Below are positions 1 through 64,000 of a stretch of 64,000 bases of DNA, one piece after another; position 1 is the first letter of the stretch; every line of letters starts with the position of its first letter. The DNA is from an uncultured Barnesiella sp. (GTDB lineage Bacteria; Bacteroidota; Bacteroidia; Bacteroidales; Barnesiellaceae). A program made the translations under genes and the position numbers. The notes under the pieces are model-generated. The model saw only the letters and a program-made list of their open reading frames with translations, did no database searches and had not been told where the DNA came from. The stretch spans positions 1 to 64,000 of the forward strand of contig CALUFO010000008.1 of the NCBI GenBank assembly GCA_944320015.1, given 5' to 3'.

Positions 1-75
1 CCATTTCGAACAGAGAAGTTAAGCCCCGTCACGCCGATGGTACTGCGCAAGTGGGAGAGTAGGTAGCCGCCAACT
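1..75 (+). rRNA. rrf: 5S ribosomal RNA, 3' part
   Basis: The window opens inside a 5S rRNA. The stretch beginning CCATTTCGAACAGAGAAG and ending GAGTAGGTAGCCGCCAAC is the conserved 5S core and 3' arm. The 5' part lies outside the window, so a 16S-23S-5S operon probably ends here. The exact 3' end is uncertain by a few bases. A strong terminator follows directly. Confidence 0.95.
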
Positions 76-81
76 TATAGG

Positions 82-130
82 AGAGAGCCGGGAAAGATTC
101 CGCAAGGAATCCTTCCCGCTCTCTTTTTTT
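82..130 (+). terminator. Rho-independent terminator of the rRNA operon
   Basis: A long GC-rich hairpin lies just after the 5S gene. The arms are roughly AGAGAGCCGGGAAAGATTCC and GGAATCCTTCCCGCTCTCT around a GCAA tetraloop. A run of T follows at 124-130. Confidence 0.92.
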
Positions 131-200
131 ATGACCATACCCCACACCTCTATACCCATGCCCCTTTTTAGAAACCTTTTCGGCATGAGACAGAGGTTAC

Positions 201-272
201 ATTTAAACTCCTCCTCTGTGTTTTGCGGAGCAAAATATAGGGGAGGTGCCCGTAGGGCGGAGGGGTTTAAAT
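201..272. repeat. Palindromic intergenic repeat, type A, copy 1
   Basis: A 72-bp element bounded by inverted ends (ATTTAAACTCCTCC and GGAGGGGTTTAAAT, one mismatch). It contains an inner hairpin whose tip is TTTTGC-GGA-GCAAAA. A reverse-complement copy lies at 52117-52190. The layout recalls REP/REPIN-type dispersed palindromes. Short open frames across it look spurious. Confidence 0.8.
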
Positions 273-307
273 CATCTCATATACAAGTTTTTAATTTGTT
301 TTTCTTC

Positions 308-378
308 AACCCCTCTCCTCGGGACTGCCGTCTCTCGGTCTCTCCCCTATATCGGTACCCGACACAGGGGAGAAGTGT
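308..378. repeat. Palindromic intergenic repeat, type B, copy 1
   Basis: A hairpin with arms TCTCCCCT and AGGGGAGA around a CGG-GTA-CCG core, followed by a conserved tail. A reverse-complement copy with high identity lies at 52443-52513. Types A and B therefore occur together in both intergenic regions, in opposite orientation. Confidence 0.75.
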
Positions 379-384
379 GAATAG

Positions 385-453
385 TTTAAACTCCTCCTCT
401 GCTCGGCGATAGCCGAGATAGGGAGTGCCGCAGGCAAGGGGGGTGGAGTTTAA
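385..453. repeat. Palindromic intergenic repeat, type A variant
   Basis: The same architecture as the element at 201-272: a TTTAAACTCCTCC end, a central hairpin (CTCGGC-GATA-GCCGAG), and a GTGGAGTTTAA end. The inner sequence has diverged. It adjoins the 3' end of the glutaredoxin-like gene. Confidence 0.6.
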
Positions 454-513
454 TGCTACTCTCCTTAGATTTGACAAGTGACAACTTTTTATGTAGCGGT
501 ATTTAAGTAGCCG

Positions 514-774
514 CTATTGTTCCAACGCTTTTTGGAAGATAGCTTCTACTTCGTTGGGATATATGCCGCCTTCATGCACTTTTTCATCACCGATATAAAA
601 TGTGGGTACATAGTAATAGTCGTATTGGTCGGCTATTTCGGGGTGCTCGGTCTCTTCGATGGTTTCGATGACAAGATCTTTGTATTCGGGGCGTTTTTTT
701 AGGTCGTCGATGTAGCTGAAAGCCCTTTTGCAAAAGGGGCAACGGGTTTGGTAGAATAGTTTTATCGGTTTCAT
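514..774 (-). CDS. Glutaredoxin-like small thiol oxidoreductase
   Basis: An 86-residue thioredoxin-fold protein, probably a cytoplasmic thiol-disulfide oxidoreductase of the glutaredoxin/NrdH type. The redox motif C12-P-F-C15 follows a first beta strand, and a YVPTFYIG segment supplies the cis-proline loop. Its length fits a minimal glutaredoxin. The frame stays open upstream to a TTG at 807, but that TTG is the last three bases of a promoter -7 box (805-812). The ATG at 774 is therefore the better start. It stands alone beside the repeat cluster. The exact substrate cannot be told from sequence. Confidence 0.85.
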   Translation of the reverse strand: MKPIKLFYQTRCPFCKRAFSYIDDLKKRPEYKDLVIETIEETEHPEIADQYDYYYVPTFYIGDEKVHEGGIYPNEVEAIFQKALEQ

Positions 775-804
775 ATCGGGTGATAGATTGGGGTTATCGG
801 TGGA

Positions 805-812
805 CAAATATA
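805..812 (-). promoter_or_regulatory. -7 promoter element for the glutaredoxin-like gene
   Basis: On the minus strand the sequence is TATATTTG, matching the Bacteroidota -7 consensus TAnnTTTG. Its position puts the transcription start about 25 nt upstream of the ATG at 774. No clear TTTG -33 element is visible. Confidence 0.55.
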
Positions 813-912
813 GTTTATTTTGGTCGATGTCGTACGGCTTTCGTATATAATTACACGCAGGAGGCTCTTTTTGTTCGGGCGAAGAGGATTGAGTGTGAAA
901 ACTGTGTTTTCA

Positions 913-944
913 TTTGTCTCTACGCTCTCCTTTCACTATTTTTG
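913..944 (+). promoter_or_regulatory. Consensus Bacteroidota promoter
   Basis: TTTG at 913-916, a 20-nt spacer, and TATTTTTG at 937-944 match the TTTG/TAnnTTTG consensus at the canonical spacing. The expected transcription start is about 951, the first base of a 7-bp hairpin (GATTGAG-TATG-CTCAATC, 951-968). Confidence 0.8.
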
Positions 945-950
945 CAAGCA

Positions 951-1156
951 GATTGAGTATGCTCAATCGGTGACATATTAAAAAGAAGCGTTATGCTTGT
1001 CTTGTAGTTTGAAAACGTAGGAAATTTTCGAAACGAGATACAAGGTTAGGCATGGTGGTTCTCACGCATCACGGGCGTGGGCTGTTATCTCATATCTGTA
1101 TCTCGGGTTTCCTACGGCCTTCAAACTGCGGTATGAGTGTTCAGTTCCACGCTTCG
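951..1156 (+). ncRNA. Putative structured RNA or structured 5' leader
   Basis: About 200 nt without a convincing gene that folds into a long interrupted hairpin. Paired blocks are AGTTTGAA/TTCAAACT, CGTAGGAAA/TTTCCTACG and CGAGATAC/GTATCTCG. They share one axis and are separated by internal loops. An outer GAAGCG/CGCTTC pair (about 984 and 1150) and an apical CACGC/GCGTG hairpin complete it. A consensus promoter starts exactly upstream. I recall similar sequence recurring next to small HTH genes in Bacteroides, but this is from memory. The overall shape, a long hairpin with a central bubble, is 6S-like. It could equally be the leader of the downstream HTH gene. Confidence 0.55.
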
Positions 1157-1206
1157 TTGTTATATTAAACCTTCTTATGGGGACGATAAGAAGAATCTTG
1201 AAGGCC

Positions 1207-1404
1207 ATGAAACCGATAGGGGAACTTATTAGAGAGCGATTGAAGGACGAGGAGCGAAGTGTCGCTTGGTTTGCTCGCAAACTATCTTGCAGCCGGGCTA
1301 ATGTGTACAAGATATTCCGCAAAGAGTATATCGATACCGAGCTACTCACCCGCATCTCTCGGATCTTGAACTACGATTTTTTCAATATTTTTCGGATCAC
1401 TTGA
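1207..1404 (+). CDS. Small helix-turn-helix DNA-binding protein
   Basis: A basic protein of 65 residues. The central segment SVAWFARKLSCSRANVYKIF reads as a helix-turn-helix, with AWFARKL as the first helix and SRANVYKIF as the recognition helix. A further helix (DTELLTRISRILNYDFF) follows, as in XRE/Cro-type repressors. No other domain is present, so it probably acts as a small regulator or nucleoid-type protein. An in-frame ATG at 1177 would add ten residues. I prefer 1207 because GAAGG lies a few bases upstream of it. It sits directly downstream of the structured element at 951-1156 and may share its promoter. Its target is unknown. Confidence 0.7.
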   Translation: MKPIGELIRERLKDEERSVAWFARKLSCSRANVYKIFRKEYIDTELLTRISRILNYDFFNIFRIT

Positions 1405-1544
1405 AAGAGGAGTGACAGGGATATTGATAACACTATTGACAACAAAAAGGATACAGGTGTCGATAAATAGGAACTAGCATTTCATAGGAATAGTAGCTGT
1501 TTTTAGATTCCTTTGTATAATAAATTTTTAAAGTAAATTGAATT

Positions 1545-2087
1545 ATGAAAAAGTTATTGTTAGTTATTTCTGTCTTTTTGTTATTAATAGGAAATGTAGC
1601 AAATGCTCAAACGAAAGAAGAGATGGAGGCATCACAAGCTCGTTGTGAAAAGTTGGCTAAATTGTGTAAGAAAGAGCCTAAAAAGACCAATATCCCAGAA
1701 GTAGATTCTTATGTAATGAGCGTATATGCATCTGCTGTTGCAGCTGTTGCCACGACAGAGCAATTGCAAGATTTGTATTATAGACAGATAGGAGAGTCGA
1801 AAGATGGCGTCACAGATGTGACTGTAAAGAAACCATCTCTCGAAGAATTGACGAATTTAAGTATGACAATCGCTAAACAAGCTGATGCGATTTCGAAGGC
1901 CGCCAAGTCGGCCGAAGCTATGGTACAAGCATCTAAGGGAGAGAAGAATCCGATGAAAGCTGCAAAAATAGCCACTGCTTTGGCCTTTACAAAAGATGCT
2001 TATCCGATTCTTGTGGAAGAGTCGGCGTTGCAGATAAAAGCTATTGCTGAGATGATTGAAACGGCAAAAACATCGGATAGCTTATAA
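1545..2087 (+). CDS. Exported alpha-helical protein, first gene of the CsgG-like operon
   Basis: 180 residues with a clear signal peptide ending NVANAQ; cleavage just before Gln follows the Bacteroidota pattern for signal peptidase I substrates. The mature part is rich in Ala, Lys and Glu and appears almost wholly helical. It has a Cys-containing N-terminal segment (ARCEKLAKLCKKEP) and long amphipathic stretches after residue 100. I do not recognise the family. It is followed after 9 nt by the CsgG-like gene, so it is probably a periplasmic or outer-membrane-associated partner of that system. No enzymatic motif is visible. Confidence 0.8.
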   Translation: MKKLLLVISVFLLLIGNVANAQTKEEMEASQARCEKLAKLCKKEPKKTNIPEVDSYVMSVYASAVAAVATTEQLQDLYYRQIGESKDGVTDVTVKKPSLEELTNLSMTIAKQADAISKAAKSAEAMVQASKGEKNPMKAAKIATALAFTKDAYPILVEESALQIKAIAEMIETAKTSDSL

Positions 2088-2096
2088 AATGGGGAT

Positions 2097-2933
2097 ATGA
2101 AAAGATTTTTGGGGGCCTTGGTGGCGTTTGTGTGTGTGGCTTGTACTCACGCACAAACGTCATCGGATATTAGGCCGATTGTTGGTGTTACCCAGTTTAC
2201 CTGTGAAACCGATAGTAAATATGCTGGATTGGTGACGGAGAAGGTGGTCGAGATGCTTACGAATACAAAACGTTTTCGAGTTGTGGATCGAACCAGTCAC
2301 GACAAAATCAAAGAAGAACTGGAACTTCAAAAAAGCGAGGCTTTCATGGATAGCAAGAATCTTGTGGAGCAGGATATTGCTGTCGCTGCCGAAAAGTTGA
2401 TAACGGGGCATATTAACAAAATTCCTATTTATGCTATGAAAAATGCGAACGGCAGCATTAAAGGGTATAAGGGGAGTGTTTCTTTTCAGATGAAGGTGGT
2501 CGATGTCGCGACAGGATTGAGCACCGAGGCCGTGGGCTTTGAGGGAAAAGCCAGCGATCTGATGCTTTCACCCGAGAGTGCCGTGAATCAGGCGATGCAG
2601 TCTCTTCAAGATGAGATTTACGAGTATTTCAAGAAAAATTTCCCTGTTTCGGGAAAGATTATCAAGGTATTGAAGGTGAACAAGGATAAAGCTGAGATAG
2701 TCTTGCTTAATGTGGGGAAAAAGCAGGGAGTGAACAAGGGCGACCGATTTGTTGTGCAATATGTGGAGATGCTCGAAGGAGAACCTTATCCTATAGATTT
2801 AGGTGAAATAAAGGTGGTTAAACTGTCGGGCGAGGCTTTTTCGGAATGTAAGGTTCCCTCGAAGATGGGTGAAGAATTGGCAGCCCGATTGGCTTCGGAT
2901 TCTAATATCGTATGTAAAATGGTAATCAAATGA
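2097..2933 (+). CDS. CsgG-family outer-membrane/periplasmic protein
   Basis: 278 residues. The signal region ends VCVACTHAQ; it could be cut before Gln by signal peptidase I or, less typically, be lipidated at Cys16. Residues about 25-175 match the CsgG fold: a beta strand (IVGVTQF), LVTEKVVEMLTNTKRFRVVDR, a long helix, then a DVATGLSTEAVGF strand. CsgG itself forms the curli secretion channel. Residues about 185-275 form a small beta-rich domain (SGKIIKVL, GVNKGDRFVVQYV), like the FlgT-type C-terminal domain. No curli subunit genes are nearby, so a different export or envelope role is likely. Its stop overlaps the next start. Confidence 0.8.
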   Translation: MKRFLGALVAFVCVACTHAQTSSDIRPIVGVTQFTCETDSKYAGLVTEKVVEMLTNTKRFRVVDRTSHDKIKEELELQKSEAFMDSKNLVEQDIAVAAEKLITGHINKIPIYAMKNANGSIKGYKGSVSFQMKVVDVATGLSTEAVGFEGKASDLMLSPESAVNQAMQSLQDEIYEYFKKNFPVSGKIIKVLKVNKDKAEIVLLNVGKKQGVNKGDRFVVQYVEMLEGEPYPIDLGEIKVVKLSGEAFSECKVPSKMGEELAARLASDSNIVCKMVIK

Positions 2934-3385
2934 GATTGATGACACGAAATTTTTTATTGCTGCTTTTGTCGTTTGTCGTTTTTGGCCTTAGAGGACAAGA
3001 CAAAGTTTCCTATGTGTCTGATGGGACGGAAAACATCTCTTTACGAGTGCTTTCATATGGGAAGAAAAGTAAAGAGGCTATGGATAATGCCGAGAAAGTA
3101 GCGATACAAACAATTTTATTTCGAGGAATTCCTGGCTCAAATCAGGTTGAGTATCCTATGATTGGGGTTAATGAAAAGGAAATTCAAGAGCAGCACAGAG
3201 TTTATTTTAAGGAACTCTTTGATAAAGAACGCTATCATAGTTTTATAATATCGAATGTCCCGATTTCTCGATTTGAAAAAGATGCGACTAAGAAGAAACG
3301 GATAATTGTCGATGTGAAGGTGAATATTAGGGCTTTGCGACTTGACTTGGAGCAGAATGGGATTATAAGAAAGTTTGGATTCTAA
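2930..3385 (+). CDS. Exported protein of unknown function in the CsgG-like operon
   Basis: 151 residues with a signal peptide (hydrophobic LLLLLLSFVVFG) ending before Gln (LRGQ). The mature region begins with beta strands, then carries a helix (SKEAMDNAEKVAIQTILF) that resembles the helix of LPP20/FlgO-like small envelope domains. The C-terminal RIIVDVKVNIRALRLDL reads as a strand pair. No family could be assigned with confidence. Its ATG overlaps the CsgG-like stop by 4 nt, which implies translational coupling and a shared function. Two possible Met starts lie four codons apart; the first overlaps in the ATGA manner. Confidence 0.75.
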   Translation: MRLMTRNFLLLLLSFVVFGLRGQDKVSYVSDGTENISLRVLSYGKKSKEAMDNAEKVAIQTILFRGIPGSNQVEYPMIGVNEKEIQEQHRVYFKELFDKERYHSFIISNVPISRFEKDATKKKRIIVDVKVNIRALRLDLEQNGIIRKFGF

Positions 3386-3394
3386 ATACTGATT

Positions 3395-4267
3395 ATGAGA
3401 AAGAGTATATTATCGGTGTTGTTTTGTTGCATGAGTGCCTTTTGCATGTGGGCACAAGATGTAGTCACGGTACAGCCTAAAATAATGGTAATTCCTTATA
3501 CGAAAGAGGGAGAAGATATACGCTCTATCCTTGAGCAAGATGTTAATAAGCGCGTAACATTGGCAAAAATAAAAGAGGCTTTTGACAGTAGAGGTTTTAC
3601 TACGGTCGATTTTACTGCACGATTGAAGGCTGCATCGCAGAGTGCCGTTTTTAAAGAAGAGAATCAGAGCGACTTGAAAGCTCAGTTGATAGAACTGTCG
3701 GGTGCTGATATCTATGTAGAAGCAGAGATGGATATCTTATTGTCCGAAACGGGAAATTCGGTTAAAGTCATAGTCTCGGCGTATGATATTTCGACAGGAG
3801 CATCTCTGGCAAATAAGGTAGGAGAAAGCGGGAAATTCTATACTGAAGATATTGGAAAGTTGGCCAGCAAGGCCATTGAATCGTGTGCCGAAGAGTTTCT
3901 CAACACGATTCAAATGAAGTTCAATGATATTGTAGAAAATGGCCGTTCAGTAATGATTAATTTTGGTTTCGATCAAAATTCAGCTTATTCCATGTCTTCT
4001 GAAGTAGGGAACCAGGGGCTGCAACTATCCGATGAAATCGAGTTGTGGATGGAGGAACATGCCTATAAAAATAATTATCATATACAGGGTACTACCGATA
4101 CACAGATGATATTTGATGAGGTGCGTATCCCTCTTAAAGACCCTAAGAACCAATCGAATTACAATTCTAATAAATTCGGGTTGGCGATATTCAAGTTTAT
4201 GCGTTCGCTGGGGTTGCAGATTCAACGAGATATTAAGGGGACTACGATTTATATAACCATTATGTAA
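3395..4267 (+). CDS. Exported protein, probable DUF6175 family
   Basis: 290 residues; signal peptide ends CMWAQ. The mature N-terminus (QPKIMVIPYTKEGEDIRSIL, then VTLAKIKEAFDSRGFTTVDF) resembles the family I recall as DUF6175, an uncharacterised Bacteroidota family found near CsgG-like genes. It has a two-part layout: residues about 20-175 form an alpha/beta domain similar in logic to CsgG or TolB-N nucleotide-free folds, and residues about 180-290 form a second domain. It lies 9 nt after the previous gene. The family name is from memory and needs a profile search. No catalytic motif is visible. Confidence 0.7.
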   Translation: MRKSILSVLFCCMSAFCMWAQDVVTVQPKIMVIPYTKEGEDIRSILEQDVNKRVTLAKIKEAFDSRGFTTVDFTARLKAASQSAVFKEENQSDLKAQLIELSGADIYVEAEMDILLSETGNSVKVIVSAYDISTGASLANKVGESGKFYTEDIGKLASKAIESCAEEFLNTIQMKFNDIVENGRSVMINFGFDQNSAYSMSSEVGNQGLQLSDEIELWMEEHAYKNNYHIQGTTDTQMIFDEVRIPLKDPKNQSNYNSNKFGLAIFKFMRSLGLQIQRDIKGTTIYITIM

Positions 4268-4275
4268 TTTTTGCA

Positions 4276-5217
4276 ATGAAAGTACGCATCTTGTTTCTTT
4301 TATTTCTTGGATATTGTCTCACGGGCTTTGCCCAGCAATCAGATAATAGCATTGTAATTGGAATTGTCCTTCCTGAGCAACAGGGAGAGATTAATGTCAA
4401 CTCATTCAGACTGTTGGAAACTAAACTGAAATCGGTGACAACTAAGAATGGAATCTTTTCCGATTCGTACGGCTCTTTTGTAATGTACCCCCAAATCAAT
4501 ATTATTGATCATGCTCTTGTCGAAGGAGGATTGAAAAATATAACCGTTGTCGAACTGGAATTGTCTCTTTTTGTAAAACAATTTGACACGAATGTGGAAT
4601 TTGGCACTTGTTCGAAAACTCTGAAAGGAAGTGGAAATACGCTTTCTGATGCAGTGAAAAATGCTTTCTCCAAAATCTCACCCAACGATAATACTTATGC
4701 CTATTTCTTTTCAGAAGTGAAGGATAAAATAAAACAGTATTATCGGGATAACAAAGAGAAGATGATAAAGCGTGCTCGGGCTATGGCGGAACAACAGCAA
4801 TATGAACAGGCTTTTGCTTTGCTTATGACCTATCCGTCGTCGTTGGAGGGAAGCGAAGATGTGCTGAATGTAGCGATTGAAATCTACAAAAAGTATCAAA
4901 ACGCTACTTGCTCAGCTAAAATAGCTCAGGCTCGGACTGCTATCTCCACGCAGAATTATGAGTCGGCGATTGAGGTATTGGCGACAGTCGATAGCGAGTC
5001 GTCTTGTTATGAAGAGTCGTTGGAGTTGATTGAGCAGATTGGAACAGAGATTCGGGACGAGCAGAAACGGGAGCTCGAATTGGAGAATAAACTGATTGAT
5101 AATGCAATGGCTCTCGAAAGCAAGCGTATAGATGCTATTAGAGAGATAGGTGTTGAATATGCTAAAAGCTATTGGCAGAAAAAAATGAGCCAAGTGGGAG
5201 AGAATGGGATAGAATAG
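4276..5217 (+). CDS. Exported protein with TPR-like helical repeats, last gene of the CsgG-like operon
   Basis: 313 residues with a signal peptide cut before Gln (TGFAQ). Residues about 20-150 form a beta-rich domain with a CsgG-like rhythm (IVIGIVLPE, ITVVELELSLFV). Residues about 165-300 are helical repeats (RARAMAEQQQYEQAFALLM, ARTAISTQNYESAIEVLATV) with the spacing of TPR hairpins, ending in a charged helix. It would suit a periplasmic adaptor or scaffold. It lies 8 nt after the DUF6175-like gene and ends the operon; a strong hairpin follows at 5268-5298. Function unknown. Confidence 0.75.
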   Translation: MKVRILFLLFLGYCLTGFAQQSDNSIVIGIVLPEQQGEINVNSFRLLETKLKSVTTKNGIFSDSYGSFVMYPQINIIDHALVEGGLKNITVVELELSLFVKQFDTNVEFGTCSKTLKGSGNTLSDAVKNAFSKISPNDNTYAYFFSEVKDKIKQYYRDNKEKMIKRARAMAEQQQYEQAFALLMTYPSSLEGSEDVLNVAIEIYKKYQNATCSAKIAQARTAISTQNYESAIEVLATVDSESSCYEESLELIEQIGTEIRDEQKRELELENKLIDNAMALESKRIDAIREIGVEYAKSYWQKKMSQVGENGIE

Positions 5218-5267
5218 TTGGGGAAACTTCGATAATGTTAATAGTAAGGAGATAGATTTTCGATTGT

Positions 5268-5298
5268 GCAGCCGGGTAGGGGAGTCCTGCCCGGCTGC
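5268..5298. terminator. Bidirectional hairpin terminator
   Basis: Arms GCAGCCGGGTAGG and CCTGCCCGGCTGC around a GGAGT loop form a 13-bp stem with one wobble pair. It lies between the convergent ends of the CsgG-like operon and the nitroreductase gene. The flanking T/A tracts are modest. Confidence 0.75.
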
Positions 5299-5328
5299 GG
5301 TTGCTTTTGCCTGTATGTGAACGGGGTT

Positions 5329-5871
5329 TTAATACTTATTATACGAAATCACTTCGCTGGCGGGTTTTCGCTTCTTTTCCCGCAGGGGTTGGGTGGAATA
5401 TCCCAGCACGATGTCGAGCAGCACCCGTTTCTTGTCGGGGATATGGAGCAGACGGCGCACGGCTTTCTCGTCGAACCAGCCGAGGATACAACTGCCCAAA
5501 CCTTCGGCGGTGGAGGCGAGGGTGATGTGTGCGGCTGCGATGCCGATGTCGAGCAAAGGGAATTGCTTGTCTTTGATGATACCACCTATGCCCGATGTAA
5601 AGTTGGGTCGCTCCTCGACGACGAGTATATGCACGGGGGCTTGTTTGGTGAAGTGGTTCATGCCCAGCAGACGGCTGGCCACGGCGTCGGCCACTTGGTT
5701 GCGCAATTCGGGTTGGTCGACTACGATGAAGTGCCACGGCTGGGCGTTGCAGGCCGAGGGGGCGAGCCGGGCGGCTTCGAGAATGCGTTGTATTTTCTCG
5801 GGTTCTACCGGTCGGTCGGGGTCGTACTGGCGGTCGCTTTGCCGGTGGGCGATGATTTCGTAAATATCCAT
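5329..5871 (-). CDS. Nitroreductase-family FMN oxidoreductase
   Basis: 180 residues, the length of a short nitroreductase-fold enzyme. Residues 9-17 (HRQSDRQYD) are the N-terminal FMN phosphate-binding motif. LEAARLAPSACNAQPWHFIVV follows at about 31-51, and the second cofactor segment is AEGLGSCILGWF. Family members use NAD(P)H and FMN to reduce nitro compounds, quinones or enones; the physiological substrate is not predictable. It starts 10 nt after the riboflavin synthase stop, so it is probably co-transcribed. This is a sensible pairing, because riboflavin supplies FMN. Confidence 0.9.
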   Translation of the reverse strand: MDIYEIIAHRQSDRQYDPDRPVEPEKIQRILEAARLAPSACNAQPWHFIVVDQPELRNQVADAVASRLLGMNHFTKQAPVHILVVEERPNFTSGIGGIIKDKQFPLLDIGIAAAHITLASTAEGLGSCILGWFDEKAVRRLLHIPDKKRVLLDIVLGYSTQPLREKKRKPASEVISYNKY

Positions 5872-5881
5872 AGACGGTTGA

Positions 5882-6490
5882 TTATTGTTTTTCGAAGTGC
5901 ATGATGCGGCTGATATATTTGCCTATGATGTCGAATTCGAGGTTGACGATGGAGCCTACTTCTATCTGTTGGAAATTGGTGTGTTCGTAGGTATAGGGGA
6001 TAATGGCTACTTGGAAACTGTTGTCCTGCGAGTTGCACACGGTGAGGCTCACGCCGTTGACGGTTACCGATCCTTTCTCGACGGTCATATAGCCTTTGAC
6101 GGCCATTTTGGGGTCGACGTCGTAGGTGAACGTGTAGTACCGGCTGCCGTCGACGAGGTCTATCTGGGTGCAGCGGGCTGTTTGGTCCACATGTCCTTGC
6201 ACGATATGGCCGTCGAGTCGCCCGTTCATGGGCATGCAGCGTTCGAGGTTCACCGTGTCGCCTATTTTCAATAGTCCTAAGTTGGAGCGATCGAGTGTTT
6301 CTTGTATGGCTGTGACCGTGTAGTTGTCGCCGTTTATGTCGACAACCGTGAGGCATACGCCGTTGTGTGCTACGCTTTGGTCTATTCTCAATTCGTGGGT
6401 AAACGAGCTTTTGAGTGAGAGGTGCAGGTTGCCGTTTTCCCGTTTCAAGTCAACGACGGGAGCGGCTTCTTCGACAATTCCTGAAAACAT
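5882..6490 (-). CDS. ribE: Riboflavin synthase, alpha subunit type
   Basis: 202 residues, the usual length. The enzyme dismutates two molecules of 6,7-dimethyl-8-ribityllumazine to riboflavin. The conserved start MFSGIVEE is present. The two homologous lumazine-binding barrels each carry the repeat signature: SVAHNGVCLTV in the first (about 39-49) and GSVTVNGVSLTV in the second (about 135-146). GHIVQGHVDQ marks the start of the second half. A -7 box on the minus strand at 6524-6531 gives it its own promoter, divergent from the ATPase gene. The downstream nitroreductase completes a two-gene unit. Confidence 0.97.
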   Translation of the reverse strand: MFSGIVEEAAPVVDLKRENGNLHLSLKSSFTHELRIDQSVAHNGVCLTVVDINGDNYTVTAIQETLDRSNLGLLKIGDTVNLERCMPMNGRLDGHIVQGHVDQTARCTQIDLVDGSRYYTFTYDVDPKMAVKGYMTVEKGSVTVNGVSLTVCNSQDNSFQVAIIPYTYEHTNFQQIEVGSIVNLEFDIIGKYISRIMHFEKQ

Positions 6491-6523
6491 GGTTCAAATG
6501 TGTTAGAGGTTATAAATAGCATT

Positions 6524-6583
6524 CAAAAATAGAAAAATAGTTTGGGATTTTGGGTCGATTATTCGAGAAAATAGTTATTTTTG
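6524..6583. promoter_or_regulatory. Divergent promoter region between ribE and the ATPase-DUF4435 gene
   Basis: The minus strand carries TATTTTTG (complement at 6524-6531), directed at ribE. The plus strand carries TATTTTTG at 6576-6583, directed at the gene starting at 6618; a TTTG at 6549-6552 sits 23 nt upstream, slightly wide. Both -7 boxes match TAnnTTTG. The -33 elements are weak. Confidence 0.55.
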
Positions 6584-6617
6584 AGAAAGGATTTCTATAA
6601 CGTTAAAAAGTGCTATT

Positions 6618-8192
6618 ATGGAAATATTGCTCCCGAAAAAGAACAATGGCTCGCCGGGTGAGAAGTTGTCGTCGCGTACGGTGACTGTGATTGGCGCCAA
6701 TGGCGCGGGGAAAAGCCGGTTTGGAGTTGAAATCGCCCGTCAAATCAAGGATCATGCCTTTTGGCTGTCGGCACAGAAAGCTCTTTGTCTCATGCCTTCG
6801 CACGAAGTGTGGCCGGGTTCTATCGAAGCGCTGTATCGGGAGGCGATGGAGCGTTCGCACTATGTGTCGAAGGAGGAGCCAACCGAGTTTGACCAGTTGC
6901 TTTTTTTGTTGTTGAGTGAGGAGTTCCGCAATTTGTTTGGATATAAGTTTGAGGTGCAGAAGGGTGGACATGTGACACTGCCCGAGACTCGTCTCGACCG
7001 GGTGCAGAAGTTGTGGGAGCGTATCTTCCCCAAGAACAAGATGTTGCGAGCCGAAGGCCGCCTGCTTATCCAGAACGACGATTCGGAGCCTTTCAACCCA
7101 TTGCGGTTGAGCTCGGGAGAGAAAGCGGTGCTTTATTACATAGCGGGTGTGTTGTATGCGATGCCCGATGCCGTCATATTGGTCGAGGATCCCGAGTTTT
7201 ACTTGCATCACTCTATTTTGAAATCGCTGTGGGATTCGATCGAACGTTTGCGCAAGGACTGTACTTTTGTTTATCTCACGCACGACATCGATTTTGCCGC
7301 TTCGCGGGTGGAGAGTACCTGTATATGGGTGCGCTCGTTCGATGCCGAGCATATGAGTTGGGACTATGAATTCATTCGTAACGACGACACCTTCCCCGAG
7401 GGCATGTACCTCGATATATTGGGTAGCCGCAAGCCGGTGTTGTTTATCGAAGGGGCGTCGACCGGGAGTATCGATGTGAAGTTGTATCCTTATATTTTCC
7501 CCGAGTATATCGTGAAGCCATTGGGCGGTTGCAACAAGGTGATCGAGGCGACTCGGGCTTTTGCCGATTTGAAAGAGATACATCACCTCGAATCGCGGGG
7601 TATCGTGGATCGCGACCGCCGCACCGAGCGGGAGGTGGAGTATTTGCGTAGCCGCCATATCTATGTGCCCGAGGTGGCCGAAGTGGAGAACCTGTTGATG
7701 CTCGAGGGGGTAATCCGCGCCGTGGCCCGTCGCATGAAACGAAACGAAAACAAGGTCTTCGAAATCGTGAAAAACAATGTGATTCAATTGTTTGCCCAAG
7801 AGATAGAATCACAAGCCTTGCTTCATACCCGCCATCGCATACGGCGAAATTTGGAGTATCAGATAGACCGGCGTTTCAATGATATAAACGCATTCGAGGA
7901 GCATATCGACCACTTGACCGACGATACCGATGTGCGAGGCCTTTATAACAGTATTTGCAGCCAATTCCGCTCGTTTGTCAAGAATCGCGATTACCGGTCG
8001 ATACTGAAAGTCTATAATCAAAAATCGATGTTGACCAACAGTAACGTATGTAATTTGTGCGGGTTGGCCAATAAAGACAAGTATTTGAGGGTAATCCTCA
8101 CTATTTTGCGAGACGACCGCCCCGAAGCCGATAGCATACGGAGTGCGATACGGGCTTGTTTCAAAATCGATAAAGAGGACGCTCATGAATAA
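6618..8192 (+). CDS. AAA/ABC-type ATPase fused to a DUF4435 (TOPRIM-like) domain
   Basis: 524 residues in two parts. The N-terminal ATPase has Walker A GANGAGKS (26-33), an ABC-like signature LSSGEK (154-159), Walker B DAVILVED (174-181) and an H-loop THDID (211-215). The C-terminal part starts with LFIEG (E268), then GIVDRDR (D321, D323) and EVAEVENLLML. These are the acidic residues of a DUF4435/TOPRIM-type nuclease domain. The same two domains form AriA and AriB of the PARIS anti-phage system, here as one chain. OLD-family nucleases are a more distant alternative. It overlaps the menA start by 8 nt, which is odd for a defence gene, so it may be a fixed housekeeping relative. Confidence 0.82.
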   Translation: MEILLPKKNNGSPGEKLSSRTVTVIGANGAGKSRFGVEIARQIKDHAFWLSAQKALCLMPSHEVWPGSIEALYREAMERSHYVSKEEPTEFDQLLFLLLSEEFRNLFGYKFEVQKGGHVTLPETRLDRVQKLWERIFPKNKMLRAEGRLLIQNDDSEPFNPLRLSSGEKAVLYYIAGVLYAMPDAVILVEDPEFYLHHSILKSLWDSIERLRKDCTFVYLTHDIDFAASRVESTCIWVRSFDAEHMSWDYEFIRNDDTFPEGMYLDILGSRKPVLFIEGASTGSIDVKLYPYIFPEYIVKPLGGCNKVIEATRAFADLKEIHHLESRGIVDRDRRTEREVEYLRSRHIYVPEVAEVENLLMLEGVIRAVARRMKRNENKVFEIVKNNVIQLFAQEIESQALLHTRHRIRRNLEYQIDRRFNDINAFEEHIDHLTDDTDVRGLYNSICSQFRSFVKNRDYRSILKVYNQKSMLTNSNVCNLCGLANKDKYLRVILTILRDDRPEADSIRSAIRACFKIDKEDAHE

Positions 8193-9072
8193 GAGTTGGA
8201 TTTCGGCGGCACGCCCCCGCACCTTGCCGGCCTCGGCCAGTCCTGTGATAGCCGCTTCGGCTTATGCTTTTTATACCGGGGCTTTTCGGTGGGTTCCGGC
8301 TCTGTTGTGTCTGCTTTTTGCGTTATTGGCGCAGATTGCCTCGAATATGGCCAATGACTATTTCGATTATGTGAAGGGTAGCGACAAGGCCGATAGAGTG
8401 GGCCCGAGAAGGGCGGTAGCCTCGGGCGACATTACCCCTCGTGCTATGCTCATAGGGACTTTTGTCGTGTTGGGATTGGCCTGCGCCGTGGGCTTGGGAC
8501 TTGTCTTTTTTGCCGGTTGGGGGCTGATTCCGGTGGGGGTAGTCATCGCACTGTTTGCACTGGCCTATACGGCTGGCCCTTATCCGTTGGCTTATCATGG
8601 GCTGGGCGATGCGACCGTGTTCTTGTTTTTCGGGCTTGTAGCCGTCAATCTGACCTACTATGTACAGGCTTTGCATTTCGATATGCTGGTGTTTCTCCTT
8701 TCAATCGCTATGGGATTATTATCCATCAATATCCTGTTGGTGAATAATTACCGTGATATGGAGGAGGATGCCGCGGCTGGGAAACGCACGACTGTCGTCC
8801 TCTTCGGGAGGCCGTTTGCCCGGTGGTGGTATTTGGTCAACGGAGTTGTGGCCGTGGGATTGGTGCTGCCGTTGTTGCTTCCGTCAGGGCCCTATTACGA
8901 TGGCCTTGTACCGGTTGTGCTGTATCTGTGCTTGCATGTGAAAACATGGGTGGAGATAGGTCGCCGGAGTGGAACCGAATTGAACCCCCTGTTGGGAGGA
9001 ACGGCTCGCAATTTACTTGTTTTTACGCTGTTGATTTCTGCGGTGTGGATTTGTAAAGGGTTTGGTTTATGA
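8185..9072 (+). CDS. menA: 1,4-dihydroxy-2-naphthoate polyprenyltransferase
   Basis: An integral membrane UbiA-family prenyltransferase of 295 residues that attaches the polyprenyl tail to 1,4-dihydroxy-2-naphthoate in menaquinone synthesis. The first aspartate-rich motif is NMANDYFDYVKGSDKADR (about 55-72), and the second is NNYRDMEEDAAAGKRT (about 187-202). Eight or nine hydrophobic segments are evident. The N-terminal WISAARPRTLPAS is typical of MenA. I chose the ATG at 8185 because the homologous sequence begins there; an upstream in-frame ATG at 8143 lies within the preceding gene. The stop overlaps the next ATG. Confidence 0.95.
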   Translation: MNKSWISAARPRTLPASASPVIAASAYAFYTGAFRWVPALLCLLFALLAQIASNMANDYFDYVKGSDKADRVGPRRAVASGDITPRAMLIGTFVVLGLACAVGLGLVFFAGWGLIPVGVVIALFALAYTAGPYPLAYHGLGDATVFLFFGLVAVNLTYYVQALHFDMLVFLLSIAMGLLSINILLVNNYRDMEEDAAAGKRTTVVLFGRPFARWWYLVNGVVAVGLVLPLLLPSGPYYDGLVPVVLYLCLHVKTWVEIGRRSGTELNPLLGGTARNLLVFTLLISAVWICKGFGL

Positions 9073-9614
9073 AGTACAAAGTAATATCGCTATTTTTAAT
9101 AGGGTGGATGGTCGCACTTCCATTATGTGGGCAAACATCGGGTATTATGCCCCGAAGAAATCTTTCGATGCAAGTTTCCGCCCGGGATTCAAAAACAGAG
9201 ACCCCGACTCGCGACTCCGAACCGCAAGGGGTGGAACGAGAGATTGTCCCTGCTGCACCCGACAGTGTCCACGAGGCCTTTGTTTTCAATTCGTTGGCTG
9301 TCGATATGCTGGGGTTCGATAAGCGCATGAGCGATACGAAAGAGAGTTTCCTGTTGCGCAACAATACGGCATACCGCTTGTCGAGAGTCGTGGTGAAACT
9401 GATCTATCGTACCCCCGATGGACAGATGATCGATTATCGCACCCGCGCGGTCGAGTGTGACTTGTTGCCGCATTCGACCCGCCGTTGCGAAGTGGAGAGT
9501 TTCGATCGGTCGAAAAATTATTATCATGTAGACTCTCCGCCTGCGCGGGTATCGGGACGGCCTTTTAAGGTGACTTTCCAGTTGTTGCGTTACGATGTGG
9601 TAGTCGAGCCATAA
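9069..9614 (+). CDS. Small exported protein of unknown function downstream of menA
   Basis: 181 residues with a signal peptide cut before Gln (ALPLCGQ). Residues about 35-75 are polar and probably disordered. The C-terminal 100 residues form an all-beta domain (SRVVVKLIYRTPDGQMIDYR, FKVTFQLLRYDVVV) with the look of a short immunoglobulin-like or FxLYD-like fold. No lipobox and no catalytic motif. Its ATG overlaps the menA stop (ATGA), so it is translationally coupled. I do not recognise the family. Confidence 0.75.
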   Translation: MKYKVISLFLIGWMVALPLCGQTSGIMPRRNLSMQVSARDSKTETPTRDSEPQGVEREIVPAAPDSVHEAFVFNSLAVDMLGFDKRMSDTKESFLLRNNTAYRLSRVVVKLIYRTPDGQMIDYRTRAVECDLLPHSTRRCEVESFDRSKNYYHVDSPPARVSGRPFKVTFQLLRYDVVVEP

Positions 9615-9736
9615 CGCTTTTTTGCAATTTCTCGTCAACTTTAACTCCCGTTTGCCGAGCCAAAGGGGGCGCCTTTGTGTTTTATAGGTGATTGTCGGAA
9701 TTCCCCGGCATTTAATTGTATTATAAATTTATTCAG

Positions 9737-9743
9737 GAGGTAA
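9737..9743 (+). promoter_or_regulatory. Strong Shine-Dalgarno site of hsp20
   Basis: AGGAGGT lies a few bases before the hsp20 ATG at 9748. Bacteroidota genes rarely carry such a full Shine-Dalgarno sequence, and no other gene in this window does so as clearly. It fixes the start codon. Confidence 0.7.
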
Positions 9744-9747
9744 AATT

Positions 9748-10173
9748 ATGACACCTACAAAGCATCAACAAAACTGGCTCCCCGGTATTTTTAACGACTT
9801 CTTTGGAAACGAATGGATTGCCAAGACCAACAGTGCGGCTCCGGCGATTAATATCGTGGAGACCGATAAGGAGTATGAAGTACAAATTGCGGCTCCCGGT
9901 ATTACCAAAGATGATTTTGAAATCACGGTCGATAAGGATAATCATTTGGTAATTACCGTAGAACGCAAACAGGAAGATGACGAGAAAGACAAAAAAGGAC
10001 GTTTTTTGCGTCGGGAGTTCTCGTGTTCACAGTTTCAACAAACTCTCATTTTGCCCGAAAATGTCAATACCGATGCGATTGAAGCCAAGCAATGCAACGG
10101 TGTGTTGACCGTGCTGATTCCCAAAAAACAGGTTCCATCGGTTGCCGAGAAGAAGAAAATTGCGGTGAAGTAA
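9748..10173 (+). CDS. Hsp20/alpha-crystallin small heat-shock protein
   Basis: 141 residues, typical of a class A small heat-shock protein: an ATP-independent holdase that binds unfolding proteins in the cytoplasm. A short N-terminal arm (WLPGIFNDFF) is followed by the alpha-crystallin domain (about 32-128). This domain contains VQIAAPGITKDDFEI and ends with the family hallmark A-x-x-x-N-G-V-L-T-V (CNGVLTVLIPK). The C-terminal tail carries a VPSV segment in place of the usual I-x-I anchor. It is preceded by an unusually complete Shine-Dalgarno site. A terminator lies at 10203-10241. It appears to be a single-gene unit. Confidence 0.96.
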   Translation: MTPTKHQQNWLPGIFNDFFGNEWIAKTNSAAPAINIVETDKEYEVQIAAPGITKDDFEITVDKDNHLVITVERKQEDDEKDKKGRFLRREFSCSQFQQTLILPENVNTDAIEAKQCNGVLTVLIPKKQVPSVAEKKKIAVK

Positions 10174-10202
10174 TATACTTTTTGTGTAGTAGCACCGAAG
10201 TG

Positions 10203-10241
10203 GAGGGACGGTTGTATAAGGCGATCGTCCCTCATTTTTTT
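10203..10241. terminator. Terminator between hsp20 and the convergent GT2 gene
   Basis: GAGGGACG (10203-10210) pairs with CGTCCCTC (10226-10233), followed by ATTTTTTTAT. It terminates hsp20. It reaches the last bases of the convergent glycosyltransferase gene. Confidence 0.85.
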
Positions 10242-11424
10242 ATCGCCATGTAAAATTTTTCTTTCGAGAAACGGCGCCTATTATGTTGAAATATAAATTG
10301 ATAAAAGGTTGTATGAAGGAGAAAAGAGGTAGTGCGAAAAACAGTTTTGGCGAGCGGAATATTTTGGCCGCCTTCCGATAAACCGAAATTTTAATGGCAA
10401 ATAACGATAGAGCCGGAATCAAGGACAAAAGAGCAATTATCCAATTGTGCAAAACACCCCAAATCAGCAGAAAGAGGAATAGCGTGTCGAAAGCGTAATC
10501 GAAGACCTTGGACAGCCCGAATACCGGTTTGGCCAAGGTATGAAGATATTTCGAGGTAAAATCATATTGCAGTTTCGATTCTTTCCAAGCCACATAATTA
10601 TTGGGGTATGTGGCGGTCATTTGCCCGGCATCCGAAATCTCTATGCGGGTATTTCCCCGACGGGCAATTTCGTTGATGAACAAGTCGTCGTCGCCGTAGT
10701 GCAGATGTAGGAATTTGGAGAACCCCTTGTTCTTGAAGAACAACTCTTTGCGGTATGCCAGATTGGAACTTGTCCCCATATACGGGCGGTTGATCAGGGC
10801 AAACGAGAGATAACGAAGCGAAAATAGCAATCGGTCATAGGCGCAATACCAGAAAGAGAATCGCTCTCTCTTCTTTCGCTCGGTGGCCGTATAGCCCAAA
10901 ACAATATCTACCCCGGGTACGAAGTTGCGCATGATAGAGGCGAGCCATTCGTTCCCCGAGGGATAGCAATTGGCGTCGGTGAAAGCCACGATGTCATATC
11001 GGGCAGCTTTAACGCCCAGTGTGAGCGCCAGTTTTTTATGGCTCAAATTGCGAGACCCCTCGGGAATATATGTGTGATACAGGTTTTTATACTGAGTCTC
11101 CAATGTCGACAAGATGTCTTTGGTGTCGTCGGTAGAGTCGTCATTGACTACAATCACCTCGAATTGGGGATATGTTTGGCTCAAAATCTTGGGAAGAAAT
11201 TTTATCAGGTTCTCGGCGTCGTTCTGGGCATAGACAATTACCGAGGCCGGGGGTAGCTGTTCGGAATACTTTATTTTTCCGTCTCCGCTTTTTTTGTAGA
11301 ATCGGGAGGGACGATCGAAAAAATAAAACTGGTAGATAATTTCGATAAGCCAAACCGATGCCAATATCACTAATAGATAAATTTCAAACGTGGAAAAACT
11401 CCAAGAAAAGTTTAAGTCTATCAT
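10240..11424 (-). CDS. Membrane-bound family 2 glycosyltransferase
   Basis: A GT-A fold transferase of 394 residues. An N-terminal membrane segment (about 15-35) is followed by the catalytic domain: PPASVIVYAQND, then VIVVNDDSTDDT with the first nucleotide-binding acids, ADFTDANCYP-type DxD region (FTDANC), and the acceptor-side GDDDLF motif. C-terminal hydrophobic segments (LFLFLLIWGVL onward) anchor it. It probably transfers a sugar to a lipid or polysaccharide acceptor at the inner membrane. The frame extends to 11466, but a -7 box (TACGTTTG on the minus strand) lies inside that extension. The ATG at 11424 is therefore preferred. It diverges from the polysaccharide locus and may belong to it functionally. 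Confidence 0.88.
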   Translation of the reverse strand: MIDLNFSWSFSTFEIYLLVILASVWLIEIIYQFYFFDRPSRFYKKSGDGKIKYSEQLPPASVIVYAQNDAENLIKFLPKILSQTYPQFEVIVVNDDSTDDTKDILSTLETQYKNLYHTYIPEGSRNLSHKKLALTLGVKAARYDIVAFTDANCYPSGNEWLASIMRNFVPGVDIVLGYTATERKKRERFSFWYCAYDRLLFSLRYLSFALINRPYMGTSSNLAYRKELFFKNKGFSKFLHLHYGDDDLFINEIARRGNTRIEISDAGQMTATYPNNYVAWKESKLQYDFTSKYLHTLAKPVFGLSKVFDYAFDTLFLFLLIWGVLHNWIIALLSLIPALSLFAIKISVYRKAAKIFRSPKLFFALPLFSFIQPFINLYFNIIGAVSRKKNFTWR

Positions 11425-11694
11425 ATCGTAATCAAATGAAATGCAAACGTACATAAACTTTTTCAAACAGAGACCCCGAAAAGAGTTTTAAATGTTTTTT
11501 TTCATGCGGAGCGCACAGGATGAGAATAGTAAAAGCCTGTATGCAAATGGATTGGGAAAAGAACAAAAAATCCGAGGTGTATTGTTGGTGAAAATTCTAA
11601 TAAAAAAAGGATTTCCCGATATAATAAAAGGGACTGCAAATCCGTTCTAATTTAGAATTATACCCGGCTGATTCGGCTGGAAAATAGTAATGTA

Positions 11695-12492
11695 ATGAAA
11701 ATAAAAGTATTAAGTGTTATTGCCCTATTGATCGCTGTTTCATCTTGTAAAACCAGTAAGACCCCTTATTTCGCTAATTTGGATGCCGAGCAAATGAGTG
11801 GCCAGATCGATGTCGGTGACTACGAATTGCGAATAGCGCCCGATGATATGTTGTCGATTACAGTCTCTTCGTCAGTTCCCGACGCTGCGGCTCCGTATAA
11901 TTTGCCGGCCGTATCTTATTCCGAGCCGGGTAAAGAGGAGTTGACAATCGTACCCAATCTGCAAGTCTATACGGTGAGTAAAGAAGGGGATATCGATTTC
12001 CCTATCGTGGGACGCATACATGTGGAGGGTATGACACGAACTGAGCTGTCTAAATATATAGAGGATAAAATAAGGCCCGATCTGGACGATCCCTTCGTAT
12101 TGGTGCAATTTATGAACTTCAAGGTCGTCGTTTTGGGAGAAGTGAAAATACCGGGACAAATAAGTGTACAGACCGAGCGCTTGTCTATTCTCGACGCCAT
12201 AGGCGCAGCCGGTGACCTAACGATTTATGGGGAGCGGGAGAATGTCCTGTTGATACGGGAAGAAAACGGTAAACGGATTTATCACCGGTTCGATTTGACC
12301 GATAAGGCTATTTTTGAATCGCCCTATTTTTATTTGCGGCAAAACGACGTTATTTATGTCATGCCCAACAAGGCTCAGCAAAACAATGCCCGATACAACC
12401 AGTTGGCCTCTTACCGCATATCGGTGGCCGGTACTATGGTAAGCGCTGTTTCGGTTTTAGTTTCATTGGCGATCGCTTTGTTCATTAGATAA
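11695..12492 (+). CDS. Polysaccharide export lipoprotein (OPX/Wza family)
   Basis: 265 residues. Lipobox AVSSC with Cys18 as the lipidated residue. Residues about 40-135 form the polysaccharide export domain (YELRIAPDDMLSITV, DGDIDFPIVGRIHVEGMT-like segment). A SLBB-type domain follows (VVVLGEVKIPGQI, LSILDAIGAAGDLT). A C-terminal hydrophobic helix (about 240-262) ends the protein, as in short Bacteroidota OPX proteins. It would form the outer-membrane-side channel for capsule or exopolysaccharide, working with the autokinase gene 13 nt downstream. It is the first gene of the locus. The upstream 270 nt hold no obvious UpxY-type antiterminator gene. Confidence 0.95.
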   Translation: MKIKVLSVIALLIAVSSCKTSKTPYFANLDAEQMSGQIDVGDYELRIAPDDMLSITVSSSVPDAAAPYNLPAVSYSEPGKEELTIVPNLQVYTVSKEGDIDFPIVGRIHVEGMTRTELSKYIEDKIRPDLDDPFVLVQFMNFKVVVLGEVKIPGQISVQTERLSILDAIGAAGDLTIYGERENVLLIREENGKRIYHRFDLTDKAIFESPYFYLRQNDVIYVMPNKAQQNNARYNQLASYRISVAGTMVSAVSVLVSLAIALFIR

Positions 12493-12505
12493 AGGAAGTT
12501 TGTGT

Positions 12506-14842
12506 ATGGAAGAAAATTACAATCTCGAAAGGAGAAATGATAATATCGATATCACCGCATTGTGGCAAGCCGCTCGTAAAAAGTGGTATCTGTTTGTCGG
12601 GTCGGTGGTCGTGTGTGTCGCACTGGTTTTTTGCTTTTTGAAAATAACGACTCCTTTGTACAAAATCTCGGCCGATATTCTTGTCAATGAAGACGAGAAG
12701 AAAGGCGGGGGTGGAAACCTTGCATCGTTGATGAATGAAGTCTCGGGAGGCGGTTTTTCATTAGATGGCATGATTGGCGGTGGATCGGTAAATGACGAGA
12801 TACTGGTCATTTCCTCTCATTCGCTGATCAGGGATATGGTCAAACGACTCGAATTGAATAAAATCTATACCAGCAAGAAAAATTTCTTCAACAAGACTCA
12901 GTACTATAAAAATTCGCCGCTTACGGTCGATATCCCGGCTTCGATGCTGGATACGTTGACAAGTGGATTTGTCGTTAAGGTTTCGATAAGCGATTCGGGG
13001 CAAAAGATAAAAGTTTTGGTAAAGAGAGGATTCTTTGAGACATTGGCCGAAACAGAGGCGACGGCGTTCCCTGTAAAGGTCGATTATGGAGAAGGCCTTG
13101 TGATCGATACGACTTCGTTCTATAAGCCCGAGAAGAAATTTAAATTCGTGGCTCATATCAATGGATATGACCAACAAGCCGAAGTCTTGGAGAAAAAACT
13201 GGAGATAGATTTGTCCGATAAGAAAGCAAACGGAATCTCCTTGGCTATGGAAGAGTCCAATAAACAACGGGGGAAAGATATTCTGAACACCTTGATAGAG
13301 TGCTATAACGAAGATGCCGTGCTGAACAAGAATTTGAAAGCGCAGAACATGCTGTCTTTTGTCGATGATCGTTTGGCTACGGTTGAAGAAGAGCTTCATG
13401 AAGCGGAGCGGATTATCGAGCAATATAAACGGGAGAACGATTTGTCGGATATAGAGACCGAGGCGCAGGTCATTCTCGAAGCGAACAGTGAATATCGAAA
13501 ATTGTTGCTCGAATCGGAGACCCAGTACTCGATTATAGCGATGGTCGATAGTTTCTTGAACAAGCCCGAGAATAAATATTCGTTGGTGCCCGTGACCACC
13601 GGTTTGCCCGCCGATGGAGCGGCCGAAGCTATCAATGAATATAATAAATTGCTGTTGGAGCGTATGCGTCTGTTGCGTACCGCCAAAGATTCCAACCTCT
13701 CTTTATTGGCGCTTACCGCCCAGATAGACGCCATGCGCGATAATATATTGAATACGGTGACAAAAGCCAAAGAGAGTGCCGATATCGCGCGAACCGATTT
13801 GAAAAAGCAAGAGGCGGAGTTTAGAGCGAGAATGCGAGGGTTTCCCGAACAAGAAAGGGCTTATCTGGATATTAAGAGGAACCAGATGATTAAGAACGAG
13901 TTGTACACTTTCTTGATGATGCGTCGGGAGGAAAATGCGATGACATTGGCCTCGACTTCTCCCAAGTGCCGAATTGTCAATGCAGCCTACTCTACAAGTA
14001 AGCCTATTTACCCGCAATCGTTTCTATTCTTGGTAGTCGCGTTCGGTATGGGTTTGATATTGCCGGTTGTTTACCTGTATGGGAAAAACCTATTTACGAC
14101 TCAATTTGCCACCAAGAACGATTTGCGACGGTTGACCGTTCGGCCTGTCGCCGGAGAGATTTGTCACCATTCGTCGTCGGGCTATGTTGTATTTAAGGAA
14201 AACAACGCTTCGATAGTGGCCGAGATGTTCCGTTTGTTGCGTTCCAATTTGCAGTTTATTTTACCCGATAGAGGCAAAGGCGTGTTATTGGTAACGTCGT
14301 CGGGTCCCGGGGAGGGGAAATCGTTTGTCAGCCTTAATTTGGCCTATTCGATGGCCATAACCGGGAAACGTACCGTGTTGCTCGATTTGGATCTTCGCAA
14401 TCCGCAAATAGCTCATCGTCTGGGTCTTTCCGATAATAAGGGAATGAGCGATTTGCTGTCTGCGCCGAATGGTGTCGATTGGGCTCAATATATCCAGCAG
14501 TCCGATTGTCTCGATGTCATATCGGCAGGAGCGAGATGTTCCAATCCTTCGGAACTGGTATTGTCGGAGAATTTGGACAGTTTGATCGCCGAACTTCGGA
14601 AGAAATACGATTATGTGATTATCGACACGGCTCCGGTAGAAAGTGTTTCCGACACATTCGCATTGACACGTTTTGCCGATGCTACATTATATGTGTGCCG
14701 AGCCAACCATACTTCGAAAAATTGTGTGTTCAATGCAGTAGACTTCGCCACGGAAGGCTCTTTGAAAAATGTAGTGTTTGTTTTAAATGATACGGAGGAG
14801 AAAAAAGCATACGGATATTCGGCCAAACACATGAGAGGGTAA
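12506..14842 (+). CDS. Polysaccharide co-polymerase with tyrosine autokinase domain (Wzc-like)
   Basis: 778 residues. The N-terminal Wzz domain includes transmembrane helix about 26-48. A long periplasmic coiled-coil region (about 250-450) and a GNVR-like region precede transmembrane helix two (about 500-520). The cytoplasmic BY-kinase has Walker A SSGPGEGKS (near 598), Walker A' LLDLDLR (near 625) and Walker B VIIDTAP (near 703). The C-terminal tail has only two clustered tyrosines (KAYGYS), fewer than in E. coli Wzc. It controls chain length and export with the OPX protein. An in-frame TTG two codons earlier (12500) is the less likely start. Confidence 0.95.
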   Translation: MEENYNLERRNDNIDITALWQAARKKWYLFVGSVVVCVALVFCFLKITTPLYKISADILVNEDEKKGGGGNLASLMNEVSGGGFSLDGMIGGGSVNDEILVISSHSLIRDMVKRLELNKIYTSKKNFFNKTQYYKNSPLTVDIPASMLDTLTSGFVVKVSISDSGQKIKVLVKRGFFETLAETEATAFPVKVDYGEGLVIDTTSFYKPEKKFKFVAHINGYDQQAEVLEKKLEIDLSDKKANGISLAMEESNKQRGKDILNTLIECYNEDAVLNKNLKAQNMLSFVDDRLATVEEELHEAERIIEQYKRENDLSDIETEAQVILEANSEYRKLLLESETQYSIIAMVDSFLNKPENKYSLVPVTTGLPADGAAEAINEYNKLLLERMRLLRTAKDSNLSLLALTAQIDAMRDNILNTVTKAKESADIARTDLKKQEAEFRARMRGFPEQERAYLDIKRNQMIKNELYTFLMMRREENAMTLASTSPKCRIVNAAYSTSKPIYPQSFLFLVVAFGMGLILPVVYLYGKNLFTTQFATKNDLRRLTVRPVAGEICHHSSSGYVVFKENNASIVAEMFRLLRSNLQFILPDRGKGVLLVTSSGPGEGKSFVSLNLAYSMAITGKRTVLLDLDLRNPQIAHRLGLSDNKGMSDLLSAPNGVDWAQYIQQSDCLDVISAGARCSNPSELVLSENLDSLIAELRKKYDYVIIDTAPVESVSDTFALTRFADATLYVCRANHTSKNCVFNAVDFATEGSLKNVVFVLNDTEEKKAYGYSAKHMRG

Positions 14843-14845
14843 GAA

Positions 14846-16075
14846 ATGATTTCCTTGAATAAAATATTCTATGGATTATTTATTTTGATGCTCATAGTAG
14901 GAGTATATACCTATCAGTTGATGTGGTTTCAAAGCTCCGATGAGTTGATTACCTTGCTGTTTGCACTCCTGTGTATATTGGACATATTGAGTAATAAGAA
15001 CCACCAGCGATATAAAGGTCTTTTTGTGATCATCGGAGTGATGACCTTTTATTTGCTTTATTCTTTGTTTGCCCTTTCGTATAATACTCCTTATGCGATT
15101 CTGTACGATTTTTTCATTCAGTTAAAACCTTTTATCGCTTTCTATGTAGCCTATTCCATAGGAGTGGGATTTAATGGCTCCCAGAAACTGTTTTTAAAGA
15201 AACTGAGCCTGTCGCTCAGTGTAATCATGCTCATCATAGTACTCTCGGGATTCGGGAAAGAGTTTTTCGTTCATGTGGCTTATTATGGGATTATCAGTAC
15301 CCTTTTATTCTTGATATACTATTACTGTTCCTACCAAAATATGAGTCGTACAGATACGGTTATCATGCTCTGTATTCTTATGGTAGGATTTTTGAGTACT
15401 CGTTCCAAGTTTTACGGCTTTTTCGTTTTTGCGGTATATATCTTGTTTTTGTATAAACCGGGGATATTATCGAGGATAAGGCTCAAACAATGGATAATGA
15501 TTTGTTTGGTTTTTTGTGCCGTATTGTATGTGGCATGGGGGAAAATAGATTATTATTTCATTTCTTCGGGATTTCTTTTGGGAGAGGAAGAAATGAACTA
15601 TTCGTTTGCTCGGGCCGCGTTGTATGTTCAAGCCCCACAGGTATTGAAAGACCATTTATTCTTGGGCTCGGGGTTGGCTTCGTATGCGACCTACTCTTCG
15701 GGAGAAGTCGGTTATTCTCATGTGTATGGGTTGTACGATTTGGATAGGGTTTGGGGATTGTTGGAGGGTGATTGTCCATTTGTATCCGATACGTTTTTCC
15801 CCGAGTTAGTGCAATTCGGTATCGTGGGAATAGTGTTGTTTTTCTATTTTTGGGTATGGGTGTACAAAAAAATAAAGCCTACGGAGGCTACCGTAGAATC
15901 AATTCACCTTTATAAGATAGGGGTATTGATTCTGGCGTTTGTCTTTATTGAATCGGTGGCGGGAAGTGCTTTCCTGCAAGGTGGTGGTATTGTGGCTATG
16001 ATCTTGTTAGGACTCGTTGTAAGAGATATTTCTCGAATAAAAGAGAAGCAGCAATTTAGATTGAGTAATGAATAG
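14846..16075 (+). CDS. O-antigen polymerase/ligase-like membrane protein (Wzy candidate)
   Basis: 409 residues with ten or more hydrophobic segments and a large extracytoplasmic loop around residues 240-320 (LGEEEMNYSFARAALYVQAP, DHLFLGSGLASYATY). These are features of the O-antigen ligase/polymerase superfamily (Wzy/WaaL). Its position between the autokinase and flippase genes argues for Wzy, the polymerase that joins repeat units on the periplasmic face. It starts 3 nt after the autokinase stop and overlaps the flippase by 8 nt. Such proteins are poorly conserved, so the assignment rests on topology and context. Confidence 0.82.
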   Translation: MISLNKIFYGLFILMLIVGVYTYQLMWFQSSDELITLLFALLCILDILSNKNHQRYKGLFVIIGVMTFYLLYSLFALSYNTPYAILYDFFIQLKPFIAFYVAYSIGVGFNGSQKLFLKKLSLSLSVIMLIIVLSGFGKEFFVHVAYYGIISTLLFLIYYYCSYQNMSRTDTVIMLCILMVGFLSTRSKFYGFFVFAVYILFLYKPGILSRIRLKQWIMICLVFCAVLYVAWGKIDYYFISSGFLLGEEEMNYSFARAALYVQAPQVLKDHLFLGSGLASYATYSSGEVGYSHVYGLYDLDRVWGLLEGDCPFVSDTFFPELVQFGIVGIVLFFYFWVWVYKKIKPTEATVESIHLYKIGVLILAFVFIESVAGSAFLQGGGIVAMILLGLVVRDISRIKEKQQFRLSNE

Positions 16076-17483
16076 GAGTAAAAAATTTATTAATGATATT
16101 TTTATATATGCCATAGGAAATTTGGGGTCAAAACTCATTACATTCCTGTTGGTGCCTCTATATACCTATTTTATTTCTCCCGAAGACTTTGGATACTACG
16201 ATATAGCCTTGAATATTTCTTTTTTAGGAATAGGACTACTCTCTTTCCAATTAAAAGACGGGGTATTCCGTTTCTTGTTGGATAATGAAGAGGAAAAAAT
16301 CAGGAAATATATTATCACATTTACTTTCCGGTTCCTTTTACGATCGACAGCGATAGCTTCTTTGCTCGGCATTATTTGTTCGTTTTTCTTTGATATACTC
16401 TATTTACCATGGATTATCGCCTTGACGATTGCCTTCATGTTTTATGAGATATATATACAAGTAATCCGAGGGTTGGGGAAAAATGTCTATTTCGTTTACG
16501 CCGGAATCTTGACTTCGTTTTTGACAATCTTGTTTAGCCTTTTATTTATTGTCGGGTTGGATTGTGGGGTATTAGGTATTTTTTATGCCAATATTTTGTC
16601 TCGATTCTCCTCGATGTTGATTGTTGAATGTAAATTGGGTATATTGAGGAAATATTTTCGCTATAATTTTTCTGATCCACAAATCAATAAGGAGATTATA
16701 AAATACTCGCTTCCTCTTTTACCCAATGCGCTATGTTGGTGGATTCTGGGTAGTTCGAACCGCCTTTTTATCGATCACTATTTAGGCCTTGAATCGAATG
16801 GTATCTATGCGGTTGCCATGAAGTTCGCCTCTATTCTTGAAACATTTTCACTAATTATTTATCAAGCGTGGCAGGAAACGGCTATAAAACAATACGGGTC
16901 GCAAGATAAGAATCGGTTCTTCTCTTCTGTGTTATATGCGCAGATGTATATCTTTTCGGCTTTTGTTATATTATCTGTTTTCTTGATCAAGTGGAACTAT
17001 GGTTGGCTGGTCGATGACAATTTTCAGGAGAGCGGACAGTACCTGTTTCCGTTAGGGATATCGGTTATATTTTTCTCTTTGACTTCGTTTTTCGACATGG
17101 GGTATCAATGTTCCAAGGAGACAGTACGGAATTTGCCGGGAGTGTTATTGGCGACAGGATTGAATCTTTTATTGAATTTCTTGTTGATACAGCGATGGGG
17201 AATTTGGGGTGTTGTGATCGCATCGATTATGACCTATCTGTTTTTATTCCTTTTCCGTATGGTCGATTCCCGACGGTTTTTCCGGGTTAAAGTACCCTAT
17301 GCGGGAGCGATTCCTTTGCTCTGTTGCATTATCGCCGGGTTTATTTTTTATGGAATATCGAGTCTGTATTTGCAATGTATCTGTGTCTTTGTATTGATAG
17401 CGGCTATGGTGGTGGGTATGCCTCGATATATAAAGGAGCAATTAAGACAGATATTATGGGCTAAATTACAGAAGAAGCCGTAA
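16068..17483 (+). CDS. Polysaccharide repeat-unit flippase (Wzx-like)
   Basis: A MOP-superfamily transporter of 471 residues with about 12-14 membrane segments. The conserved N-terminus NLGSKLITFLLVPLYTYFISPEDFGYYD is the classic polysaccharide-synthesis transporter signature. FLPLLPNALCWWILGSSNRLFIDHYLG-type sequence near residue 215-245 is the second conserved block. It moves undecaprenyl-linked repeat units across the inner membrane. With the polymerase, autokinase and OPX genes it defines a Wzx/Wzy-dependent pathway. Confidence 0.93.
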   Translation: MNRSKKFINDIFIYAIGNLGSKLITFLLVPLYTYFISPEDFGYYDIALNISFLGIGLLSFQLKDGVFRFLLDNEEEKIRKYIITFTFRFLLRSTAIASLLGIICSFFFDILYLPWIIALTIAFMFYEIYIQVIRGLGKNVYFVYAGILTSFLTILFSLLFIVGLDCGVLGIFYANILSRFSSMLIVECKLGILRKYFRYNFSDPQINKEIIKYSLPLLPNALCWWILGSSNRLFIDHYLGLESNGIYAVAMKFASILETFSLIIYQAWQETAIKQYGSQDKNRFFSSVLYAQMYIFSAFVILSVFLIKWNYGWLVDDNFQESGQYLFPLGISVIFFSLTSFFDMGYQCSKETVRNLPGVLLATGLNLLLNFLLIQRWGIWGVVIASIMTYLFLFLFRMVDSRRFFRVKVPYAGAIPLLCCIIAGFIFYGISSLYLQCICVFVLIAAMVVGMPRYIKEQLRQILWAKLQKKP

Positions 17484-17539
17484 TTTCTTCTCTCCCCGTG
17501 TCGTTGGTGTAAATCGATAGAGGCTAATGTGATAGGATT

Positions 17540-18568
17540 ATGAATGTGAAGATATATACACGAAAGAACGATACTAACGATGCCGTGAATTATTATTTGC
17601 AAATCATAAAGCAGGCATTGGAAGAAAAATACAAGACGAGTGTGGAGCAAGTCTTTACGGTAAAAGATGTGCATCGCCGGGATCTTGTAGTCGTGATTTC
17701 TCCTGCTGCCTATTTTTATATGTTGTTGAAAAATCCTTTTCAGCAGGTCGTTTTTTGGTTTCAAGGTATATTTGCCGAAGAAGTCGATTACCTTTTTACC
17801 GGGAGAAAAAATAGGTTGAAAGTGAGGCTTTTTACTTATTTGGAACGACATATATTGAAGCATGCTCGATTGATTCTTTTTGTATCGGAAGCAATGCGCC
17901 GGTATTATCATGAAAAGTTTGGGTATCAAAAAGAAAACTATCTCATTATTCCCTGCTTCAATAAGCAAAAGAGGTTATCGCTTGCGCAAGTTGTCTCGAA
18001 TATGTCTTCTAAATATGAAATCCCATCTTTTGTATATGCCGGTTCTATTAGCCGGTGGCAATGTATAGAAGAGACTGTTTATTTGTTTTCATTGATTAAA
18101 CGGCATTTTCCTCAAGCTACATTGACATTATTGACTTCTGAAAGACAGGAGGCAGAGGCTATTTTGATGAAATATGATGTTTCGGCCGAGATTAAATATG
18201 TGCCATTGACCGAACTCGATAAAGAATTGCTGAAATATAAATATGGCTTTATTCTCAGGAGGGACATACCATTGAATAGGGTGTCAACTCCTACAAAACT
18301 GAGTTCTTATTTGGCTAATGGGGTAATCCCTATCTATTCTACTGTAATAGAGTCGTTCAAAGAACCTCTGAAAGATAAGGAATATGCCATAGCTGCCGAT
18401 ATAAATAATTTGGACGAACTGTATGAACAAATAGTGTCGTTTGAAAAGAAACGTGTAAATGTCGAATCCTTGGACCGGGAATATGAGGCTGTGTTTGATG
18501 ATTTTTATAATGAAACTCGGTATAAAGATAACCTCATAAAAGCATTGGATTTTATTGATTGCAAGTAA
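17540..18568 (+). CDS. Glycosyltransferase, GT4-like (GT-B fold)
   Basis: 342 residues without membrane segments. The N-terminal half has Rossmann-like alternation (DLVVVISPAAYFYML, VVFWFQGIFAEEVDYLFTG, ARLILFVSEAMRRYY). The C-terminal half opens with SFVYAGSISRWQC, the usual start of the donor-binding domain. STPTKLSSYLANGVIPI replaces the common E-x(7)-E region, so the motif is degenerate. It is likely cytoplasmic, adding a sugar to the lipid-linked repeat unit. The donor and acceptor are not predictable. The gene has the lower GC content seen in the neighbouring polymerase and flippase genes, as is usual for strain-variable polysaccharide genes. Confidence 0.8.
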   Translation: MNVKIYTRKNDTNDAVNYYLQIIKQALEEKYKTSVEQVFTVKDVHRRDLVVVISPAAYFYMLLKNPFQQVVFWFQGIFAEEVDYLFTGRKNRLKVRLFTYLERHILKHARLILFVSEAMRRYYHEKFGYQKENYLIIPCFNKQKRLSLAQVVSNMSSKYEIPSFVYAGSISRWQCIEETVYLFSLIKRHFPQATLTLLTSERQEAEAILMKYDVSAEIKYVPLTELDKELLKYKYGFILRRDIPLNRVSTPTKLSSYLANGVIPIYSTVIESFKEPLKDKEYAIAADINNLDELYEQIVSFEKKRVNVESLDREYEAVFDDFYNETRYKDNLIKALDFIDCK

Positions 18569-18625
18569 ATTGCAATCAATAAATCTTTTTGGTAGACACA
18601 TAAATATCGGGATATTGGATTGTAG

Positions 18626-19594
18626 ATGGGAAAAACACGAAATATCACATTCGATATTGCCAAAGGTATAGGCATTATACTGGTGGTTATCGGGCATTAT
18701 ATCCCCGAGGGCGCACCCTCGTGGTATGTCGGATTTACCCATTTCATATACCAGTTTCACATGCCATTGTTCTTTGTCATTGCCGGCTTTTTCTTTGAAC
18801 GTTCAAGCAGCGATAAGGGATATTGGTCGTTGGTGAGGTCGAAGTTCAAGAGATTGATGGTGCCCTATTTTATCTTGTCGTGGGCTGTCATAGGGATAAA
18901 AATTTTTTCTGCCGGTTTTTTGCCAGTCGATCGCCCGGTTGCTGTCGAGGCTTTATATCGAGTATTTTATTTACCCGAGGCCGGTTATTATTTGTGGTTT
19001 GTCTATGTCTTGTTTGTTATATTCTGTATAGTTCCGCTTTTTAAGGCGGGTCATCGTCTTGTTGTTTTGACGCTTCTGGCAATGGGGCTTGTTTTTTGGC
19101 AATCGGCTCCGGAAGTCTGTTGCGTGGAACAACTTTGCCGACATCTCATATTTTTTGTGTTCGGCATGTGGGTTTCTCGAATAAAATTCTTGGAGAAAGC
19201 CATGTGTGGATACGCACCTCTCTGGGCAGGCGTCACAGTCTTGCTCTTTTTCCTGTCTCCTGTCGGTTCCCCGCTGTCGGTTCTGCTATGGGTTATTGGT
19301 GGGATTACAGGCTCGTTCATGGTTGTCGCGTTTTCGCAGGCGATAAGCCGCATAAATACCTCGGTAGCAAATGTTTTGGCCTATATAGGCAATATGTCGA
19401 TGACTATTTATCTCTTCCATACTTTGTTTATGGGAGGGGGTAAGGCAATTTTAACATATATAATTTCGGGCGGAGGTATAATAGAATTTATAGTTTCGGC
19501 GTTATTTATAATAGGGACGGGAATTGTATGCCCCGTTTGGCTATACAAGTGGGTATGGGCAAAGGGTAAATTTACGTCTCGAATATTTAAATAA
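18626..19594 (+). CDS. Membrane acyltransferase, family 3
   Basis: 322 residues with about ten membrane segments. The start (NITFDIAKGIGIILVVIGHY) carries the essential His of acyltransferase family 3 (OafA/NodX type). FIYQFHMPLFFVIAGFFFERS follows, with the second conserved His and the FFxxxG pattern. These enzymes O-acetylate, or sometimes succinylate, surface glycans from the cytoplasmic acyl-CoA pool. In this locus it most likely decorates the exopolysaccharide repeat unit. It starts 57 nt after the previous gene and precedes the next by 14 nt. Confidence 0.92.
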   Translation: MGKTRNITFDIAKGIGIILVVIGHYIPEGAPSWYVGFTHFIYQFHMPLFFVIAGFFFERSSSDKGYWSLVRSKFKRLMVPYFILSWAVIGIKIFSAGFLPVDRPVAVEALYRVFYLPEAGYYLWFVYVLFVIFCIVPLFKAGHRLVVLTLLAMGLVFWQSAPEVCCVEQLCRHLIFFVFGMWVSRIKFLEKAMCGYAPLWAGVTVLLFFLSPVGSPLSVLLWVIGGITGSFMVVAFSQAISRINTSVANVLAYIGNMSMTIYLFHTLFMGGGKAILTYIISGGGIIEFIVSALFIIGTGIVCPVWLYKWVWAKGKFTSRIFK

Positions 19595-19608
19595 CCTGAA
19601 CGTAACCC

Positions 19609-20829
19609 ATGAAGCGAGCGCCGCGAGTCCTGTTGGTGAACAAGTTTTATTATCCAAGGGGAGGGGATTGTATCTGTATGATCAATCTCGAGGCTTTGTT
19701 GCGCCGTCTCGGTTACGAAGTGGCGGTTTATGCTATGTCCTATCCTCAGAATTTGCCGTCGCCGACAGCGCGATATTTCGCTTCCGAGATTTCTTTTTCG
19801 GGTGGGGCGAAAGACAAACTCAGGGCTGCATGCCGCCTGTTTGGGTGGGGGGACATAAAAAACTCGTTCCGAAAAATTTTGAATGACTTCCGTCCCGATA
19901 TAGTCCATTTTCACAATATTCATTCCTATCTTTCACCCGTGGTCGTGAAACTGGCCAAAGAGCATGGTTGCCGCACGGTGTGGACCTTGCACGATTACAA
20001 GTTGCTATGCCCTTCGTATAGTTGCCTATGCAAGGGGGTGATATGCGAGGCCTGCTTTACCGACCGCACGCAGGTGCTGCGTCGGAAGTGTATGAAAGGA
20101 AGCCTGTCGGCCAGTGTGTTGGCCTATGGCGAATCCTTGTGGTGGCGCCGGGAAAAGTTGCAGCGATGGGTCGATGCCTTTGTTTGCCCCAGCTCTTTTA
20201 TGGCGCAAAAGATGAGGGCTTGCGGCTATGATTATACCAAGTTGGCTGTGATTTGTAATTTTATCGAGCAAAGCAAATTGGATTTTCTACAAACCGTCGA
20301 AAACAACACGGAAGAACGGAGTGCGCCGTACTATTGCTATGTGGGGCGGCTCTCCAATGAAAAGGGGGTGGATATGTTGCTCGAAGTCGCGGCGACATTG
20401 CCGTATCCGCTCTATGTGGCCGGGACAGGGCCGCTTGCCGCGGCGTTGCAAGAGGAATATGGCCGGTTGGAGAATATCTTTTTCCTTGGGCATCTTTCTT
20501 CCGAGGGGGTTGTCGGGCTGGTTAAGCAAGCCCGCGCGATGGTCATACCCTCGGTTTGGTACGAGAATAATCCATTGAGCGTGATCGAATCGCTGTGCAT
20601 GGGGACACCCGTTATCGGTGCCGAGGTTGGCGGTATCCCCGAGTTGATACGCGAGGGCGATGGCAGGCTCTTCCGCATGGGAGATAAAGAAGAACTGGCC
20701 GCGGCCATTACCGAGATGATGGAATCGACGAGGTGTGAGCGTGATGCCATAGCGCGGCGGGCGCAAGCTCGTTTCTCGGAAGACCGTTATTGGACCGAAT
20801 TAAAACGAGTGTATGGAATAGAAGATTAA
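19609..20829 (+). CDS. Glycosyltransferase family 4
   Basis: A GT-B transferase of 406 residues. The N-terminal domain begins VLLVNKFYYPRGGDCICM, with the loop that holds the acceptor, and includes FRPDIVHFHNIHSYLSP. The donor domain begins YCYVGRLSNEKGVDMLLE, and contains the retaining E-x(7)-E motif ENNPLSVIESLCMGTPVIG with GGIPELI after it. It probably uses a nucleotide sugar to extend the lipid-linked repeat unit. The Cys-rich segment around residues 128-155 (CPSYSCLCKGVICEACF) is notable and may bind metal; I recall a similar Cys pattern in some family members. Confidence 0.9.
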   Translation: MKRAPRVLLVNKFYYPRGGDCICMINLEALLRRLGYEVAVYAMSYPQNLPSPTARYFASEISFSGGAKDKLRAACRLFGWGDIKNSFRKILNDFRPDIVHFHNIHSYLSPVVVKLAKEHGCRTVWTLHDYKLLCPSYSCLCKGVICEACFTDRTQVLRRKCMKGSLSASVLAYGESLWWRREKLQRWVDAFVCPSSFMAQKMRACGYDYTKLAVICNFIEQSKLDFLQTVENNTEERSAPYYCYVGRLSNEKGVDMLLEVAATLPYPLYVAGTGPLAAALQEEYGRLENIFFLGHLSSEGVVGLVKQARAMVIPSVWYENNPLSVIESLCMGTPVIGAEVGGIPELIREGDGRLFRMGDKEELAAAITEMMESTRCERDAIARRAQARFSEDRYWTELKRVYGIED

Positions 20830-20837
20830 AAGTAAAA

Positions 20838-20868
20838 TTTGATAGCCCGGGGAAAAGAGTTATCTTTG
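20838..20868 (+). promoter_or_regulatory. Consensus promoter inside the polysaccharide locus
   Basis: TTTG at 20838-20841, a 19-nt spacer, and TATCTTTG at 20861-20868 match the Bacteroidota consensus. The expected start of transcription is about 20875, only a few bases before the ATG of the radical-SAM gene. The mRNA would be almost leaderless. The last two genes of the locus may thus be expressed separately. Confidence 0.75.
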
Positions 20869-20878
20869 TACGATATTT

Positions 20879-21949
20879 ATGGATATGAAGATTTGTGCAC
20901 CTACCGATATAAGCATTATTACTACTTATCGCTGCCCCATGCAGTGTAAGATGTGTAATATCTGGAAGAATCCGACAGATCCCCGGCAGGAAATCCGTCC
21001 CGAGGAGTTGGAGATACTGCCTCGTGTGAAATTTATCAACATAACCGGGGGTGAGCCTTTTATACGGGAAGATTTGGATAAGATCGTCGAGGTGGCTTTT
21101 CGGAAAGCGCCCCGGGTCGTTATCTCTACCTCGGGCTGGTTTGAAGACCGGGTGGTGGAGTTGGCGAAGAAATTCCCCCAAATAGGAATACGCGTCAGCA
21201 TCGAAGGACTGTCCCAAAAGAATGATGAATTGCGGGGACGTCCCGGAGGTTTTGATAAAGGATTGCGCACACTCTTGATATTGAAAGAGATGGGTGTGAA
21301 AGATATTGGATTCGGGATAACCGTGTCGAACAACAACTCCGAAGATATGCTTTCGCTCTACCGTCTGTCCAAAGCGTTGGACATGGAGTTTGCCACAGCT
21401 GCGTTCCACAACTCTTATTATTTTCACAAAGAAGACAATGTAATTACCAATAGGGAGACCGTTTGTTCCAACTTTGCCAAGTTAATCGACATGCAGATGC
21501 GGGAGAAGCATCCTAAATCGTGGGCCAGAGCCTTCTTCAATATGGGGTTGATCAACTATATCGAGGGCAATCGACGCATGCTGCCCTGTGAAGCCGGCTT
21601 GATGAATTGCTTTATAGACCCTTATGGCGAGGTATATCCCTGCAACGGATTGGAAGAGAAATATTGGAAAGAGAGCATGGGGAATATTCGTCAGGCTCAA
21701 TCATTCTCCGATATTTGGAACAGCGAGCAGGCACAACGAGTGCGAGCTCTTGTGCGCAAATGTCCCAAAAATTGCTGGATGGTAGGCACCGTTTCGCCGG
21801 TCATGAAAAAGATGTCGTATATACGCTATCCCATGACGTGGGTGATGAAGAATAAAGTACGGTCGCTCTTGGGGAAACCGGTTTGCATCGATAAAAAATG
21901 GTATGATGTAGGGCAGGACCCTATGCAAGGAAACCTCAATCGCACTTGA
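20879..21949 (+). CDS. Radical SAM/SPASM-domain protein in the polysaccharide locus
   Basis: 356 residues. The radical SAM motif is C19-x3-C23-x2-C26 (RCPMQCKMC), with NITGGEP as the SAM-binding GGE segment. The C-terminal SPASM-type region holds LPCEAGLMNCFIDPYGEVYPCNG and RKCPKNCW, enough cysteines for at least one further iron-sulfur cluster. SPASM enzymes modify peptides, proteins or sugars by radical chemistry. Its place between two glycosyltransferase genes suggests a sugar or lipid-linked intermediate as substrate, but that is inference. It has its own promoter. The ATG at 20885 is an alternative start. Confidence 0.88.
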   Translation: MDMKICAPTDISIITTYRCPMQCKMCNIWKNPTDPRQEIRPEELEILPRVKFINITGGEPFIREDLDKIVEVAFRKAPRVVISTSGWFEDRVVELAKKFPQIGIRVSIEGLSQKNDELRGRPGGFDKGLRTLLILKEMGVKDIGFGITVSNNNSEDMLSLYRLSKALDMEFATAAFHNSYYFHKEDNVITNRETVCSNFAKLIDMQMREKHPKSWARAFFNMGLINYIEGNRRMLPCEAGLMNCFIDPYGEVYPCNGLEEKYWKESMGNIRQAQSFSDIWNSEQAQRVRALVRKCPKNCWMVGTVSPVMKKMSYIRYPMTWVMKNKVRSLLGKPVCIDKKWYDVGQDPMQGNLNRT

Positions 21950-21971
21950 TTGGGAGGAAGGAGGCGTTGCG

Positions 21972-23066
21972 ATGAAGATAGTCGTGGTAGGTACTCGTGG
22001 AATCCCCGATATACAGGGCGGGGTGGAGACCCATTGCGAAGAACTTTATCCACGGTTGGCCGCCCGGGGGCACGATGTCACGGTGGTGCGTCGCTCGTGC
22101 TATGTGACTCCTTCGAATAAAATCACGACCTATAAAGGTGTTCATCTCAAAGATATTTATGCTCCCCGCAAGAAGAGTGTCGAAGCCATTGTACATACTT
22201 TCTTGGGTATCTTATATGCCCGCCGGGTGGGCGCCGATGTGTTGCATATCCATGCGATAGGGCCGGCTCTTCTAACTCCCTTTGCCCGGCTATTGGGGTT
22301 GCGGGTAGTGATGACTCATCACGGCCCCGACTATGACCGACAGAAGTGGAACAAGGTGGCCAAAATGGTATTGCGATGGGGTGAACGCATGGGGGCGGTT
22401 TTTGCCAACGAGGTGATTGTGATTTCTACTGTGATAGACAATATCCTGCGGGAAAAGTATCGCCGCATGAACGCCCGGTTGATATACAACGGGGTGAACC
22501 GTCCCACACCGGCTACTACCACCGATTACATTCATTCGTTGGGGGTAGAACCTCGCAAGTATGTTTTGGCCGTCGGCCGGTTTGTCGAAGAGAAAGGGTT
22601 CGATTGGCTCATAAAGGCGTTTGCCGATATACCTCACGGCGACTATAAGTTGGTAATAGCCGGTGATGCCGACCATGAGGACCATTATTCGCTTGCCTTG
22701 AAACAACTGGCGGCGCAAAATGGAGTCGTGCTCACCGGTTTCATACGGGGGGCGAAGTTGAACGAACTCTTTTCCCATGCCGCTCTTTTCGTGTTGCCCT
22801 CTTTTCACGAGGGATTACCCATTGTATTGCTCGAAGCGTTGAGCTATCGGCTGCCGGTATTGGTGAGCGATATACCGGCCAACCGATTGGCCTGTTTGTC
22901 GCCCGACGACTTTTTTGTGACTGGCGACATCGACTCGTTGAAAAACAATTTGTCTCGCAAATTGAGCCAGAACGAAATGCCTGTTTCGTATGACCTGTCG
23001 CCATATAATTGGGATTATATCGCCTCGCAGGTCGATGCGGTATATCGGGCTGTTAGGAATCTTTAA
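21972..23066 (+). CDS. Glycosyltransferase family 4 (DUF1972-like N-terminus)
   Basis: 364 residues. The opening VVVGTRGIPDIQGGVETHCEEL matches the subgroup of GT4 enzymes with a GTRGIP...GG.E motif. VMTHHGPDYDRQKW is the acceptor-side loop. The donor domain starts YVLAVGRFVEEKGFDWLI and carries the retaining-type motif FHEGLPIVLLEALSYRLPVLV. It is probably a cytoplasmic retaining transferase acting late in repeat-unit assembly. It lies 22 nt after the radical-SAM gene and ends the locus. Confidence 0.92.
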   Translation: MKIVVVGTRGIPDIQGGVETHCEELYPRLAARGHDVTVVRRSCYVTPSNKITTYKGVHLKDIYAPRKKSVEAIVHTFLGILYARRVGADVLHIHAIGPALLTPFARLLGLRVVMTHHGPDYDRQKWNKVAKMVLRWGERMGAVFANEVIVISTVIDNILREKYRRMNARLIYNGVNRPTPATTTDYIHSLGVEPRKYVLAVGRFVEEKGFDWLIKAFADIPHGDYKLVIAGDADHEDHYSLALKQLAAQNGVVLTGFIRGAKLNELFSHAALFVLPSFHEGLPIVLLEALSYRLPVLVSDIPANRLACLSPDDFFVTGDIDSLKNNLSRKLSQNEMPVSYDLSPYNWDYIASQVDAVYRAVRNL

Positions 23067-23181
23067 CGGGTGCAAAATCCCTTCTCGGTAAAAAAACACA
23101 CTTATTCTCGAACTATCTTTTATCGGTTTTGTTTTTGGGTATATAACAATTGTGTTATTAAACAAACAAAACAGAACTGAT

Positions 23182-23817
23182 ATGAAAAAACTAATCCCGA
23201 TTCTTTTTGTCGTAGCGGTATTGACCGCTTGCCAGAAAGAGCCCAGCCTCTCCAAGCTGGATGATGATTATGTGGTATTTACCGATTATGATAAGTCGGC
23301 CGACTTCGGCGAATATATTACCTATTATTTGCCGGATAGTGTCTTACTTATCACAAACGAAGAAAAAGCCACTTACTGGACGAATGATGAGGCTGATTAT
23401 ATCCTCGAGACTTTTGCCGACAATATGGCCGACCGGGGATTTGTTTTGGTCGATACGAAGGAAGAAGCCGATTTGGGATTGCAAGTGAGCTACATCGAAG
23501 ATGTACGTTATTTTGTCGATTATCCCAATAGCTGTTGGTGGTGGGGCTATCCCGGATATTGGGGACCCGGATACTGGGGACCCTATTGGAGCAGTTGGTA
23601 CTATCCCTATCCTGTCGTATATAGTTATAGCGTGAACTCATTCTTGGCCGAATTGGTCGATTTGACCGATAAAACGGGAACCAACAAACGGTTGAATGTG
23701 CTTTGGGATTCCTATATGGCCGGCTTGAAGAGTAGTTCGGCACGAATGAACAGGGATTTGGTGATACAGGCCATAGACCAGTCGTTTGTCCAGTCTCCTT
23801 ACTTGACCAATCAATAA
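23182..23817 (+). CDS. DUF4136 lipoprotein
   Basis: 211 residues. Lipobox LTAC with Cys17 gives an outer-membrane or periplasmic lipoprotein. The DUF4136 core includes YVVFTDYDKSADFGEYITYYL, the region with DEADYILETFADNMADRGF, and a C-terminal helix around DLVIQAIDQSF. An unusual insert of aromatic and glycine residues (WWWGYPGYWGPGYWGPYW, about 123-140) sits in the middle. Family members are common in Bacteroidota but have no firmly known function. I chose the ATG at 23182, since the signal peptide begins there. The next gene lies 45 nt downstream. Confidence 0.88.
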   Translation: MKKLIPILFVVAVLTACQKEPSLSKLDDDYVVFTDYDKSADFGEYITYYLPDSVLLITNEEKATYWTNDEADYILETFADNMADRGFVLVDTKEEADLGLQVSYIEDVRYFVDYPNSCWWWGYPGYWGPGYWGPYWSSWYYPYPVVYSYSVNSFLAELVDLTDKTGTNKRLNVLWDSYMAGLKSSSARMNRDLVIQAIDQSFVQSPYLTNQ

Positions 23818-23862
23818 ACATAGGCTCCACATCTTGAATATTTATTAAAAAAAAAACGAATT

Positions 23863-24492
23863 ATGAAAACTATTAAACACATATCGTTATGGGTGGTAGC
23901 CGCTGTTTTTATGGTGGTTGTGCCGACCCGGGGAAACGCACAAAACGTTTCAACCTCTTACTTCAATGTCGATTGGCAGTTCAACGCCCCCATAGGGAAT
24001 AGCTTTGCCGACAAGCCCAGCGGTTGGGGCATGAACTTCGAAGGCGGTTATTATGTGATGCCTAAGATGGCCATTGGCGCATTCATCTCCTATCATACGA
24101 ACAACAAATATATCGATCGTCAAACCTTGACATTGAGCGGCAGCTCGGCTCTTACGACCGACCAACAGCACTCGCTGTTCCAGTTGCCTTTCGGTGTTTT
24201 GGCAAAATATCGTTATACGACAGGCGGGATTTTCGAACCCTATACCACTTTGAAATTGGGCGCCAATTATAGCCGCATGTCCTCTTACTTGCAGGCATGG
24301 GAACTTTATGACGACTCATGGGGCTTTACCATTTCTCCCGAAATAGGGGTGAGCATATTTCCCAGTCCCAACTTGCGTTACGGCTTTCATTTGGCCATGT
24401 ATTACAACTATACGACCAATAAAAGCAAGGTGCTTACCTACGACATCGATGGACGCAACAACTTGGGATTCCGTGTAGGTGTGTCCTTCTGA
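23863..24492 (+). CDS. Outer-membrane beta-barrel protein (porin-like)
   Basis: 209 residues with a signal peptide cut before Gln (RGNAQ). Alternating strands with aromatic girdles (MNFEGGYYVMPKMAIGAFISYH, FEPYTTLKLGANYSRM, YGFHLAMYYNYT) and a C-terminal strand ending in Phe (LGFRVGVSF) point to a small eight-stranded barrel of the OmpW/OmpA-like type. It has no periplasmic domain. It follows the DUF4136 lipoprotein and is probably co-transcribed, ending at the terminator at 24520-24558. Confidence 0.88.
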   Translation: MKTIKHISLWVVAAVFMVVVPTRGNAQNVSTSYFNVDWQFNAPIGNSFADKPSGWGMNFEGGYYVMPKMAIGAFISYHTNNKYIDRQTLTLSGSSALTTDQQHSLFQLPFGVLAKYRYTTGGIFEPYTTLKLGANYSRMSSYLQAWELYDDSWGFTISPEIGVSIFPSPNLRYGFHLAMYYNYTTNKSKVLTYDIDGRNNLGFRVGVSF

Positions 24493-24519
24493 GAGAATTT
24501 AGTATTGTTTTTTTCGGAG

Positions 24520-24558
24520 AGAGTAAGGTGCGTCGATTGCACTTTACTCTTTTTTTTT
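24520..24558 (+). terminator. Rho-independent terminator
   Basis: AGAGTAAGGTGC (24520-24531) and GCACTTTACTCT (24539-24550) form a 12-bp stem with one wobble, followed by a T run. Confidence 0.92.
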
Positions 24559-24686
24559 GGTTAAATCGATGTGGAGTGTTGTAGCATAGTGTATTAAATG
24601 CTATTTTTGCAGGCGTACAAATTGTAATGTTGCAATCCGGCTGGTTATGAGGCCAAGCCGGGCTTTATTATTTACATATCTACAAC

Positions 24687-26243
24687 ATGATGTTTCGAAA
24701 TTTTTGGAAAGAGGGATTAATCGTTTTTTCTTTTCTTTGGGTAGGATTATTTGATTCTTTTGCGCAATATTTGATGGACTATGCTGTGTCGATGGCGGGA
24801 AATGTCGGGAACGGCACGTTTGCTCCCTATTATTTTTCGGCCAATAAACATGGTCTTGTCACGCATAGTAAAAGCGGCTATCTGAGAGCTGCGTTTTCTC
24901 GTGATATAGAGATGGACAAGCGCATCTCCTATGAGTTCGGCGCCGATTGTGTGGGGCTCCTTTCCTCTACCTCGCCGGTTTCGTATTATGCCGATGGCAT
25001 GGTGCAGACCCACAACCCGAAGGTTTCTTCGTTTATGATGCAGCAGTTGTATGCCGGATTGAAATACCGCTCTCTTTTCTTGTGGGCAGGGGCTCGCGAA
25101 CTTACCGACGAGGTGGTGAATTTCGAGCTAAGCTCCGGCGGTCTCGTTTGGTCGGGGAATGCCCGGCCGATACCGCAAGTCTGTGCCGGATTTATCGATT
25201 TTGTGGATATACCATTTACCAAAGGCTGGGTACAGATCAAGGGCGAATTTTCGTATGGAAAGTTCATGGACAGTGATTTCATGAGAGAACATTACAACTA
25301 TTACAATCGCTATATTACGACCGGAGCCTTGTATCATCATAAGGATATTTCGTTTCGTACCAATCCCGATAAACCTTTTGTCGTGACTATCGGAGCCGAG
25401 TTGGCCGCACAGTTTGGCGGCACGCAGCGTTTTTATCAGAAGGGCGTACTGATCGACTCGCTCACTATGAAAAGCCCGACTCGTTTGAAAGATTTCTTGC
25501 AAATTCTGGTGCCTACATCGGGCGATGACCAAACCAATAAGGGCGACCAAGCCTATTATTATGGGAACCATGTGGGGCATTGGAATCTGTCGGCCGAGTA
25601 CACATTCAAAAATAAATCGTCCATAAGGGGGTACTTTGAGTGGTATTACGACGATGCCTCGGGAATGGGAAAACTCAACGGCTGGGATGGCCTGTGGGGA
25701 ATCGAATATAAGAGCGGGCGGAAGAACTGGTTGTCGAATGTCGTGGTGGAGTATATCGATTTTACCAATCAGGGAGGTCCGTTGAACTGGTGCCCGACCG
25801 ATTATGACAATCCCATATTGGAGACCGAGGCGACAGGGTTCGACGACTATTATAACAACTACTTTTATAATGGCTGGGTGCATTATGGCCTTTCGAACGG
25901 TACTCCGATGGCCAAATCGCACCTCTATAATACCGATGGTTATATGCGATACAAACATAACCGCTTCCGGGGAGTTCATCTGGGGGCGTTGGGCTATGTC
26001 ACTCCTGAGTGGCGGTATAAAGTATTGGCTTCGTATCGTACCTCTTGGGGCAATTTGTTTCTCCCGTTGGCCGATACGGAGCACGATTTGTCGGGCTTGA
26101 TAGAGTGTCTCTATACCCCCGAGAAGCTCCCGGGCTGGTCGTTCTCGGTTTCTTTGGCCGGAGACTTGGGCGAGCTGTATGGCAACCAATGGGGAGTAGC
26201 GATAGGAATTAAAAAGAGTGGAATCTTAGCAATTGTGAAATGA
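24687..26243 (+). CDS. Capsule assembly protein, Wzi family
   Basis: 518 residues with a signal peptide ending near SFAQ. The mature protein is a large outer-membrane barrel: repeated amphipathic strands, and the Wzi landmarks AGARELTDEVVN and the segment with WVQIKGEFSYGKF. In Bacteroidota, Wzi-like proteins are linked to anchoring or assembly of capsular polysaccharide at the cell surface. Its location less than 2 kb after the export/polymerase locus supports that role. Its stop overlaps the start of the following small lipoprotein gene. Confidence 0.88.
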   Translation: MMFRNFWKEGLIVFSFLWVGLFDSFAQYLMDYAVSMAGNVGNGTFAPYYFSANKHGLVTHSKSGYLRAAFSRDIEMDKRISYEFGADCVGLLSSTSPVSYYADGMVQTHNPKVSSFMMQQLYAGLKYRSLFLWAGARELTDEVVNFELSSGGLVWSGNARPIPQVCAGFIDFVDIPFTKGWVQIKGEFSYGKFMDSDFMREHYNYYNRYITTGALYHHKDISFRTNPDKPFVVTIGAELAAQFGGTQRFYQKGVLIDSLTMKSPTRLKDFLQILVPTSGDDQTNKGDQAYYYGNHVGHWNLSAEYTFKNKSSIRGYFEWYYDDASGMGKLNGWDGLWGIEYKSGRKNWLSNVVVEYIDFTNQGGPLNWCPTDYDNPILETEATGFDDYYNNYFYNGWVHYGLSNGTPMAKSHLYNTDGYMRYKHNRFRGVHLGALGYVTPEWRYKVLASYRTSWGNLFLPLADTEHDLSGLIECLYTPEKLPGWSFSVSLAGDLGELYGNQWGVAIGIKKSGILAIVK

Positions 26244-26686
26244 AAAGATATATGACAATGATTCGCCGTGCGTTGATTGTATTGTTCGTGGGGATTGCCT
26301 TGTCTTCTTGTACTCAGAACGACGGATATATAGGCCTTCTTTTTGGGAAGTGGCAATTGATCGAAATATGGGAAGATGAGACAATGACGCAGCATGATAA
26401 TCTTTATTATAATTTTCAGACCAGTGTCATCATGGTGCAAGTGGTTTATCGGGACGGAATAGAGAATGCGGCCGGTCTTTATTATGGAAATTATGAGCGA
26501 GATGGCGATGAACTGAGATTCAAGATAGTGGAACCCTCTTCGGATAATAGTGATATACCCTCGGTGCTTCGATTGAAAAAGGGAGAGGAGAATATGTTTC
26601 ATATCGAGAAACTCACTTCCTCGAAAATGATTCTTACCCGGGACAAGGACGGGCATTTCGAGAAGTTTGTCTTTCGTAAGTTTTAA
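26240..26686 (+). CDS. Small lipoprotein with a lipocalin-like domain
   Basis: 148 residues. Lipobox ALSSC with Cys24 (M1 numbering). The mature part begins LFGKWQLIEIWED, the typical first strand of Bacteroidota lipocalin-like domains, and continues in eight or so strands to FEKFVFRKF. Family members are small periplasmic or surface barrels with unknown ligands. The ATGA overlap with the Wzi gene implies coupled expression, so a capsule-related role is plausible but not shown. Confidence 0.78.
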   Translation: MKRYMTMIRRALIVLFVGIALSSCTQNDGYIGLLFGKWQLIEIWEDETMTQHDNLYYNFQTSVIMVQVVYRDGIENAAGLYYGNYERDGDELRFKIVEPSSDNSDIPSVLRLKKGEENMFHIEKLTSSKMILTRDKDGHFEKFVFRKF

Positions 26687-26697
26687 GGGGGGGGGAA

Positions 26698-27267
26698 TTA
26701 TAGATACCTTATTTCTCGGTTTTCCGAGTCGTTGGCTGTTTGTTTGGGATACAATTTGACAAATCCCGAACGGGGATCGAACAAATCTTCCAATGTCTTG
26801 GATTTATTCCCCGAGAACAGAATGCCGTTGAGATCCGGCGTCAGCCTTGCCGAGAATTTCTCGGGCTTATAAAGAACCGCACCGGAGAGCCGTCGTTTGT
26901 AAAGCCATACAAAACAGGTGTTTGCGTTTACTCCGAGGCTTAAATAACCGATAACAGTTCCCATAGGAATGTCCTCGCGCACTGTCGATTTCAATTTAAC
27001 GATGCGGTGTGTGAAAATTTCGGAGAAACGCATGTCCTTGAACCGCTCTATCGCCACACGCTCTCCCGTCTCGGTCATTAGCCAAATGCCCTCCCAATTG
27101 TCGATAGCGGCTATGTCGAAATAGTGTTTCGCGCTCTCTTCGGTATAATTTTCAAGAATGAAACTGCGATAAGGAGGTTTATCTTCATAACGGGTCTCTT
27201 CGTCGATAATAGACGAAGAGCAGAACAAAAGAGATAGCGCTATTAAAGTTAAACTTTTGAGTTTCAT
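26698..27267 (-). CDS. Exported protein of unknown function
   Basis: 189 residues. The N-terminus is a signal peptide (LTLIALSLLFCSSS); Cys16 follows LLF, which is a poor lipobox. The mature part is mixed alpha/beta (SAKHYFDIAAIDNWEGIWLM, FTHRIVKLKSTVREDIPMG) with no motif I recognise. The ATG overlaps the stop of the DUF3078 gene by one base (TAATG), so the two are co-translated. A role in the envelope is the only supportable inference. Confidence 0.7.
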   Translation of the reverse strand: MKLKSLTLIALSLLFCSSSIIDEETRYEDKPPYRSFILENYTEESAKHYFDIAAIDNWEGIWLMTETGERVAIERFKDMRFSEIFTHRIVKLKSTVREDIPMGTVIGYLSLGVNANTCFVWLYKRRLSGAVLYKPEKFSARLTPDLNGILFSGNKSKTLEDLFDPRSGFVKLYPKQTANDSENREIRYL

Positions 27268-28715
27268 TAGAATTTATAGTTGAATCCGAAACTTAGCAAC
27301 TCTTTTAATTGGAAGTGCCCTAATTTTTCGTTCCGAGCCAGTGCGTCGTCGTAACGCAGGTGAACAAATATGCGGGTGGAGAAGAAGCGGTTCAAAATGA
27401 AATCGAACGTGTTTTCCATATCACCTTGCACATGCTCATAGTTGGTAAAGTAGAACAACCGGCAGTTCCATATCATGTTGTGGTAAAATTCCCATTTGAA
27501 TCGGGTTTCGAACGACGAACCGAATTGGTGGTTGCTTTTTCCCGAGGTTATACCGAATGCCGTCGGGTCCATATCGTTGTCGATGATGAACTGCAAGTTA
27601 TAGGAGAATGGCGAGAGTGAAATGGAGGTCTCGAATTTCTGTTTCTCGTTTTTGTATTGATACGACATACCTAAACCCATGTTCAATTCGGCCGGCGATA
27701 GGAAAGCCGCCGTTTTGTCGTTGGTGTTGGCGGTGTAGCTTGTGAAGAACTGCGTTTTGAAATTCAAGGTCGCCGTATAGTACCATTGGTTGTAGGCTTT
27801 AAGACCGAACTTCGAGTTTATTTGGAACAGGTCCTCGCTGATTCGTATGTTGCGTATTGTGTCTTCCGGGGCGCTGTTGATGTTTAGCCTCCATTGAATG
27901 AGGTTTTCAAATAGAATGCGTTGTTCCTTGGGGTCGTTGTATTTGACCGAGAATTGCTGGTCGCTCAATAGGTTGACGTTGCTGGTTCCACCTTGGTACC
28001 AGTTTTCCGACACATATACTTGTGAGAATTGTACCGACGATTGGAAATTGACCAGCCATCGTTTCAATTTGATTTTTTCTTTGCCAATATCGTTTTTGAT
28101 AATCAGCGGTTTTTCTTTGATAGAAAGGGTGTGTTTTACCGGGTCGTTCTCGATCATGTATTGTTTTGGAACTTCCGGCAGATTGTCTATGTTATAGTGA
28201 ATCAGTTCCGGACAATTCACGATGACATAGTTTTGGGCAAATTCCATACTTTTTTGCGCCTGTGTCTCTTTTCGCAGCCAATGGTCGTTTACCGATAGGG
28301 TGGGCCGTTTGAAAGGATCGTCGCTTATCGGGGGCAAGTGCTGCAAGGGCGTAGACATTTGTTTCTCGAATACGATAGGCAGGAACAGCGGGTTGACTGG
28401 AATCTCTTTGGACCCTTGCGCCGCTTTTATGCTATCGGCATATTCGAGCATGCGTAACATTTTAATGATGGGCAATTCCTGTTGGGTGGTATCGGTTTCT
28501 ATCAGGGACAATAAATTTTTGTCGGCCTCTTGCTGGTATTTGACCGAGTCGACCACGGTAGCGGCTACTGCCGGGATTGCGGCAGCGATTTCTGTCGTGT
28601 CGACATGTGCCGATACGGGAATCGCCGTGCTGTCGGCCTCGTTGACCGAGGCTGCGGACACCCCGGTTATGGTAGAGAGTACACAGATTAGAATAGCGAT
28701 AATTCGTGAGCTCAT
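27267..28715 (-). CDS. DUF3078 outer-membrane protein
   Basis: 482 residues. A signal peptide (IIAILICVLSTITGVSA) is followed by a low-complexity Ala/Val/Thr region to about residue 75. Residues about 230-480 carry the DUF3078 barrel, marked by VSENWYQGGTSNVNLLS, and a C-terminal strand (LLSFGFNYKF). The family is widespread in Bacteroidota and of unknown function. The frame continues upstream for 53 codons, but a promoter -7 box (TATCTTTG, complement at 28810-28817) lies in that part. The ATG at 28715 also begins the signal peptide. Confidence 0.88.
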   Translation of the reverse strand: MSSRIIAILICVLSTITGVSAASVNEADSTAIPVSAHVDTTEIAAAIPAVAATVVDSVKYQQEADKNLLSLIETDTTQQELPIIKMLRMLEYADSIKAAQGSKEIPVNPLFLPIVFEKQMSTPLQHLPPISDDPFKRPTLSVNDHWLRKETQAQKSMEFAQNYVIVNCPELIHYNIDNLPEVPKQYMIENDPVKHTLSIKEKPLIIKNDIGKEKIKLKRWLVNFQSSVQFSQVYVSENWYQGGTSNVNLLSDQQFSVKYNDPKEQRILFENLIQWRLNINSAPEDTIRNIRISEDLFQINSKFGLKAYNQWYYTATLNFKTQFFTSYTANTNDKTAAFLSPAELNMGLGMSYQYKNEKQKFETSISLSPFSYNLQFIIDNDMDPTAFGITSGKSNHQFGSSFETRFKWEFYHNMIWNCRLFYFTNYEHVQGDMENTFDFILNRFFSTRIFVHLRYDDALARNEKLGHFQLKELLSFGFNYKF

Positions 28716-28809
28716 AGAATGGTTTGTTTTGTATTCTCCTAATTTTTTTTTTTTGAGGGAGGCGGGCTTGTTGTTTTTATGCGAGCCTGTTTCTCTTTGT
28801 TTTTTGTGA

Positions 28810-28817
28810 CAAAGATA
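28810..28817 (-). promoter_or_regulatory. -7 element for the DUF3078 gene
   Basis: TATCTTTG on the minus strand, preceded by TTCAC. The predicted transcript starts near 28803, giving an 88-nt leader before the ATG at 28715. The -33 element is not canonical: a TTTG sits only 14 nt upstream. Confidence 0.5.
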
Positions 28818-28945
28818 GTGAATATTCGACACAAATGCTTTATCGTCACACCGTTCTTTCGACTTTGTCTGCATAGTTTTTATCCGTGGAGAGTTATAAA
28901 GAAATAATTCTATCCGATATTATCCGGTTTGTGGATTATTTTTCC

Positions 28946-28953
28946 TAATTTTG
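28946..28953 (+). promoter_or_regulatory. -7 element for pyrG
   Basis: TAATTTTG, with transcription expected to start near 28960, about 30 nt before the GTG start codon. A TTTG occurs 14 nt upstream, shorter than the usual 19-21. Confidence 0.5.
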
Positions 28954-28977
28954 CACCCTGTAAGTGTAAACCCATAA

Positions 28978-30591
<1,614 letters not shown>

Positions 30592-30612
30592 TTTAGTAAT
30601 CGAATTTGAAGA

Positions 30613-32511
30613 ATGGATAAAAACACGATTTTAGGACTTGTATTCATGATTGTGGTCGTGCTGCTCTTCTCTTGGTGGATGCAGCCGAGTCCCGAACAGT
30701 TGGAAGCGCAACGCCGATATAACGACTCGATTGCCGCTGTGGAAGCGGAGCGTATGGCCGATGCCGCTTTATCCGAAGTCTCGGCATTGCCCGATACCGT
30801 TTCGGAAGAACTTTCCGATTCGTTGAAGATGGCGGGCCTGGTTGCACAATATGGAGCTTTCGCGCCTTGTGCCGAAGGTACCGAAGAGTTTACGACCCTC
30901 TCTAACAATAAAGTGACCTTGAAATTTTCAAATAAGGGAGGTCGTCTGTATGAAGCTGTGTTGAACGACTATATGGCTTACGACTCGACACAGGTAACGT
31001 TGTTTACCGGTGATGAAAACGATTATGGATTCATTATCCGTACCAACGCCCGGGTAATCGATACCCGAGACCTCTATTTCGCACCCGTAGTGAACGACAG
31101 TACGGTCGATATGACGTTGAAACTCGCCAACGGAAGTCTCTTGGGAATACGTTATACGCTGCCCGAAGACAGCTATATGCTCAAGATGGATATTTGGCAA
31201 AAGGACATGGACCGGGTGATCCCGTCGAGTGTGGTATATTGGGATTTCATTTGGGATCAGAAGATGCGTCGCCAAGAGCAAGGCCGCATGTTTGAGGAGC
31301 GCAACAGCGCCTTGTACTATAAATTTGTGGGCGACGATGTGGAACATTTGAGCGAGTCGGGGAGCGACGATGACCGGGCGACGACCAGCCTCAAATGGAT
31401 TGGTTTCAAAAACCAATTCTTCTCGACTGCCTTTATTGCCGACGGGAAGTTCAACGACGGAGCCTTCACTTCGAGAGCTATCGAAGAGGAGAGGTATTTG
31501 AAACTGTTCCATGCCGAGAGTACAATCGACTATGATTCGCAGAACCCGCAGGTCGCCGGATTTGATATTTTCCTCGGCCCCAACTCTTATCCCTTGCTCT
31601 CTTCGTATGACGACGGTCGCTCGGGCGACGAAACGCTCGACCTCGATAAGCTCGTGCCGCTGGGATATAAGTTCTTCCGCTGGATCAATACGCTTATTGT
31701 CATACCGGTATTCACTTTCCTCGGTAAGTTTTTCAGCAATTACGGTATTATCATTTTGCTGTTGACGATATTTATCAAACTTGTATTGTTCCCCTTCACC
31801 TATAAGTCGTATAAATCGCAGGCTCGTATGCGGGTATTGGCTCCGCAAATCAAGGAAATCAACGACAAGTATCCGGGACAGGATCAGGCTTTGGAGCGCC
31901 AGCGCTTGACGATGGACCTGTATAACCGTGCCGGGGTGAATCCTATGGGAGGTTGTTTGCCGCTATTGTTGCAAATGCCTATTCTCATCGCCATGTTTAC
32001 TTTCTTCCCCTCGTCGATCGAGTTGCGTGGCGAGTCGTTCTTATGGGCCAAAGACCTCTCGACCTACGACGCCATAGTAAGTTGGGACACCTACATACCG
32101 CTGGTTACTCCCTATTTTGGGAATCATATCAGTCTCTTCTGTTTGTTGATGACAATCACCAACTTGATTTATACCAAAATCAATATGCAGAATACGGCTG
32201 GTCAACAGCAAATGCCCGGTATGAAGTTCATGATGTATTTGATGCCCATCATGTTCCTCGTATTCTTCAACAACTATTCGGCCGGGTTGAGCTACTATTA
32301 CTTCCTTTCGTTGCTGATTACGATTATCCAAACCTACGCTTTCCGCAAATGTATCAACGAGGAGAAGGTGCTGGCCGAGTTGAAAGAGAACCAAAAGAAA
32401 CCTCGCAAGAAGAGCGGTTTCATGGCTCGCCTCGAAGAGGCACAACGCCAGCAGCAAGCCGCTTTGCGGGAGCAACAAAAACAACGGGCGAAACAACAGC
32501 GCCGTCGATAA
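30613..32511 (+). CDS. yidC: Membrane protein insertase YidC
   Basis: 632 residues. It inserts and folds inner-membrane proteins, alone or with SecYEG. The N-terminal membrane anchor (LGLVFMIVVVLLFSWWM) is followed by a large periplasmic beta domain to about residue 350. The conserved insertase core starts at YGIIILLLTIFIKLVLFPFTYKSYKSQARM, which includes the hydrophilic-groove Arg-region and the coiled-coil loop. GCLPLLLQMPILIAMF and NYSAGLSYYYFLS are the later helices. The C-terminus is highly basic and Gln-rich (REQQKQRAKQQRRR), which suits ribosome contact. A terminator hairpin follows directly. Confidence 0.98.
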   Translation: MDKNTILGLVFMIVVVLLFSWWMQPSPEQLEAQRRYNDSIAAVEAERMADAALSEVSALPDTVSEELSDSLKMAGLVAQYGAFAPCAEGTEEFTTLSNNKVTLKFSNKGGRLYEAVLNDYMAYDSTQVTLFTGDENDYGFIIRTNARVIDTRDLYFAPVVNDSTVDMTLKLANGSLLGIRYTLPEDSYMLKMDIWQKDMDRVIPSSVVYWDFIWDQKMRRQEQGRMFEERNSALYYKFVGDDVEHLSESGSDDDRATTSLKWIGFKNQFFSTAFIADGKFNDGAFTSRAIEEERYLKLFHAESTIDYDSQNPQVAGFDIFLGPNSYPLLSSYDDGRSGDETLDLDKLVPLGYKFFRWINTLIVIPVFTFLGKFFSNYGIIILLLTIFIKLVLFPFTYKSYKSQARMRVLAPQIKEINDKYPGQDQALERQRLTMDLYNRAGVNPMGGCLPLLLQMPILIAMFTFFPSSIELRGESFLWAKDLSTYDAIVSWDTYIPLVTPYFGNHISLFCLLMTITNLIYTKINMQNTAGQQQMPGMKFMMYLMPIMFLVFFNNYSAGLSYYYFLSLLITIIQTYAFRKCINEEKVLAELKENQKKPRKKSGFMARLEEAQRQQQAALREQQKQRAKQQRRR

Positions 32512-32518
32512 CGTTTAC

Positions 32519-32550
32519 AAGAGGGGCGCAAGCCCCTCTTTGTGTTTTAT
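32519..32550 (+). terminator. Hairpin terminator after yidC
   Basis: AGAGGGGC-GCAA-GCCCCTCT forms an 8-bp perfect stem with a tetraloop, followed by TTGTGTTTT. Confidence 0.8.
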
Positions 32551-32579
32551 AACGGCAATTTTGGCGAAAGGAGCGTGTT

Positions 32580-33131
32580 GTGACACAGTGGAGAAAACTT
32601 TTGAGCGTGGCCGTATTGTCTGTCTCGGTTTTAGGAGCGGAGGCGCAGCAGGCGGAACCGACCCAATCGGTTTCGGTCGAGCTCGGAGGCGTGATGTATG
32701 CCTATGAGTATCCCGCAGCTAAATATATGACTCTTATTGCCCGTGCCGGGTTGCAGGCGCAGTATGCGAGTACATTCTATAATACGATTTTTTATGACAA
32801 ACCCACATGGAGCTTGGGCTTATATCCGGTCATATCGTTGGAGTCACGTTTCTATTATAATTTGGCAAAGCGGTATGCGGCCGGGAAAATGACCTATAAG
32901 AACAGCGGGGGATTTGTGGCTATCGATATACAGTATAGGATCATGGCGTTGTATCAACGCGAGGTGATGTCCAATTCTTACTTGATAGCCACTCCTTATT
33001 GGGGATTCCGTCGGGTGTGGCATAATCATTTCCTTTTTGAGCTTGGCGGCGGCATAAGCGTCGCCACAGATCGTTGGGACGATGTGGATATAGGCCTTGC
33101 GTTTGACATTCGCTTGGGCTATCTATTTTAG
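32580..33131 (+). CDS. Conjugal-transfer-TraO-like or small outer-membrane barrel protein
   Basis: 183 residues with a GTG start and a signal peptide ending GAEAQ. The mature part consists of amphipathic beta strands (VSVELGGVMYAYEY, LYPVISLESRFYYNLAKRY, LFELGGGISVATD) ending DIRLGYLF. This implies a small outer-membrane barrel. The pattern RFYYNLAKR followed by GGFVAIDIQYR occurs in several uncharacterised Bacteroidota barrels. I cannot name the family. A terminator separates it from yidC, so it is probably read by leakage or a weak promoter. Confidence 0.72.
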   Translation: MTQWRKLLSVAVLSVSVLGAEAQQAEPTQSVSVELGGVMYAYEYPAAKYMTLIARAGLQAQYASTFYNTIFYDKPTWSLGLYPVISLESRFYYNLAKRYAAGKMTYKNSGGFVAIDIQYRIMALYQREVMSNSYLIATPYWGFRRVWHNHFLFELGGGISVATDRWDDVDIGLAFDIRLGYLF

Positions 33132-33144
33132 CGGATAAGGGCGG

Positions 33145-33579
33145 TTATAATCGTATTTTTGTCACAGCTCCCCGCACGGCTACGATTACCGTCTGTCCCG
33201 GCAGCGAGAGTTCTATCGATGTCAAGCCGTCTCTGGCAGCCGTGTTTATGAGTAGCCGGCCTGTCAAGTCATGCACGATAATGTGGTCACCCGGTTCCGC
33301 ACCTTCGATGTAGATGTTGCCATCGCCGGCAAAGATGTGTATTGGGTCGCTGGGTGTCTGTTTCATGCCTGTGTCGCCCCGGTTGTAAACCTTATAGGCG
33401 GCCATGCCATTGTTGGGAGCCAGCAGGTAGACGATAGCATAGTCGTCGACATACTCCACACATAACGGGGTAGAGAGGTTGTCGTTGGCTCCTCGTCCCA
33501 TAGCCTGAGTCGTATTGCCGATAACTGTTGCCTGCTCCAACCCGGGGGTGATATTGAATGTTTTGAGGGCGTTTGAAAT
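33145..33579 (-). pseudogene. Remnant of a secreted protein with a T9SS-like C-terminus
   Basis: On the minus strand an open frame runs from a stop (TGA, just upstream of 33579) to 33145 with no ATG; only TTG at 33540 could start it. It has no signal peptide. The last 60 residues (HIFAGDGNIYIEG, IIVHDLTGRLLINT, then QTVIVAVRGAVTKIRL) resemble the C-terminal sorting domain of type 9 secretion cargo. The preceding part looks like the tail of a larger domain. It is most likely the 3' end of a deleted gene. It faces the small barrel gene tail to tail. Confidence 0.6.
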
Positions 33580-33712
33580 TCAAGAATAATAAAAATTTAT
33601 AGATAACATCAAAACATACCAGAAGAATGTTTCGTCCCTCCGATAGGAATGCCGGGTGGCTTGCTGGCCTGTCTTGGATTCCGGCAGCCTCTTTTCTTCC
33701 GGAGGATAAAAC

Positions 33713-33755
33713 GGGAGAGGCTTCTGTCTCCCTTTGGGGAGCAAAAGCCTCTCGC
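33713..33755 (-). terminator. Terminator of the ilv operon
   Basis: Downstream of ilvC on the minus strand, GAGAGGCTT and AAGCCTCTC form the base of a long hairpin with an inner CTCCC/GGGAG pair. A short T tract (CCGTTTTAT) follows. Confidence 0.75.
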
Positions 33756-33781
33756 TGTATTCATGTTGAACTATGGCTCGA

Positions 33782-34828
33782 TTAATTGTTTTCGGGACGC
33801 AGTTTTCGAACGGTTACACCTGCCTGCCACATTTCGCTCTCGCGCATCTCTTTCAGCTCTTGATTCAAACCGTCGCGATATCCCTCCTTGCTGTTTGTAT
33901 CGATTGAGCGTTGGGCTTCGTTGCCTTTGGCTACCTCGTCATACAACTCCTCAAAAACTGGTTTGGTGGCGTCGCGGAATCGTTTCCACCAATCGAGGGC
34001 ACCCCGTTGAGCGGTGGTCGAACAGTTGGCATACATCCAATCCATGCCATTCTCGGCTACCAGCGGCATGAGCGATTGGGTGAGTTCCTCGATAGTCTCG
34101 TTGAAGGCTTCCGAAGGACTGTGGCCGTGGGCCCTTAATGTGTCGTATTGGGCGGCGAAGATGCCTTGAATGGCACCCATGAGAGTGCCTCGTTCGCCGG
34201 TCAGGTCGGAATATACCTCGCGTTTGAAAGTCGTCTCGAAGAGGTATCCCGAACCTACTCCGATGCCCAATGCCAAAACTTTTTCTGTGGCGTGCCCGGT
34301 CGCATCTTGGAAGACAGCATAGCTCGAATTGAGCCCGCGTCCTTGCAGGAACATGCGGCGCAAACTGGTTCCCGAGCCTTTGGGCGCAACCAGAACGACA
34401 TCGATGTCGGCGGGAGGAACGATTCCTGTGCGGTCTTTGTAGGTGATGGCGAACCCGTGTGAGAAATAGAGAGTCTTGCCGGCGGTGAGGTGTTTCTTCA
34501 CTTTGGGCCATACCTCTATTTGAGCGGCATCGGAGAGCAGGTATTCGATAATCGTGCCTCGCTGGCAGGCTTCTTCGATTTCGAAAAGCGTTTCGCCGGG
34601 TACCCAGCCGTCGGCTACGGCCTTGTCCCAAGTTTTGGAATTTTTACGTTGCCCCACGATTACGTTGAATCCGTTGTCCCGCAGGTTCATGCTCTGTCCG
34701 GGTCCTTGTACGCCATATCCGATCACTGCGATTGTTTCGTTTTTGAGGATTTCTCTCGCTTTTTCCAACGGAAATTCTTCTCGGGTGACTACATTTTCGT
34801 CAACCCCGCCAAAATTCATGATAGCCAT
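33782..34828 (-). CDS. ilvC: Ketol-acid reductoisomerase
   Basis: 348 residues; converts 2-acetolactate or 2-aceto-2-hydroxybutyrate to the dihydroxy acid using NADPH and magnesium. The dinucleotide-binding motif is AVIGYGVQGPGQSMNLRDNG (about 34-53), followed by the phosphate-contacting region VGQRKNSKTW. The knotted C-terminal domain has EVYSDLTGERGTLMG with metal-binding acids, and EALTQ-like EELTQSLMPLVAENG. It is the last gene of the ilv operon and lies 33 nt after the thioesterase gene. Normal length for the Bacteroidota form. Confidence 0.97.
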   Translation of the reverse strand: MAIMNFGGVDENVVTREEFPLEKAREILKNETIAVIGYGVQGPGQSMNLRDNGFNVIVGQRKNSKTWDKAVADGWVPGETLFEIEEACQRGTIIEYLLSDAAQIEVWPKVKKHLTAGKTLYFSHGFAITYKDRTGIVPPADIDVVLVAPKGSGTSLRRMFLQGRGLNSSYAVFQDATGHATEKVLALGIGVGSGYLFETTFKREVYSDLTGERGTLMGAIQGIFAAQYDTLRAHGHSPSEAFNETIEELTQSLMPLVAENGMDWMYANCSTTAQRGALDWWKRFRDATKPVFEELYDEVAKGNEAQRSIDTNSKEGYRDGLNQELKEMRESEMWQAGVTVRKLRPENN

Positions 34829-34861
34829 TTTGTTTGTTGTTTAGAGTTTATAAAATTGGTT

Positions 34862-35626
34862 TTATCTGTTTTCAAAAATAATTCGTCCTTTACAGTAGAT
34901 TTTCTCGTCGTCGCGTATTTCCAAGGCAAAATTGTCGATCGATACCTCTTCTTTGCACAGCCGCAGCGTGGCGTCGTGACGAGCTTCGTTGGCATAGCCG
35001 ATTTCAAATCGGTGTATGCGTTGCCGGTCGTATCGTTCGAACGGGAAAAGGTCGAGTGCGTGTTCGATATATTTCACGCTGTTGACATGGCGGTTCAAAT
35101 CAATATCGTTGTAGGCGACGTGGTAAATTACCGGATTCTCGTCGTGGACGTCGCGTACCCTCGATTGTTTTTCGATGGGGCAGGGCTTGTCCAATATGTT
35201 GCGGGAGATATGTTTAAACTGGCCTATGTCGACCGACAAACGGGTGTTCAAGTCGATTACCGACCAAATTGTGCGGGCATACCCGCAGGGTTTCCCTCCT
35301 TCGTCCGATATGGCGAAGTTGCGTGCCGAGAAATGCTTGTTGTAACCCTCTATCCATGTTTCCAAGGTGTAGTGCTCGTTGATGCGCGGATAGCGGCTCA
35401 TCTCGATGGCCAGCCGGGAGAGAACCCACACTTGCCGGTTCTTGATGAGTGTGCTGTATCCTACGCCCCACGATTCGGCGTGGAGCGTCGCTACTTCGAG
35501 TATTCTTTTGGCGAGCAGCGGCAGCGGTAGTTCTTGCTGTCCATTGCCTTCGGCGGGCTCTACCACATAGCTTTTGGCATAAAGTGCCACGGTCGGTTGT
35601 TCCGACCGATTTTCGATTTCTTTCAT
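34862..35626 (-). CDS. Acyl-ACP thioesterase
   Basis: 254 residues in two tandem hot-dog domains, as in plant-type FatA/FatB and their bacterial relatives. The first domain runs about 10-145 (HAESWGVGYSTLIKNRQVWVLSRLAIEMSRYP region). The second domain contains NDIDLNRHVNSVKYIEHALDLFP with the conserved N-x-H-x-N catalytic segment (NRHVNSVKY). It releases free fatty acids from acyl-ACP. It is set between ilvN and ilvC, overlapping the ilvN stop by 4 nt. A link with branched-chain acyl primers derived from the same pathway is plausible but inferred. Confidence 0.93.
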   Translation of the reverse strand: MKEIENRSEQPTVALYAKSYVVEPAEGNGQQELPLPLLAKRILEVATLHAESWGVGYSTLIKNRQVWVLSRLAIEMSRYPRINEHYTLETWIEGYNKHFSARNFAISDEGGKPCGYARTIWSVIDLNTRLSVDIGQFKHISRNILDKPCPIEKQSRVRDVHDENPVIYHVAYNDIDLNRHVNSVKYIEHALDLFPFERYDRQRIHRFEIGYANEARHDATLRLCKEEVSIDNFALEIRDDEKIYCKGRIIFENR

Positions 35627-36168
35627 AGTTTGGCTTGTCGGTATTGTTGTTCTTTTAAGAATATGCTTACATGTTCCACTGTCGATTTCGTGATGGCGAC
35701 GCGCCCCGAGCGTACGAATTGCATCACGTCGTATCGGCTCAACTCCTCGAATAGGGCTTGTGTCTCGTCGGTGTGCCCCGATTTTTCGATGACCGTATAG
35801 GTGCGGTTTACTTCCAGTATGCGGGCGTTGTGTTTTCTCACCAGATCTTCGATGTGCTTGTCGTCCAGTAGTTTGTCGGTAGGCACTTTGTAGAGGGCGA
35901 CTTCTTGGAATACGATTTCGTCGTCGGTATAGAAGAAAGCTCGCAATATATCGATGCGTTTCTCAATCTGTTTGACCAGTTTTTCTATTGTCTCTCGATC
36001 GCTGTATGTCGTGATGGTAAACTTATGTACCCCTTCGATAGCCGAGGCCGACACCGACAGGCTCTCGATATTGAGTTGTCGGCGGGTGAAGATAATCGAG
36101 ATTTGGTTGAGCAACCCCACTTGGTTCTCGGAGTAAACGGTTACGGTATATAATGTTTTGTCTGTCAT
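35623..36168 (-). CDS. ilvN: Acetolactate synthase, regulatory small subunit
   Basis: 181 residues. The N-terminal ACT domain (about 4-80) begins LYTVTVYSENQVGLLNQISIIFTRRQLNIESLSV, the valine-binding region responsible for feedback inhibition. The C-terminal ALS-small domain follows (about 85-175). It pairs with the IlvB catalytic subunit, whose gene ends 7 nt upstream. Length matches the family. Confidence 0.96.
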   Translation of the reverse strand: MTDKTLYTVTVYSENQVGLLNQISIIFTRRQLNIESLSVSASAIEGVHKFTITTYSDRETIEKLVKQIEKRIDILRAFFYTDDEIVFQEVALYKVPTDKLLDDKHIEDLVRKHNARILEVNRTYTVIEKSGHTDETQALFEELSRYDVMQFVRSGRVAITKSTVEHVSIFLKEQQYRQAKL

Positions 36169-36175
36169 AGCGATA

Positions 36176-37885
36176 TTAATATTTTTCGGTGGCGTTGAGC
36201 ATGATGTTCGTTACGCAGGCTCCGGCGGGAGTCATGGGGAATACCATGCAATCGGGGTCTATTTGGACATCGAGCAGATAGGCGCCCCGGTGGCCGAGCA
36301 TTCGCCCGATGGCGGCGTCGAGTTCTTCACGGGTGGCGACTCGTTCGCCTGCGATGCCATAGGCGGCGGCTATGCCGGTGAAATCGGGGTTGAGCATGGG
36401 TGTCTCGGAATAGCGTTTGTTGAAGAAGAGTGCCTGCCATTGTTTTACCATACCCAAGAAGTTGTTGTTGAGAATGATAATCTTCACATCGACTCCATAT
36501 TGCATAATGGTTCCCAACTCTTGCAGGGTCATTTGTATTCCCCCGTCGCCGGTGAAGAAGCACACGGTACGGTCGGGGCGGCCTATTTTGGCTCCAATAG
36601 CGGCGGGGAGTCCAAACCCCATTGTGCCCAAACCTCCCGAAGTGACAATGCTGCGAGAGCGTTTGAACCGATAGTATCTTGCCGAGAACATTTGGTTCTG
36701 TCCCACATCGGTTACTAAGATACTGTCGTTGTCGGTGGCTTCCGAGATTTTGCGAACGACTTCGCCCATGTTCATGAGTTCTTTTTGGGGGTGCAGTTCC
36801 GGGTTGATTACTTTTTCGATTTCTACTTGTTCACATTCGGCAAAGGAATCGAGCCACTCTTGGTGGCTGGCCGGAGCGATTTCACGGTTCAGGGCCTGCA
36901 ATACGGCACGGGCGTCGCCCAATACCGAGACGTCGCATTTTACGTTTTTGTTAAATTCCGACTGGTCTATGTCGATATGAATTATTTTCGCTTGTCGGGC
37001 ATATTGGTTTAAGTCGCCGGTCACCCGGTCGTCGAACCGCATGCCGATGGCGATGAGCAGGTCGCACTCGTTGGTCTTGACATTGGTGGCGATACTCCCG
37101 TGCATTCCCAGCATACCTTTGTAAAGCGGGTGGTCCGAGGGCATGGCCGATAATCCCAGCAACGTGCAGCCTACCGGTATGTCGGCCGTCTCGGCCAATT
37201 GAGCCAGTTCTTTTTCGGCATTGGCGATAACAACGCCTTGCCCGGCGAGAATAAGGGGCTTTCGGGCTGCGTTGATGAGGCTTGCGGCAGCCTCTATTTC
37301 CGAGGGGTTAATCTCGGGATAGGGGTTGTAGCTGCGTATGAATTGGCATGGCTTGTATTCAAAGTCGGTCAATCCCGTTTGTGCGTCTTTGGCAATATCG
37401 AGAACCACGGGTCCGGGGCGCCCGTTCCCGGCGATGTAGAAAGCGCGAGCCACGGCCCATGCGATTTCGTCGCTGTGCCTTATCTGGTAGCTCCATTTTG
37501 TCACCGGTTGTGTGATACCCACCACATCGGTTTCTTGAAAGGCGTCGGATCCCAATAGCGGCGAAGCTACTTGTCCCGTGATGACGATGAGCGGCGTGCT
37601 ATCCATCATGGCGTCGGAGAGGCCGGTGATGATATTGGTCGCTGCCGGCCCCGATGTAACCATGACAACTCCGGTTTTCCCCGATACCCGTGCATATCCC
37701 TGAGCTGCGTGGGTTGCCCCTTGTTCGTGGCGGACGAGAATGTGCCTCAATTGTTCCCGGTAGTCATAAAGCACATCGAATACCGGCATAATGGCGCCGC
37801 CGGGGTATCCGAAGATGTATTCTGTCTTTTCTGCAATGAGCGATCTGATGAGCGCTTCTGCTCCTTTTATTCTTTCTGTTGCCAT
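36176..37885 (-). CDS. ilvB: Acetolactate synthase, catalytic large subunit
   Basis: A ThDP- and FAD-dependent enzyme of 569 residues that condenses two pyruvates, or pyruvate and 2-oxobutyrate. The activating Glu is in LVRHEQGATHAAQGYAR (about 51-67). The FAD domain is in the middle. The ThDP motif is GDGGIQMTLQELGT through LNNN (about 438-468). It lies 17 nt after ilvD, in the standard order of this operon. Confidence 0.97.
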   Translation of the reverse strand: MATERIKGAEALIRSLIAEKTEYIFGYPGGAIMPVFDVLYDYREQLRHILVRHEQGATHAAQGYARVSGKTGVVMVTSGPAATNIITGLSDAMMDSTPLIVITGQVASPLLGSDAFQETDVVGITQPVTKWSYQIRHSDEIAWAVARAFYIAGNGRPGPVVLDIAKDAQTGLTDFEYKPCQFIRSYNPYPEINPSEIEAAASLINAARKPLILAGQGVVIANAEKELAQLAETADIPVGCTLLGLSAMPSDHPLYKGMLGMHGSIATNVKTNECDLLIAIGMRFDDRVTGDLNQYARQAKIIHIDIDQSEFNKNVKCDVSVLGDARAVLQALNREIAPASHQEWLDSFAECEQVEIEKVINPELHPQKELMNMGEVVRKISEATDNDSILVTDVGQNQMFSARYYRFKRSRSIVTSGGLGTMGFGLPAAIGAKIGRPDRTVCFFTGDGGIQMTLQELGTIMQYGVDVKIIILNNNFLGMVKQWQALFFNKRYSETPMLNPDFTGIAAAYGIAGERVATREELDAAIGRMLGHRGAYLLDVQIDPDCMVFPMTPAGACVTNIMLNATEKY

Positions 37886-37902
37886 AGTTTTTCCCGTGAA
37901 AT

Positions 37903-39756
37903 TTAGATGATGCGAACCGCTCCTTTATCGGCCGAGCTTACCATCGCCGCATAGGCTTGCAACGCTTTCGATACCTCTCTTTTCCTTTGTCGGGGAGTGA
38001 AGGCTTGCTTCCCGCGGCTATTCTCTTCGGCTCGACGGCGATTCATCTCTGTTTCTTCGATGAGCAGGTTGATGCTTCGGTTTGGAATGTCGATTTCGAT
38101 TATATCGCCGTCATGTACCAGTCCTATATTCCCGCCGGCTGCCGCCTCGGGTGAGATATGCCCGATCGAGAGTCCCGATGTCCCTCCCGAAAAACGTCCG
38201 TCGGTGATGAGGGCGCAGGCTTTGCCCAAGTGTCTCGATTTGATATAAGAGGTGGGGTAGAGCATCTCTTGCATGCCGGGGCCTCCTTTGGGTCCTTCGT
38301 AGGTGATGACGACTACATCGCCGCTTTCCACTTTCCCGCCCAGTATTCCTTCGCAGGCTTCTTCCTGCGACTCGAATACTTTGGCCCGTCCTTTGAACCG
38401 GAATATTTTTTCGTCGACACCGGCGGTTTTGACGATACACCCGTCTTGGGCGATATTCCCGAAAAGCACGGCCAATCCGCCGTCTTTTACATATGCGTGG
38501 TCGAAATCACGGATACATCCTTCGCTGCGGTCGGTGTCGAGCGTACTGTAATAGTTTTCCTGTGAAGCCATCACGAGGTTGAAATGATTGCCCGGAGCGC
38601 TTTTCCACAGCGTTTCGGCAGGTTCGGGGCATACACCGTTTTGCAGGGCGTATTGTTCGATAGCCTCCGATAGGCTTTTCCGGTCTACACGCGAGACCGA
38701 AGTGTCGATCAAGCCTTCTTTTCCCAGTATCGCCAAGATAGAAAGGATACCGCCCGCCCGGTTTACATCTTGTATGTGGTAGTGCGAGTTGGGCGCAACT
38801 TTACAAAGAACGGGCGATTGGCGAGAGAGCATGTCTATGTCTTTTATCGTGAAGTCTACGCCGGCCTCTTGTGCTATGGCGAGCAGGTGCAATACCGTGT
38901 TGGTCGAGCCTCCCATGGCGATGTCGAGAGTCATGGCGTTGAGGAAGGCCTCCCGGGTGGCGATGCTTCGGGGCAACACGCTTTCGTCTCCGTCCCGGTA
39001 GTAGGCGTAACAGTTCTCTACGATTTGGCGGGCTGCATCGATAAAAAGCCGTTCCCGGTTGCGGTGGGTGGCTACAATCGTTCCGTTCCCGGGGAGCGCC
39101 AAACCGATAGCTTCGTTGAGGCAGTTCATCGAGTTGGCGGTGAACATTCCCGAGCAAGAACCACAGGTGGGGCATGCTGCGAATTCGACCTGCCGCACCC
39201 GTTCGTTGTCGATACTTTCGTCGGCCGATTCGACCATGGCATCGATGAGGTCGAGTCCCTGGCCATTCAGGTTCCCGGCTTCCATAGGGCCTCCCGATAC
39301 GAATATGGTGGGAATATTCAGCCGCATGGCGGCCATGAGCATGCCCGGGGTGATTTTGTCGCAATTGCTGATGCACACCATAGCGTCGGCTTTGTGGGCG
39401 TTGACCATATATTCCACGCTGTCGGCGATGAGGTCGCGCGACGGTAATGAGTAGAGCATGCCATCGTGCCCCATGGCTATGCCGTCGTCGATGGCGATAG
39501 TGTTGAACTCTGCGGCGAAGCAGCCCAATTTTTCTATCTCTCTCTTGACGGTTTGTCCTATTTCGTGCAGGTGTACATGCCCCGGGACGAATTGGGTAAA
39601 TGAATTGACCACGGCGATGATAGGTTTCCCCATCGCTTCGGGTTTCATGCCATTGGCTCGCCATAAAGCTCTGGCGCCTGCCATTCTCCTCCCGGCTGTA
39701 CTGGTTTCGCTTCGTAACTGATGTCTCATAATTCGTTTTTGTTCGATTGCTGTCAA
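37903..39756 (-). CDS. ilvD: Dihydroxy-acid dehydratase
   Basis: 617 residues; an iron-sulfur enzyme producing 2-oxo acids in valine and isoleucine synthesis. Cluster ligands and nearby motifs are [12 protein letters not shown] (about 127-138) and [19 protein letters not shown] (about 195-213). The C-terminal barrel has [20 protein letters not shown]. It is the first structural gene of the ilv operon and lies just behind an attenuator terminator at 39753-39790 and a leader peptide at 39845-39913. Confidence 0.97.
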
Positions 39757-39790
39757 AAGAAAAACCTTTCCGTGGTGTGGAAAGGTTTTT
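39751..39790 (-). promoter_or_regulatory. Attenuator: terminator hairpin in the ilv leader
   Basis: Read on the minus strand, AAAAACCTTTCC and GGAAAGGTTTTT pair perfectly (12 bp) around ACACCAC, followed by a U-rich CTTTT tract. The hairpin ends before the ilvD start. A competing segment, GGTGGAAAGG (complement at 39835-39844), follows the leader peptide stop codon directly. It can pair with CCTTTCCACACC in the first arm, forming an antiterminator. Confidence 0.88.
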
Positions 39791-39844
39791 ACAATTACTC
39801 TAATTCAATATTCTATGAGAAGTAACTACATACGCCTTTCCACC

Positions 39845-39913
39845 TTATCGACTCACGACAAGAATCATGCTAATGACCGATAGAGAAATCACATGTAGTA
39901 ACATTGTAACCAT
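39845..39913 (-). CDS. ilv operon leader peptide
   Basis: A 22-residue peptide, starting MVTMLLHVISLSV and ending with SR. Twelve of its 22 residues are branched-chain: five Val, four Leu and three Ile. Its start lies about 15 nt after the predicted transcription start. The stop codon is immediately followed by the antiterminator strand. A ribosome that stalls in the Ile/Leu/Val codons leaves that strand free, so antitermination occurs; a ribosome that reaches the stop covers it, and the terminator forms. This is the classical branched-chain amino acid attenuation logic. Confidence 0.85.
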   Translation of the reverse strand: MVTMLLHVISLSVISMILVVSR

Positions 39914-39934
39914 ATAATTGTGTTTGTGATGTTG

Positions 39935-39966
39935 CAAATGTATGACTATTTTGCAATATAAACAAA
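39935..39966 (-). promoter_or_regulatory. Consensus promoter of the ilv operon
   Basis: On the minus strand, TTTG (complement at 39963-39966), a 20-nt spacer and TACATTTG (complement at 39935-39942) match the Bacteroidota consensus. The transcription start is expected near 39928, about 15 nt before the leader peptide ATG. Confidence 0.85.
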
Positions 39967-40131
39967 TAATTTGAAAGAAAATTTGCGATTCAAATTTAAA
40001 TTTGCATTCGTTTAGGGTGTTTTTAGAAATAAATGAAAGATAAAACCAGTTATAACTGCATGATTGTAATCCTATTAAATAATTCGATATAGCTTCTCCG
40101 GGAGAGGGCTGGAATTGAGAAAAATAAAATG

Positions 40132-40139
40132 TATCTTTG
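40132..40139 (+). promoter_or_regulatory. -7 element for tamL
   Basis: TATCTTTG. Transcription should start near 40146. The open frame of tamL extends back to a TTG (40137) that overlaps this box, so that TTG cannot be the start. The -33 element is weak. Confidence 0.55.
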
Positions 40140-40178
40140 CAAGACAATAGCAGTAGAACATTTAATTCATCAATAGCG

Positions 40179-42485
40179 TTGAGAGTTCGTCGAGTCATAA
40201 TGGCCGCAGGAGTTGCAATCGTCGGTATTGTGCTGGTGTCGTGCAGCCCTACCCGTCATGTCGCCGATGGGAGCTATTTGCTCGATCATGTAAAGATAGA
40301 GACCGATGATAAGTCGGTGAAGCCTTCGGACTTGAAATCTTACCTGCGACAGGAACCCAACCATCGCATGTTCGGCCTTTTCAGGTTTACTCTCGGGCTG
40401 TATAATTTGTCGGGGAACGACACGACCAAATGGTATAACCGTTGGGTGCGAAAGGCGGGCTCACCACCGGTTATTTATGACCCGGAGCTGATGGAGAACT
40501 CTCGGCTGCAAATGGAGCGGGCGATGAACAACAGGGGGTATATGGCTGCCCGGGTAGAGGCCGATACTCTTTCGAAAGGCAAGCGCATGGATGTGACTTA
40601 TCGGGTGTCGACCCATGAGCCGCATTATATAGACGATATAGATTACCTCATTCCCAACGATACCATTTCGCGCCTAATCGAGCGGCGATATAGCGCACAT
40701 TCTCTTTTGAGAAAAGGGGCGAATTTCGACCGTAATGTGTTGGACGAGGAGCGGCAGCGTATTGCCGATATTTTGCGGCGCGACGGTTTTTACGCTTTCA
40801 ACAAAGAATTGATTACCTATACCGCCGATACGGCCGACCGCTCGAAAGCTGTCGACCTCACCATGAATATTGTTCCGGAAGCTATGGCCAACGCCTCGGG
40901 GTATAGGCCTTATGAGCGATATTATATGCGGAGGATTTATTTTGTCCTTTCGTTTGACCCTTCGGTAACCGATTCGATCGATGTCTCCAACGCCCAAATG
41001 TATAAGAATTACTATTTTGTGGAGGGCGAGCACCCGTATATTCGACGGGAGACATTGGTCGAAAATTGTTTCCTTCGTCCCGGATTGTTGTTTAGCAGCC
41101 GCGATGTAGACAATACCTATACGGCGTTCGGGCGATTGCATATTGTCAAATATGTGAATATTCGTTTCGAGTCGGCCGGACAGGACGAGAACGGCAAGAA
41201 TCAACTGGACTGTTATATCCTGCTCAATGAAGACAAATCGCAATCTATTTCACTCGAATTGGAAGGCACAAATTCCGAGGGGGATTTGGGATTTGCCGTG
41301 GGAGCGACTTATCAGCATCGCAATATCTTCAAGGGCTCCGAGACTTTTTCGACTCAGGTGCGCGGGGCTTATGAGAGTTTGTCGGGCGATTTGAGCGGCC
41401 TCATTAACGACCGCTATACCGAGCTGGGCGGTGAGGTGGGAGTGACTTTCCCCAAATTCCTTTTCCCTTTTCTGCGTACCGATTTCCGCCGGCGTATGAA
41501 AGCCAGCACGGAGTATAGCCTCAATTTCAATTTTCAGCAACGCCCCGAATATACCCGTGTCATTTGGGGGGCGGCATGGAAATATAAGTGGACGACCAAC
41601 CGTGGATTCTTCCGCCACAATTACGATTTGCTCGATATAAATTATGTGTATCTGCCGCATAAGACCGATAATTTCCTCGAAACCATAGCACCCGATAATC
41701 CGCTGCTGCGGTATAGTTATGAAGATCACTTCATCATGCGCATGGGATATACGTTTTATTGTTCCAACCTCAACCCTTCTAATCCTGTGCAGCGGCGTTC
41801 CAATGTTTACACGTTCAGGGCTGCGGGCGAGGTGGCCGGCAATCTGCTCAATGCGTTGTCCAAATTGACTTCGGCTCCGACATCGGAAGGATACAAGATA
41901 TTCGGCATTCAGTATTCCCAGTATGCCAAGTTTGATTTTGATTACAGCTTCACCCACTTGATAGACGAGCGCAATTCGATAGCGTTTCATGTCGGCGGGG
42001 GGATAGGGATTCCTTATGGAAATTCCGATATATTACCGTTTGAGAAACGCTATTATTCGGGTGGTGCCAACAGTGTGCGAGGCTGGTCGGTGAGAACGTT
42101 GGGGCCGGGCAGCTATAACGGGAACAACTCGGTATCGGAGTTTATCAACCAGTGTGGCGATATACGTTTCGATATGAATCTCGAATATCGGGCGAAACTT
42201 TTCTGGAAAGTCGAGTTGGGGGCATTTATCGATGCCGGCAATATATGGACAATACGCAACTATGAGGCACAGCCCGGTGGGCAATTCCGCCTCGACTCGT
42301 TTTATAAAGAGATTGCGCTGGCCTATGGATTGGGTGTGCGTCTTGATTTCAATTACTTCCTCCTCCGTTTCGACTTGGGAATGAAGGCCTATAATCCGGC
42401 GGCCGGGCAGGAGCATTGGGCTATCGCCTCACAGAATTTCAAGCGTGACGCGGCATTCCATTTCACGGTGGGGTATCCGTTCTGA
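40179..42485 (+). CDS. tamL: TamL: BamA/TamA-family outer-membrane lipoprotein
   Basis: About 768 residues. The N-terminus contains a lipobox (VLVSC), so the protein is lipidated; this distinguishes TamL from TamA. POTRA-like domains span about 20-400 (PHYIDDIDYLIPNDTISRLI is one linker region). The C-terminal 16-stranded Omp85 barrel holds the conserved GGANSVRGWSVRTLGPGSY segment (the VRGW/Y motif of loop L6), and ends in an aromatic residue. It acts with TamB in outer-membrane biogenesis. I chose TTG 40179, because it gives a basic n-region (MRVRRV) before the hydrophobic stretch; ATG 40200 is an alternative with no positive charge. Confidence 0.9.
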   Translation: MRVRRVIMAAGVAIVGIVLVSCSPTRHVADGSYLLDHVKIETDDKSVKPSDLKSYLRQEPNHRMFGLFRFTLGLYNLSGNDTTKWYNRWVRKAGSPPVIYDPELMENSRLQMERAMNNRGYMAARVEADTLSKGKRMDVTYRVSTHEPHYIDDIDYLIPNDTISRLIERRYSAHSLLRKGANFDRNVLDEERQRIADILRRDGFYAFNKELITYTADTADRSKAVDLTMNIVPEAMANASGYRPYERYYMRRIYFVLSFDPSVTDSIDVSNAQMYKNYYFVEGEHPYIRRETLVENCFLRPGLLFSSRDVDNTYTAFGRLHIVKYVNIRFESAGQDENGKNQLDCYILLNEDKSQSISLELEGTNSEGDLGFAVGATYQHRNIFKGSETFSTQVRGAYESLSGDLSGLINDRYTELGGEVGVTFPKFLFPFLRTDFRRRMKASTEYSLNFNFQQRPEYTRVIWGAAWKYKWTTNRGFFRHNYDLLDINYVYLPHKTDNFLETIAPDNPLLRYSYEDHFIMRMGYTFYCSNLNPSNPVQRRSNVYTFRAAGEVAGNLLNALSKLTSAPTSEGYKIFGIQYSQYAKFDFDYSFTHLIDERNSIAFHVGGGIGIPYGNSDILPFEKRYYSGGANSVRGWSVRTLGPGSYNGNNSVSEFINQCGDIRFDMNLEYRAKLFWKVELGAFIDAGNIWTIRNYEAQPGGQFRLDSFYKEIALAYGLGVRLDFNYFLLRFDLGMKAYNPAAGQEHWAIASQNFKRDAAFHFTVGYPF

Positions 42486-42528
42486 TCTGTTGTTTTCTAT
42501 TGCCTGTGCAAAAAATCGGATTTATATA

Positions 42529-42559
42529 TTTGGAATATCCCGAAATATCCCTAACTTTG
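42529..42559 (+). promoter_or_regulatory. Consensus promoter of the tRNA-Arg gene
   Basis: TTTG at 42529-42532, a 19-nt spacer, and TAACTTTG at 42552-42559 match the consensus. Transcription should start about 15 nt before the mature tRNA. Confidence 0.85.
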
Positions 42560-42581
42560 CAACACTTTTTCATAAAAGGTC

Positions 42582-42655
42582 GGTTGAGTAGCTCAGCTGG
42601 ATAGAGCAACAGCCTTCTAAGCTGTGGGTCTTGGGTTCGAATCCCAACTCAATCA
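42582..42655 (+). tRNA. tRNA-Arg (anticodon TCT)
   Basis: A 74-nt cloverleaf. The acceptor arms are GGTTGAG and CTCAATC, and the D arm is GCTC...GAGC. The anticodon arm is ACAGC-CTTCTAA-GCTGT with TCT at positions 34-36, reading AGA. The T arm is TTGGGTTCGAATCCCAA. The 3' CCA is not encoded. It has its own promoter and terminator. Confidence 0.97.
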
Positions 42656-42661
42656 CCGCGA

Positions 42662-42693
42662 GGGAATAAACGTCGGTTTGTTCCCTTTTTTTT
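42662..42693 (+). terminator. Terminator of the tRNA-Arg gene
   Basis: GGGAATAAAC-GTCG-GTTTGTTCCC forms a 10-bp stem with one wobble pair, followed by a run of eight T. Confidence 0.9.
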
Positions 42694-42790
42694 GTTCTAC
42701 GAGTTGGCTCCTCGTGCCATTGTGGGTCAGTAGAAAATCGGTGGGGATAAGCAAACAAGTTAGTGATTTGGAGAGAAGGGGAGGGATTTG

Positions 42791-43276
42791 TTAAGCGCCC
42801 ATTGAGTCGCAGCCTTCGTTGCTGTCCAGACTGCTTACTTTTACTCGTTTGCGGGAACGGAATACCAGCAAATCGGCCACAAAGTAGTTGAAAAGACCCG
42901 AGATGAGCAGGGCGGCGAGGTTACAATAGATAACGTCCCACTCGAATATCTTTTGGAAAATGAGCAGAAATACCATTTTCATCAAGAAGCCTGCGCCCGA
43001 CGATAGGTTGAATATAAAGAACCGCACACAGAAGTCTTTCACGGAGCGATGCTCGATGCGGCTTTTCCATATCCAGTAGTAGGAGCAAACAAAGTTGCTC
43101 AATACTGCAAATTCAAAACTGATGATAGGGGAGAGGACATATTCCGCCCAATAGCCGTAGCCTTTGAATAGGAAATCGGAGCATATCCACAGCACCAGCG
43201 TGTCGACTCCTGTACCCAGCAGACGACTGACGACAAATTGCAGATAAATGCGCAGTTTCAATATTCCGGCTTTCAC
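42791..43276 (-). CDS. GtrA-family membrane protein
   Basis: 161 residues with four membrane segments, the GtrA fold. Landmarks are FVVSRLLGTGVDTLVLW at the start, and NFVCSYYWIWKSR and LFNYFVADLLVFR, which carry the family's conserved aromatic/basic loops. GtrA proteins are thought to flip polyprenyl-phosphate-linked sugars for glycan modification. The gene starts 10 nt after the CDP-alcohol phosphotransferase gene, with which it forms a two-gene unit. Its charged C-terminal tail is unusual. Confidence 0.92.
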   Translation of the reverse strand: MKAGILKLRIYLQFVVSRLLGTGVDTLVLWICSDFLFKGYGYWAEYVLSPIISFEFAVLSNFVCSYYWIWKSRIEHRSVKDFCVRFFIFNLSSGAGFLMKMVFLLIFQKIFEWDVIYCNLAALLISGLFNYFVADLLVFRSRKRVKVSSLDSNEGCDSMGA

Positions 43277-43286
43277 GACCTTTTAT

Positions 43287-43976
43287 TTATTTCTGAAAGG
43301 GTTTCAGCGGGTCTTGTTGTGACAAAGAACGACGGTCGGTGACAAATTGTACCAGCCAAGCGATAAAGAGGAAGCAGGCGATGAAAAGGCCGGCTATATC
43401 GAACAAGCCTAACGTTTGGCCACCGATAGTCCATTTGAGATTCTCGAGCGATGTATATATAAATACGGTGTTGATGATAATAATGATTAGCCTAAATTCG
43501 GTGGGACCCAGTTTCCCATAAGTGAGCAGGAATTTCCCTTTTACAATTGTCGAGATATAGGTGTAAATCGAAAGCACCAGATAACCTACCAATACCAGCA
43601 TGGCTACATCGAGGCGGAACATGGGCGACAATCCGGCGCCGATACACATGATACAGATAGTAATCGCATCGAGCGAATGGTCGATAAAGAAACCATAAAC
43701 CGGGCGTTGTATGTTGCGCACGCGGGCCAATGTGCCGTCGAGGCTGTCGCCATACCAGTTGATAAACAACCCCAGAGAAGAAATCCACAAATAGTTCTTG
43801 TCGATATGTGCCAATATAAATCCTACTGCGCAAACTACTGCGCCTACCAGACCGGTGTATGTGAGAAAGTCCGATGTAACCCATGCGGGTTGACGTTGAG
43901 CTAACCAAACAAGCGCTTTTTTCTCTGCCGCATTGAGCAGGGAGGTCTGTATTCTTTCTGATGTTTCTTTTCCCAT
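43287..43976 (-). CDS. CDP-alcohol phosphotransferase
   Basis: 229 residues and about six membrane helices. The full catalytic motif is D77-x2-D80-G81-x2-A84-R85-x9-G95-x3-D99-x3-D103. Family members exchange CMP from a CDP-linked lipid or alcohol for another alcohol, as in synthesis of phosphatidylglycerol phosphate, phosphatidylinositol phosphate or ether lipids. The acceptor cannot be told from the motif. Pairing with a GtrA gene suggests a lipid-linked glycan role. A minus-strand -7 box (TACTTTTG, complement at 43992-43999) lies just upstream. Confidence 0.93.
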   Translation of the reverse strand: MGKETSERIQTSLLNAAEKKALVWLAQRQPAWVTSDFLTYTGLVGAVVCAVGFILAHIDKNYLWISSLGLFINWYGDSLDGTLARVRNIQRPVYGFFIDHSLDAITICIMCIGAGLSPMFRLDVAMLVLVGYLVLSIYTYISTIVKGKFLLTYGKLGPTEFRLIIIIINTVFIYTSLENLKWTIGGQTLGLFDIAGLFIACFLFIAWLVQFVTDRRSLSQQDPLKPFQK

Positions 43977-44325
43977 TTCTTAGTTTTTGTACAAAAGTAA
44001 GGATTATTTGGGAAATCAAGTAAAAAAAGGAGATGAATTTACGGAGGTGTGTAAAAGATTTGAAATTTTTGTTTCGCATAGACGATTCCATGAGTGTGGG
44101 TCGCCATGATATTTCGGCTAGCCTCACTCGGAGGCGCTTTGGAGTGTGGCGAGGTTAACCGGTTTGGAGTGAATGTATTGCGAGACGGTTGCGCCGTTTT
44201 TGTTTTGGAGTATGGTCGGGACAGGTTGTCGGGAATGAAAAATTGCGATAATCAAAACAGGCTTTTGTTTGTTATATCTGTATGAACGAAAAAAATAGGA
44301 TTTATCAATATTAAAAAACATGAAT
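43977..44325. other. Intergenic region between divergent genes
   Basis: About 350 nt between the CDP-alcohol phosphotransferase and malate dehydrogenase starts. A -7 box for the former lies at 43992-43999 (minus strand). For malate dehydrogenase no clear consensus promoter is visible. Two short open frames here (44094-44285 plus, 44124-44321 minus) have no gene-like features. I see no hairpin or repeat of note. Confidence 0.5.
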
Positions 44326-45327
44326 ATGGAATTTTTGACAAAAGAGAAACTGACGATTGTAGGTGCGGCCGGTATGATAGGCTCGAATATGGCTCAAACG
44401 GCTTTGATGATGCGACTTACTCCCAACTTGTGTTTGTATGACCCTTATGCCCCGGCTCTCGAAGGTGTGGCCGAGGAGTTGCGCCACTGTGCTTTCAAAG
44501 AGGTGAATGTGACTTATACGAGCCATATCGATGAGGCGCTTGCGGGTGCGTCGTATATCGTTTCGTCGGGAGGAGCGGCTCGCAAAGCAGGTATGACTCG
44601 TGAGGATTTATTGAAAGGAAATGCCGAGATCGCAGCGCAGTTTGGGAAAGATATACGCCGTTACTGCCCTGCGGTGAAGCATGTGGTTGTGGTTTTCAAT
44701 CCGGCCGACATTACCGGCCTCATCGTGTTGCTTTACTCGGGGTTGAGACCTTCGCAGGTATCTACGTTGGCCGCTCTCGACAGTACTCGCCTGCAAAGTG
44801 AATTGGCCAAATACTTTCATGCTGTCGCCGACGAGATAGAGAATTGCCGCACCTATGGCGGGCATGGAGAGCAGATGGCGGTCTTTGCCTCGACGACGAA
44901 GGTGAAAGGGACTGCGCTTACCCACTTGATTGGCACCGATAAATTGCCGGCCGAGGATTGGGAAAAGATTCGCCAGCGTGTCGTGCAAGGCGGTAAAAAC
45001 ATTATTGATTTACGGGGGCGATCTTCGTTCCAAAGTCCGGCATATCTCTCTATCGAGATGATTGCGGCGGCGATGGGCGGGAATCCTTTCACATGGCCGG
45101 CCGGGGTTTACCTGTCGACCGGTAAGTTCAATCACATACTCATGGCGATGGAGACAATTATCGACCGGACAGGGATTCATTATAATCCTGTCTATGGCAC
45201 TCCCGAGGAAGACAAAGGGTTGGAAAACAGCTATAAACATTTGTGCGAGTTGCGCGACGAGGTGATTGCCATGGGGATTATCCCGCCCGTGGCCGAATGG
45301 CATAAATTGAACGGGAATATCGATTGA
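44326..45327 (+). CDS. mdh: Malate dehydrogenase
   Basis: 333 residues of the lactate/malate dehydrogenase superfamily. It interconverts malate and oxaloacetate with NAD(H). The NAD-binding loop is IVGAAGMIGSNM (about 12-23). Substrate-binding Arg residues lie in SSGGAARKAGMTREDLLKGN. The catalytic His is in YGGHGEQM. VFNPADI replaces the more usual VSNPVD. The sequence is typical of the Bacteroidales enzyme. An ATG two codons upstream (44320) is an alternative start. A terminator follows. Confidence 0.93.
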   Translation: MEFLTKEKLTIVGAAGMIGSNMAQTALMMRLTPNLCLYDPYAPALEGVAEELRHCAFKEVNVTYTSHIDEALAGASYIVSSGGAARKAGMTREDLLKGNAEIAAQFGKDIRRYCPAVKHVVVVFNPADITGLIVLLYSGLRPSQVSTLAALDSTRLQSELAKYFHAVADEIENCRTYGGHGEQMAVFASTTKVKGTALTHLIGTDKLPAEDWEKIRQRVVQGGKNIIDLRGRSSFQSPAYLSIEMIAAAMGGNPFTWPAGVYLSTGKFNHILMAMETIIDRTGIHYNPVYGTPEEDKGLENSYKHLCELRDEVIAMGIIPPVAEWHKLNGNID

Positions 45328-45352
45328 ATGTGCCCTGCATAAAACGGATCGA

Positions 45353-45404
45353 GGAAAAGCCATATAGGTTTCGTATATAGAGGAATCCCTGTATGGCTTT
45401 TTCC
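45353..45404 (+). terminator. Terminator after mdh
   Basis: AAAAGCCATA (45355-45364) pairs with TATGGCTTTT (45392-45401), followed by TTCCTTATCTT. The loop is about 27 nt long with some internal pairing. Confidence 0.75.
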
Positions 45405-45441
45405 TTATCTTATTCAATAGGCGATTTAGGAGTTATTTAAA

Positions 45442-45504
45442 GATGCGTTTCGACAAAAAAATCAAGTGAACTTATCTTTTTTGCACTCAACTTTCACTAT
45501 ATTT
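45442..45504. repeat. Direct repeat of a promoter-like unit, copy 1
   Basis: The unit begins GATGCGTTTCGACA (45442-45455) and ends with a 23-nt block containing CTTTCACTATATTT (45482-45504). Copy 2 begins GATGCGTTTCGGCA (45517-45530) and ends with the identical 23-nt block (45715-45737). In copy 2, a 184-bp element replaces the 26 nt that separate head and tail here. Confidence 0.8.
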
Positions 45505-45530
45505 TAGATAATATAGGATGCGTTTCGGCA

Positions 45531-45714
45531 GGGGGGTGACCCAAAAGTAAAATACATTTTCTTAGAAATTACAAATTGTAAGTTCTAAGTATTAAAGAGC
45601 CTTATCAAAGCACCCAGAAAGGAGTTTGATAAGGCTCTTATTAATAAAATTACGATGGCCAAGTTACTGTCTGTAAGTTCGCTTTTATGAAATTAGACTT
45701 TTGGGTCACCCCCC
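45531..45714. mobile_element. MITE-like non-autonomous element
   Basis: 184 bp bounded by perfect 18-bp terminal inverted repeats, GGGGGGTGACCCAAAAGT and its complement. It encodes nothing. Inside are a near-perfect palindrome at 45561-45589 (CTTAGAA...TTCTAAG with TTACAA-A-TTGTAA at the centre) and a 14-bp perfect hairpin, AGAGCCTTATCAAA (45596-45609) with its complement (45625-45638). Together these are the hallmarks of a miniature inverted-repeat transposable element mobilised in trans. No clear target-site duplication is visible. It lies inside the second copy of the promoter-like repeat. Confidence 0.8.
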
Positions 45715-45730
45715 TGCACTCAACTTTCAC

Positions 45731-45738
45731 TATATTTG
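45731..45738 (+). promoter_or_regulatory. -7 element upstream of the GH97 gene
   Basis: TATATTTG, preceded by TTCAC. Transcription should start near 45745, about 90 nt before the GH97 ATG. The right end of the MITE-like element lies 16 nt upstream, so any -33 element would fall within the MITE. Confidence 0.6.
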
Positions 45739-45834
45739 TACTTTATAAATGGGGGCTGTTGGTGCGGGGGCGAATTATAGCTTTCGCTTGCAGAATAAAC
45801 ACATTATGTATTATTAAAAAAATAAGTTAACCTT

Positions 45835-47850
45835 ATGAAGAATCTTCAAGCATGTATTTCTTTTTTGATGTCTGCTGTTGTGGTTAGTGCGGCTTATGGA
45901 GCGGACTATGAAGTAACCGCGCCTTCGGGCGAATTGAAAGCGGTCGTGTCGATTACCGATAATGGTGCGGCATTGAGTGTGTTTTTGGGTGAAACGACCG
46001 TGTTGTCGCCATCTCCTATATCGGTGACGGTCAAGGAGGATAACGAGGCGGAACCAAAAGTTTTGTGGGGAAAGAATACCCGGCGTCCCCGAGTGAGCCG
46101 GAAACAAGTGGACGAGACGATAGAGTCGCCGTTCTACAAACGTACCCGGGTGAGGGATTGTTATGAAGAGATGAAGTTGACCGTGGGGCGGCAAGGGTTG
46201 GTTGTGAGGGCTTATGACGATGGTATAGCGTATAGGCTCACCTATGACGGCAAATCGCCATATAAGGTATATGACGAGCAAGCCGATTTTACTTTCCCGG
46301 CCGATTATCCGATGTATGCCTCTTATGTGAGCGCCGGGGACGACGGTGATTTCGAATCGCAATATATCAATTCGTTTGAGAATGTTTATGAGCATAAGTC
46401 GATCATGCAGTTCAATCCGTCGCGGCTTGTGTTCTTGCCGGTATTGGTCGAATTGCCCGACGGTATCAAAGTCTGCATTACCGAGGCCGACTTGGATAAT
46501 TACCCGGGAATGTATTTGACCGGAGGCGGTGACGCTCCTGTGCTTGCGTCGCATTTTGCCCCCGTTCCCCGGGAAACGGTGCAAGGCGGACATAATATGC
46601 TGCAACAGTTGGTTACTTCGAGAGAGGAATATATTGCCCGGGATGCCAACGCTCAACTGCCGTGGCGTGTTGTCGCTGTTGCCGAGAACGATGCTCAACT
46701 GGCGGCCAGCGACCTTGTGTTCCGGCTGGGCAAGCCCTGTCGCATAGCCGACGTTTCGTGGATAAAACCGGGGAAAGTGGCATGGGATTGGTGGAACGCA
46801 TGGAATCTCTATGGCGTGGATTTCAGGGCGGGAATCAACAATGCGACGTATAAGTATTATATCGACTTCGCCGCAGCGAACGGCATCGAATATGTAATTC
46901 TCGATGAGGGTTGGGCGGTGAATAAAAAAGCCGATTTGATGCAGGTCGTTCCCGAAATAGATTTGCCCGAATTGGTCGCCTATGCCGACCAAAAGCATGT
47001 AGGCCTTATCCTGTGGGCAGGCTATTGGGCTTTCCACAGAGACATGGAGGCAGTTGTGAAACACTATGCCGAGATGGGGATAAAGGGTTTCAAAGTCGAC
47101 TTTATGGATAGGGACGACCAAGACATGGTGCGGTTTATCGGGGAGGCTTCGGAGCTATGCGCCCGCTATAATATGCTGGTCGATTTTCACGGCATGTTCA
47201 AGCCCACGGGGGCGCAACGCACATGGCCCAACGTGATCAACTATGAGGGCGTGAATGGGCTGGAACAATTGAAGTGGAGCCCCAAGGGGCACGACCAAGT
47301 GACATATGATGTCCAAATCCCCTTTATCCGGCAGTTCGCCGGCCCGATGGATTATACACAGGGCGCTATGCGCAATGTGACCGGCGAAAATTATAATCCG
47401 GTGAACAGCGAGCCGATGAGTCAAGGCACGCGTTGCCGGCAGTTGGCCCTGTATGTCATATTCGACTCACCGTTGAATATGATGTGTGACAACCCTTCGA
47501 ATTATATGCGCGAGCCCGAATGCACCTCGTTCATTACTGCGATCCCCACCGTGTGGGACGAAACGTTGGCTCTCGATGGGAAAGTGAGCGAATATATCGC
47601 TATGGCGAGACGGAGTGGCGACGTGTGGTATGTGGGCGGATTGACCAATTGGGACAAGCGGGAGCTGACGCTCGACCTCTCGTTCTTGGGCGACGGCGAG
47701 TATGAACTGGAATTGTACCGGGACGGAATCAATGCCGATCGTGCGGCTTGTGATTATAAACGGGAAGTGATGCCTGTTCCCGCCGACCGGAAACTGAGCG
47801 TTACGCTATATCCCGGCGGAGGCTTTGCCGGCCGCATCGTGAAACGATAG
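45835..47850 (+). CDS. Glycoside hydrolase family 97, probable retaining alpha-galactosidase type
   Basis: 671 residues with a signal peptide (SAAYGA). GH97 architecture: an N-terminal beta-super-sandwich (about 25-295), a central (beta/alpha)8 barrel (about 300-560) and a C-terminal beta domain. The barrel strand GFKVDFMDRDDQ places D422 as the nucleophile. E477 (in EGVNGLE) is 55 residues later, the spacing I recall for the nucleophile and acid/base of the retaining enzyme BT1871. Inverting SusB-type members lack that Asp. It should therefore cleave alpha-galactosides, in the periplasm. No SusC/SusD pair is adjacent. Its promoter region contains the MITE-like element. Confidence 0.9.
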   Translation: MKNLQACISFLMSAVVVSAAYGADYEVTAPSGELKAVVSITDNGAALSVFLGETTVLSPSPISVTVKEDNEAEPKVLWGKNTRRPRVSRKQVDETIESPFYKRTRVRDCYEEMKLTVGRQGLVVRAYDDGIAYRLTYDGKSPYKVYDEQADFTFPADYPMYASYVSAGDDGDFESQYINSFENVYEHKSIMQFNPSRLVFLPVLVELPDGIKVCITEADLDNYPGMYLTGGGDAPVLASHFAPVPRETVQGGHNMLQQLVTSREEYIARDANAQLPWRVVAVAENDAQLAASDLVFRLGKPCRIADVSWIKPGKVAWDWWNAWNLYGVDFRAGINNATYKYYIDFAAANGIEYVILDEGWAVNKKADLMQVVPEIDLPELVAYADQKHVGLILWAGYWAFHRDMEAVVKHYAEMGIKGFKVDFMDRDDQDMVRFIGEASELCARYNMLVDFHGMFKPTGAQRTWPNVINYEGVNGLEQLKWSPKGHDQVTYDVQIPFIRQFAGPMDYTQGAMRNVTGENYNPVNSEPMSQGTRCRQLALYVIFDSPLNMMCDNPSNYMREPECTSFITAIPTVWDETLALDGKVSEYIAMARRSGDVWYVGGLTNWDKRELTLDLSFLGDGEYELELYRDGINADRAACDYKREVMPVPADRKLSVTLYPGGGFAGRIVKR

Positions 47851-47875
47851 CCGCCAAAAGCTGTAAGATACAGAC

Positions 47876-47913
47876 CTCGGGAGGTGCCTCTACGGTGTCT
47901 CCCGAGTTTTTTT
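47876..47913 (+). terminator. Terminator after the GH97 gene
   Basis: CTCGGGAG (47876-47883) pairs with CTCCCGAG (47899-47906), followed by seven T. Confidence 0.92.
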
Positions 47914-48004
47914 GTACCGAAAGTTCGAGAATATTCGGCGGAGTCTTATTGGGTTATTTCTTAAAAAAGTTGTAAATTGCAGCCAATTTTAATTTTTCAG
48001 GTTT

Positions 48005-49207
48005 ATGAAAAGGTATTTGATAACCGGAGCCGCCGGTTTCATAGGATCCAATTTTTTGAAATACTTGTTGAAAAAGTATGGCGATGAGATTTATGTAGTT
48101 GTTTTAGATAAACTTACATACGCCGGTAATTTGGGAACCATCAAGGAGGAGATTGCCGATCCCCGGGTTCGTTTTGTAAAAGGGGATATACGCAATACTG
48201 AGTTGGTGGCGAATATTTTTGCCGAGACCGACATCGACTATGTGGTCAATTTTGCGGCCGAGTCGCATGTCGACCGTAGTATTACCAACCCGCAACTTTT
48301 CTTGGAGACCAATATATTGGGCACACAGAATATGCTCGACTGCGCCCGCAAGGCGTGGTATCGGGGGAAGGACGCCGAGGGGAAACCGCTTTATGCCGAG
48401 GGGAAAAAATTCTTGCAAGTATCGACCGACGAGGTGTATGGCTCTTTGTCGAAAGATTATGTCGACCCGCAGCCCTTGGAAATCACCGACCCCGATGTGC
48501 GCAAGGTCGTGAGCGGCCGTACCGATTTGCACACCTATGGCAAGCATTTTTTTACCGAGACCACTCCGCTCGATCCCCGCTCGCCCTATTCGGCCTCGAA
48601 GACGAGTGCCGATATGTTTGTGCGAGCCTATCACGAGACTTACGGTATGCCGGTGAATATTACCCGTTGTTCCAACAATTATGGCCCGTATCACTTCCCC
48701 GAGAAATTGATACCGTTGATTATCAAGAATATACTTGCCGGTCAAAAGTTGCCGGTCTATGGCAAGGGCGATAATGTGCGCGATTGGCTCTATGTCGAGG
48801 ACCATGCCAAGGCGATCGACGCCGTTTTGGAACGTGGCCGTATAGGCGAGGTGTACAACGTGGGCGGATTCAACGAGGAGCAGAATATCAATATCGTGAA
48901 GCTCATTATCGGTATCATATCCCGCATCATGCACGAAGAGCCGGCTTATCGCAAAGTGTTGAAAACCGAAGTGGAGAATATCAACGAAGGGCTGATTACC
49001 TTTGTGGGCGACCGTCCGGGTCACGACATGCGGTATGCTATCGACCCGTCGAAGATAGCCCGTGAATTGGGGTGGTATCCCGAGACGCCTTTCAAGGTGG
49101 GAATCGAGAAGACTGTGCGCTGGTACCTCGATCATCAGGATTGGGTCGACGAGGTTGTGAGCGGCGATTATCAAAAATATTATGAACAAATGTATGGCAA
49201 TCGTTGA
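48005..49207 (+). CDS. rfbB: dTDP-glucose 4,6-dehydratase
   Basis: A short-chain dehydrogenase-fold enzyme of 400 residues. It makes dTDP-4-keto-6-deoxyglucose. The NAD motif is [11 protein letters not shown] (6-16). The family signatures are [12 protein letters not shown], the active-site [10 protein letters not shown] and the Y-x3-K catalytic pair in [11 protein letters not shown]. Compared with the usual ~350 residues there is extra sequence on both sides of the TDEVYG strand ([15 protein letters not shown] and a ~25-residue stretch before HFFTETTPL). I believe this is normal for Bacteroidales. It is the first gene of a five-gene aminosugar operon. Confidence 0.95.
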
Positions 49208-49233
49208 TTGCCCCGAATAAAGGAGACACAACG

Positions 49234-50112
49234 ATGAAAGGTATCGTGTTGGCCGGAGGTTCCGGTACGAGATTATATCCCATTACGCGAGGGGTTTCGA
49301 AGCAGATGCTTCCCGTGTATGACAAGCCCATGATTTATTATCCCATATCGGTGTTGATGCTGTCGGGTATCCGTGAGATACTTGTCATCAGCACGCCTAC
49401 CGATTTGCCCGGTTTCAAGCGCTTGCTGGGCGACGGCAGCCAGTTTGGAGTCCATTTCGAGTATGCCGAGCAACCTTCGCCCGACGGTCTGGCGCAAGCG
49501 TTTATTATCGGAGAGAAGTTTGTGGGCGACGATACGGTTTGCTTGGTGCTGGGCGACAATATATTTTACGGGCAGAGTTTCACCCGTATGTTGAGGCAGG
49601 CGGTAGCCGATGCCGACAAGGGCATGGCTACGGTATTCGGTTACCGGGTAGGCGATCCCGAGCGCTACGGTGTGGTGGAGTTCGATGAACACGGCCGCGC
49701 GGTCAGCATCGAGGAGAAGCCCGAGAATCCTCGTTCCAATTATGCCGTGGTGGGTCTTTATTTCTATCCCAACCGGGTTGTGGAGGTCGCCAAGCAAGTG
49801 AAGCCTTCGGCGCGGGGCGAGTTGGAAATTACCTCGGTCAATCAAGCCTTTTTGGAATCGAAGAGCCTCGGTGTGCAGTTGATGGGTCGTGGATTTGCGT
49901 GGCTCGACACCGGCACGCACGAGTCGTTGTACGAGGCTTCGAATTTTATCGAAACCATCGAACACCGGCAGGGGCTCAAAGTGGCTTCTTTGGAGGAAGT
50001 CGCCTACCGCATGGGCTGGATCGACCGTGAGCATTTGCTCGAATTGGCCGAGCCGATGAAGAAGAATCAATATGGACAATATTTGATAAAACTGGCTAAC
50101 GATGAGCTTTGA
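49234..50112 (+). CDS. rfbA: Glucose-1-phosphate thymidylyltransferase
   Basis: 292 residues; makes dTDP-glucose from dTTP and glucose-1-phosphate. The nucleotide-binding signature is [16 protein letters not shown] (2-17). [19 protein letters not shown] and LGDNIFYGQ are standard. The C-terminal part keeps the allosteric region. I chose the ATG at 49234, where the conserved MKGIVLAGG begins, over an in-frame ATG at 49204. Its stop overlaps the start of the next gene by 11 nt. Confidence 0.97.
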
Positions 50113-50521
50113 CCGTGTGCGATTGATCGAATTGCCCAAGGTGACCGACCGACGGGGAAATCTGTCGTTTATCGAGAGCGGGCGTCATATCCCGTTTGAG
50201 GTGGCTCGCACTTATTGGCTCTACGACGTGCCGGGTGACGAGCGGCGCAGCGGGCATGCTTTCCGGGAGCAGGAGGAGTTTATCGTGGCGTTATCGGGGA
50301 GTTTCGATGTCGTGCTGAACGACGGGCGGGAGACCCGGCGCTACCATATGGCGCGTTCCTACTACGGGCTGTATGTGCCCCGCATGATGTGGCGCGAGCT
50401 GGATAACTTCTCGACCAACTCGTTGGCGCTGGTGTTGTCGTCGACTTTGTACGATGCCGATGATTATATCGAGGACTTCGAGGAGTATCGCTCTTTGTTG
50501 AAAGGAGGTAGCGATGAGTAA
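50102..50521 (+). CDS. FdtA-like cupin, copy 1 (second active-site His replaced)
   Basis: 139 residues of the WxcM-like/FdtA cupin family, which act as dTDP-4-keto-6-deoxyglucose 3,4-ketoisomerases. The core runs [26 protein letters not shown] and [11 protein letters not shown]. In family members the active-site loop reads H-x-H; here it is H52-A-F54, so the second His is Phe. The next gene encodes a paralogue with the intact H-x-H. Copy 1 may be catalytically changed, an epimerase-like variant, or a partner subunit. It overlaps rfbA (11 nt) and copy 2 (8 nt). Confidence 0.85.
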
Positions 50522-50930
50522 ACGGGCTTCGGTCGACGATTGCCGCATCATACAATTGCCCAAGCATGTGCGGGAAAGCGGCAATATCACAGTGGTGGAG
50601 AACAACCGGGAATTGCCATTCGAGGTAAAACGGGTTTATTATCTGTACGATGTGCCCGGTGGAGAGGAGCGGGGCGGCCATTCGCACAAACAGTTGTACT
50701 CATTTTTGGTGGCAGCCAGCGGCTCGTTCGATGTATTGCTCGACGACGGAGTCTCTACACGGACGGTGACATTGAACCGCCCCTCGTATGGATTGCTCAT
50801 TGTGCCGGGCATCTGGCGGGTACTCAATAACTTTTCGTCGGGTTCGGTCTGTCTGGTGTTGACCTCCGATTATTACGATGAATCGGATTATATACGCGAA
50901 TATGAAGATTTCAAAAAAAATCACCCATAA
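50514..50930 (+). CDS. fdtA: dTDP-4-keto-6-deoxyglucose 3,4-ketoisomerase (FdtA-like), copy 2
   Basis: 138 residues, homologous to the preceding gene product along its length. The active-site loop GGHSHKQ has both histidines (H56, H58), as in FdtA. It should convert dTDP-4-keto-6-deoxyglucose to the 3-keto isomer, the substrate of the aminotransferase encoded immediately downstream (the start codon follows the stop without a gap). Whether the product is the galacto (FdtA) or gluco (QdtA) isomer is not decidable from sequence. Confidence 0.88.
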   Translation: MSKRASVDDCRIIQLPKHVRESGNITVVENNRELPFEVKRVYYLYDVPGGEERGGHSHKQLYSFLVAASGSFDVLLDDGVSTRTVTLNRPSYGLLIVPGIWRVLNNFSSGSVCLVLTSDYYDESDYIREYEDFKKNHP

Positions 50931-52055
50931 ATGAAATATCCACAACTCTCCTTACAACAGGCCAATGAGCCGTATATGGCCGAGATGAAAGCCGCCGCCG
51001 CCGAAGTTATCGAAGGTGGGTGGTATATCCGGGGCAAGTATGTGGCGCAGTTGGAAGAACGATTGTGCGACTATTTGGGTTGCCGTTATGCCGTGGCTAC
51101 GGGCAACGGATTGGACGCTTTGCGGTTGATGTTGCGGGCTTATATCGAACTGGGTGTGATGCGGCCGGGCGACGAGGTGATAGTTCCTGCAAACACCTAT
51201 GTGGCTTCAGTATTGGCCATTACCGATAATGGTTTGGTGCCTGTTTTTGTAGAGCCTTCGGTCGATACCTACAATCTCGACACTTCGTTGGTAGAGCAGG
51301 CCGTGACGCCGCGCACACGGGCGGTTATGGTGGTGCATCTGTATGGCCGAGCCTGTTGGGACGAATCGTTGAAAACGGTGGCTCGTCGTCACGGTTTGAA
51401 AATCGTGGAGGATAACGCACAAGCCTTTGGCGCCGTCTCTTCGGTCGTCGGGTTGCATGGTTCGCATCATACCGGGGCGTTGGGCGATGCTTCGGGGCAG
51501 AGCTTTTATCCCACCAAGAATTTGGGCGCGTTGGGCGATGCCGGAGCGGTGGTTACCGATGATAAGGAGCTTGCCGATGTCGTGCGAGCTTTGGGAAATT
51601 ATGGCTCGTCGGTTCGCTATGTAAACGATTATAAGGGTGTTAATAGCCGTATGGACGATTTGCAGGCAGCATTTCTATCGGTGAAATTGAAATATCTCGA
51701 TGAGGATAACCGCCGCCGGGCGGCTGTTGCCCGAACTTATACCGACTCGATTCGCCATGAGCGGCTCATACTCCCGCAAGCGGGTGGGGAGGGCGAACAC
51801 ATTTGGCACCAGTATGTGGTGCGTTGTGGCGAGCGAGACCGCTTGATGCGCTATTTGGAGGCCGAGGGAGTGGGCACCCTCATTCACTATCCTATTCCAC
51901 CGCACAAACAACGGTGTTATCGGGAATACAACAACTTGCATTTTCCCATTGCCGAGCAGTTGGCCGGCGAGGTATTGAGCCTTCCTATGTCGGCTTATCT
52001 CACCGAAAGCGATGCCCGTGAAATCGCAGCGATTATCAACCGGTTCGACATGTAA
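50931..52055 (+). CDS. fdtB: PLP-dependent sugar 3-aminotransferase (DegT/DnrJ/EryC1/StrS family)
   Basis: 374 residues. The PLP lysine is K196 in SFYPTKNLGALGDAG, and D161 in VEDNAQAFGA contacts the pyridine nitrogen. PANTYVASVLAI is the family's N-terminal active-site loop. It would aminate the 3-keto sugar to a dTDP-3-amino-3,6-dideoxyhexose (Fuc3N or Qui3N). No acetyltransferase (FdtC/QdtC) follows, so the N-acetyl step, if any, must be encoded elsewhere. It ends the operon, before the repeat cluster. Confidence 0.9.
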   Translation: MKYPQLSLQQANEPYMAEMKAAAAEVIEGGWYIRGKYVAQLEERLCDYLGCRYAVATGNGLDALRLMLRAYIELGVMRPGDEVIVPANTYVASVLAITDNGLVPVFVEPSVDTYNLDTSLVEQAVTPRTRAVMVVHLYGRACWDESLKTVARRHGLKIVEDNAQAFGAVSSVVGLHGSHHTGALGDASGQSFYPTKNLGALGDAGAVVTDDKELADVVRALGNYGSSVRYVNDYKGVNSRMDDLQAAFLSVKLKYLDEDNRRRAAVARTYTDSIRHERLILPQAGGEGEHIWHQYVVRCGERDRLMRYLEAEGVGTLIHYPIPPHKQRCYREYNNLHFPIAEQLAGEVLSLPMSAYLTESDAREIAAIINRFDM

Positions 52056-52116
52056 TTCCTTTTGCGAGAAACACCGGAGGGGAGTTTTTAGTATTTAATT
52101 CCCTCAGGCTCTGAAT

Positions 52117-52190
52117 GTTTAAACCCCTCCGTCACTGCGTGCCACCTCCCCTATATTTTGCTCCGCAAAACACAGGGGAGGAGTTTAAAT
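52117..52190. repeat. Palindromic intergenic repeat, type A, copy 2
   Basis: The reverse complement of the element at 201-272, with most positions identical, including the TTTTGC-GGA-GCAAAA hairpin tip. It is bounded by GTTTAAACCCCTCC and GGAGGAGTTTAAAT. Confidence 0.8.
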
Positions 52191-52267
52191 CCCCTCGCCT
52201 ACGGCAAGCAAGAGTGAAATTTACAAAAGAGTAAAATTTAATTGTATGAAAGGAAAAACCGCCTTTA

Positions 52268-52431
52268 TCAGGCCGGGAGGGCGCCTGCCGGCGGAGGAAA
52301 TAGGGCGAGGACTGTCTGAGCGAAGCGAGTTCCGCAGCCCCCGACGGCGGCAGTAGCGACCGAGCGAAAAAGCCCGATAACAGCGGCGGCGCTTCTTGGT
52401 TCGTTCTTCTCGCTGCTGAGAAGAATGAACA
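52268..52431. repeat. Recurrent-type intergenic element with a terminal hairpin
   Basis: A GC-rich stretch containing GACTGTCTGAGCGAAGCGAG. I recall this motif from many Bacteroidales intergenic regions, but only one copy occurs in this window. It ends with a hairpin TTCTTCTC-GCTGCT-GAGAAGAA near 52410-52431. It contains no convincing gene. Confidence 0.5.
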
Positions 52432-52442
52432 AATAGAAATCT

Positions 52443-52513
52443 ACACTTCTCCTCTGTGTCGTGAAACGATATAGGGGAGACACCGAGGGACGGCAGTTCC
52501 GAGGAGAGGGGTT
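52443..52513. repeat. Palindromic intergenic repeat, type B, copy 2
   Basis: The reverse complement of the element at 308-378, including the ACCGAGGGACGGCAG tail. The hairpin arms are TCTCCTCT and AGGGGAGA. With the type A copy at 52117-52190 it mirrors the arrangement at 201-378. Confidence 0.75.
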
Positions 52514-52555
52514 AGAGTGTCTTTGAAGTGCACCCCAAAAAGCATTGGATTCCGG

Positions 52556-52595
52556 GCAAAGGAAAAGGGGCTGCGCCGAAACCGCCGCAGCCCCT
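52556..52595 (-). terminator. Terminator of the large secreted-protein gene
   Basis: GGGGCTGCG (52567-52575) and CGCAGCCCC (52586-52594) form a perfect 9-bp stem. Read on the minus strand, it is followed by TTTTCCTTT; T residues also follow on the plus strand. Confidence 0.88.
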
Positions 52596-52622
52596 TTTAT
52601 GAGGATCGTTGTTTTCAACAGG

Positions 52623-55600
52623 TTATCTCACACTCACTGTGGATACTTTGCCATCGGCTTTCACCACATAGAAGCCGGGCTCGACTGCGATTACCGTGTC
52701 GCCATGCCCGATTCCGTGAATCTTGCCATCTATGCCATACACTGCCACGTCGCTTGCGCCATCGACTATGATCACACCCTTGTCGGTTCTAATTGATATG
52801 CCGTCGGCGCGCATGTCGTCGATGCCTGTTGTCGAAGCATCGTATGCGTTTGAAAGTCCCGATTCGCCTTCGGCGTAAAGGGCGGTTACATTGTAGCTAT
52901 AATCGCCGTCTTCCGTGAGGTTGTCGACATATTGGTTTTCGGTCACTACGGCATCGTTGATTTTGACCCCGTCGCGATAGATATTGTACCCGATAACCGT
53001 GTAGCTGGGTGTGCCGCGGGTGTAGCTGATGTCGTCGATCAGCCAAGCTAATAGTTGATAAGAAATACAGTGAATTGCAAAGTATTTGGAGCCTTCGGGC
53101 AGTTCGGCCTCCACTTTTGCCCACCCTAAGTTAGATGCGTATGTGTCGCCCAACTTGATGAAGTCGGCCGGAGCGTTGCCAGTCGTTGAATATAAAATTT
53201 CGAACTGGTCGAAGCCATACCTGACATCTGCCGAGCGATGCCAAAAACTAATGGTTTGCTTGATGCCGGGAAGCTCGGGCGAAATGAGCCAGTCGTCGTT
53301 GGCCTTGGATACCGAAGAGAATGAAGCGAGGCATTTGGATCCCGAGTGGGCGAACCCTGCCACACTGGATTGGCTGGCTTCGTCGATACCTTCGATGTCG
53401 AATACGATATAAGACATGGGCTGCCCTTGATTCTCAAACATGACGCCCCCATCGAGTCCGAATGTTTCGTCACCGTCGTTGTCGTAGAAGGTATAGTCCC
53501 CGGCTTTGCCGATGGCGAATGGCTCATAGCTTTCGAGGCTGTCGGTCACTTGTATGGTTTTGCTTTCCGTATCGGGCGATTCCCATGAGAGGGTTACCCG
53601 ATTGCCGTCGACGCTCCCGCTAATGGTGACGGCCGGAAGTGCCGATGCGGTAAATTCCACAGTCTTGGCTTCGCTTTCGTTATTCGACAGGTTTTCGTCG
53701 GAGTCGAACACGGCTTTCACCGTATAAGTCACGGCTTCGGCTTGTGTCACGGCCGGGCGCACTGTGATTTCGACGTTTTGTGTGGCGGCTACTGCCAGTT
53801 GTTCGATAGTTACGGTCTCAACCACCTCGTCGTTGGCAAGGAGCTGTACGGCGATGTTGTTCGCCTCGTGTGTGCCCAGGTTGGTAATCGTGGCAGTCAC
53901 CTCGTTGTCGATGCCCACGGTCATGGAGGCCGGAGTTGTGAAGTCCGCCACGGCTACATCGTAGTCGGCAAATTCTCGTACTTCGATGTTATCGAGCAGG
54001 AAGTAATCTTGCTGAGAGCGGGCGTTCACGTTTACACCCACTTGAACCGTCTGTCCCTTGAATTGCGCCAGTGAAACGAATACTCGTTGCCAGCCCGTGC
54101 CTGCCGAGTTGGTGTGAATAGGCTCGGTGAGGTAATAGGTCTCGCCGCTGGGAATGCGCACTGTGGGCGCGAGGTCAAAGAGGTCTTCGGTGGTGCCGCA
54201 ATAGTAGAACGACAGACCTATTTTGTCGCTTTCGGGGATTGCAATCTTACCAGAGAGCAGCAGATTGTTCTCTTTGGCCAGGTAGGGTTCGAGGTAGAAC
54301 ATGCCTTGATCGTCGTCCTGCGGCATGCACACCGGCTGGTAGCACGATTGAGCCGTGCTCCAATATGCCCCTTCGTTCATCCACACATGTTGTAGCAAAG
54401 CGTCCGGACAAGATTCCTTGAATGGAACGGTATAGGCGTTGCCCACGGGAATCATCTGCGTGAAACCGTTGGTGGGATTGCGCCCGACACGATTCTCGGC
54501 GAAGATGTAGAATGTCGCAAGTGCCTGTTCTCCGTTGTCAGGAAGGTCGATAGTGGTGGTCCAGCCATTTATCGCATCTTCTGCGGTAAGTCCGGTTTCT
54601 ACAATCTGCTCGTTCATGTCGACCATCGTATAAGTGATCAGGTCGCTGTTGATAGAGTCTCCGTCGATATCTTGTGCCAGCGGATTCCAAGTGACTGTCA
54701 CTTGTCCGGGTACGGTAGCGCTCTCGACGATATTGCAATCGATGGGGGTGGCCGGCAGTTTCAGACCTGCATAGGCGTCTTTGTCGAAAGGTATACCTTC
54801 GCCAAATTCGTTCGATGCTATAATCGTATAGTGAACGTTGGTTTCTGTGCCTACCACATCTTTAAATGTGAGAGCCTCGCCGGGTGTGACATTCGAGAAT
54901 GTCTTTACCACAGAGTTGTCTCGGCTCACGTTCACCTCGGTAATCGATGCGAGGTCGTCGCCGGCAATGTTCTTGTCGGGAGCGTTGAAGCTGACATCGA
55001 TAGCTGCCGAGCCGTCGGGCTGGGCCGTGAATTTCACGTTCTCGACGATTGCCGGTGCGGAGTCGGGGATAGGCGCTTCGAAGGTGAAATTATCGATATA
55101 GATAGAACCCATGTTCATTTTCGACAAGCAGTGGATACCTATGTAGTATGTACCTGTCGTTTCGGGTGTGATGATTGCATAGTATGTACGATAGGTGGCA
55201 TCGGTAAGCTCGGTGACACCGATAAGCTCGGTAACCATAGCGTTCACATCGCATTGGCTGCCCATCTTCACTTCGAAAAGGTCGGTATAGTACTCCGATT
55301 CGCCCCGTGCGTCGAATGCCAAACGGTAGGCTTTGCCCGCTTCGAGTTTCACGGGAGCCGACATGAGCCAGTCGTTCATGTCTTTTTCCCAGCTGTACCC
55401 AATGAATGCGCAGCCCGATTCGTTCCACCCCCAAGTGTTATTGTCTGTGTTGGTGTCTAAGACTGTGAACGGTGTGAAATCGTCGCTTGTCGCGAAATCG
55501 TTGGAATATGGTGGAATGATGCTACCCATGACCACAGCGTTTGATTTCGTTTCGTCCGATACCGTGCCCTCGAAAGAGGCCACTACTCGATAGGTGTATA

Positions 55601-57065
55601 TCGAAAGCTGTTCCGGCTCGGCCACTGCGTCCTCGCATTGTGTCGCTGCGATGCCGTCGGCCACCACCGTTTCCATTACTCCGTTGTTGTAGCGGGTCAC
55701 GGTATATATCACTTTGCTTGCGTCGAAGTAGCCGTTGTTCTCGGACGCTGTAACCTTCTCCCAGCTTATGTTGAACTTGCCATTTTCGTAGGCGATGGCG
55801 ACGTTGCCCGGCGCATAAGGTTTGTCGGGGCCGACCCATACGCTCACTTTATTGCTCGAAGGCGAATCGCCGACGCTGTTGCTCACGATTACTGAGAATT
55901 TGTACATCTCGGCTTTGGCTACTTGAATGGGCGCGTTGATCGAAGCGCCGGGAGCCGCCGTGCCCTGAGCCACTGCATTGTCGTTGGCCATAATCTTGTA
56001 TGCGAGTTCTCCGGTGAGTTCGCCGCCGGCAAATTTCTCGCTCGGCATAGTGAATAAGGCGTTCCCGCTCAGGGAGCCTCCCTCGAACGACACGGCAAAG
56101 TCGGTGACGGCAGCCGGAGCTTCGTCCTCGGCAAGAGGCGGAATGATGTGCATGCCGCATACCTCGCCTTGCAAGTCGCATATTTTAGACACGGCGTATG
56201 CGTTGTTGAAGTCGATTGAGTAAAGCGCGGTTTCTGTGTCGTTACAGGAGGCGTAGTATAGAATGCCTGTTTTGGTGTCGTAGGCTGCCGACGTGAGGTA
56301 TTTCGAGACGATGCCAGTATTCGAGAGCATCGTTTCTTCGCCGGTACTTTTATTTATCTGTACAAGACGACCGTCGCCATAGATTCCGTATAGTGCGTTG
56401 GCATCGCATGCCAGTGCGATATACGGCTCTGCGAGGCTGCAAATGGTGCCGGTTCGTTTCACCGGCGACAGGCTCATTGTCCCCAGTTCGTAGCCGCTTA
56501 GGTCATTTTTATAGAAACATCCGTATATGTCGTTGCCGTCGGAGGTCATGCACTCCGCCATCAAGTTGAAGTCGGCATTGAGGTTCTCTTCGATCAAAGA
56601 CCAGTCGCTCATGTCGAATAGACGGTAATATGCGCCATATACAGACCCATTGAATTGATCCATGAAACAGCAAATGTATTTGTCGTCGAGAGCGGCTCCA
56701 CCGTTGGCCGCATTCATGGTATAATGGGTCTTGATGGGCGTCAGCCCGTTCTCGGTGATAGAATATATGCCGATATCGAGTCCATCGACCACAGAGCCGA
56801 TGAGGTTGGGCAATTTGACATTCGTCGCGGCCGGAGCCTTGCTGGGAGAGAATGCGGCGAATGCGACTGGGTTTTGACTTGCCGTGCCGTTGCCTCGAAT
56901 CGTGGTAACGTTCCTGCGTTTGAAATGGTCTTTTACCTCGCCTCGGGCTTTGATTGTCCGGGCATTTTGCTTCACAACTACGTTGGTCGGTGTGACGGCC
57001 GCTGCCGAAAGCGCGACGCACAATAGCGCGGCCAGCATTGATAAAATATTAAACCTTTTAAACAT
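52623..57065 (-). CDS. Very large secreted modular protein, T9SS-like cargo
   Basis: 1480 residues with a signal peptide (MLAALLCVALSAAA). Domains in order: a region with repeated WD/propeller-like strands (about 85-310), fibronectin type III-like domains (about 315-510), a choice-of-anchor-J/cleaved-adhesin domain (about 515-660, with WGWNESGCAFIGYSW and DWLMSAPVKL), further FnIII-like domains, another anchor-J-like region (about 900-1055), a CARDB-like domain (about 1060-1155), an FnIII strand set, and a third anchor-J domain (about 1200-1345, DDWLISPELPG). The tail (about 1415-1480, ending VVKADGKVSTVSVR) has the T9SS type A sorting-domain pattern. Probably surface-exposed or released and adhesive or carbohydrate-binding. 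No protease motif was seen. Confidence 0.85.
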   Translation of the reverse strand: MFKRFNILSMLAALLCVALSAAAVTPTNVVVKQNARTIKARGEVKDHFKRRNVTTIRGNGTASQNPVAFAAFSPSKAPAATNVKLPNLIGSVVDGLDIGIYSITENGLTPIKTHYTMNAANGGAALDDKYICCFMDQFNGSVYGAYYRLFDMSDWSLIEENLNADFNLMAECMTSDGNDIYGCFYKNDLSGYELGTMSLSPVKRTGTICSLAEPYIALACDANALYGIYGDGRLVQINKSTGEETMLSNTGIVSKYLTSAAYDTKTGILYYASCNDTETALYSIDFNNAYAVSKICDLQGEVCGMHIIPPLAEDEAPAAVTDFAVSFEGGSLSGNALFTMPSEKFAGGELTGELAYKIMANDNAVAQGTAAPGASINAPIQVAKAEMYKFSVIVSNSVGDSPSSNKVSVWVGPDKPYAPGNVAIAYENGKFNISWEKVTASENNGYFDASKVIYTVTRYNNGVMETVVADGIAATQCEDAVAEPEQLSIYTYRVVASFEGTVSDETKSNAVVMGSIIPPYSNDFATSDDFTPFTVLDTNTDNNTWGWNESGCAFIGYSWEKDMNDWLMSAPVKLEAGKAYRLAFDARGESEYYTDLFEVKMGSQCDVNAMVTELIGVTELTDATYRTYYAIITPETTGTYYIGIHCLSKMNMGSIYIDNFTFEAPIPDSAPAIVENVKFTAQPDGSAAIDVSFNAPDKNIAGDDLASITEVNVSRDNSVVKTFSNVTPGEALTFKDVVGTETNVHYTIIASNEFGEGIPFDKDAYAGLKLPATPIDCNIVESATVPGQVTVTWNPLAQDIDGDSINSDLITYTMVDMNEQIVETGLTAEDAINGWTTTIDLPDNGEQALATFYIFAENRVGRNPTNGFTQMIPVGNAYTVPFKESCPDALLQHVWMNEGAYWSTAQSCYQPVCMPQDDDQGMFYLEPYLAKENNLLLSGKIAIPESDKIGLSFYYCGTTEDLFDLAPTVRIPSGETYYLTEPIHTNSAGTGWQRVFVSLAQFKGQTVQVGVNVNARSQQDYFLLDNIEVREFADYDVAVADFTTPASMTVGIDNEVTATITNLGTHEANNIAVQLLANDEVVETVTIEQLAVAATQNVEITVRPAVTQAEAVTYTVKAVFDSDENLSNNESEAKTVEFTASALPAVTISGSVDGNRVTLSWESPDTESKTIQVTDSLESYEPFAIGKAGDYTFYDNDGDETFGLDGGVMFENQGQPMSYIVFDIEGIDEASQSSVAGFAHSGSKCLASFSSVSKANDDWLISPELPGIKQTISFWHRSADVRYGFDQFEILYSTTGNAPADFIKLGDTYASNLGWAKVEAELPEGSKYFAIHCISYQLLAWLIDDISYTRGTPSYTVIGYNIYRDGVKINDAVVTENQYVDNLTEDGDYSYNVTALYAEGESGLSNAYDASTTGIDDMRADGISIRTDKGVIIVDGASDVAVYGIDGKIHGIGHGDTVIAVEPGFYVVKADGKVSTVSVR

Positions 57066-57267
57066 AAATAAAAATTTGAATGTTAAGAATACTAAAATGG
57101 TTGCATAACATAATGAAAGATGTGTGAATGTAGAACTTTTTCTAATAAAAATAAAGAATATTCTTATAAAAATCGATTATTTTTTAAATTTTTGTCATAT
57201 CGCAAAATCGCCTCCCTTTGCGAAATGGCAAAAAGAGGCGAGGCGTTCTCGGGAGGAAACGATGTCG

Positions 57268-58464
57268 TTATTCGTGAGGAATGTGTTTGGCTGACAGTGG
57301 GTTGTGCAACAGCCTTACCGCCTGTGAGAGTTGCTCGGGGAGTTGTGGGGAATATCCTATTTTTACGAAGCGAATGATTCCGTTGGCATCGAGCAGGAAG
57401 AGGGTTGGGAATCCTGTTACGCCATACTCCCCGGCAATCTTGCGAGCTTGCTCCAAAATGATGGCGCCCGACCGGTTTGCGAGGCGGTTGGGTTTTTGCC
57501 CTACATAAAAGAATACCGGAGTGATATTCTCTTGCAGCGAAATCGATTCGGCGATTTGCCGTACCGATGTACAAAATTCGCTCTGCTCGTCGAGGAAGAG
57601 GAGCAAGGCGTTTTCGCCTTGCAGTTGCTCCGGGGTGAATCGCTGTTCATTCCATGGGAGAGAAAAATGCGGACTCTTTTGCCCGATACGGTCTGTTGCG
57701 GCGTAGGTACCTTCACGGAAGATAGAAAAGGTTTCGCCGTAGTCGTGTAGCAGTTGCTGTTCGCCGAAGTATTCGGGCGGGAGCGTCACCTTATCGTCGC
57801 TCACCCGATACGATACGACGACCATTTGCGAGCCTAAATGCCCCGGATTGTTCTCGGTCTCTCGGTAGAGCGGCATTCCGCTTTGTGGGTCGAATGTGTA
57901 TAGAACGATACGCATCGGTTCCCCTCGGAGCGAGTCGCTCACGACGACTGCGTCGCACCGGCGGTTTTGTACGAGAGTATCGGGGAAGAGGCTCACCCGG
58001 CAATCTTTTTTCCCGATGAAAGCGGTGAGTTGCTTTGCTATTTCGGCCGGGAAAAGTTCGGTGAAAAGGCCCGAGCGATGTACACCGGGATTGCTCTCCC
58101 GGGCGACGAACGGTTCGGGGTTGTCGCTATGATGGTATTCCCGCAACCGACCTCGGTCGAACCGGAAGTAATTGCCGCTGTCGTAGGCCGCGAAGTTGTA
58201 GTAGGGGCAGGTGTCGTTTGGAGCTTTATAGTCGATGCGGTAACGATACCCGCATAACGGGTCGGCTTGGTTTTTGGCATAGGCCAGTTCGGCGTGGTAT
58301 TCGACTTCCGAGTCGGTAATCGGGAGGGTTATCCGATAAGAAAAAACAGCCCGGTAGTTTTGCACGGAGTCGAGTCGGGCGATTAAACGGTAAATGCCGG
58401 GCTGAGCCGAAAGCCCGGCAACGACGCTCCAAAGCGATAGGAGGAGAGTGATGCGTGGTGACAT
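57268..58464 (-). CDS. Exported protein with a C-terminal TlpA-like thioredoxin domain
   Basis: 398 residues with a signal peptide (GLSAQ). Residues about 20-235 form a beta-rich domain like those in Bacteroidota outer-membrane lipoprotein-sorting relatives (YRAVFSYRITLPI, YRYRIDYKAP). Residues about 255-385 are thioredoxin-like (GQKSPHFSLP, ENALLLFLDEQSEFC, VTGFPTLFLLDANG with the cis-Pro). The redox site has only one Cys (S-E-F-C), so it is not a standard disulfide reductase. It lies 64 nt downstream of metH on the same strand. Confidence 0.82.
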   Translation of the reverse strand: MSPRITLLLSLWSVVAGLSAQPGIYRLIARLDSVQNYRAVFSYRITLPITDSEVEYHAELAYAKNQADPLCGYRYRIDYKAPNDTCPYYNFAAYDSGNYFRFDRGRLREYHHSDNPEPFVARESNPGVHRSGLFTELFPAEIAKQLTAFIGKKDCRVSLFPDTLVQNRRCDAVVVSDSLRGEPMRIVLYTFDPQSGMPLYRETENNPGHLGSQMVVVSYRVSDDKVTLPPEYFGEQQLLHDYGETFSIFREGTYAATDRIGQKSPHFSLPWNEQRFTPEQLQGENALLLFLDEQSEFCTSVRQIAESISLQENITPVFFYVGQKPNRLANRSGAIILEQARKIAGEYGVTGFPTLFLLDANGIIRFVKIGYSPQLPEQLSQAVRLLHNPLSAKHIPHE

Positions 58465-58528
58465 AATAGGAATCGATTAGCTAAGTGAGTCGATGCTGAT
58501 AAAACAATCGATTCCCATTTTTGTTCAT

Positions 58529-61500
58529 TTACACCGAGAGCCATTTGGTGGTCTCGTCGAGGTCGAAACCTCGCTGGCGGGCATATCGTTCCCGTTGGTC
58601 GGGGGCAATGTGGCCGATGTGGAAATAGCGGGCTTCGGGGTGTGCGATATACAGTCCGGCCACGGAGGCGTTGGGGATCATGGCTCCGTTTTCGGTAAGT
58701 GAAATTTCTATTTGGCTAAAATTCAAAACTCTATCCCAGTCGAAGAAGAGCGAGTGGTCGGGGAGGGAGGGGTAACCCACGGCAGGGCGAATCCCTCGGT
58801 GTTGCCCCGAGAGCCCGGTAGATGTGTCGATGCCTTGCTCGTCGGGGGCATATCCCCAAAATTCACAACGTATTTTCCAGTGCAGCCATTCGGAAGCGGC
58901 TTCGGCCAGACGGTCGGCGAGCGATTGGAGCAGAAGGGCGTTGAAGTCGTCGCTTTTGTGCCGCAGTCGTTCGATGCGCCGTTGTATGTCGCCTCCGACC
59001 GTGACGGCGAACAGTCCGGCATAGTCGGGTATCCCGTAGGACTCGGGGCGGATAAAATCGCTGAGGGCGTAGTAGGGCGCCGTGGTCTCGGGTTTACGCA
59101 CTTGTTGTCGCAGGCAAGGAATGTCGAACGGGCCGTTGGGCAGTCGCAGCCGTATGATGTTGTCGCAGGCGATGGCTTCGGCGATCAGATAGACGGCTTG
59201 CGGGGAGTCGTTGTTTTCACGTTCGAGGGTATCGAGCAGCCGGATGGCTTCTTTGTAAAGCTGCATGGCTTCGGTCGCTTTGGCTCGCTCGGCCGTGGGG
59301 AATGCCGCCAGCCAAGCCGCTTTGCAGTGGTCGCACCCTTTCATGTCGGATATGGAGGCGTAGCGGGCGCCGATTTTCCACAAGGAGAAGAATGCCCGCC
59401 AGTTGATAAAGGGACGAATCTCTCGAATGGTGGGTGTAACGGTGTGTCGTCCCAATTGCCGGGGGCGTGGCGCTGTGTAGGAGTCCCAATCGATGACGGG
59501 CGCTTTTTGCTCGGCTTTGGTAAGGGGAATCCAATCGGCCGGTTTCAGCGAGTTGCGTAGAGCCTCTTGCTCGGCCTGTATGCTGCGGATAAAGTTGTCG
59601 CGGGTTTGCGGGTTGAGTAGTTGGGCGGCGATAATGGGATTTTGCGAGGCGTCGCCGGCATGAATGACCGGCCCGCTGTAACAAGGAGCGATTTTTACAG
59701 CCGTGTGGAGTTTCGATGTGGTTGCACCTCCGATGATGACGGGGGTGTGCAACCCGGCTTTTTCCATCTCGGTTACAACGTGGCGCATTTCTTCGAGCGA
59801 GGGGGTGATTAGCCCGCTCAACCCTACGAAATCGGCTTGCTCGGCAATCGCCCGTTCGACGATTCGTTCGGCGGGAACCATCACACCGAGGTCGATTACC
59901 TCGAAATTGTTGCAGGCGAGAATGACAGCGACGATGTTTTTCCCGATGTCATGCACATCGCCTTTGACGGTGGCGACGATAAATTTGCCTCGCCGGGTAG
60001 TCTCGCCCGAACGGGAATTTTCTTGTTCGATGAGTGGTTGCAATATGGCAACGGCTTGTTTCATGGTACGCGCGCTCTTGACTACTTGGGGAAGGAACAT
60101 TTTCCCTTCGCCGAACAGTTGTCCTACATGGTTCATACCGTCCATGAGGGGTTGCTCGATGACGGCGACGGCCGACCCATATTGTGCGACAGCTTCGGGA
60201 AGGTCGGTGGCGAGGTGGGTGGATATGCCTTTGACGAGCGCTTGCTGCAAGCGCTCGGCTACCGGCAGGTTGTGCCGGTCGTCCCCGCAATCGGCTTTTT
60301 TTGTCTCCGCCTCTTCCCGATGTTCGGCGGCAAATTCGGTGAGTCGTTCGGTGGCGTCGGGACGTCGGTTCAGAACCACATCTTCGATAAGAGCGAGTGT
60401 CCTTGACGGTAGGTCGTCGTAGGTGACGGCTGTGGCCGGGTTGACAATAGCCATGTCGAGGCCGTTGCGAATAGCATGGTACAAAAAGACGGCGTGCATG
60501 GCTTCGCGTATGTAGTTGTTGCCTCGGAAAGAGAAAGAGAGGTTGCTCACTCCGCCGCTAACTTTGGCGCCCGGCAAATTATGGTGAATCCATGCGGTGG
60601 CCCGAATGAAGTCGACGGCGTAGTTGTCGTGGCTCTCGATGCCGGTGGCGATGGTCAGTACGTTGGGGTCGAAGATGATGTCGCAGGGCGCGAATGCGGC
60701 TTCCTCGGTGAGGAGTCGATAGGCGCGGGCGCAGACTTCGATTTTTCGTTCGTAAGTATCGGCTTGTCCTTTTTCGTCGAAAGCCATGACGACGACGGCG
60801 GCTCCCATGCGTTTGATTTCACGGGCATGGGCAAGGAAAGTCTCTTCTCCCTCTTTGAGACTGATGGAGTTGACAATGGCTTTCCCTTGCAGGCATTTGA
60901 GCCCGGCTGCGATGACTTCCCAATTGGACGAGTCGATCATGACGGGAACCCGGTAAATGTCGGGGTCGGAGACGATGAGATTCAAGAAGTTGACCATTTC
61001 GCTACGGGCATCGAGCATGGCGTCGTCCATGTTGATGTCGATGACTTGGGCCCCTGACTCGACTTGGCGTCGGGCTATGTCAAGCGCTTCGGCGTAGTTC
61101 TTCTCGTGAATGAGCCGCAAGAACTTGCGTGAGCCGGCCACGTTGCATCGCTCGCCTATGTTTACGAAATTGTTCTCGGGTGAGACAGTGAGGTCCTCGA
61201 GTCCGCATAAATGTAGCTTACGCTCTTTTGCCACCGGTTTCCGGGGTGTTGCGCCGGCTATGAGATTTTGGTAACAGGCGATGTGTTCGGGGGTTGTTCC
61301 GCAGCAACCGCCCACGATGTTGACCAAACCGTCGTCGATAAACTCTTTGATTTGGCTCGCCATGGATTGGGGCGTTTCGTCGTATTCGCCCAACTGGTTG
61401 GGCAATCCGGCGTTGGGGTAGGCGCTGACGTAGCAGGGTGCGATGGCCGATAAGCGTTGGAGCCACGGCTTCATGTCTCGTGCGCCGAATGAGCAGTTGA

Positions 61501-62215
61501 GCCCCACAGAGAGCGGCTCGGCATGCGATACAGAGGTGAGGAAGGCTTCGAGTGTCTGCCCCGAGAGGGTGCGCCCGCTCTCTGTAACTGTGACCGAGAG
61601 CATTACGGGGAGTTTTTTGCCGCTATCTTCCATGACTTGCCTTGCCGCAAAAAGTGCGGCTTTGGCATTGAGCGTGTCGAAGATGGTCTCGATGAGCAGT
61701 ATGTCGACGCCCCCTTCGATGAGAGCGGCCATTTGTTCCCGGTAGGCTGCCACGAGCGTGTCGAAGTCGAGATTGCGCAAGGCGGGACTTTCCATGTGGG
61801 GCGACATGGAGCAACTTTTGTTTGTAGGGCCTATCGAGCCGGCTACAAAACGAGGCTTTTCGGGAGTTGAATAGTCGTCGGCCGCCCGGCGGGCGATATG
61901 TGCGGCGGCGAGATTTATTTCTCGCACTGCGCTTTCGAGCTGGTAGTCGGCCATCGATATGGCGTTGGCGTTGAAGCTATTGGTTTCGATAATGTCGGCG
62001 CCGGCATCGAGGTAATCCCGGTGGATCTTGTCGATGAGGTGAGGCGCCGTCAGGCAGAGCACGTCGTTGTTCCCTTTTAGTTCTATCTCGGCATGGGCAA
62101 ATCGTGAACCTCTGAAATCCTGCTCACTTAGGCCGTAGCGTTGTATCATTGTTCCCATGGCTCCATCGAGAATGAGAATGCGTTGGTCGAGTATTTGTTT
62201 CAAAGTGTCGAGCAT
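58529..62215 (-). CDS. metH: Cobalamin-dependent methionine synthase
   Basis: 1228 residues, full length. Four modules: homocysteine domain (1-320, zinc ligands C241, C304, C305), methyltetrahydrofolate domain (about 345-610, [16 protein letters not shown]), cobalamin domain (about 640-880, with [11 protein letters not shown]755 is the lower ligand), and a C-terminal SAM-binding activation domain (about 900-1228, [12 protein letters not shown]). It methylates homocysteine. A minus-strand -7 box (TATATTTG, complement at 62236-62243) lies 21 nt upstream of the ATG. The leader is thus too short for a B12 riboswitch. Confidence 0.98.
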
Positions 62216-62235
62216 AGTTGAATGGTCTATGGGAG

Positions 62236-62243
62236 CAAATATA
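62236..62243 (-). promoter_or_regulatory. -7 element for metH
   Basis: TATATTTG on the minus strand. The predicted leader is about 15 nt. No convincing -33 element is visible. Confidence 0.55.
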
Positions 62244-62385
62244 GTTATAATAGTTTTTTCGCCAGTCGAAATATATATTGTTTATCGCCGGGAAAGTAGT
62301 GAAATATTCTATTTTTAATTGAAAACAGTAGAGAAAATGATTGAATATTCTGTGATATTTGGATAGAATGTGCGATGGGGTGGCG

Positions 62386-62973
62386 CTATTTTTCGTTGGG
62401 CTTCTTTCGGGTAGATATTTTATCGGGGTTTTTGTTGATGAAATCTTTCCAACTGTTGTAGCTTTTTTCGCGTTGGGGCTTGTTGGTTTGATAGAAATGG
62501 CAGAGAGCTGCGGCGAGGCCGTCGGTAGCGTCGAGTTGAGGAAGCATATTTTCGTCGGGGATATGCAAGATACGTTGCAACATGGCGGCAACCTGTTCTT
62601 TCGAAGCGCTCCCGTTACCGGTAATCGACATTTTTATTTTGAGGGGCGCATACTCGGTAATGGGTATGTCGCGGGAGAGAGCGGCAGCCATGGCCACGCC
62701 TTGCGCGCGTCCCAGTTTGAGCATGGACTGCACATTTTTGCCGAAGAAAGGAGCTTCGATGGCCATTTCGTCGGGAAGATATTGCTCGATGAGCGAAAGA
62801 ACCCGTTCGAATATACGTCGCAACCGCAGGTAGTGGCTTTCGAATTTATTGAGTTGAATCACTCCCAAGGCCACCAGTTCGGGCTTGTTGCCGACAATGC
62901 GTAGTACGCCATATCCCATGACATTCGTCCCGGGGTCGATACCGATAATGACTCTATCGTTTACCTCAACCAT
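62386..62973 (-). CDS. ruvC: Holliday junction endonuclease RuvC
   Basis: 195 residues. The RNase H-like fold shows catalytic acids in IGIDPGT (D13), [11 protein letters not shown] (Glu) and the pair in [12 protein letters not shown]. It resolves Holliday junctions with RuvAB. The last 20 residues are a basic tail beyond the usual RuvC end. The ATG directly abuts the stop of the DUF4286 gene, so they are co-translated. Confidence 0.97.
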
Positions 62974-63282
62974 TTATAAATCGATTACTTCCAGCAGGGT
63001 GCTGAACCCCAATACTTGGTTGTTGAATTTTTTCCGCATCTCTTCGAAGAGCGCTTCGCCACACTCTCGGTGCCAGCTCTCCAATGTATCGGTATCGGGA
63101 GCGTTGAATTGGAGCGACAGGCTTGTCCCTTCGCTCTCGTCCTCGGCAAAGATGCGGGTAAGTCGAGGTTCCTGTAAAGCTCCGTGTTCCAGCACGGTGG
63201 GGATATAGGTCGATTTCAACCATTGGATAAACTCCTCTTTGCGAGCGTTGTCGGCATGGTATGTCGTGTTGAATACAATCAT
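62974..63282 (-). CDS. DUF4286-family protein
   Basis: 102 residues, a small alpha/beta protein. The opening (MIVFNTTYHADNARKEEFIQWLKSTYIP) and the later LSLQFNAPDTDTLESWH match what I recall as DUF4286, a dimeric ferredoxin-like fold common before ruvC in Bacteroidales. No function is known. A minus-strand -7 box (TACCTTTG, complement at 63321-63328) probably starts this two-gene unit. Confidence 0.85.
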   Translation of the reverse strand: MIVFNTTYHADNARKEEFIQWLKSTYIPTVLEHGALQEPRLTRIFAEDESEGTSLSLQFNAPDTDTLESWHRECGEALFEEMRKKFNNQVLGFSTLLEVIDL

Positions 63283-63309
63283 TGTCTACAATCTATGTTT
63301 AGTCGGTTT

Positions 63310-63330
63310 CCTATCTTTGACAAAGGTAGG
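63310..63330. promoter_or_regulatory. Palindrome with opposed -7 boxes
   Basis: CCTATCTTTGACAAAGGTAGG is written here only as its parts: TATCTTTG on the plus strand (63312-63319) and TACCTTTG on the minus strand (complement at 63321-63328), centred on one base. The minus box serves the DUF4286-ruvC unit. The plus box has no obvious gene and may be fortuitous. Confidence 0.45.
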
Positions 63331-63449
63331 AAAATATTGCGAGATATGGTCGTTTTTCGCAGTTTCTGCTTATTCTTTATTTGAGTGATGCGTAACAATT
63401 TGATTATAAAATATATGCGAATTGACGATAAAAAATATTTGCAATATGC

Positions 63450-63480
63450 TTGTATAGTCGCAAGAAACATTGTATCTTTG
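63450..63480 (+). promoter_or_regulatory. Promoter of the tRNA-Ala gene
   Basis: TTG at 63450-63452, a 20-nt spacer and TATCTTTG at 63473-63480. Transcription would begin about 14 nt before the tRNA. Confidence 0.75.
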
Positions 63481-63500
63481 CAGCGCAATAAAAAAAACAA

Positions 63501-63574
63501 GGGGTATTAGCTCATCTGGCTAGAGCGCGACACTGGCAGTGTCGAGGTGAGCGGTTCGAGTCCGCTATACTCCA
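63501..63574 (+). tRNA. tRNA-Ala (anticodon GGC)
   Basis: A 74-nt cloverleaf. The acceptor arms are GGGGTAT and ATACTCC (with one G-U pair), and the D arm is GCTC...GAGC. The anticodon arm is CGACA-CTGGCAG-TGTCG with GGC at positions 34-36. The T arm is GCGGTTCGAGTCCGC. The 3' CCA is not encoded. Confidence 0.95.
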
Positions 63575-63834
63575 CTTTCATTATCTATCTTTCGAAATAA
63601 TATTATTAGTGTAATGGTTCTTCTTGTAATAATAAGTAGAACTATTTTTGTATCATGGAAAATGAAATGGAATGGATAATGAATATTCTGGTTGCGGAGT
63701 TTCTCCGATTTCGGCACTTTTTGTACACTTTGAGAGAGTTCGATGAAAATCGAATAGGGTGGCGTGTAGGCCTTAATTCCCTTTGAAAGGGCTTGTCTTG
63801 TTGTGAAATAATCATTATAAAGATAGAGGAAAAG

Positions 63835-64000
63835 ATGAAAAATTTGAGACTGTATGTGGGAGTAGTGGCTCTTGTGGCGGTCGTGATGTCGGCTATGTCG
63901 CAAGAGAGAGCGTTGCAGATCCGGGAGAAATTATTGGATAAGAATCTAAACTCGGTTATTGTCGTGTCGCATCGAGCCGACTGGCGCAATTTCCCGGAAA
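63835..64000 (+). CDS. Glycerophosphodiester phosphodiesterase-family protein (5' part)
   Basis: The first 55 codons of a gene that continues past the window. An ATG at 63835 opens a signal peptide (VVALVAVVMSAMSQ, cut near the Gln). The mature part reaches VIVVSHRADWRNFPE, the first conserved motif of the GDPD family (H-R-x-x-W), which holds a catalytic His and Arg. These enzymes split glycerophosphodiesters into glycerol-3-phosphate and an alcohol. It was identified directly from the terminal sequence. Confidence 0.85.
   Translation, partial: MKNLRLYVGVVALVAVVMSAMSQERALQIREKLLDKNLNSVIVVSHRADWRNFPE

Follow-up and report, generated by a model that had tools for sequence, protein, structure and literature searches.

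The minus strand of the window, by which we mean the whole 64-kb stretch of DNA from an uncultured Barnesiella sp. that was analysed, carries a cluster of ilv genes preceded by a short leader. The first gene after the leader is ilvD, encoding dihydroxy-acid dehydratase (37903..39729, minus strand, with its ATG at 39729; NCBIfam TIGR00110 and NF009103 above cut-off). It is followed on the same strand by ilvB for the large subunit of acetolactate synthase (36176..37885; TIGR00118 above cut-off), ilvN/ilvH for the small subunit (35623..36168; TIGR00119 above cut-off), an acyl-ACP thioesterase-like gene (34862..35626; PF01643 and PF20791 above cut-off) and ilvC for ketol-acid reductoisomerase (33782..34828; TIGR00465 above cut-off). 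The thioesterase-like gene had no match among the NCBIfam families. The divergent neighbour gene matched the TamL family in the profile search. Plasmid matches to ilvD comprised 19 records, none spanning 80% of the gene, and were uninformative.

Upstream of ilvD, the original prediction had placed a consensus promoter, a 22-residue leader peptide with 12 Ile/Leu/Val residues, and a perfect 12-bp terminator preceded by an antiterminator strand that touches the leader stop codon, and each of these parts is present on the minus strand. The promoter consists of a -33-type element TTTG (39963..39966) and a -7-type element TACATTTG (39935..39942) separated by 20 nt, in agreement with the TTTG / TAnnTTTG consensus given for Bacteroides (PMC7366714). 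The leader ORF (39845..39913) starts with ATG at 39913, comprises 22 codons, ends with TAA at 39847-39845 and encodes MVTMLLHVISLSVISMILVVSR, in which 12 of 22 residues are branched-chain (5 Val, 4 Leu and 3 Ile). Directly after the stop codon lies the antiterminator strand GGTGGAAAGG (segment 2, 39835..39844). The intrinsic terminator (segments 3 and 4, 39760..39790) is composed of AAAAACCTTTCC, the 7-nt loop ACACCAC and GGAAAGGTTTTT; its 12 perfect pairs have a predicted energy of -13.7 kcal/mol and are followed by CTTTT, so that stem and U-rich tail together occupy 39790-39755, between the leader ORF and ilvD. The distance from the leader stop codon to the ilvD ATG is 115 nt. A general terminator consensus scan over 6 kb did not include this terminator among its 6 matches, with 6.8 expected by chance; we propose that it was passed over because most of the U run belongs to the stem, so that 4 T remain among the next 8 bases where the scan rule asks for 5.

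The antiterminator strand had also been claimed to be complementary to the first arm of the terminator, which folding and base matching bear out: GTGGAAAGG pairs with CCTTTCCAC (segment 3, 39777..39785) over 9 contiguous bp, and the first 7 bases of segment 3 are shared with the terminator stem. Since this helix uses bases of the terminator first arm, the two structures are mutually exclusive. Folding added two helices that were absent from the original prediction. One is an inner antiterminator helix of 11 bp (5' strand 39820..39830, with one variable column among the nine genus members; 3' strand 39790..39800), which together with the 9-bp helix gives a predicted antiterminator fold of -21.1 kcal/mol. 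The other is a protector helix between segment 2 and a strand within the leader ORF (segment 1, 39875..39902, ends approximate), predicted at -22.6 kcal/mol and also seen in the full-length fold without a ribosome. With these, the predicted protector, antiterminator and terminator helices complete a 1:2, 2:3, 3:4 architecture.

We modelled the ribosome as a 30-nt mask, stalled at eight Ile/Leu/Val codons or positioned at the stop codon. When the RNA ended before segment 4, the antiterminator formed in all eight sense-codon stalls and failed to form with the mask placed at the stop codon. Equilibrium folds of the complete leader kept it in one of the eight stalls (I9) and gave the terminator in the other seven, with base pairs spanning the ribosome. 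Without a ribosome, RNA cut before segment 4 preferred the antiterminator over the protector, and the complete leader preferred the protector together with the terminator. Because the partial-length and full-length equilibrium folds disagree, the proposed switch would require a particular co-transcriptional order and speed of folding. Textbook attenuation likewise depends on both.

To gauge how often such an arrangement arises, we defined a strict detector with three requirements: an ORF that starts with ATG, spans 12-40 codons and has no fewer than 8 I/L/V residues making up 45% or more of the peptide; a terminator 15-90 nt past the ORF stop; and, close to that stop, an antiterminator strand. 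On both strands of the 64-kb window, it matched the ilvD leader only. It also matched 68 of 163 ilvD upstream regions, a set that includes the best 80 of 596 named matches; the thresholds were chosen after inspection of the first loci, the first detectors being too strict for some of them, and this post hoc choice weakens the exact numbers without weakening the contrast with controls. Those controls gave 0 strict matches in 3,260 dinucleotide shuffles (20 rounds of the 163 regions) and 0 in the 163 reverse-complemented regions. Under relaxed rules, for which reverse strands rather than shuffles served as the control, the count was 0/160. The ORF criterion alone was satisfied in a mean of 4.65 of 163 shuffled regions, and when it was applied to all 1,140 amino-acid triples, I+L+V ranked top (89/163 loci), ahead of L+S+V (67). 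When both strands of the best 80 of 596 named loci were scanned in 3,216 overlapping windows, 23 distinct matches were obtained, all upstream of ilvD.

The 163 regions came from 80 named contigs (the best 80 of 596 matching stretches), nine genomes of the genus, our own included, and 74 places from a sample of the order Bacteroidales; with 3 duplicates between sets, they represent 160 distinct ilvD loci. The order sample covered 178 genomes, 80 of which had an ilvD match, and the 74 places used were those with at least 64% identity, excluding our own genome, G005, a second gene piece in G101, more distant paralogues and fragments. Conservation among relatives had been set beforehand as one of two tests that could refute the prediction, and it did not do so: leader, terminator and stop-proximal antiterminator were found in 9/9 genus genomes, all under strict rules (strict 9, relaxed-only 0, none 0). 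Beyond the genus, the element occurs in many, not all, of the sampled order members (36 strict, 21 relaxed-only and 17 none among 74), and its arms coevolve as described below. Among the named contigs (best 80 of 596), the corresponding counts were 23, 14 and 43. Relaxed matches at L067 and L189 look spurious. No element was detected even under relaxed rules in 58 of the 160 distinct loci, six of which (L002, L003, L051, L065, L072 and L073) have less than 250 nt upstream and cannot count as absences.

Within the best 80 of 596 named matches, the element was found in 0 of the 17 contigs titled as other phyla, 14 of which have at least 250 nt upstream; these were chosen by record titles, which can be wrong. 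The 11 loci titled Prevotella, Prevotellaceae or Marseilla in the same set comprised 1 strict match, 2 relaxed matches (L067 being doubtful) and 8 without the element, one of the 8 with a short upstream region, so that 9/11 carry no convincing element. Outside the order, we sampled 40 of 100 other matching genomes of the phylum, all at 33-39% identity, with a group at ~50-56% left out, and found a leader with a terminator in 9/40 loci, applying slightly relaxed rules where the strict ones gave no match. A different Ile/Val-rich leader, mutually similar among L251, L255, L256, L259, L260 and L264 (e.g., MLSVIISLVIIQIIGIPYHPGKAL), stands before the more distant ilvD of these genomes outside the order; in L251 and L256 the detector found the ORF alone, with no terminator.

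Coevolution of the RNA arms was assessed in 77 loci with a leader and a terminator (the antiterminator was not required), reduced to 64 by dereplication. We used partner permutation, in which the pairing score of a strand with the partner from its own genome is compared with the scores obtained with partners from other genomes, instead of counting base pairs on a genus alignment, because the alignment displaced the terminator arms between genomes and there is little variation within the genus. For segments 2 and 3, the mean score with the own partner was 21.5 against 16.2 with permuted partners, and the maximum of 5,000 permutations was 17.8; shuffled strands scored 13.6, and a more distant upstream window scored 11.7. 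Segment 3 of the same genome ranked first, alone or in a tie, among the partners of segment 2 in just 17/64 loci, since the arms are alike across genomes. The protector pairing of segments 1 and 2 gave 18.8 against 15.4 in the same 64 loci, with a maximum of 16.8 in 3,000 permutations. Within the genus, a compensatory change from U-A to C-G is seen in G002 (L083), where GGCGGAAAGG pairs with CCTTTCCGC.

Further features concern the reading frame and the position of the leader. In the 64 loci, the leader frame has an I/L/V fraction of 0.58, compared with 0.26 and 0.08 for the two alternative frames, and in the genus the leader ORF shows a single length difference, an in-frame one of 3 nt, with the extra codon present in three genomes. 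In the 55/64 loci with a helix score of at least 14, the start of the antiterminator strand and the first base of the stop codon are a median of 1 nt apart (range -12 to +10), and the whole stop codon lies inside the antiterminator strand in 27 of the 68 strict loci. In 55/64 dereplicated loci, the 120 nt before the leader ATG contain TAnnTTTG, as compared with 5.9 loci on average, and never more than 12, in 50 mononucleotide shuffles; the motif precedes the leader ATG in 9/9 genomes of the genus.

Leaders of the same general build stand before other amino acid genes in the genus. Upstream of hisG (PF01634; L090-L098), leaders with clustered His codons were found in 9/9 genomes and in 1/900 shuffles (e.g., MLFLSLHHHHHLHIPRRGVR; MKALFLHHHPVCFFFTKRW in our own genome), together with a terminator and an antiterminator strand that overlaps or adjoins the stop codon, weakly so in L097 (score 12.5). 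Before a putative leuA-type gene (PF00682 domain; L108-L115), Leu/Ile leaders were found in 8/8 loci and in 0/800 shuffles, that of our own genome being MTIELLNNLIIDLLSNKYDQK. The leuA-type terminator is formed by AGCCTTTCTC and either GAGAAAGG or TGGGAAAGG, and the antiterminator strand GTGAGA(A) spans the TGA stop codon in 7 loci and follows it in L115. In G002, no leuA-type PF00682 gene was found. With His codons before hisG and Leu/Ile codons before the leuA-type gene, codon content tracks the operon. For trp, the region upstream of the single PF00425 gene in each genus genome appears to be another gene, and no leader was recognized there by eye.

Taken together, the anatomy of the element, its conservation and its coevolving arms support the attenuator reading as far as sequence can show, and we consider it very probable that the ilvD-ilvB-ilvN-thioesterase-ilvC cluster is controlled by a classical ribosome-mediated transcription attenuator. 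From this anatomy, we infer the transcription start, a single transcript for the cluster, translation of the leader, ribosome stalling and amino-acid-dependent readthrough. Transcription would begin just downstream of TACATTTG, and a ribosome would enter the 22-codon leader. With Ile-, Leu- and Val-tRNA charged, it would reach the stop codon and cover segment 2 (GGTGGAAAGG), leaving segment 3 free for segment 4, and RNA polymerase would halt before ilvD. Should any of the three tRNAs be uncharged, the ribosome would stall inside the ORF, disturbing the protector 1:2 and exposing segment 2, which together with the inner helix would capture segment 3 ahead of the synthesis of segment 4; the terminator would then not form, and the genes would be transcribed. 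With no translation at all, 1:2 and 3:4 would form and lead to termination.

Other explanations were weighed against this reading. A regulatory protein or a small molecule might bind the leader RNA and select between antiterminator and terminator, the ORF being incidental. Such sensing would fit the conservation of the genus RNA beyond the needs of the peptide, including the stretch after the stop codon, and the leucine leaders of Actinobacteria have been argued not to work by classical attenuation (PMC1262725). Yet the ORF is rich in the three end products of the operon across many lineages despite sequence change, I+L+V leads all amino-acid triples, the region has no Rfam match at gathering score, and the his and leu leaders show codons that track the operon, so that we regard this explanation as very unlikely. 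The leader might instead be a constitutively expressed gene for a stable sRNA or a small peptide, whose terminator merely insulates ilvD without regulating it, and a promoter motif and an intrinsic terminator flanking a short stretch do have the shape of an sRNA gene. Against this, in the scanned loci (best 80 of 596) the element occurs just directly upstream of ilvD, and its mutually exclusive helices coevolve, which makes this explanation still less credible than the preceding one. The least probable of the three, in our judgement improbable in the extreme, is that the leader acts as a translational uORF, controlling ilvD through ribosome reinitiation or mRNA decay rather than termination. 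Short leader genes near structural genes are common, in Bacteroidetes as well, and have been proposed to aid reinitiation (PMC4833913); the 115 nt between the leader stop codon and the ilvD ATG nevertheless greatly exceed the peak at 11-14 bp reported for Bacteroidetes (PMC4833913), and a terminator with its antiterminator is conserved in that interval.

The Rfam search of the 64-kb window brought just two tRNAs and a cut 5S rRNA to the gathering score. Known amino acid leader and T-box families were therefore set aside as candidates, none reaching gathering in the region and the permissive matches looking like chance; the best leader-type matches were rnk_leader (22.9 bits, cut-off 50) and Phe_leader (22.0 bits, cut-off 55). 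Bacteroid-trp RNA (RF01692), a motif listed in PMC2864571 and likewise a predicted cis-regulatory RNA of Bacteroidetes, was rejected as the same family, with 0 matches in our own genome (G000) at E <= 0.001 under strict filters; it matches 4 of 60 order genomes, 3 of them above cut-off.

The closest counterparts of the element are the ilvGMEDA and ivbL leaders of enterobacteria, in which a peptide rich in branched-chain residues and protector, antiterminator and terminator helices precede biosynthetic genes. The ilvD leader shares the type of peptide, the set of helices and the biosynthetic genes downstream. It differs in its Bacteroides-type promoter, in a segment 2 that begins at the leader stop codon, in a cluster that has ilvD first and includes a thioesterase-like gene, and in matching no Rfam leader family at cut-off. 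In Staphylococcus aureus, an attenuator with a leader peptide and a terminator directly upstream of ilvD, as here, has genetic support for Leu-dependent readthrough (PMC5794164); that leader belongs to another phylum, is Leu-rich and is also under CodY, whereas the one described here is balanced in Ile, Leu and Val. By contrast, mutation of the candidate codons in the Streptomyces ilvB leader had no effect (PMC1262725), and anatomy alone is thus no proof of mechanism.

Closer relatives have yielded related clues. In Flavobacterium psychrophilum, of the same phylum, structured 5' regions of amino acid operons give strong clues for leader peptide attenuation (PMC9723704); the main text of that paper lacks the string "ilv", and we found no test of the mechanism there. 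In B. thetaiotaomicron, sORFs resembling leader peptides have been mentioned (PMC7366714). The original prediction had hinted at novelty, and this holds in part: among the open-access papers searched, none was found with a functional test in Bacteroidota of a leader-peptide attenuator that senses amino acids, but attenuation had been suggested earlier in the phylum for F. psychrophilum (PMC9723704) and with the Bacteroid-trp motif (PMC2864571).

Bacteroidota are major members of gut communities, and we came across few accounts of how the phylum monitors its amino acid supply. In 2004, Vitreschak et al. (FEMS Microbiol Lett) reportedly mentioned candidate attenuators for the Bacteroidetes/Chlorobi group. 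If the reading is right, a switch ahead of the ilv, leu and his genes would show that Bacteroidota, a phylum with unusual promoters (PMC7366714) whose flavobacteria are stated to be without Shine-Dalgarno sequences (PMC9723704), couple translation to transcription tightly enough for attenuation. It would also point to a set of short leader genes worth seeking and supply simple natural sensors that could be used in laboratory strains of Bacteroides. The value of the element lies in the breadth of its conservation, its extension to his and leu and its ready testability in a phylum for which no demonstration was found.

A further leader differs in design. Upstream of thrA, the gene for bifunctional aspartokinase/homoserine dehydrogenase (L220-L228), a short ORF ends in Thr-Pro-TAG; its stop codon lies in the loop of a CCCCTTAGGGG hairpin next to a T-rich stretch, and its last codons, some of them Thr, make up the first arm of the hairpin. 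From this layout, the thrA leader may be a Thr attenuator without an antiterminator. We tentatively put forward a wider proposal, which we consider plausible at somewhat below even chances: that attenuation centred on the stop codon is common and old in Bacteroidota (ilv, leu and his) and that thrA departs from this design, its Thr codons making up the first arm of the terminator and its stop codon sitting in the loop, so that a stalled ribosome would block the terminator without an antiterminator. The nine thrA-leader loci searched, L287 included, had no Rfam match at E <= 1, and the exact motif was absent from both strands of all other DNA compared (~709 kb). It is present in 9/9 genus loci and in 4/20 order loci (L272, L278, L284 and L286), with variants in L280 and L287, and the predicted stems of the thrA leader differ between genomes.
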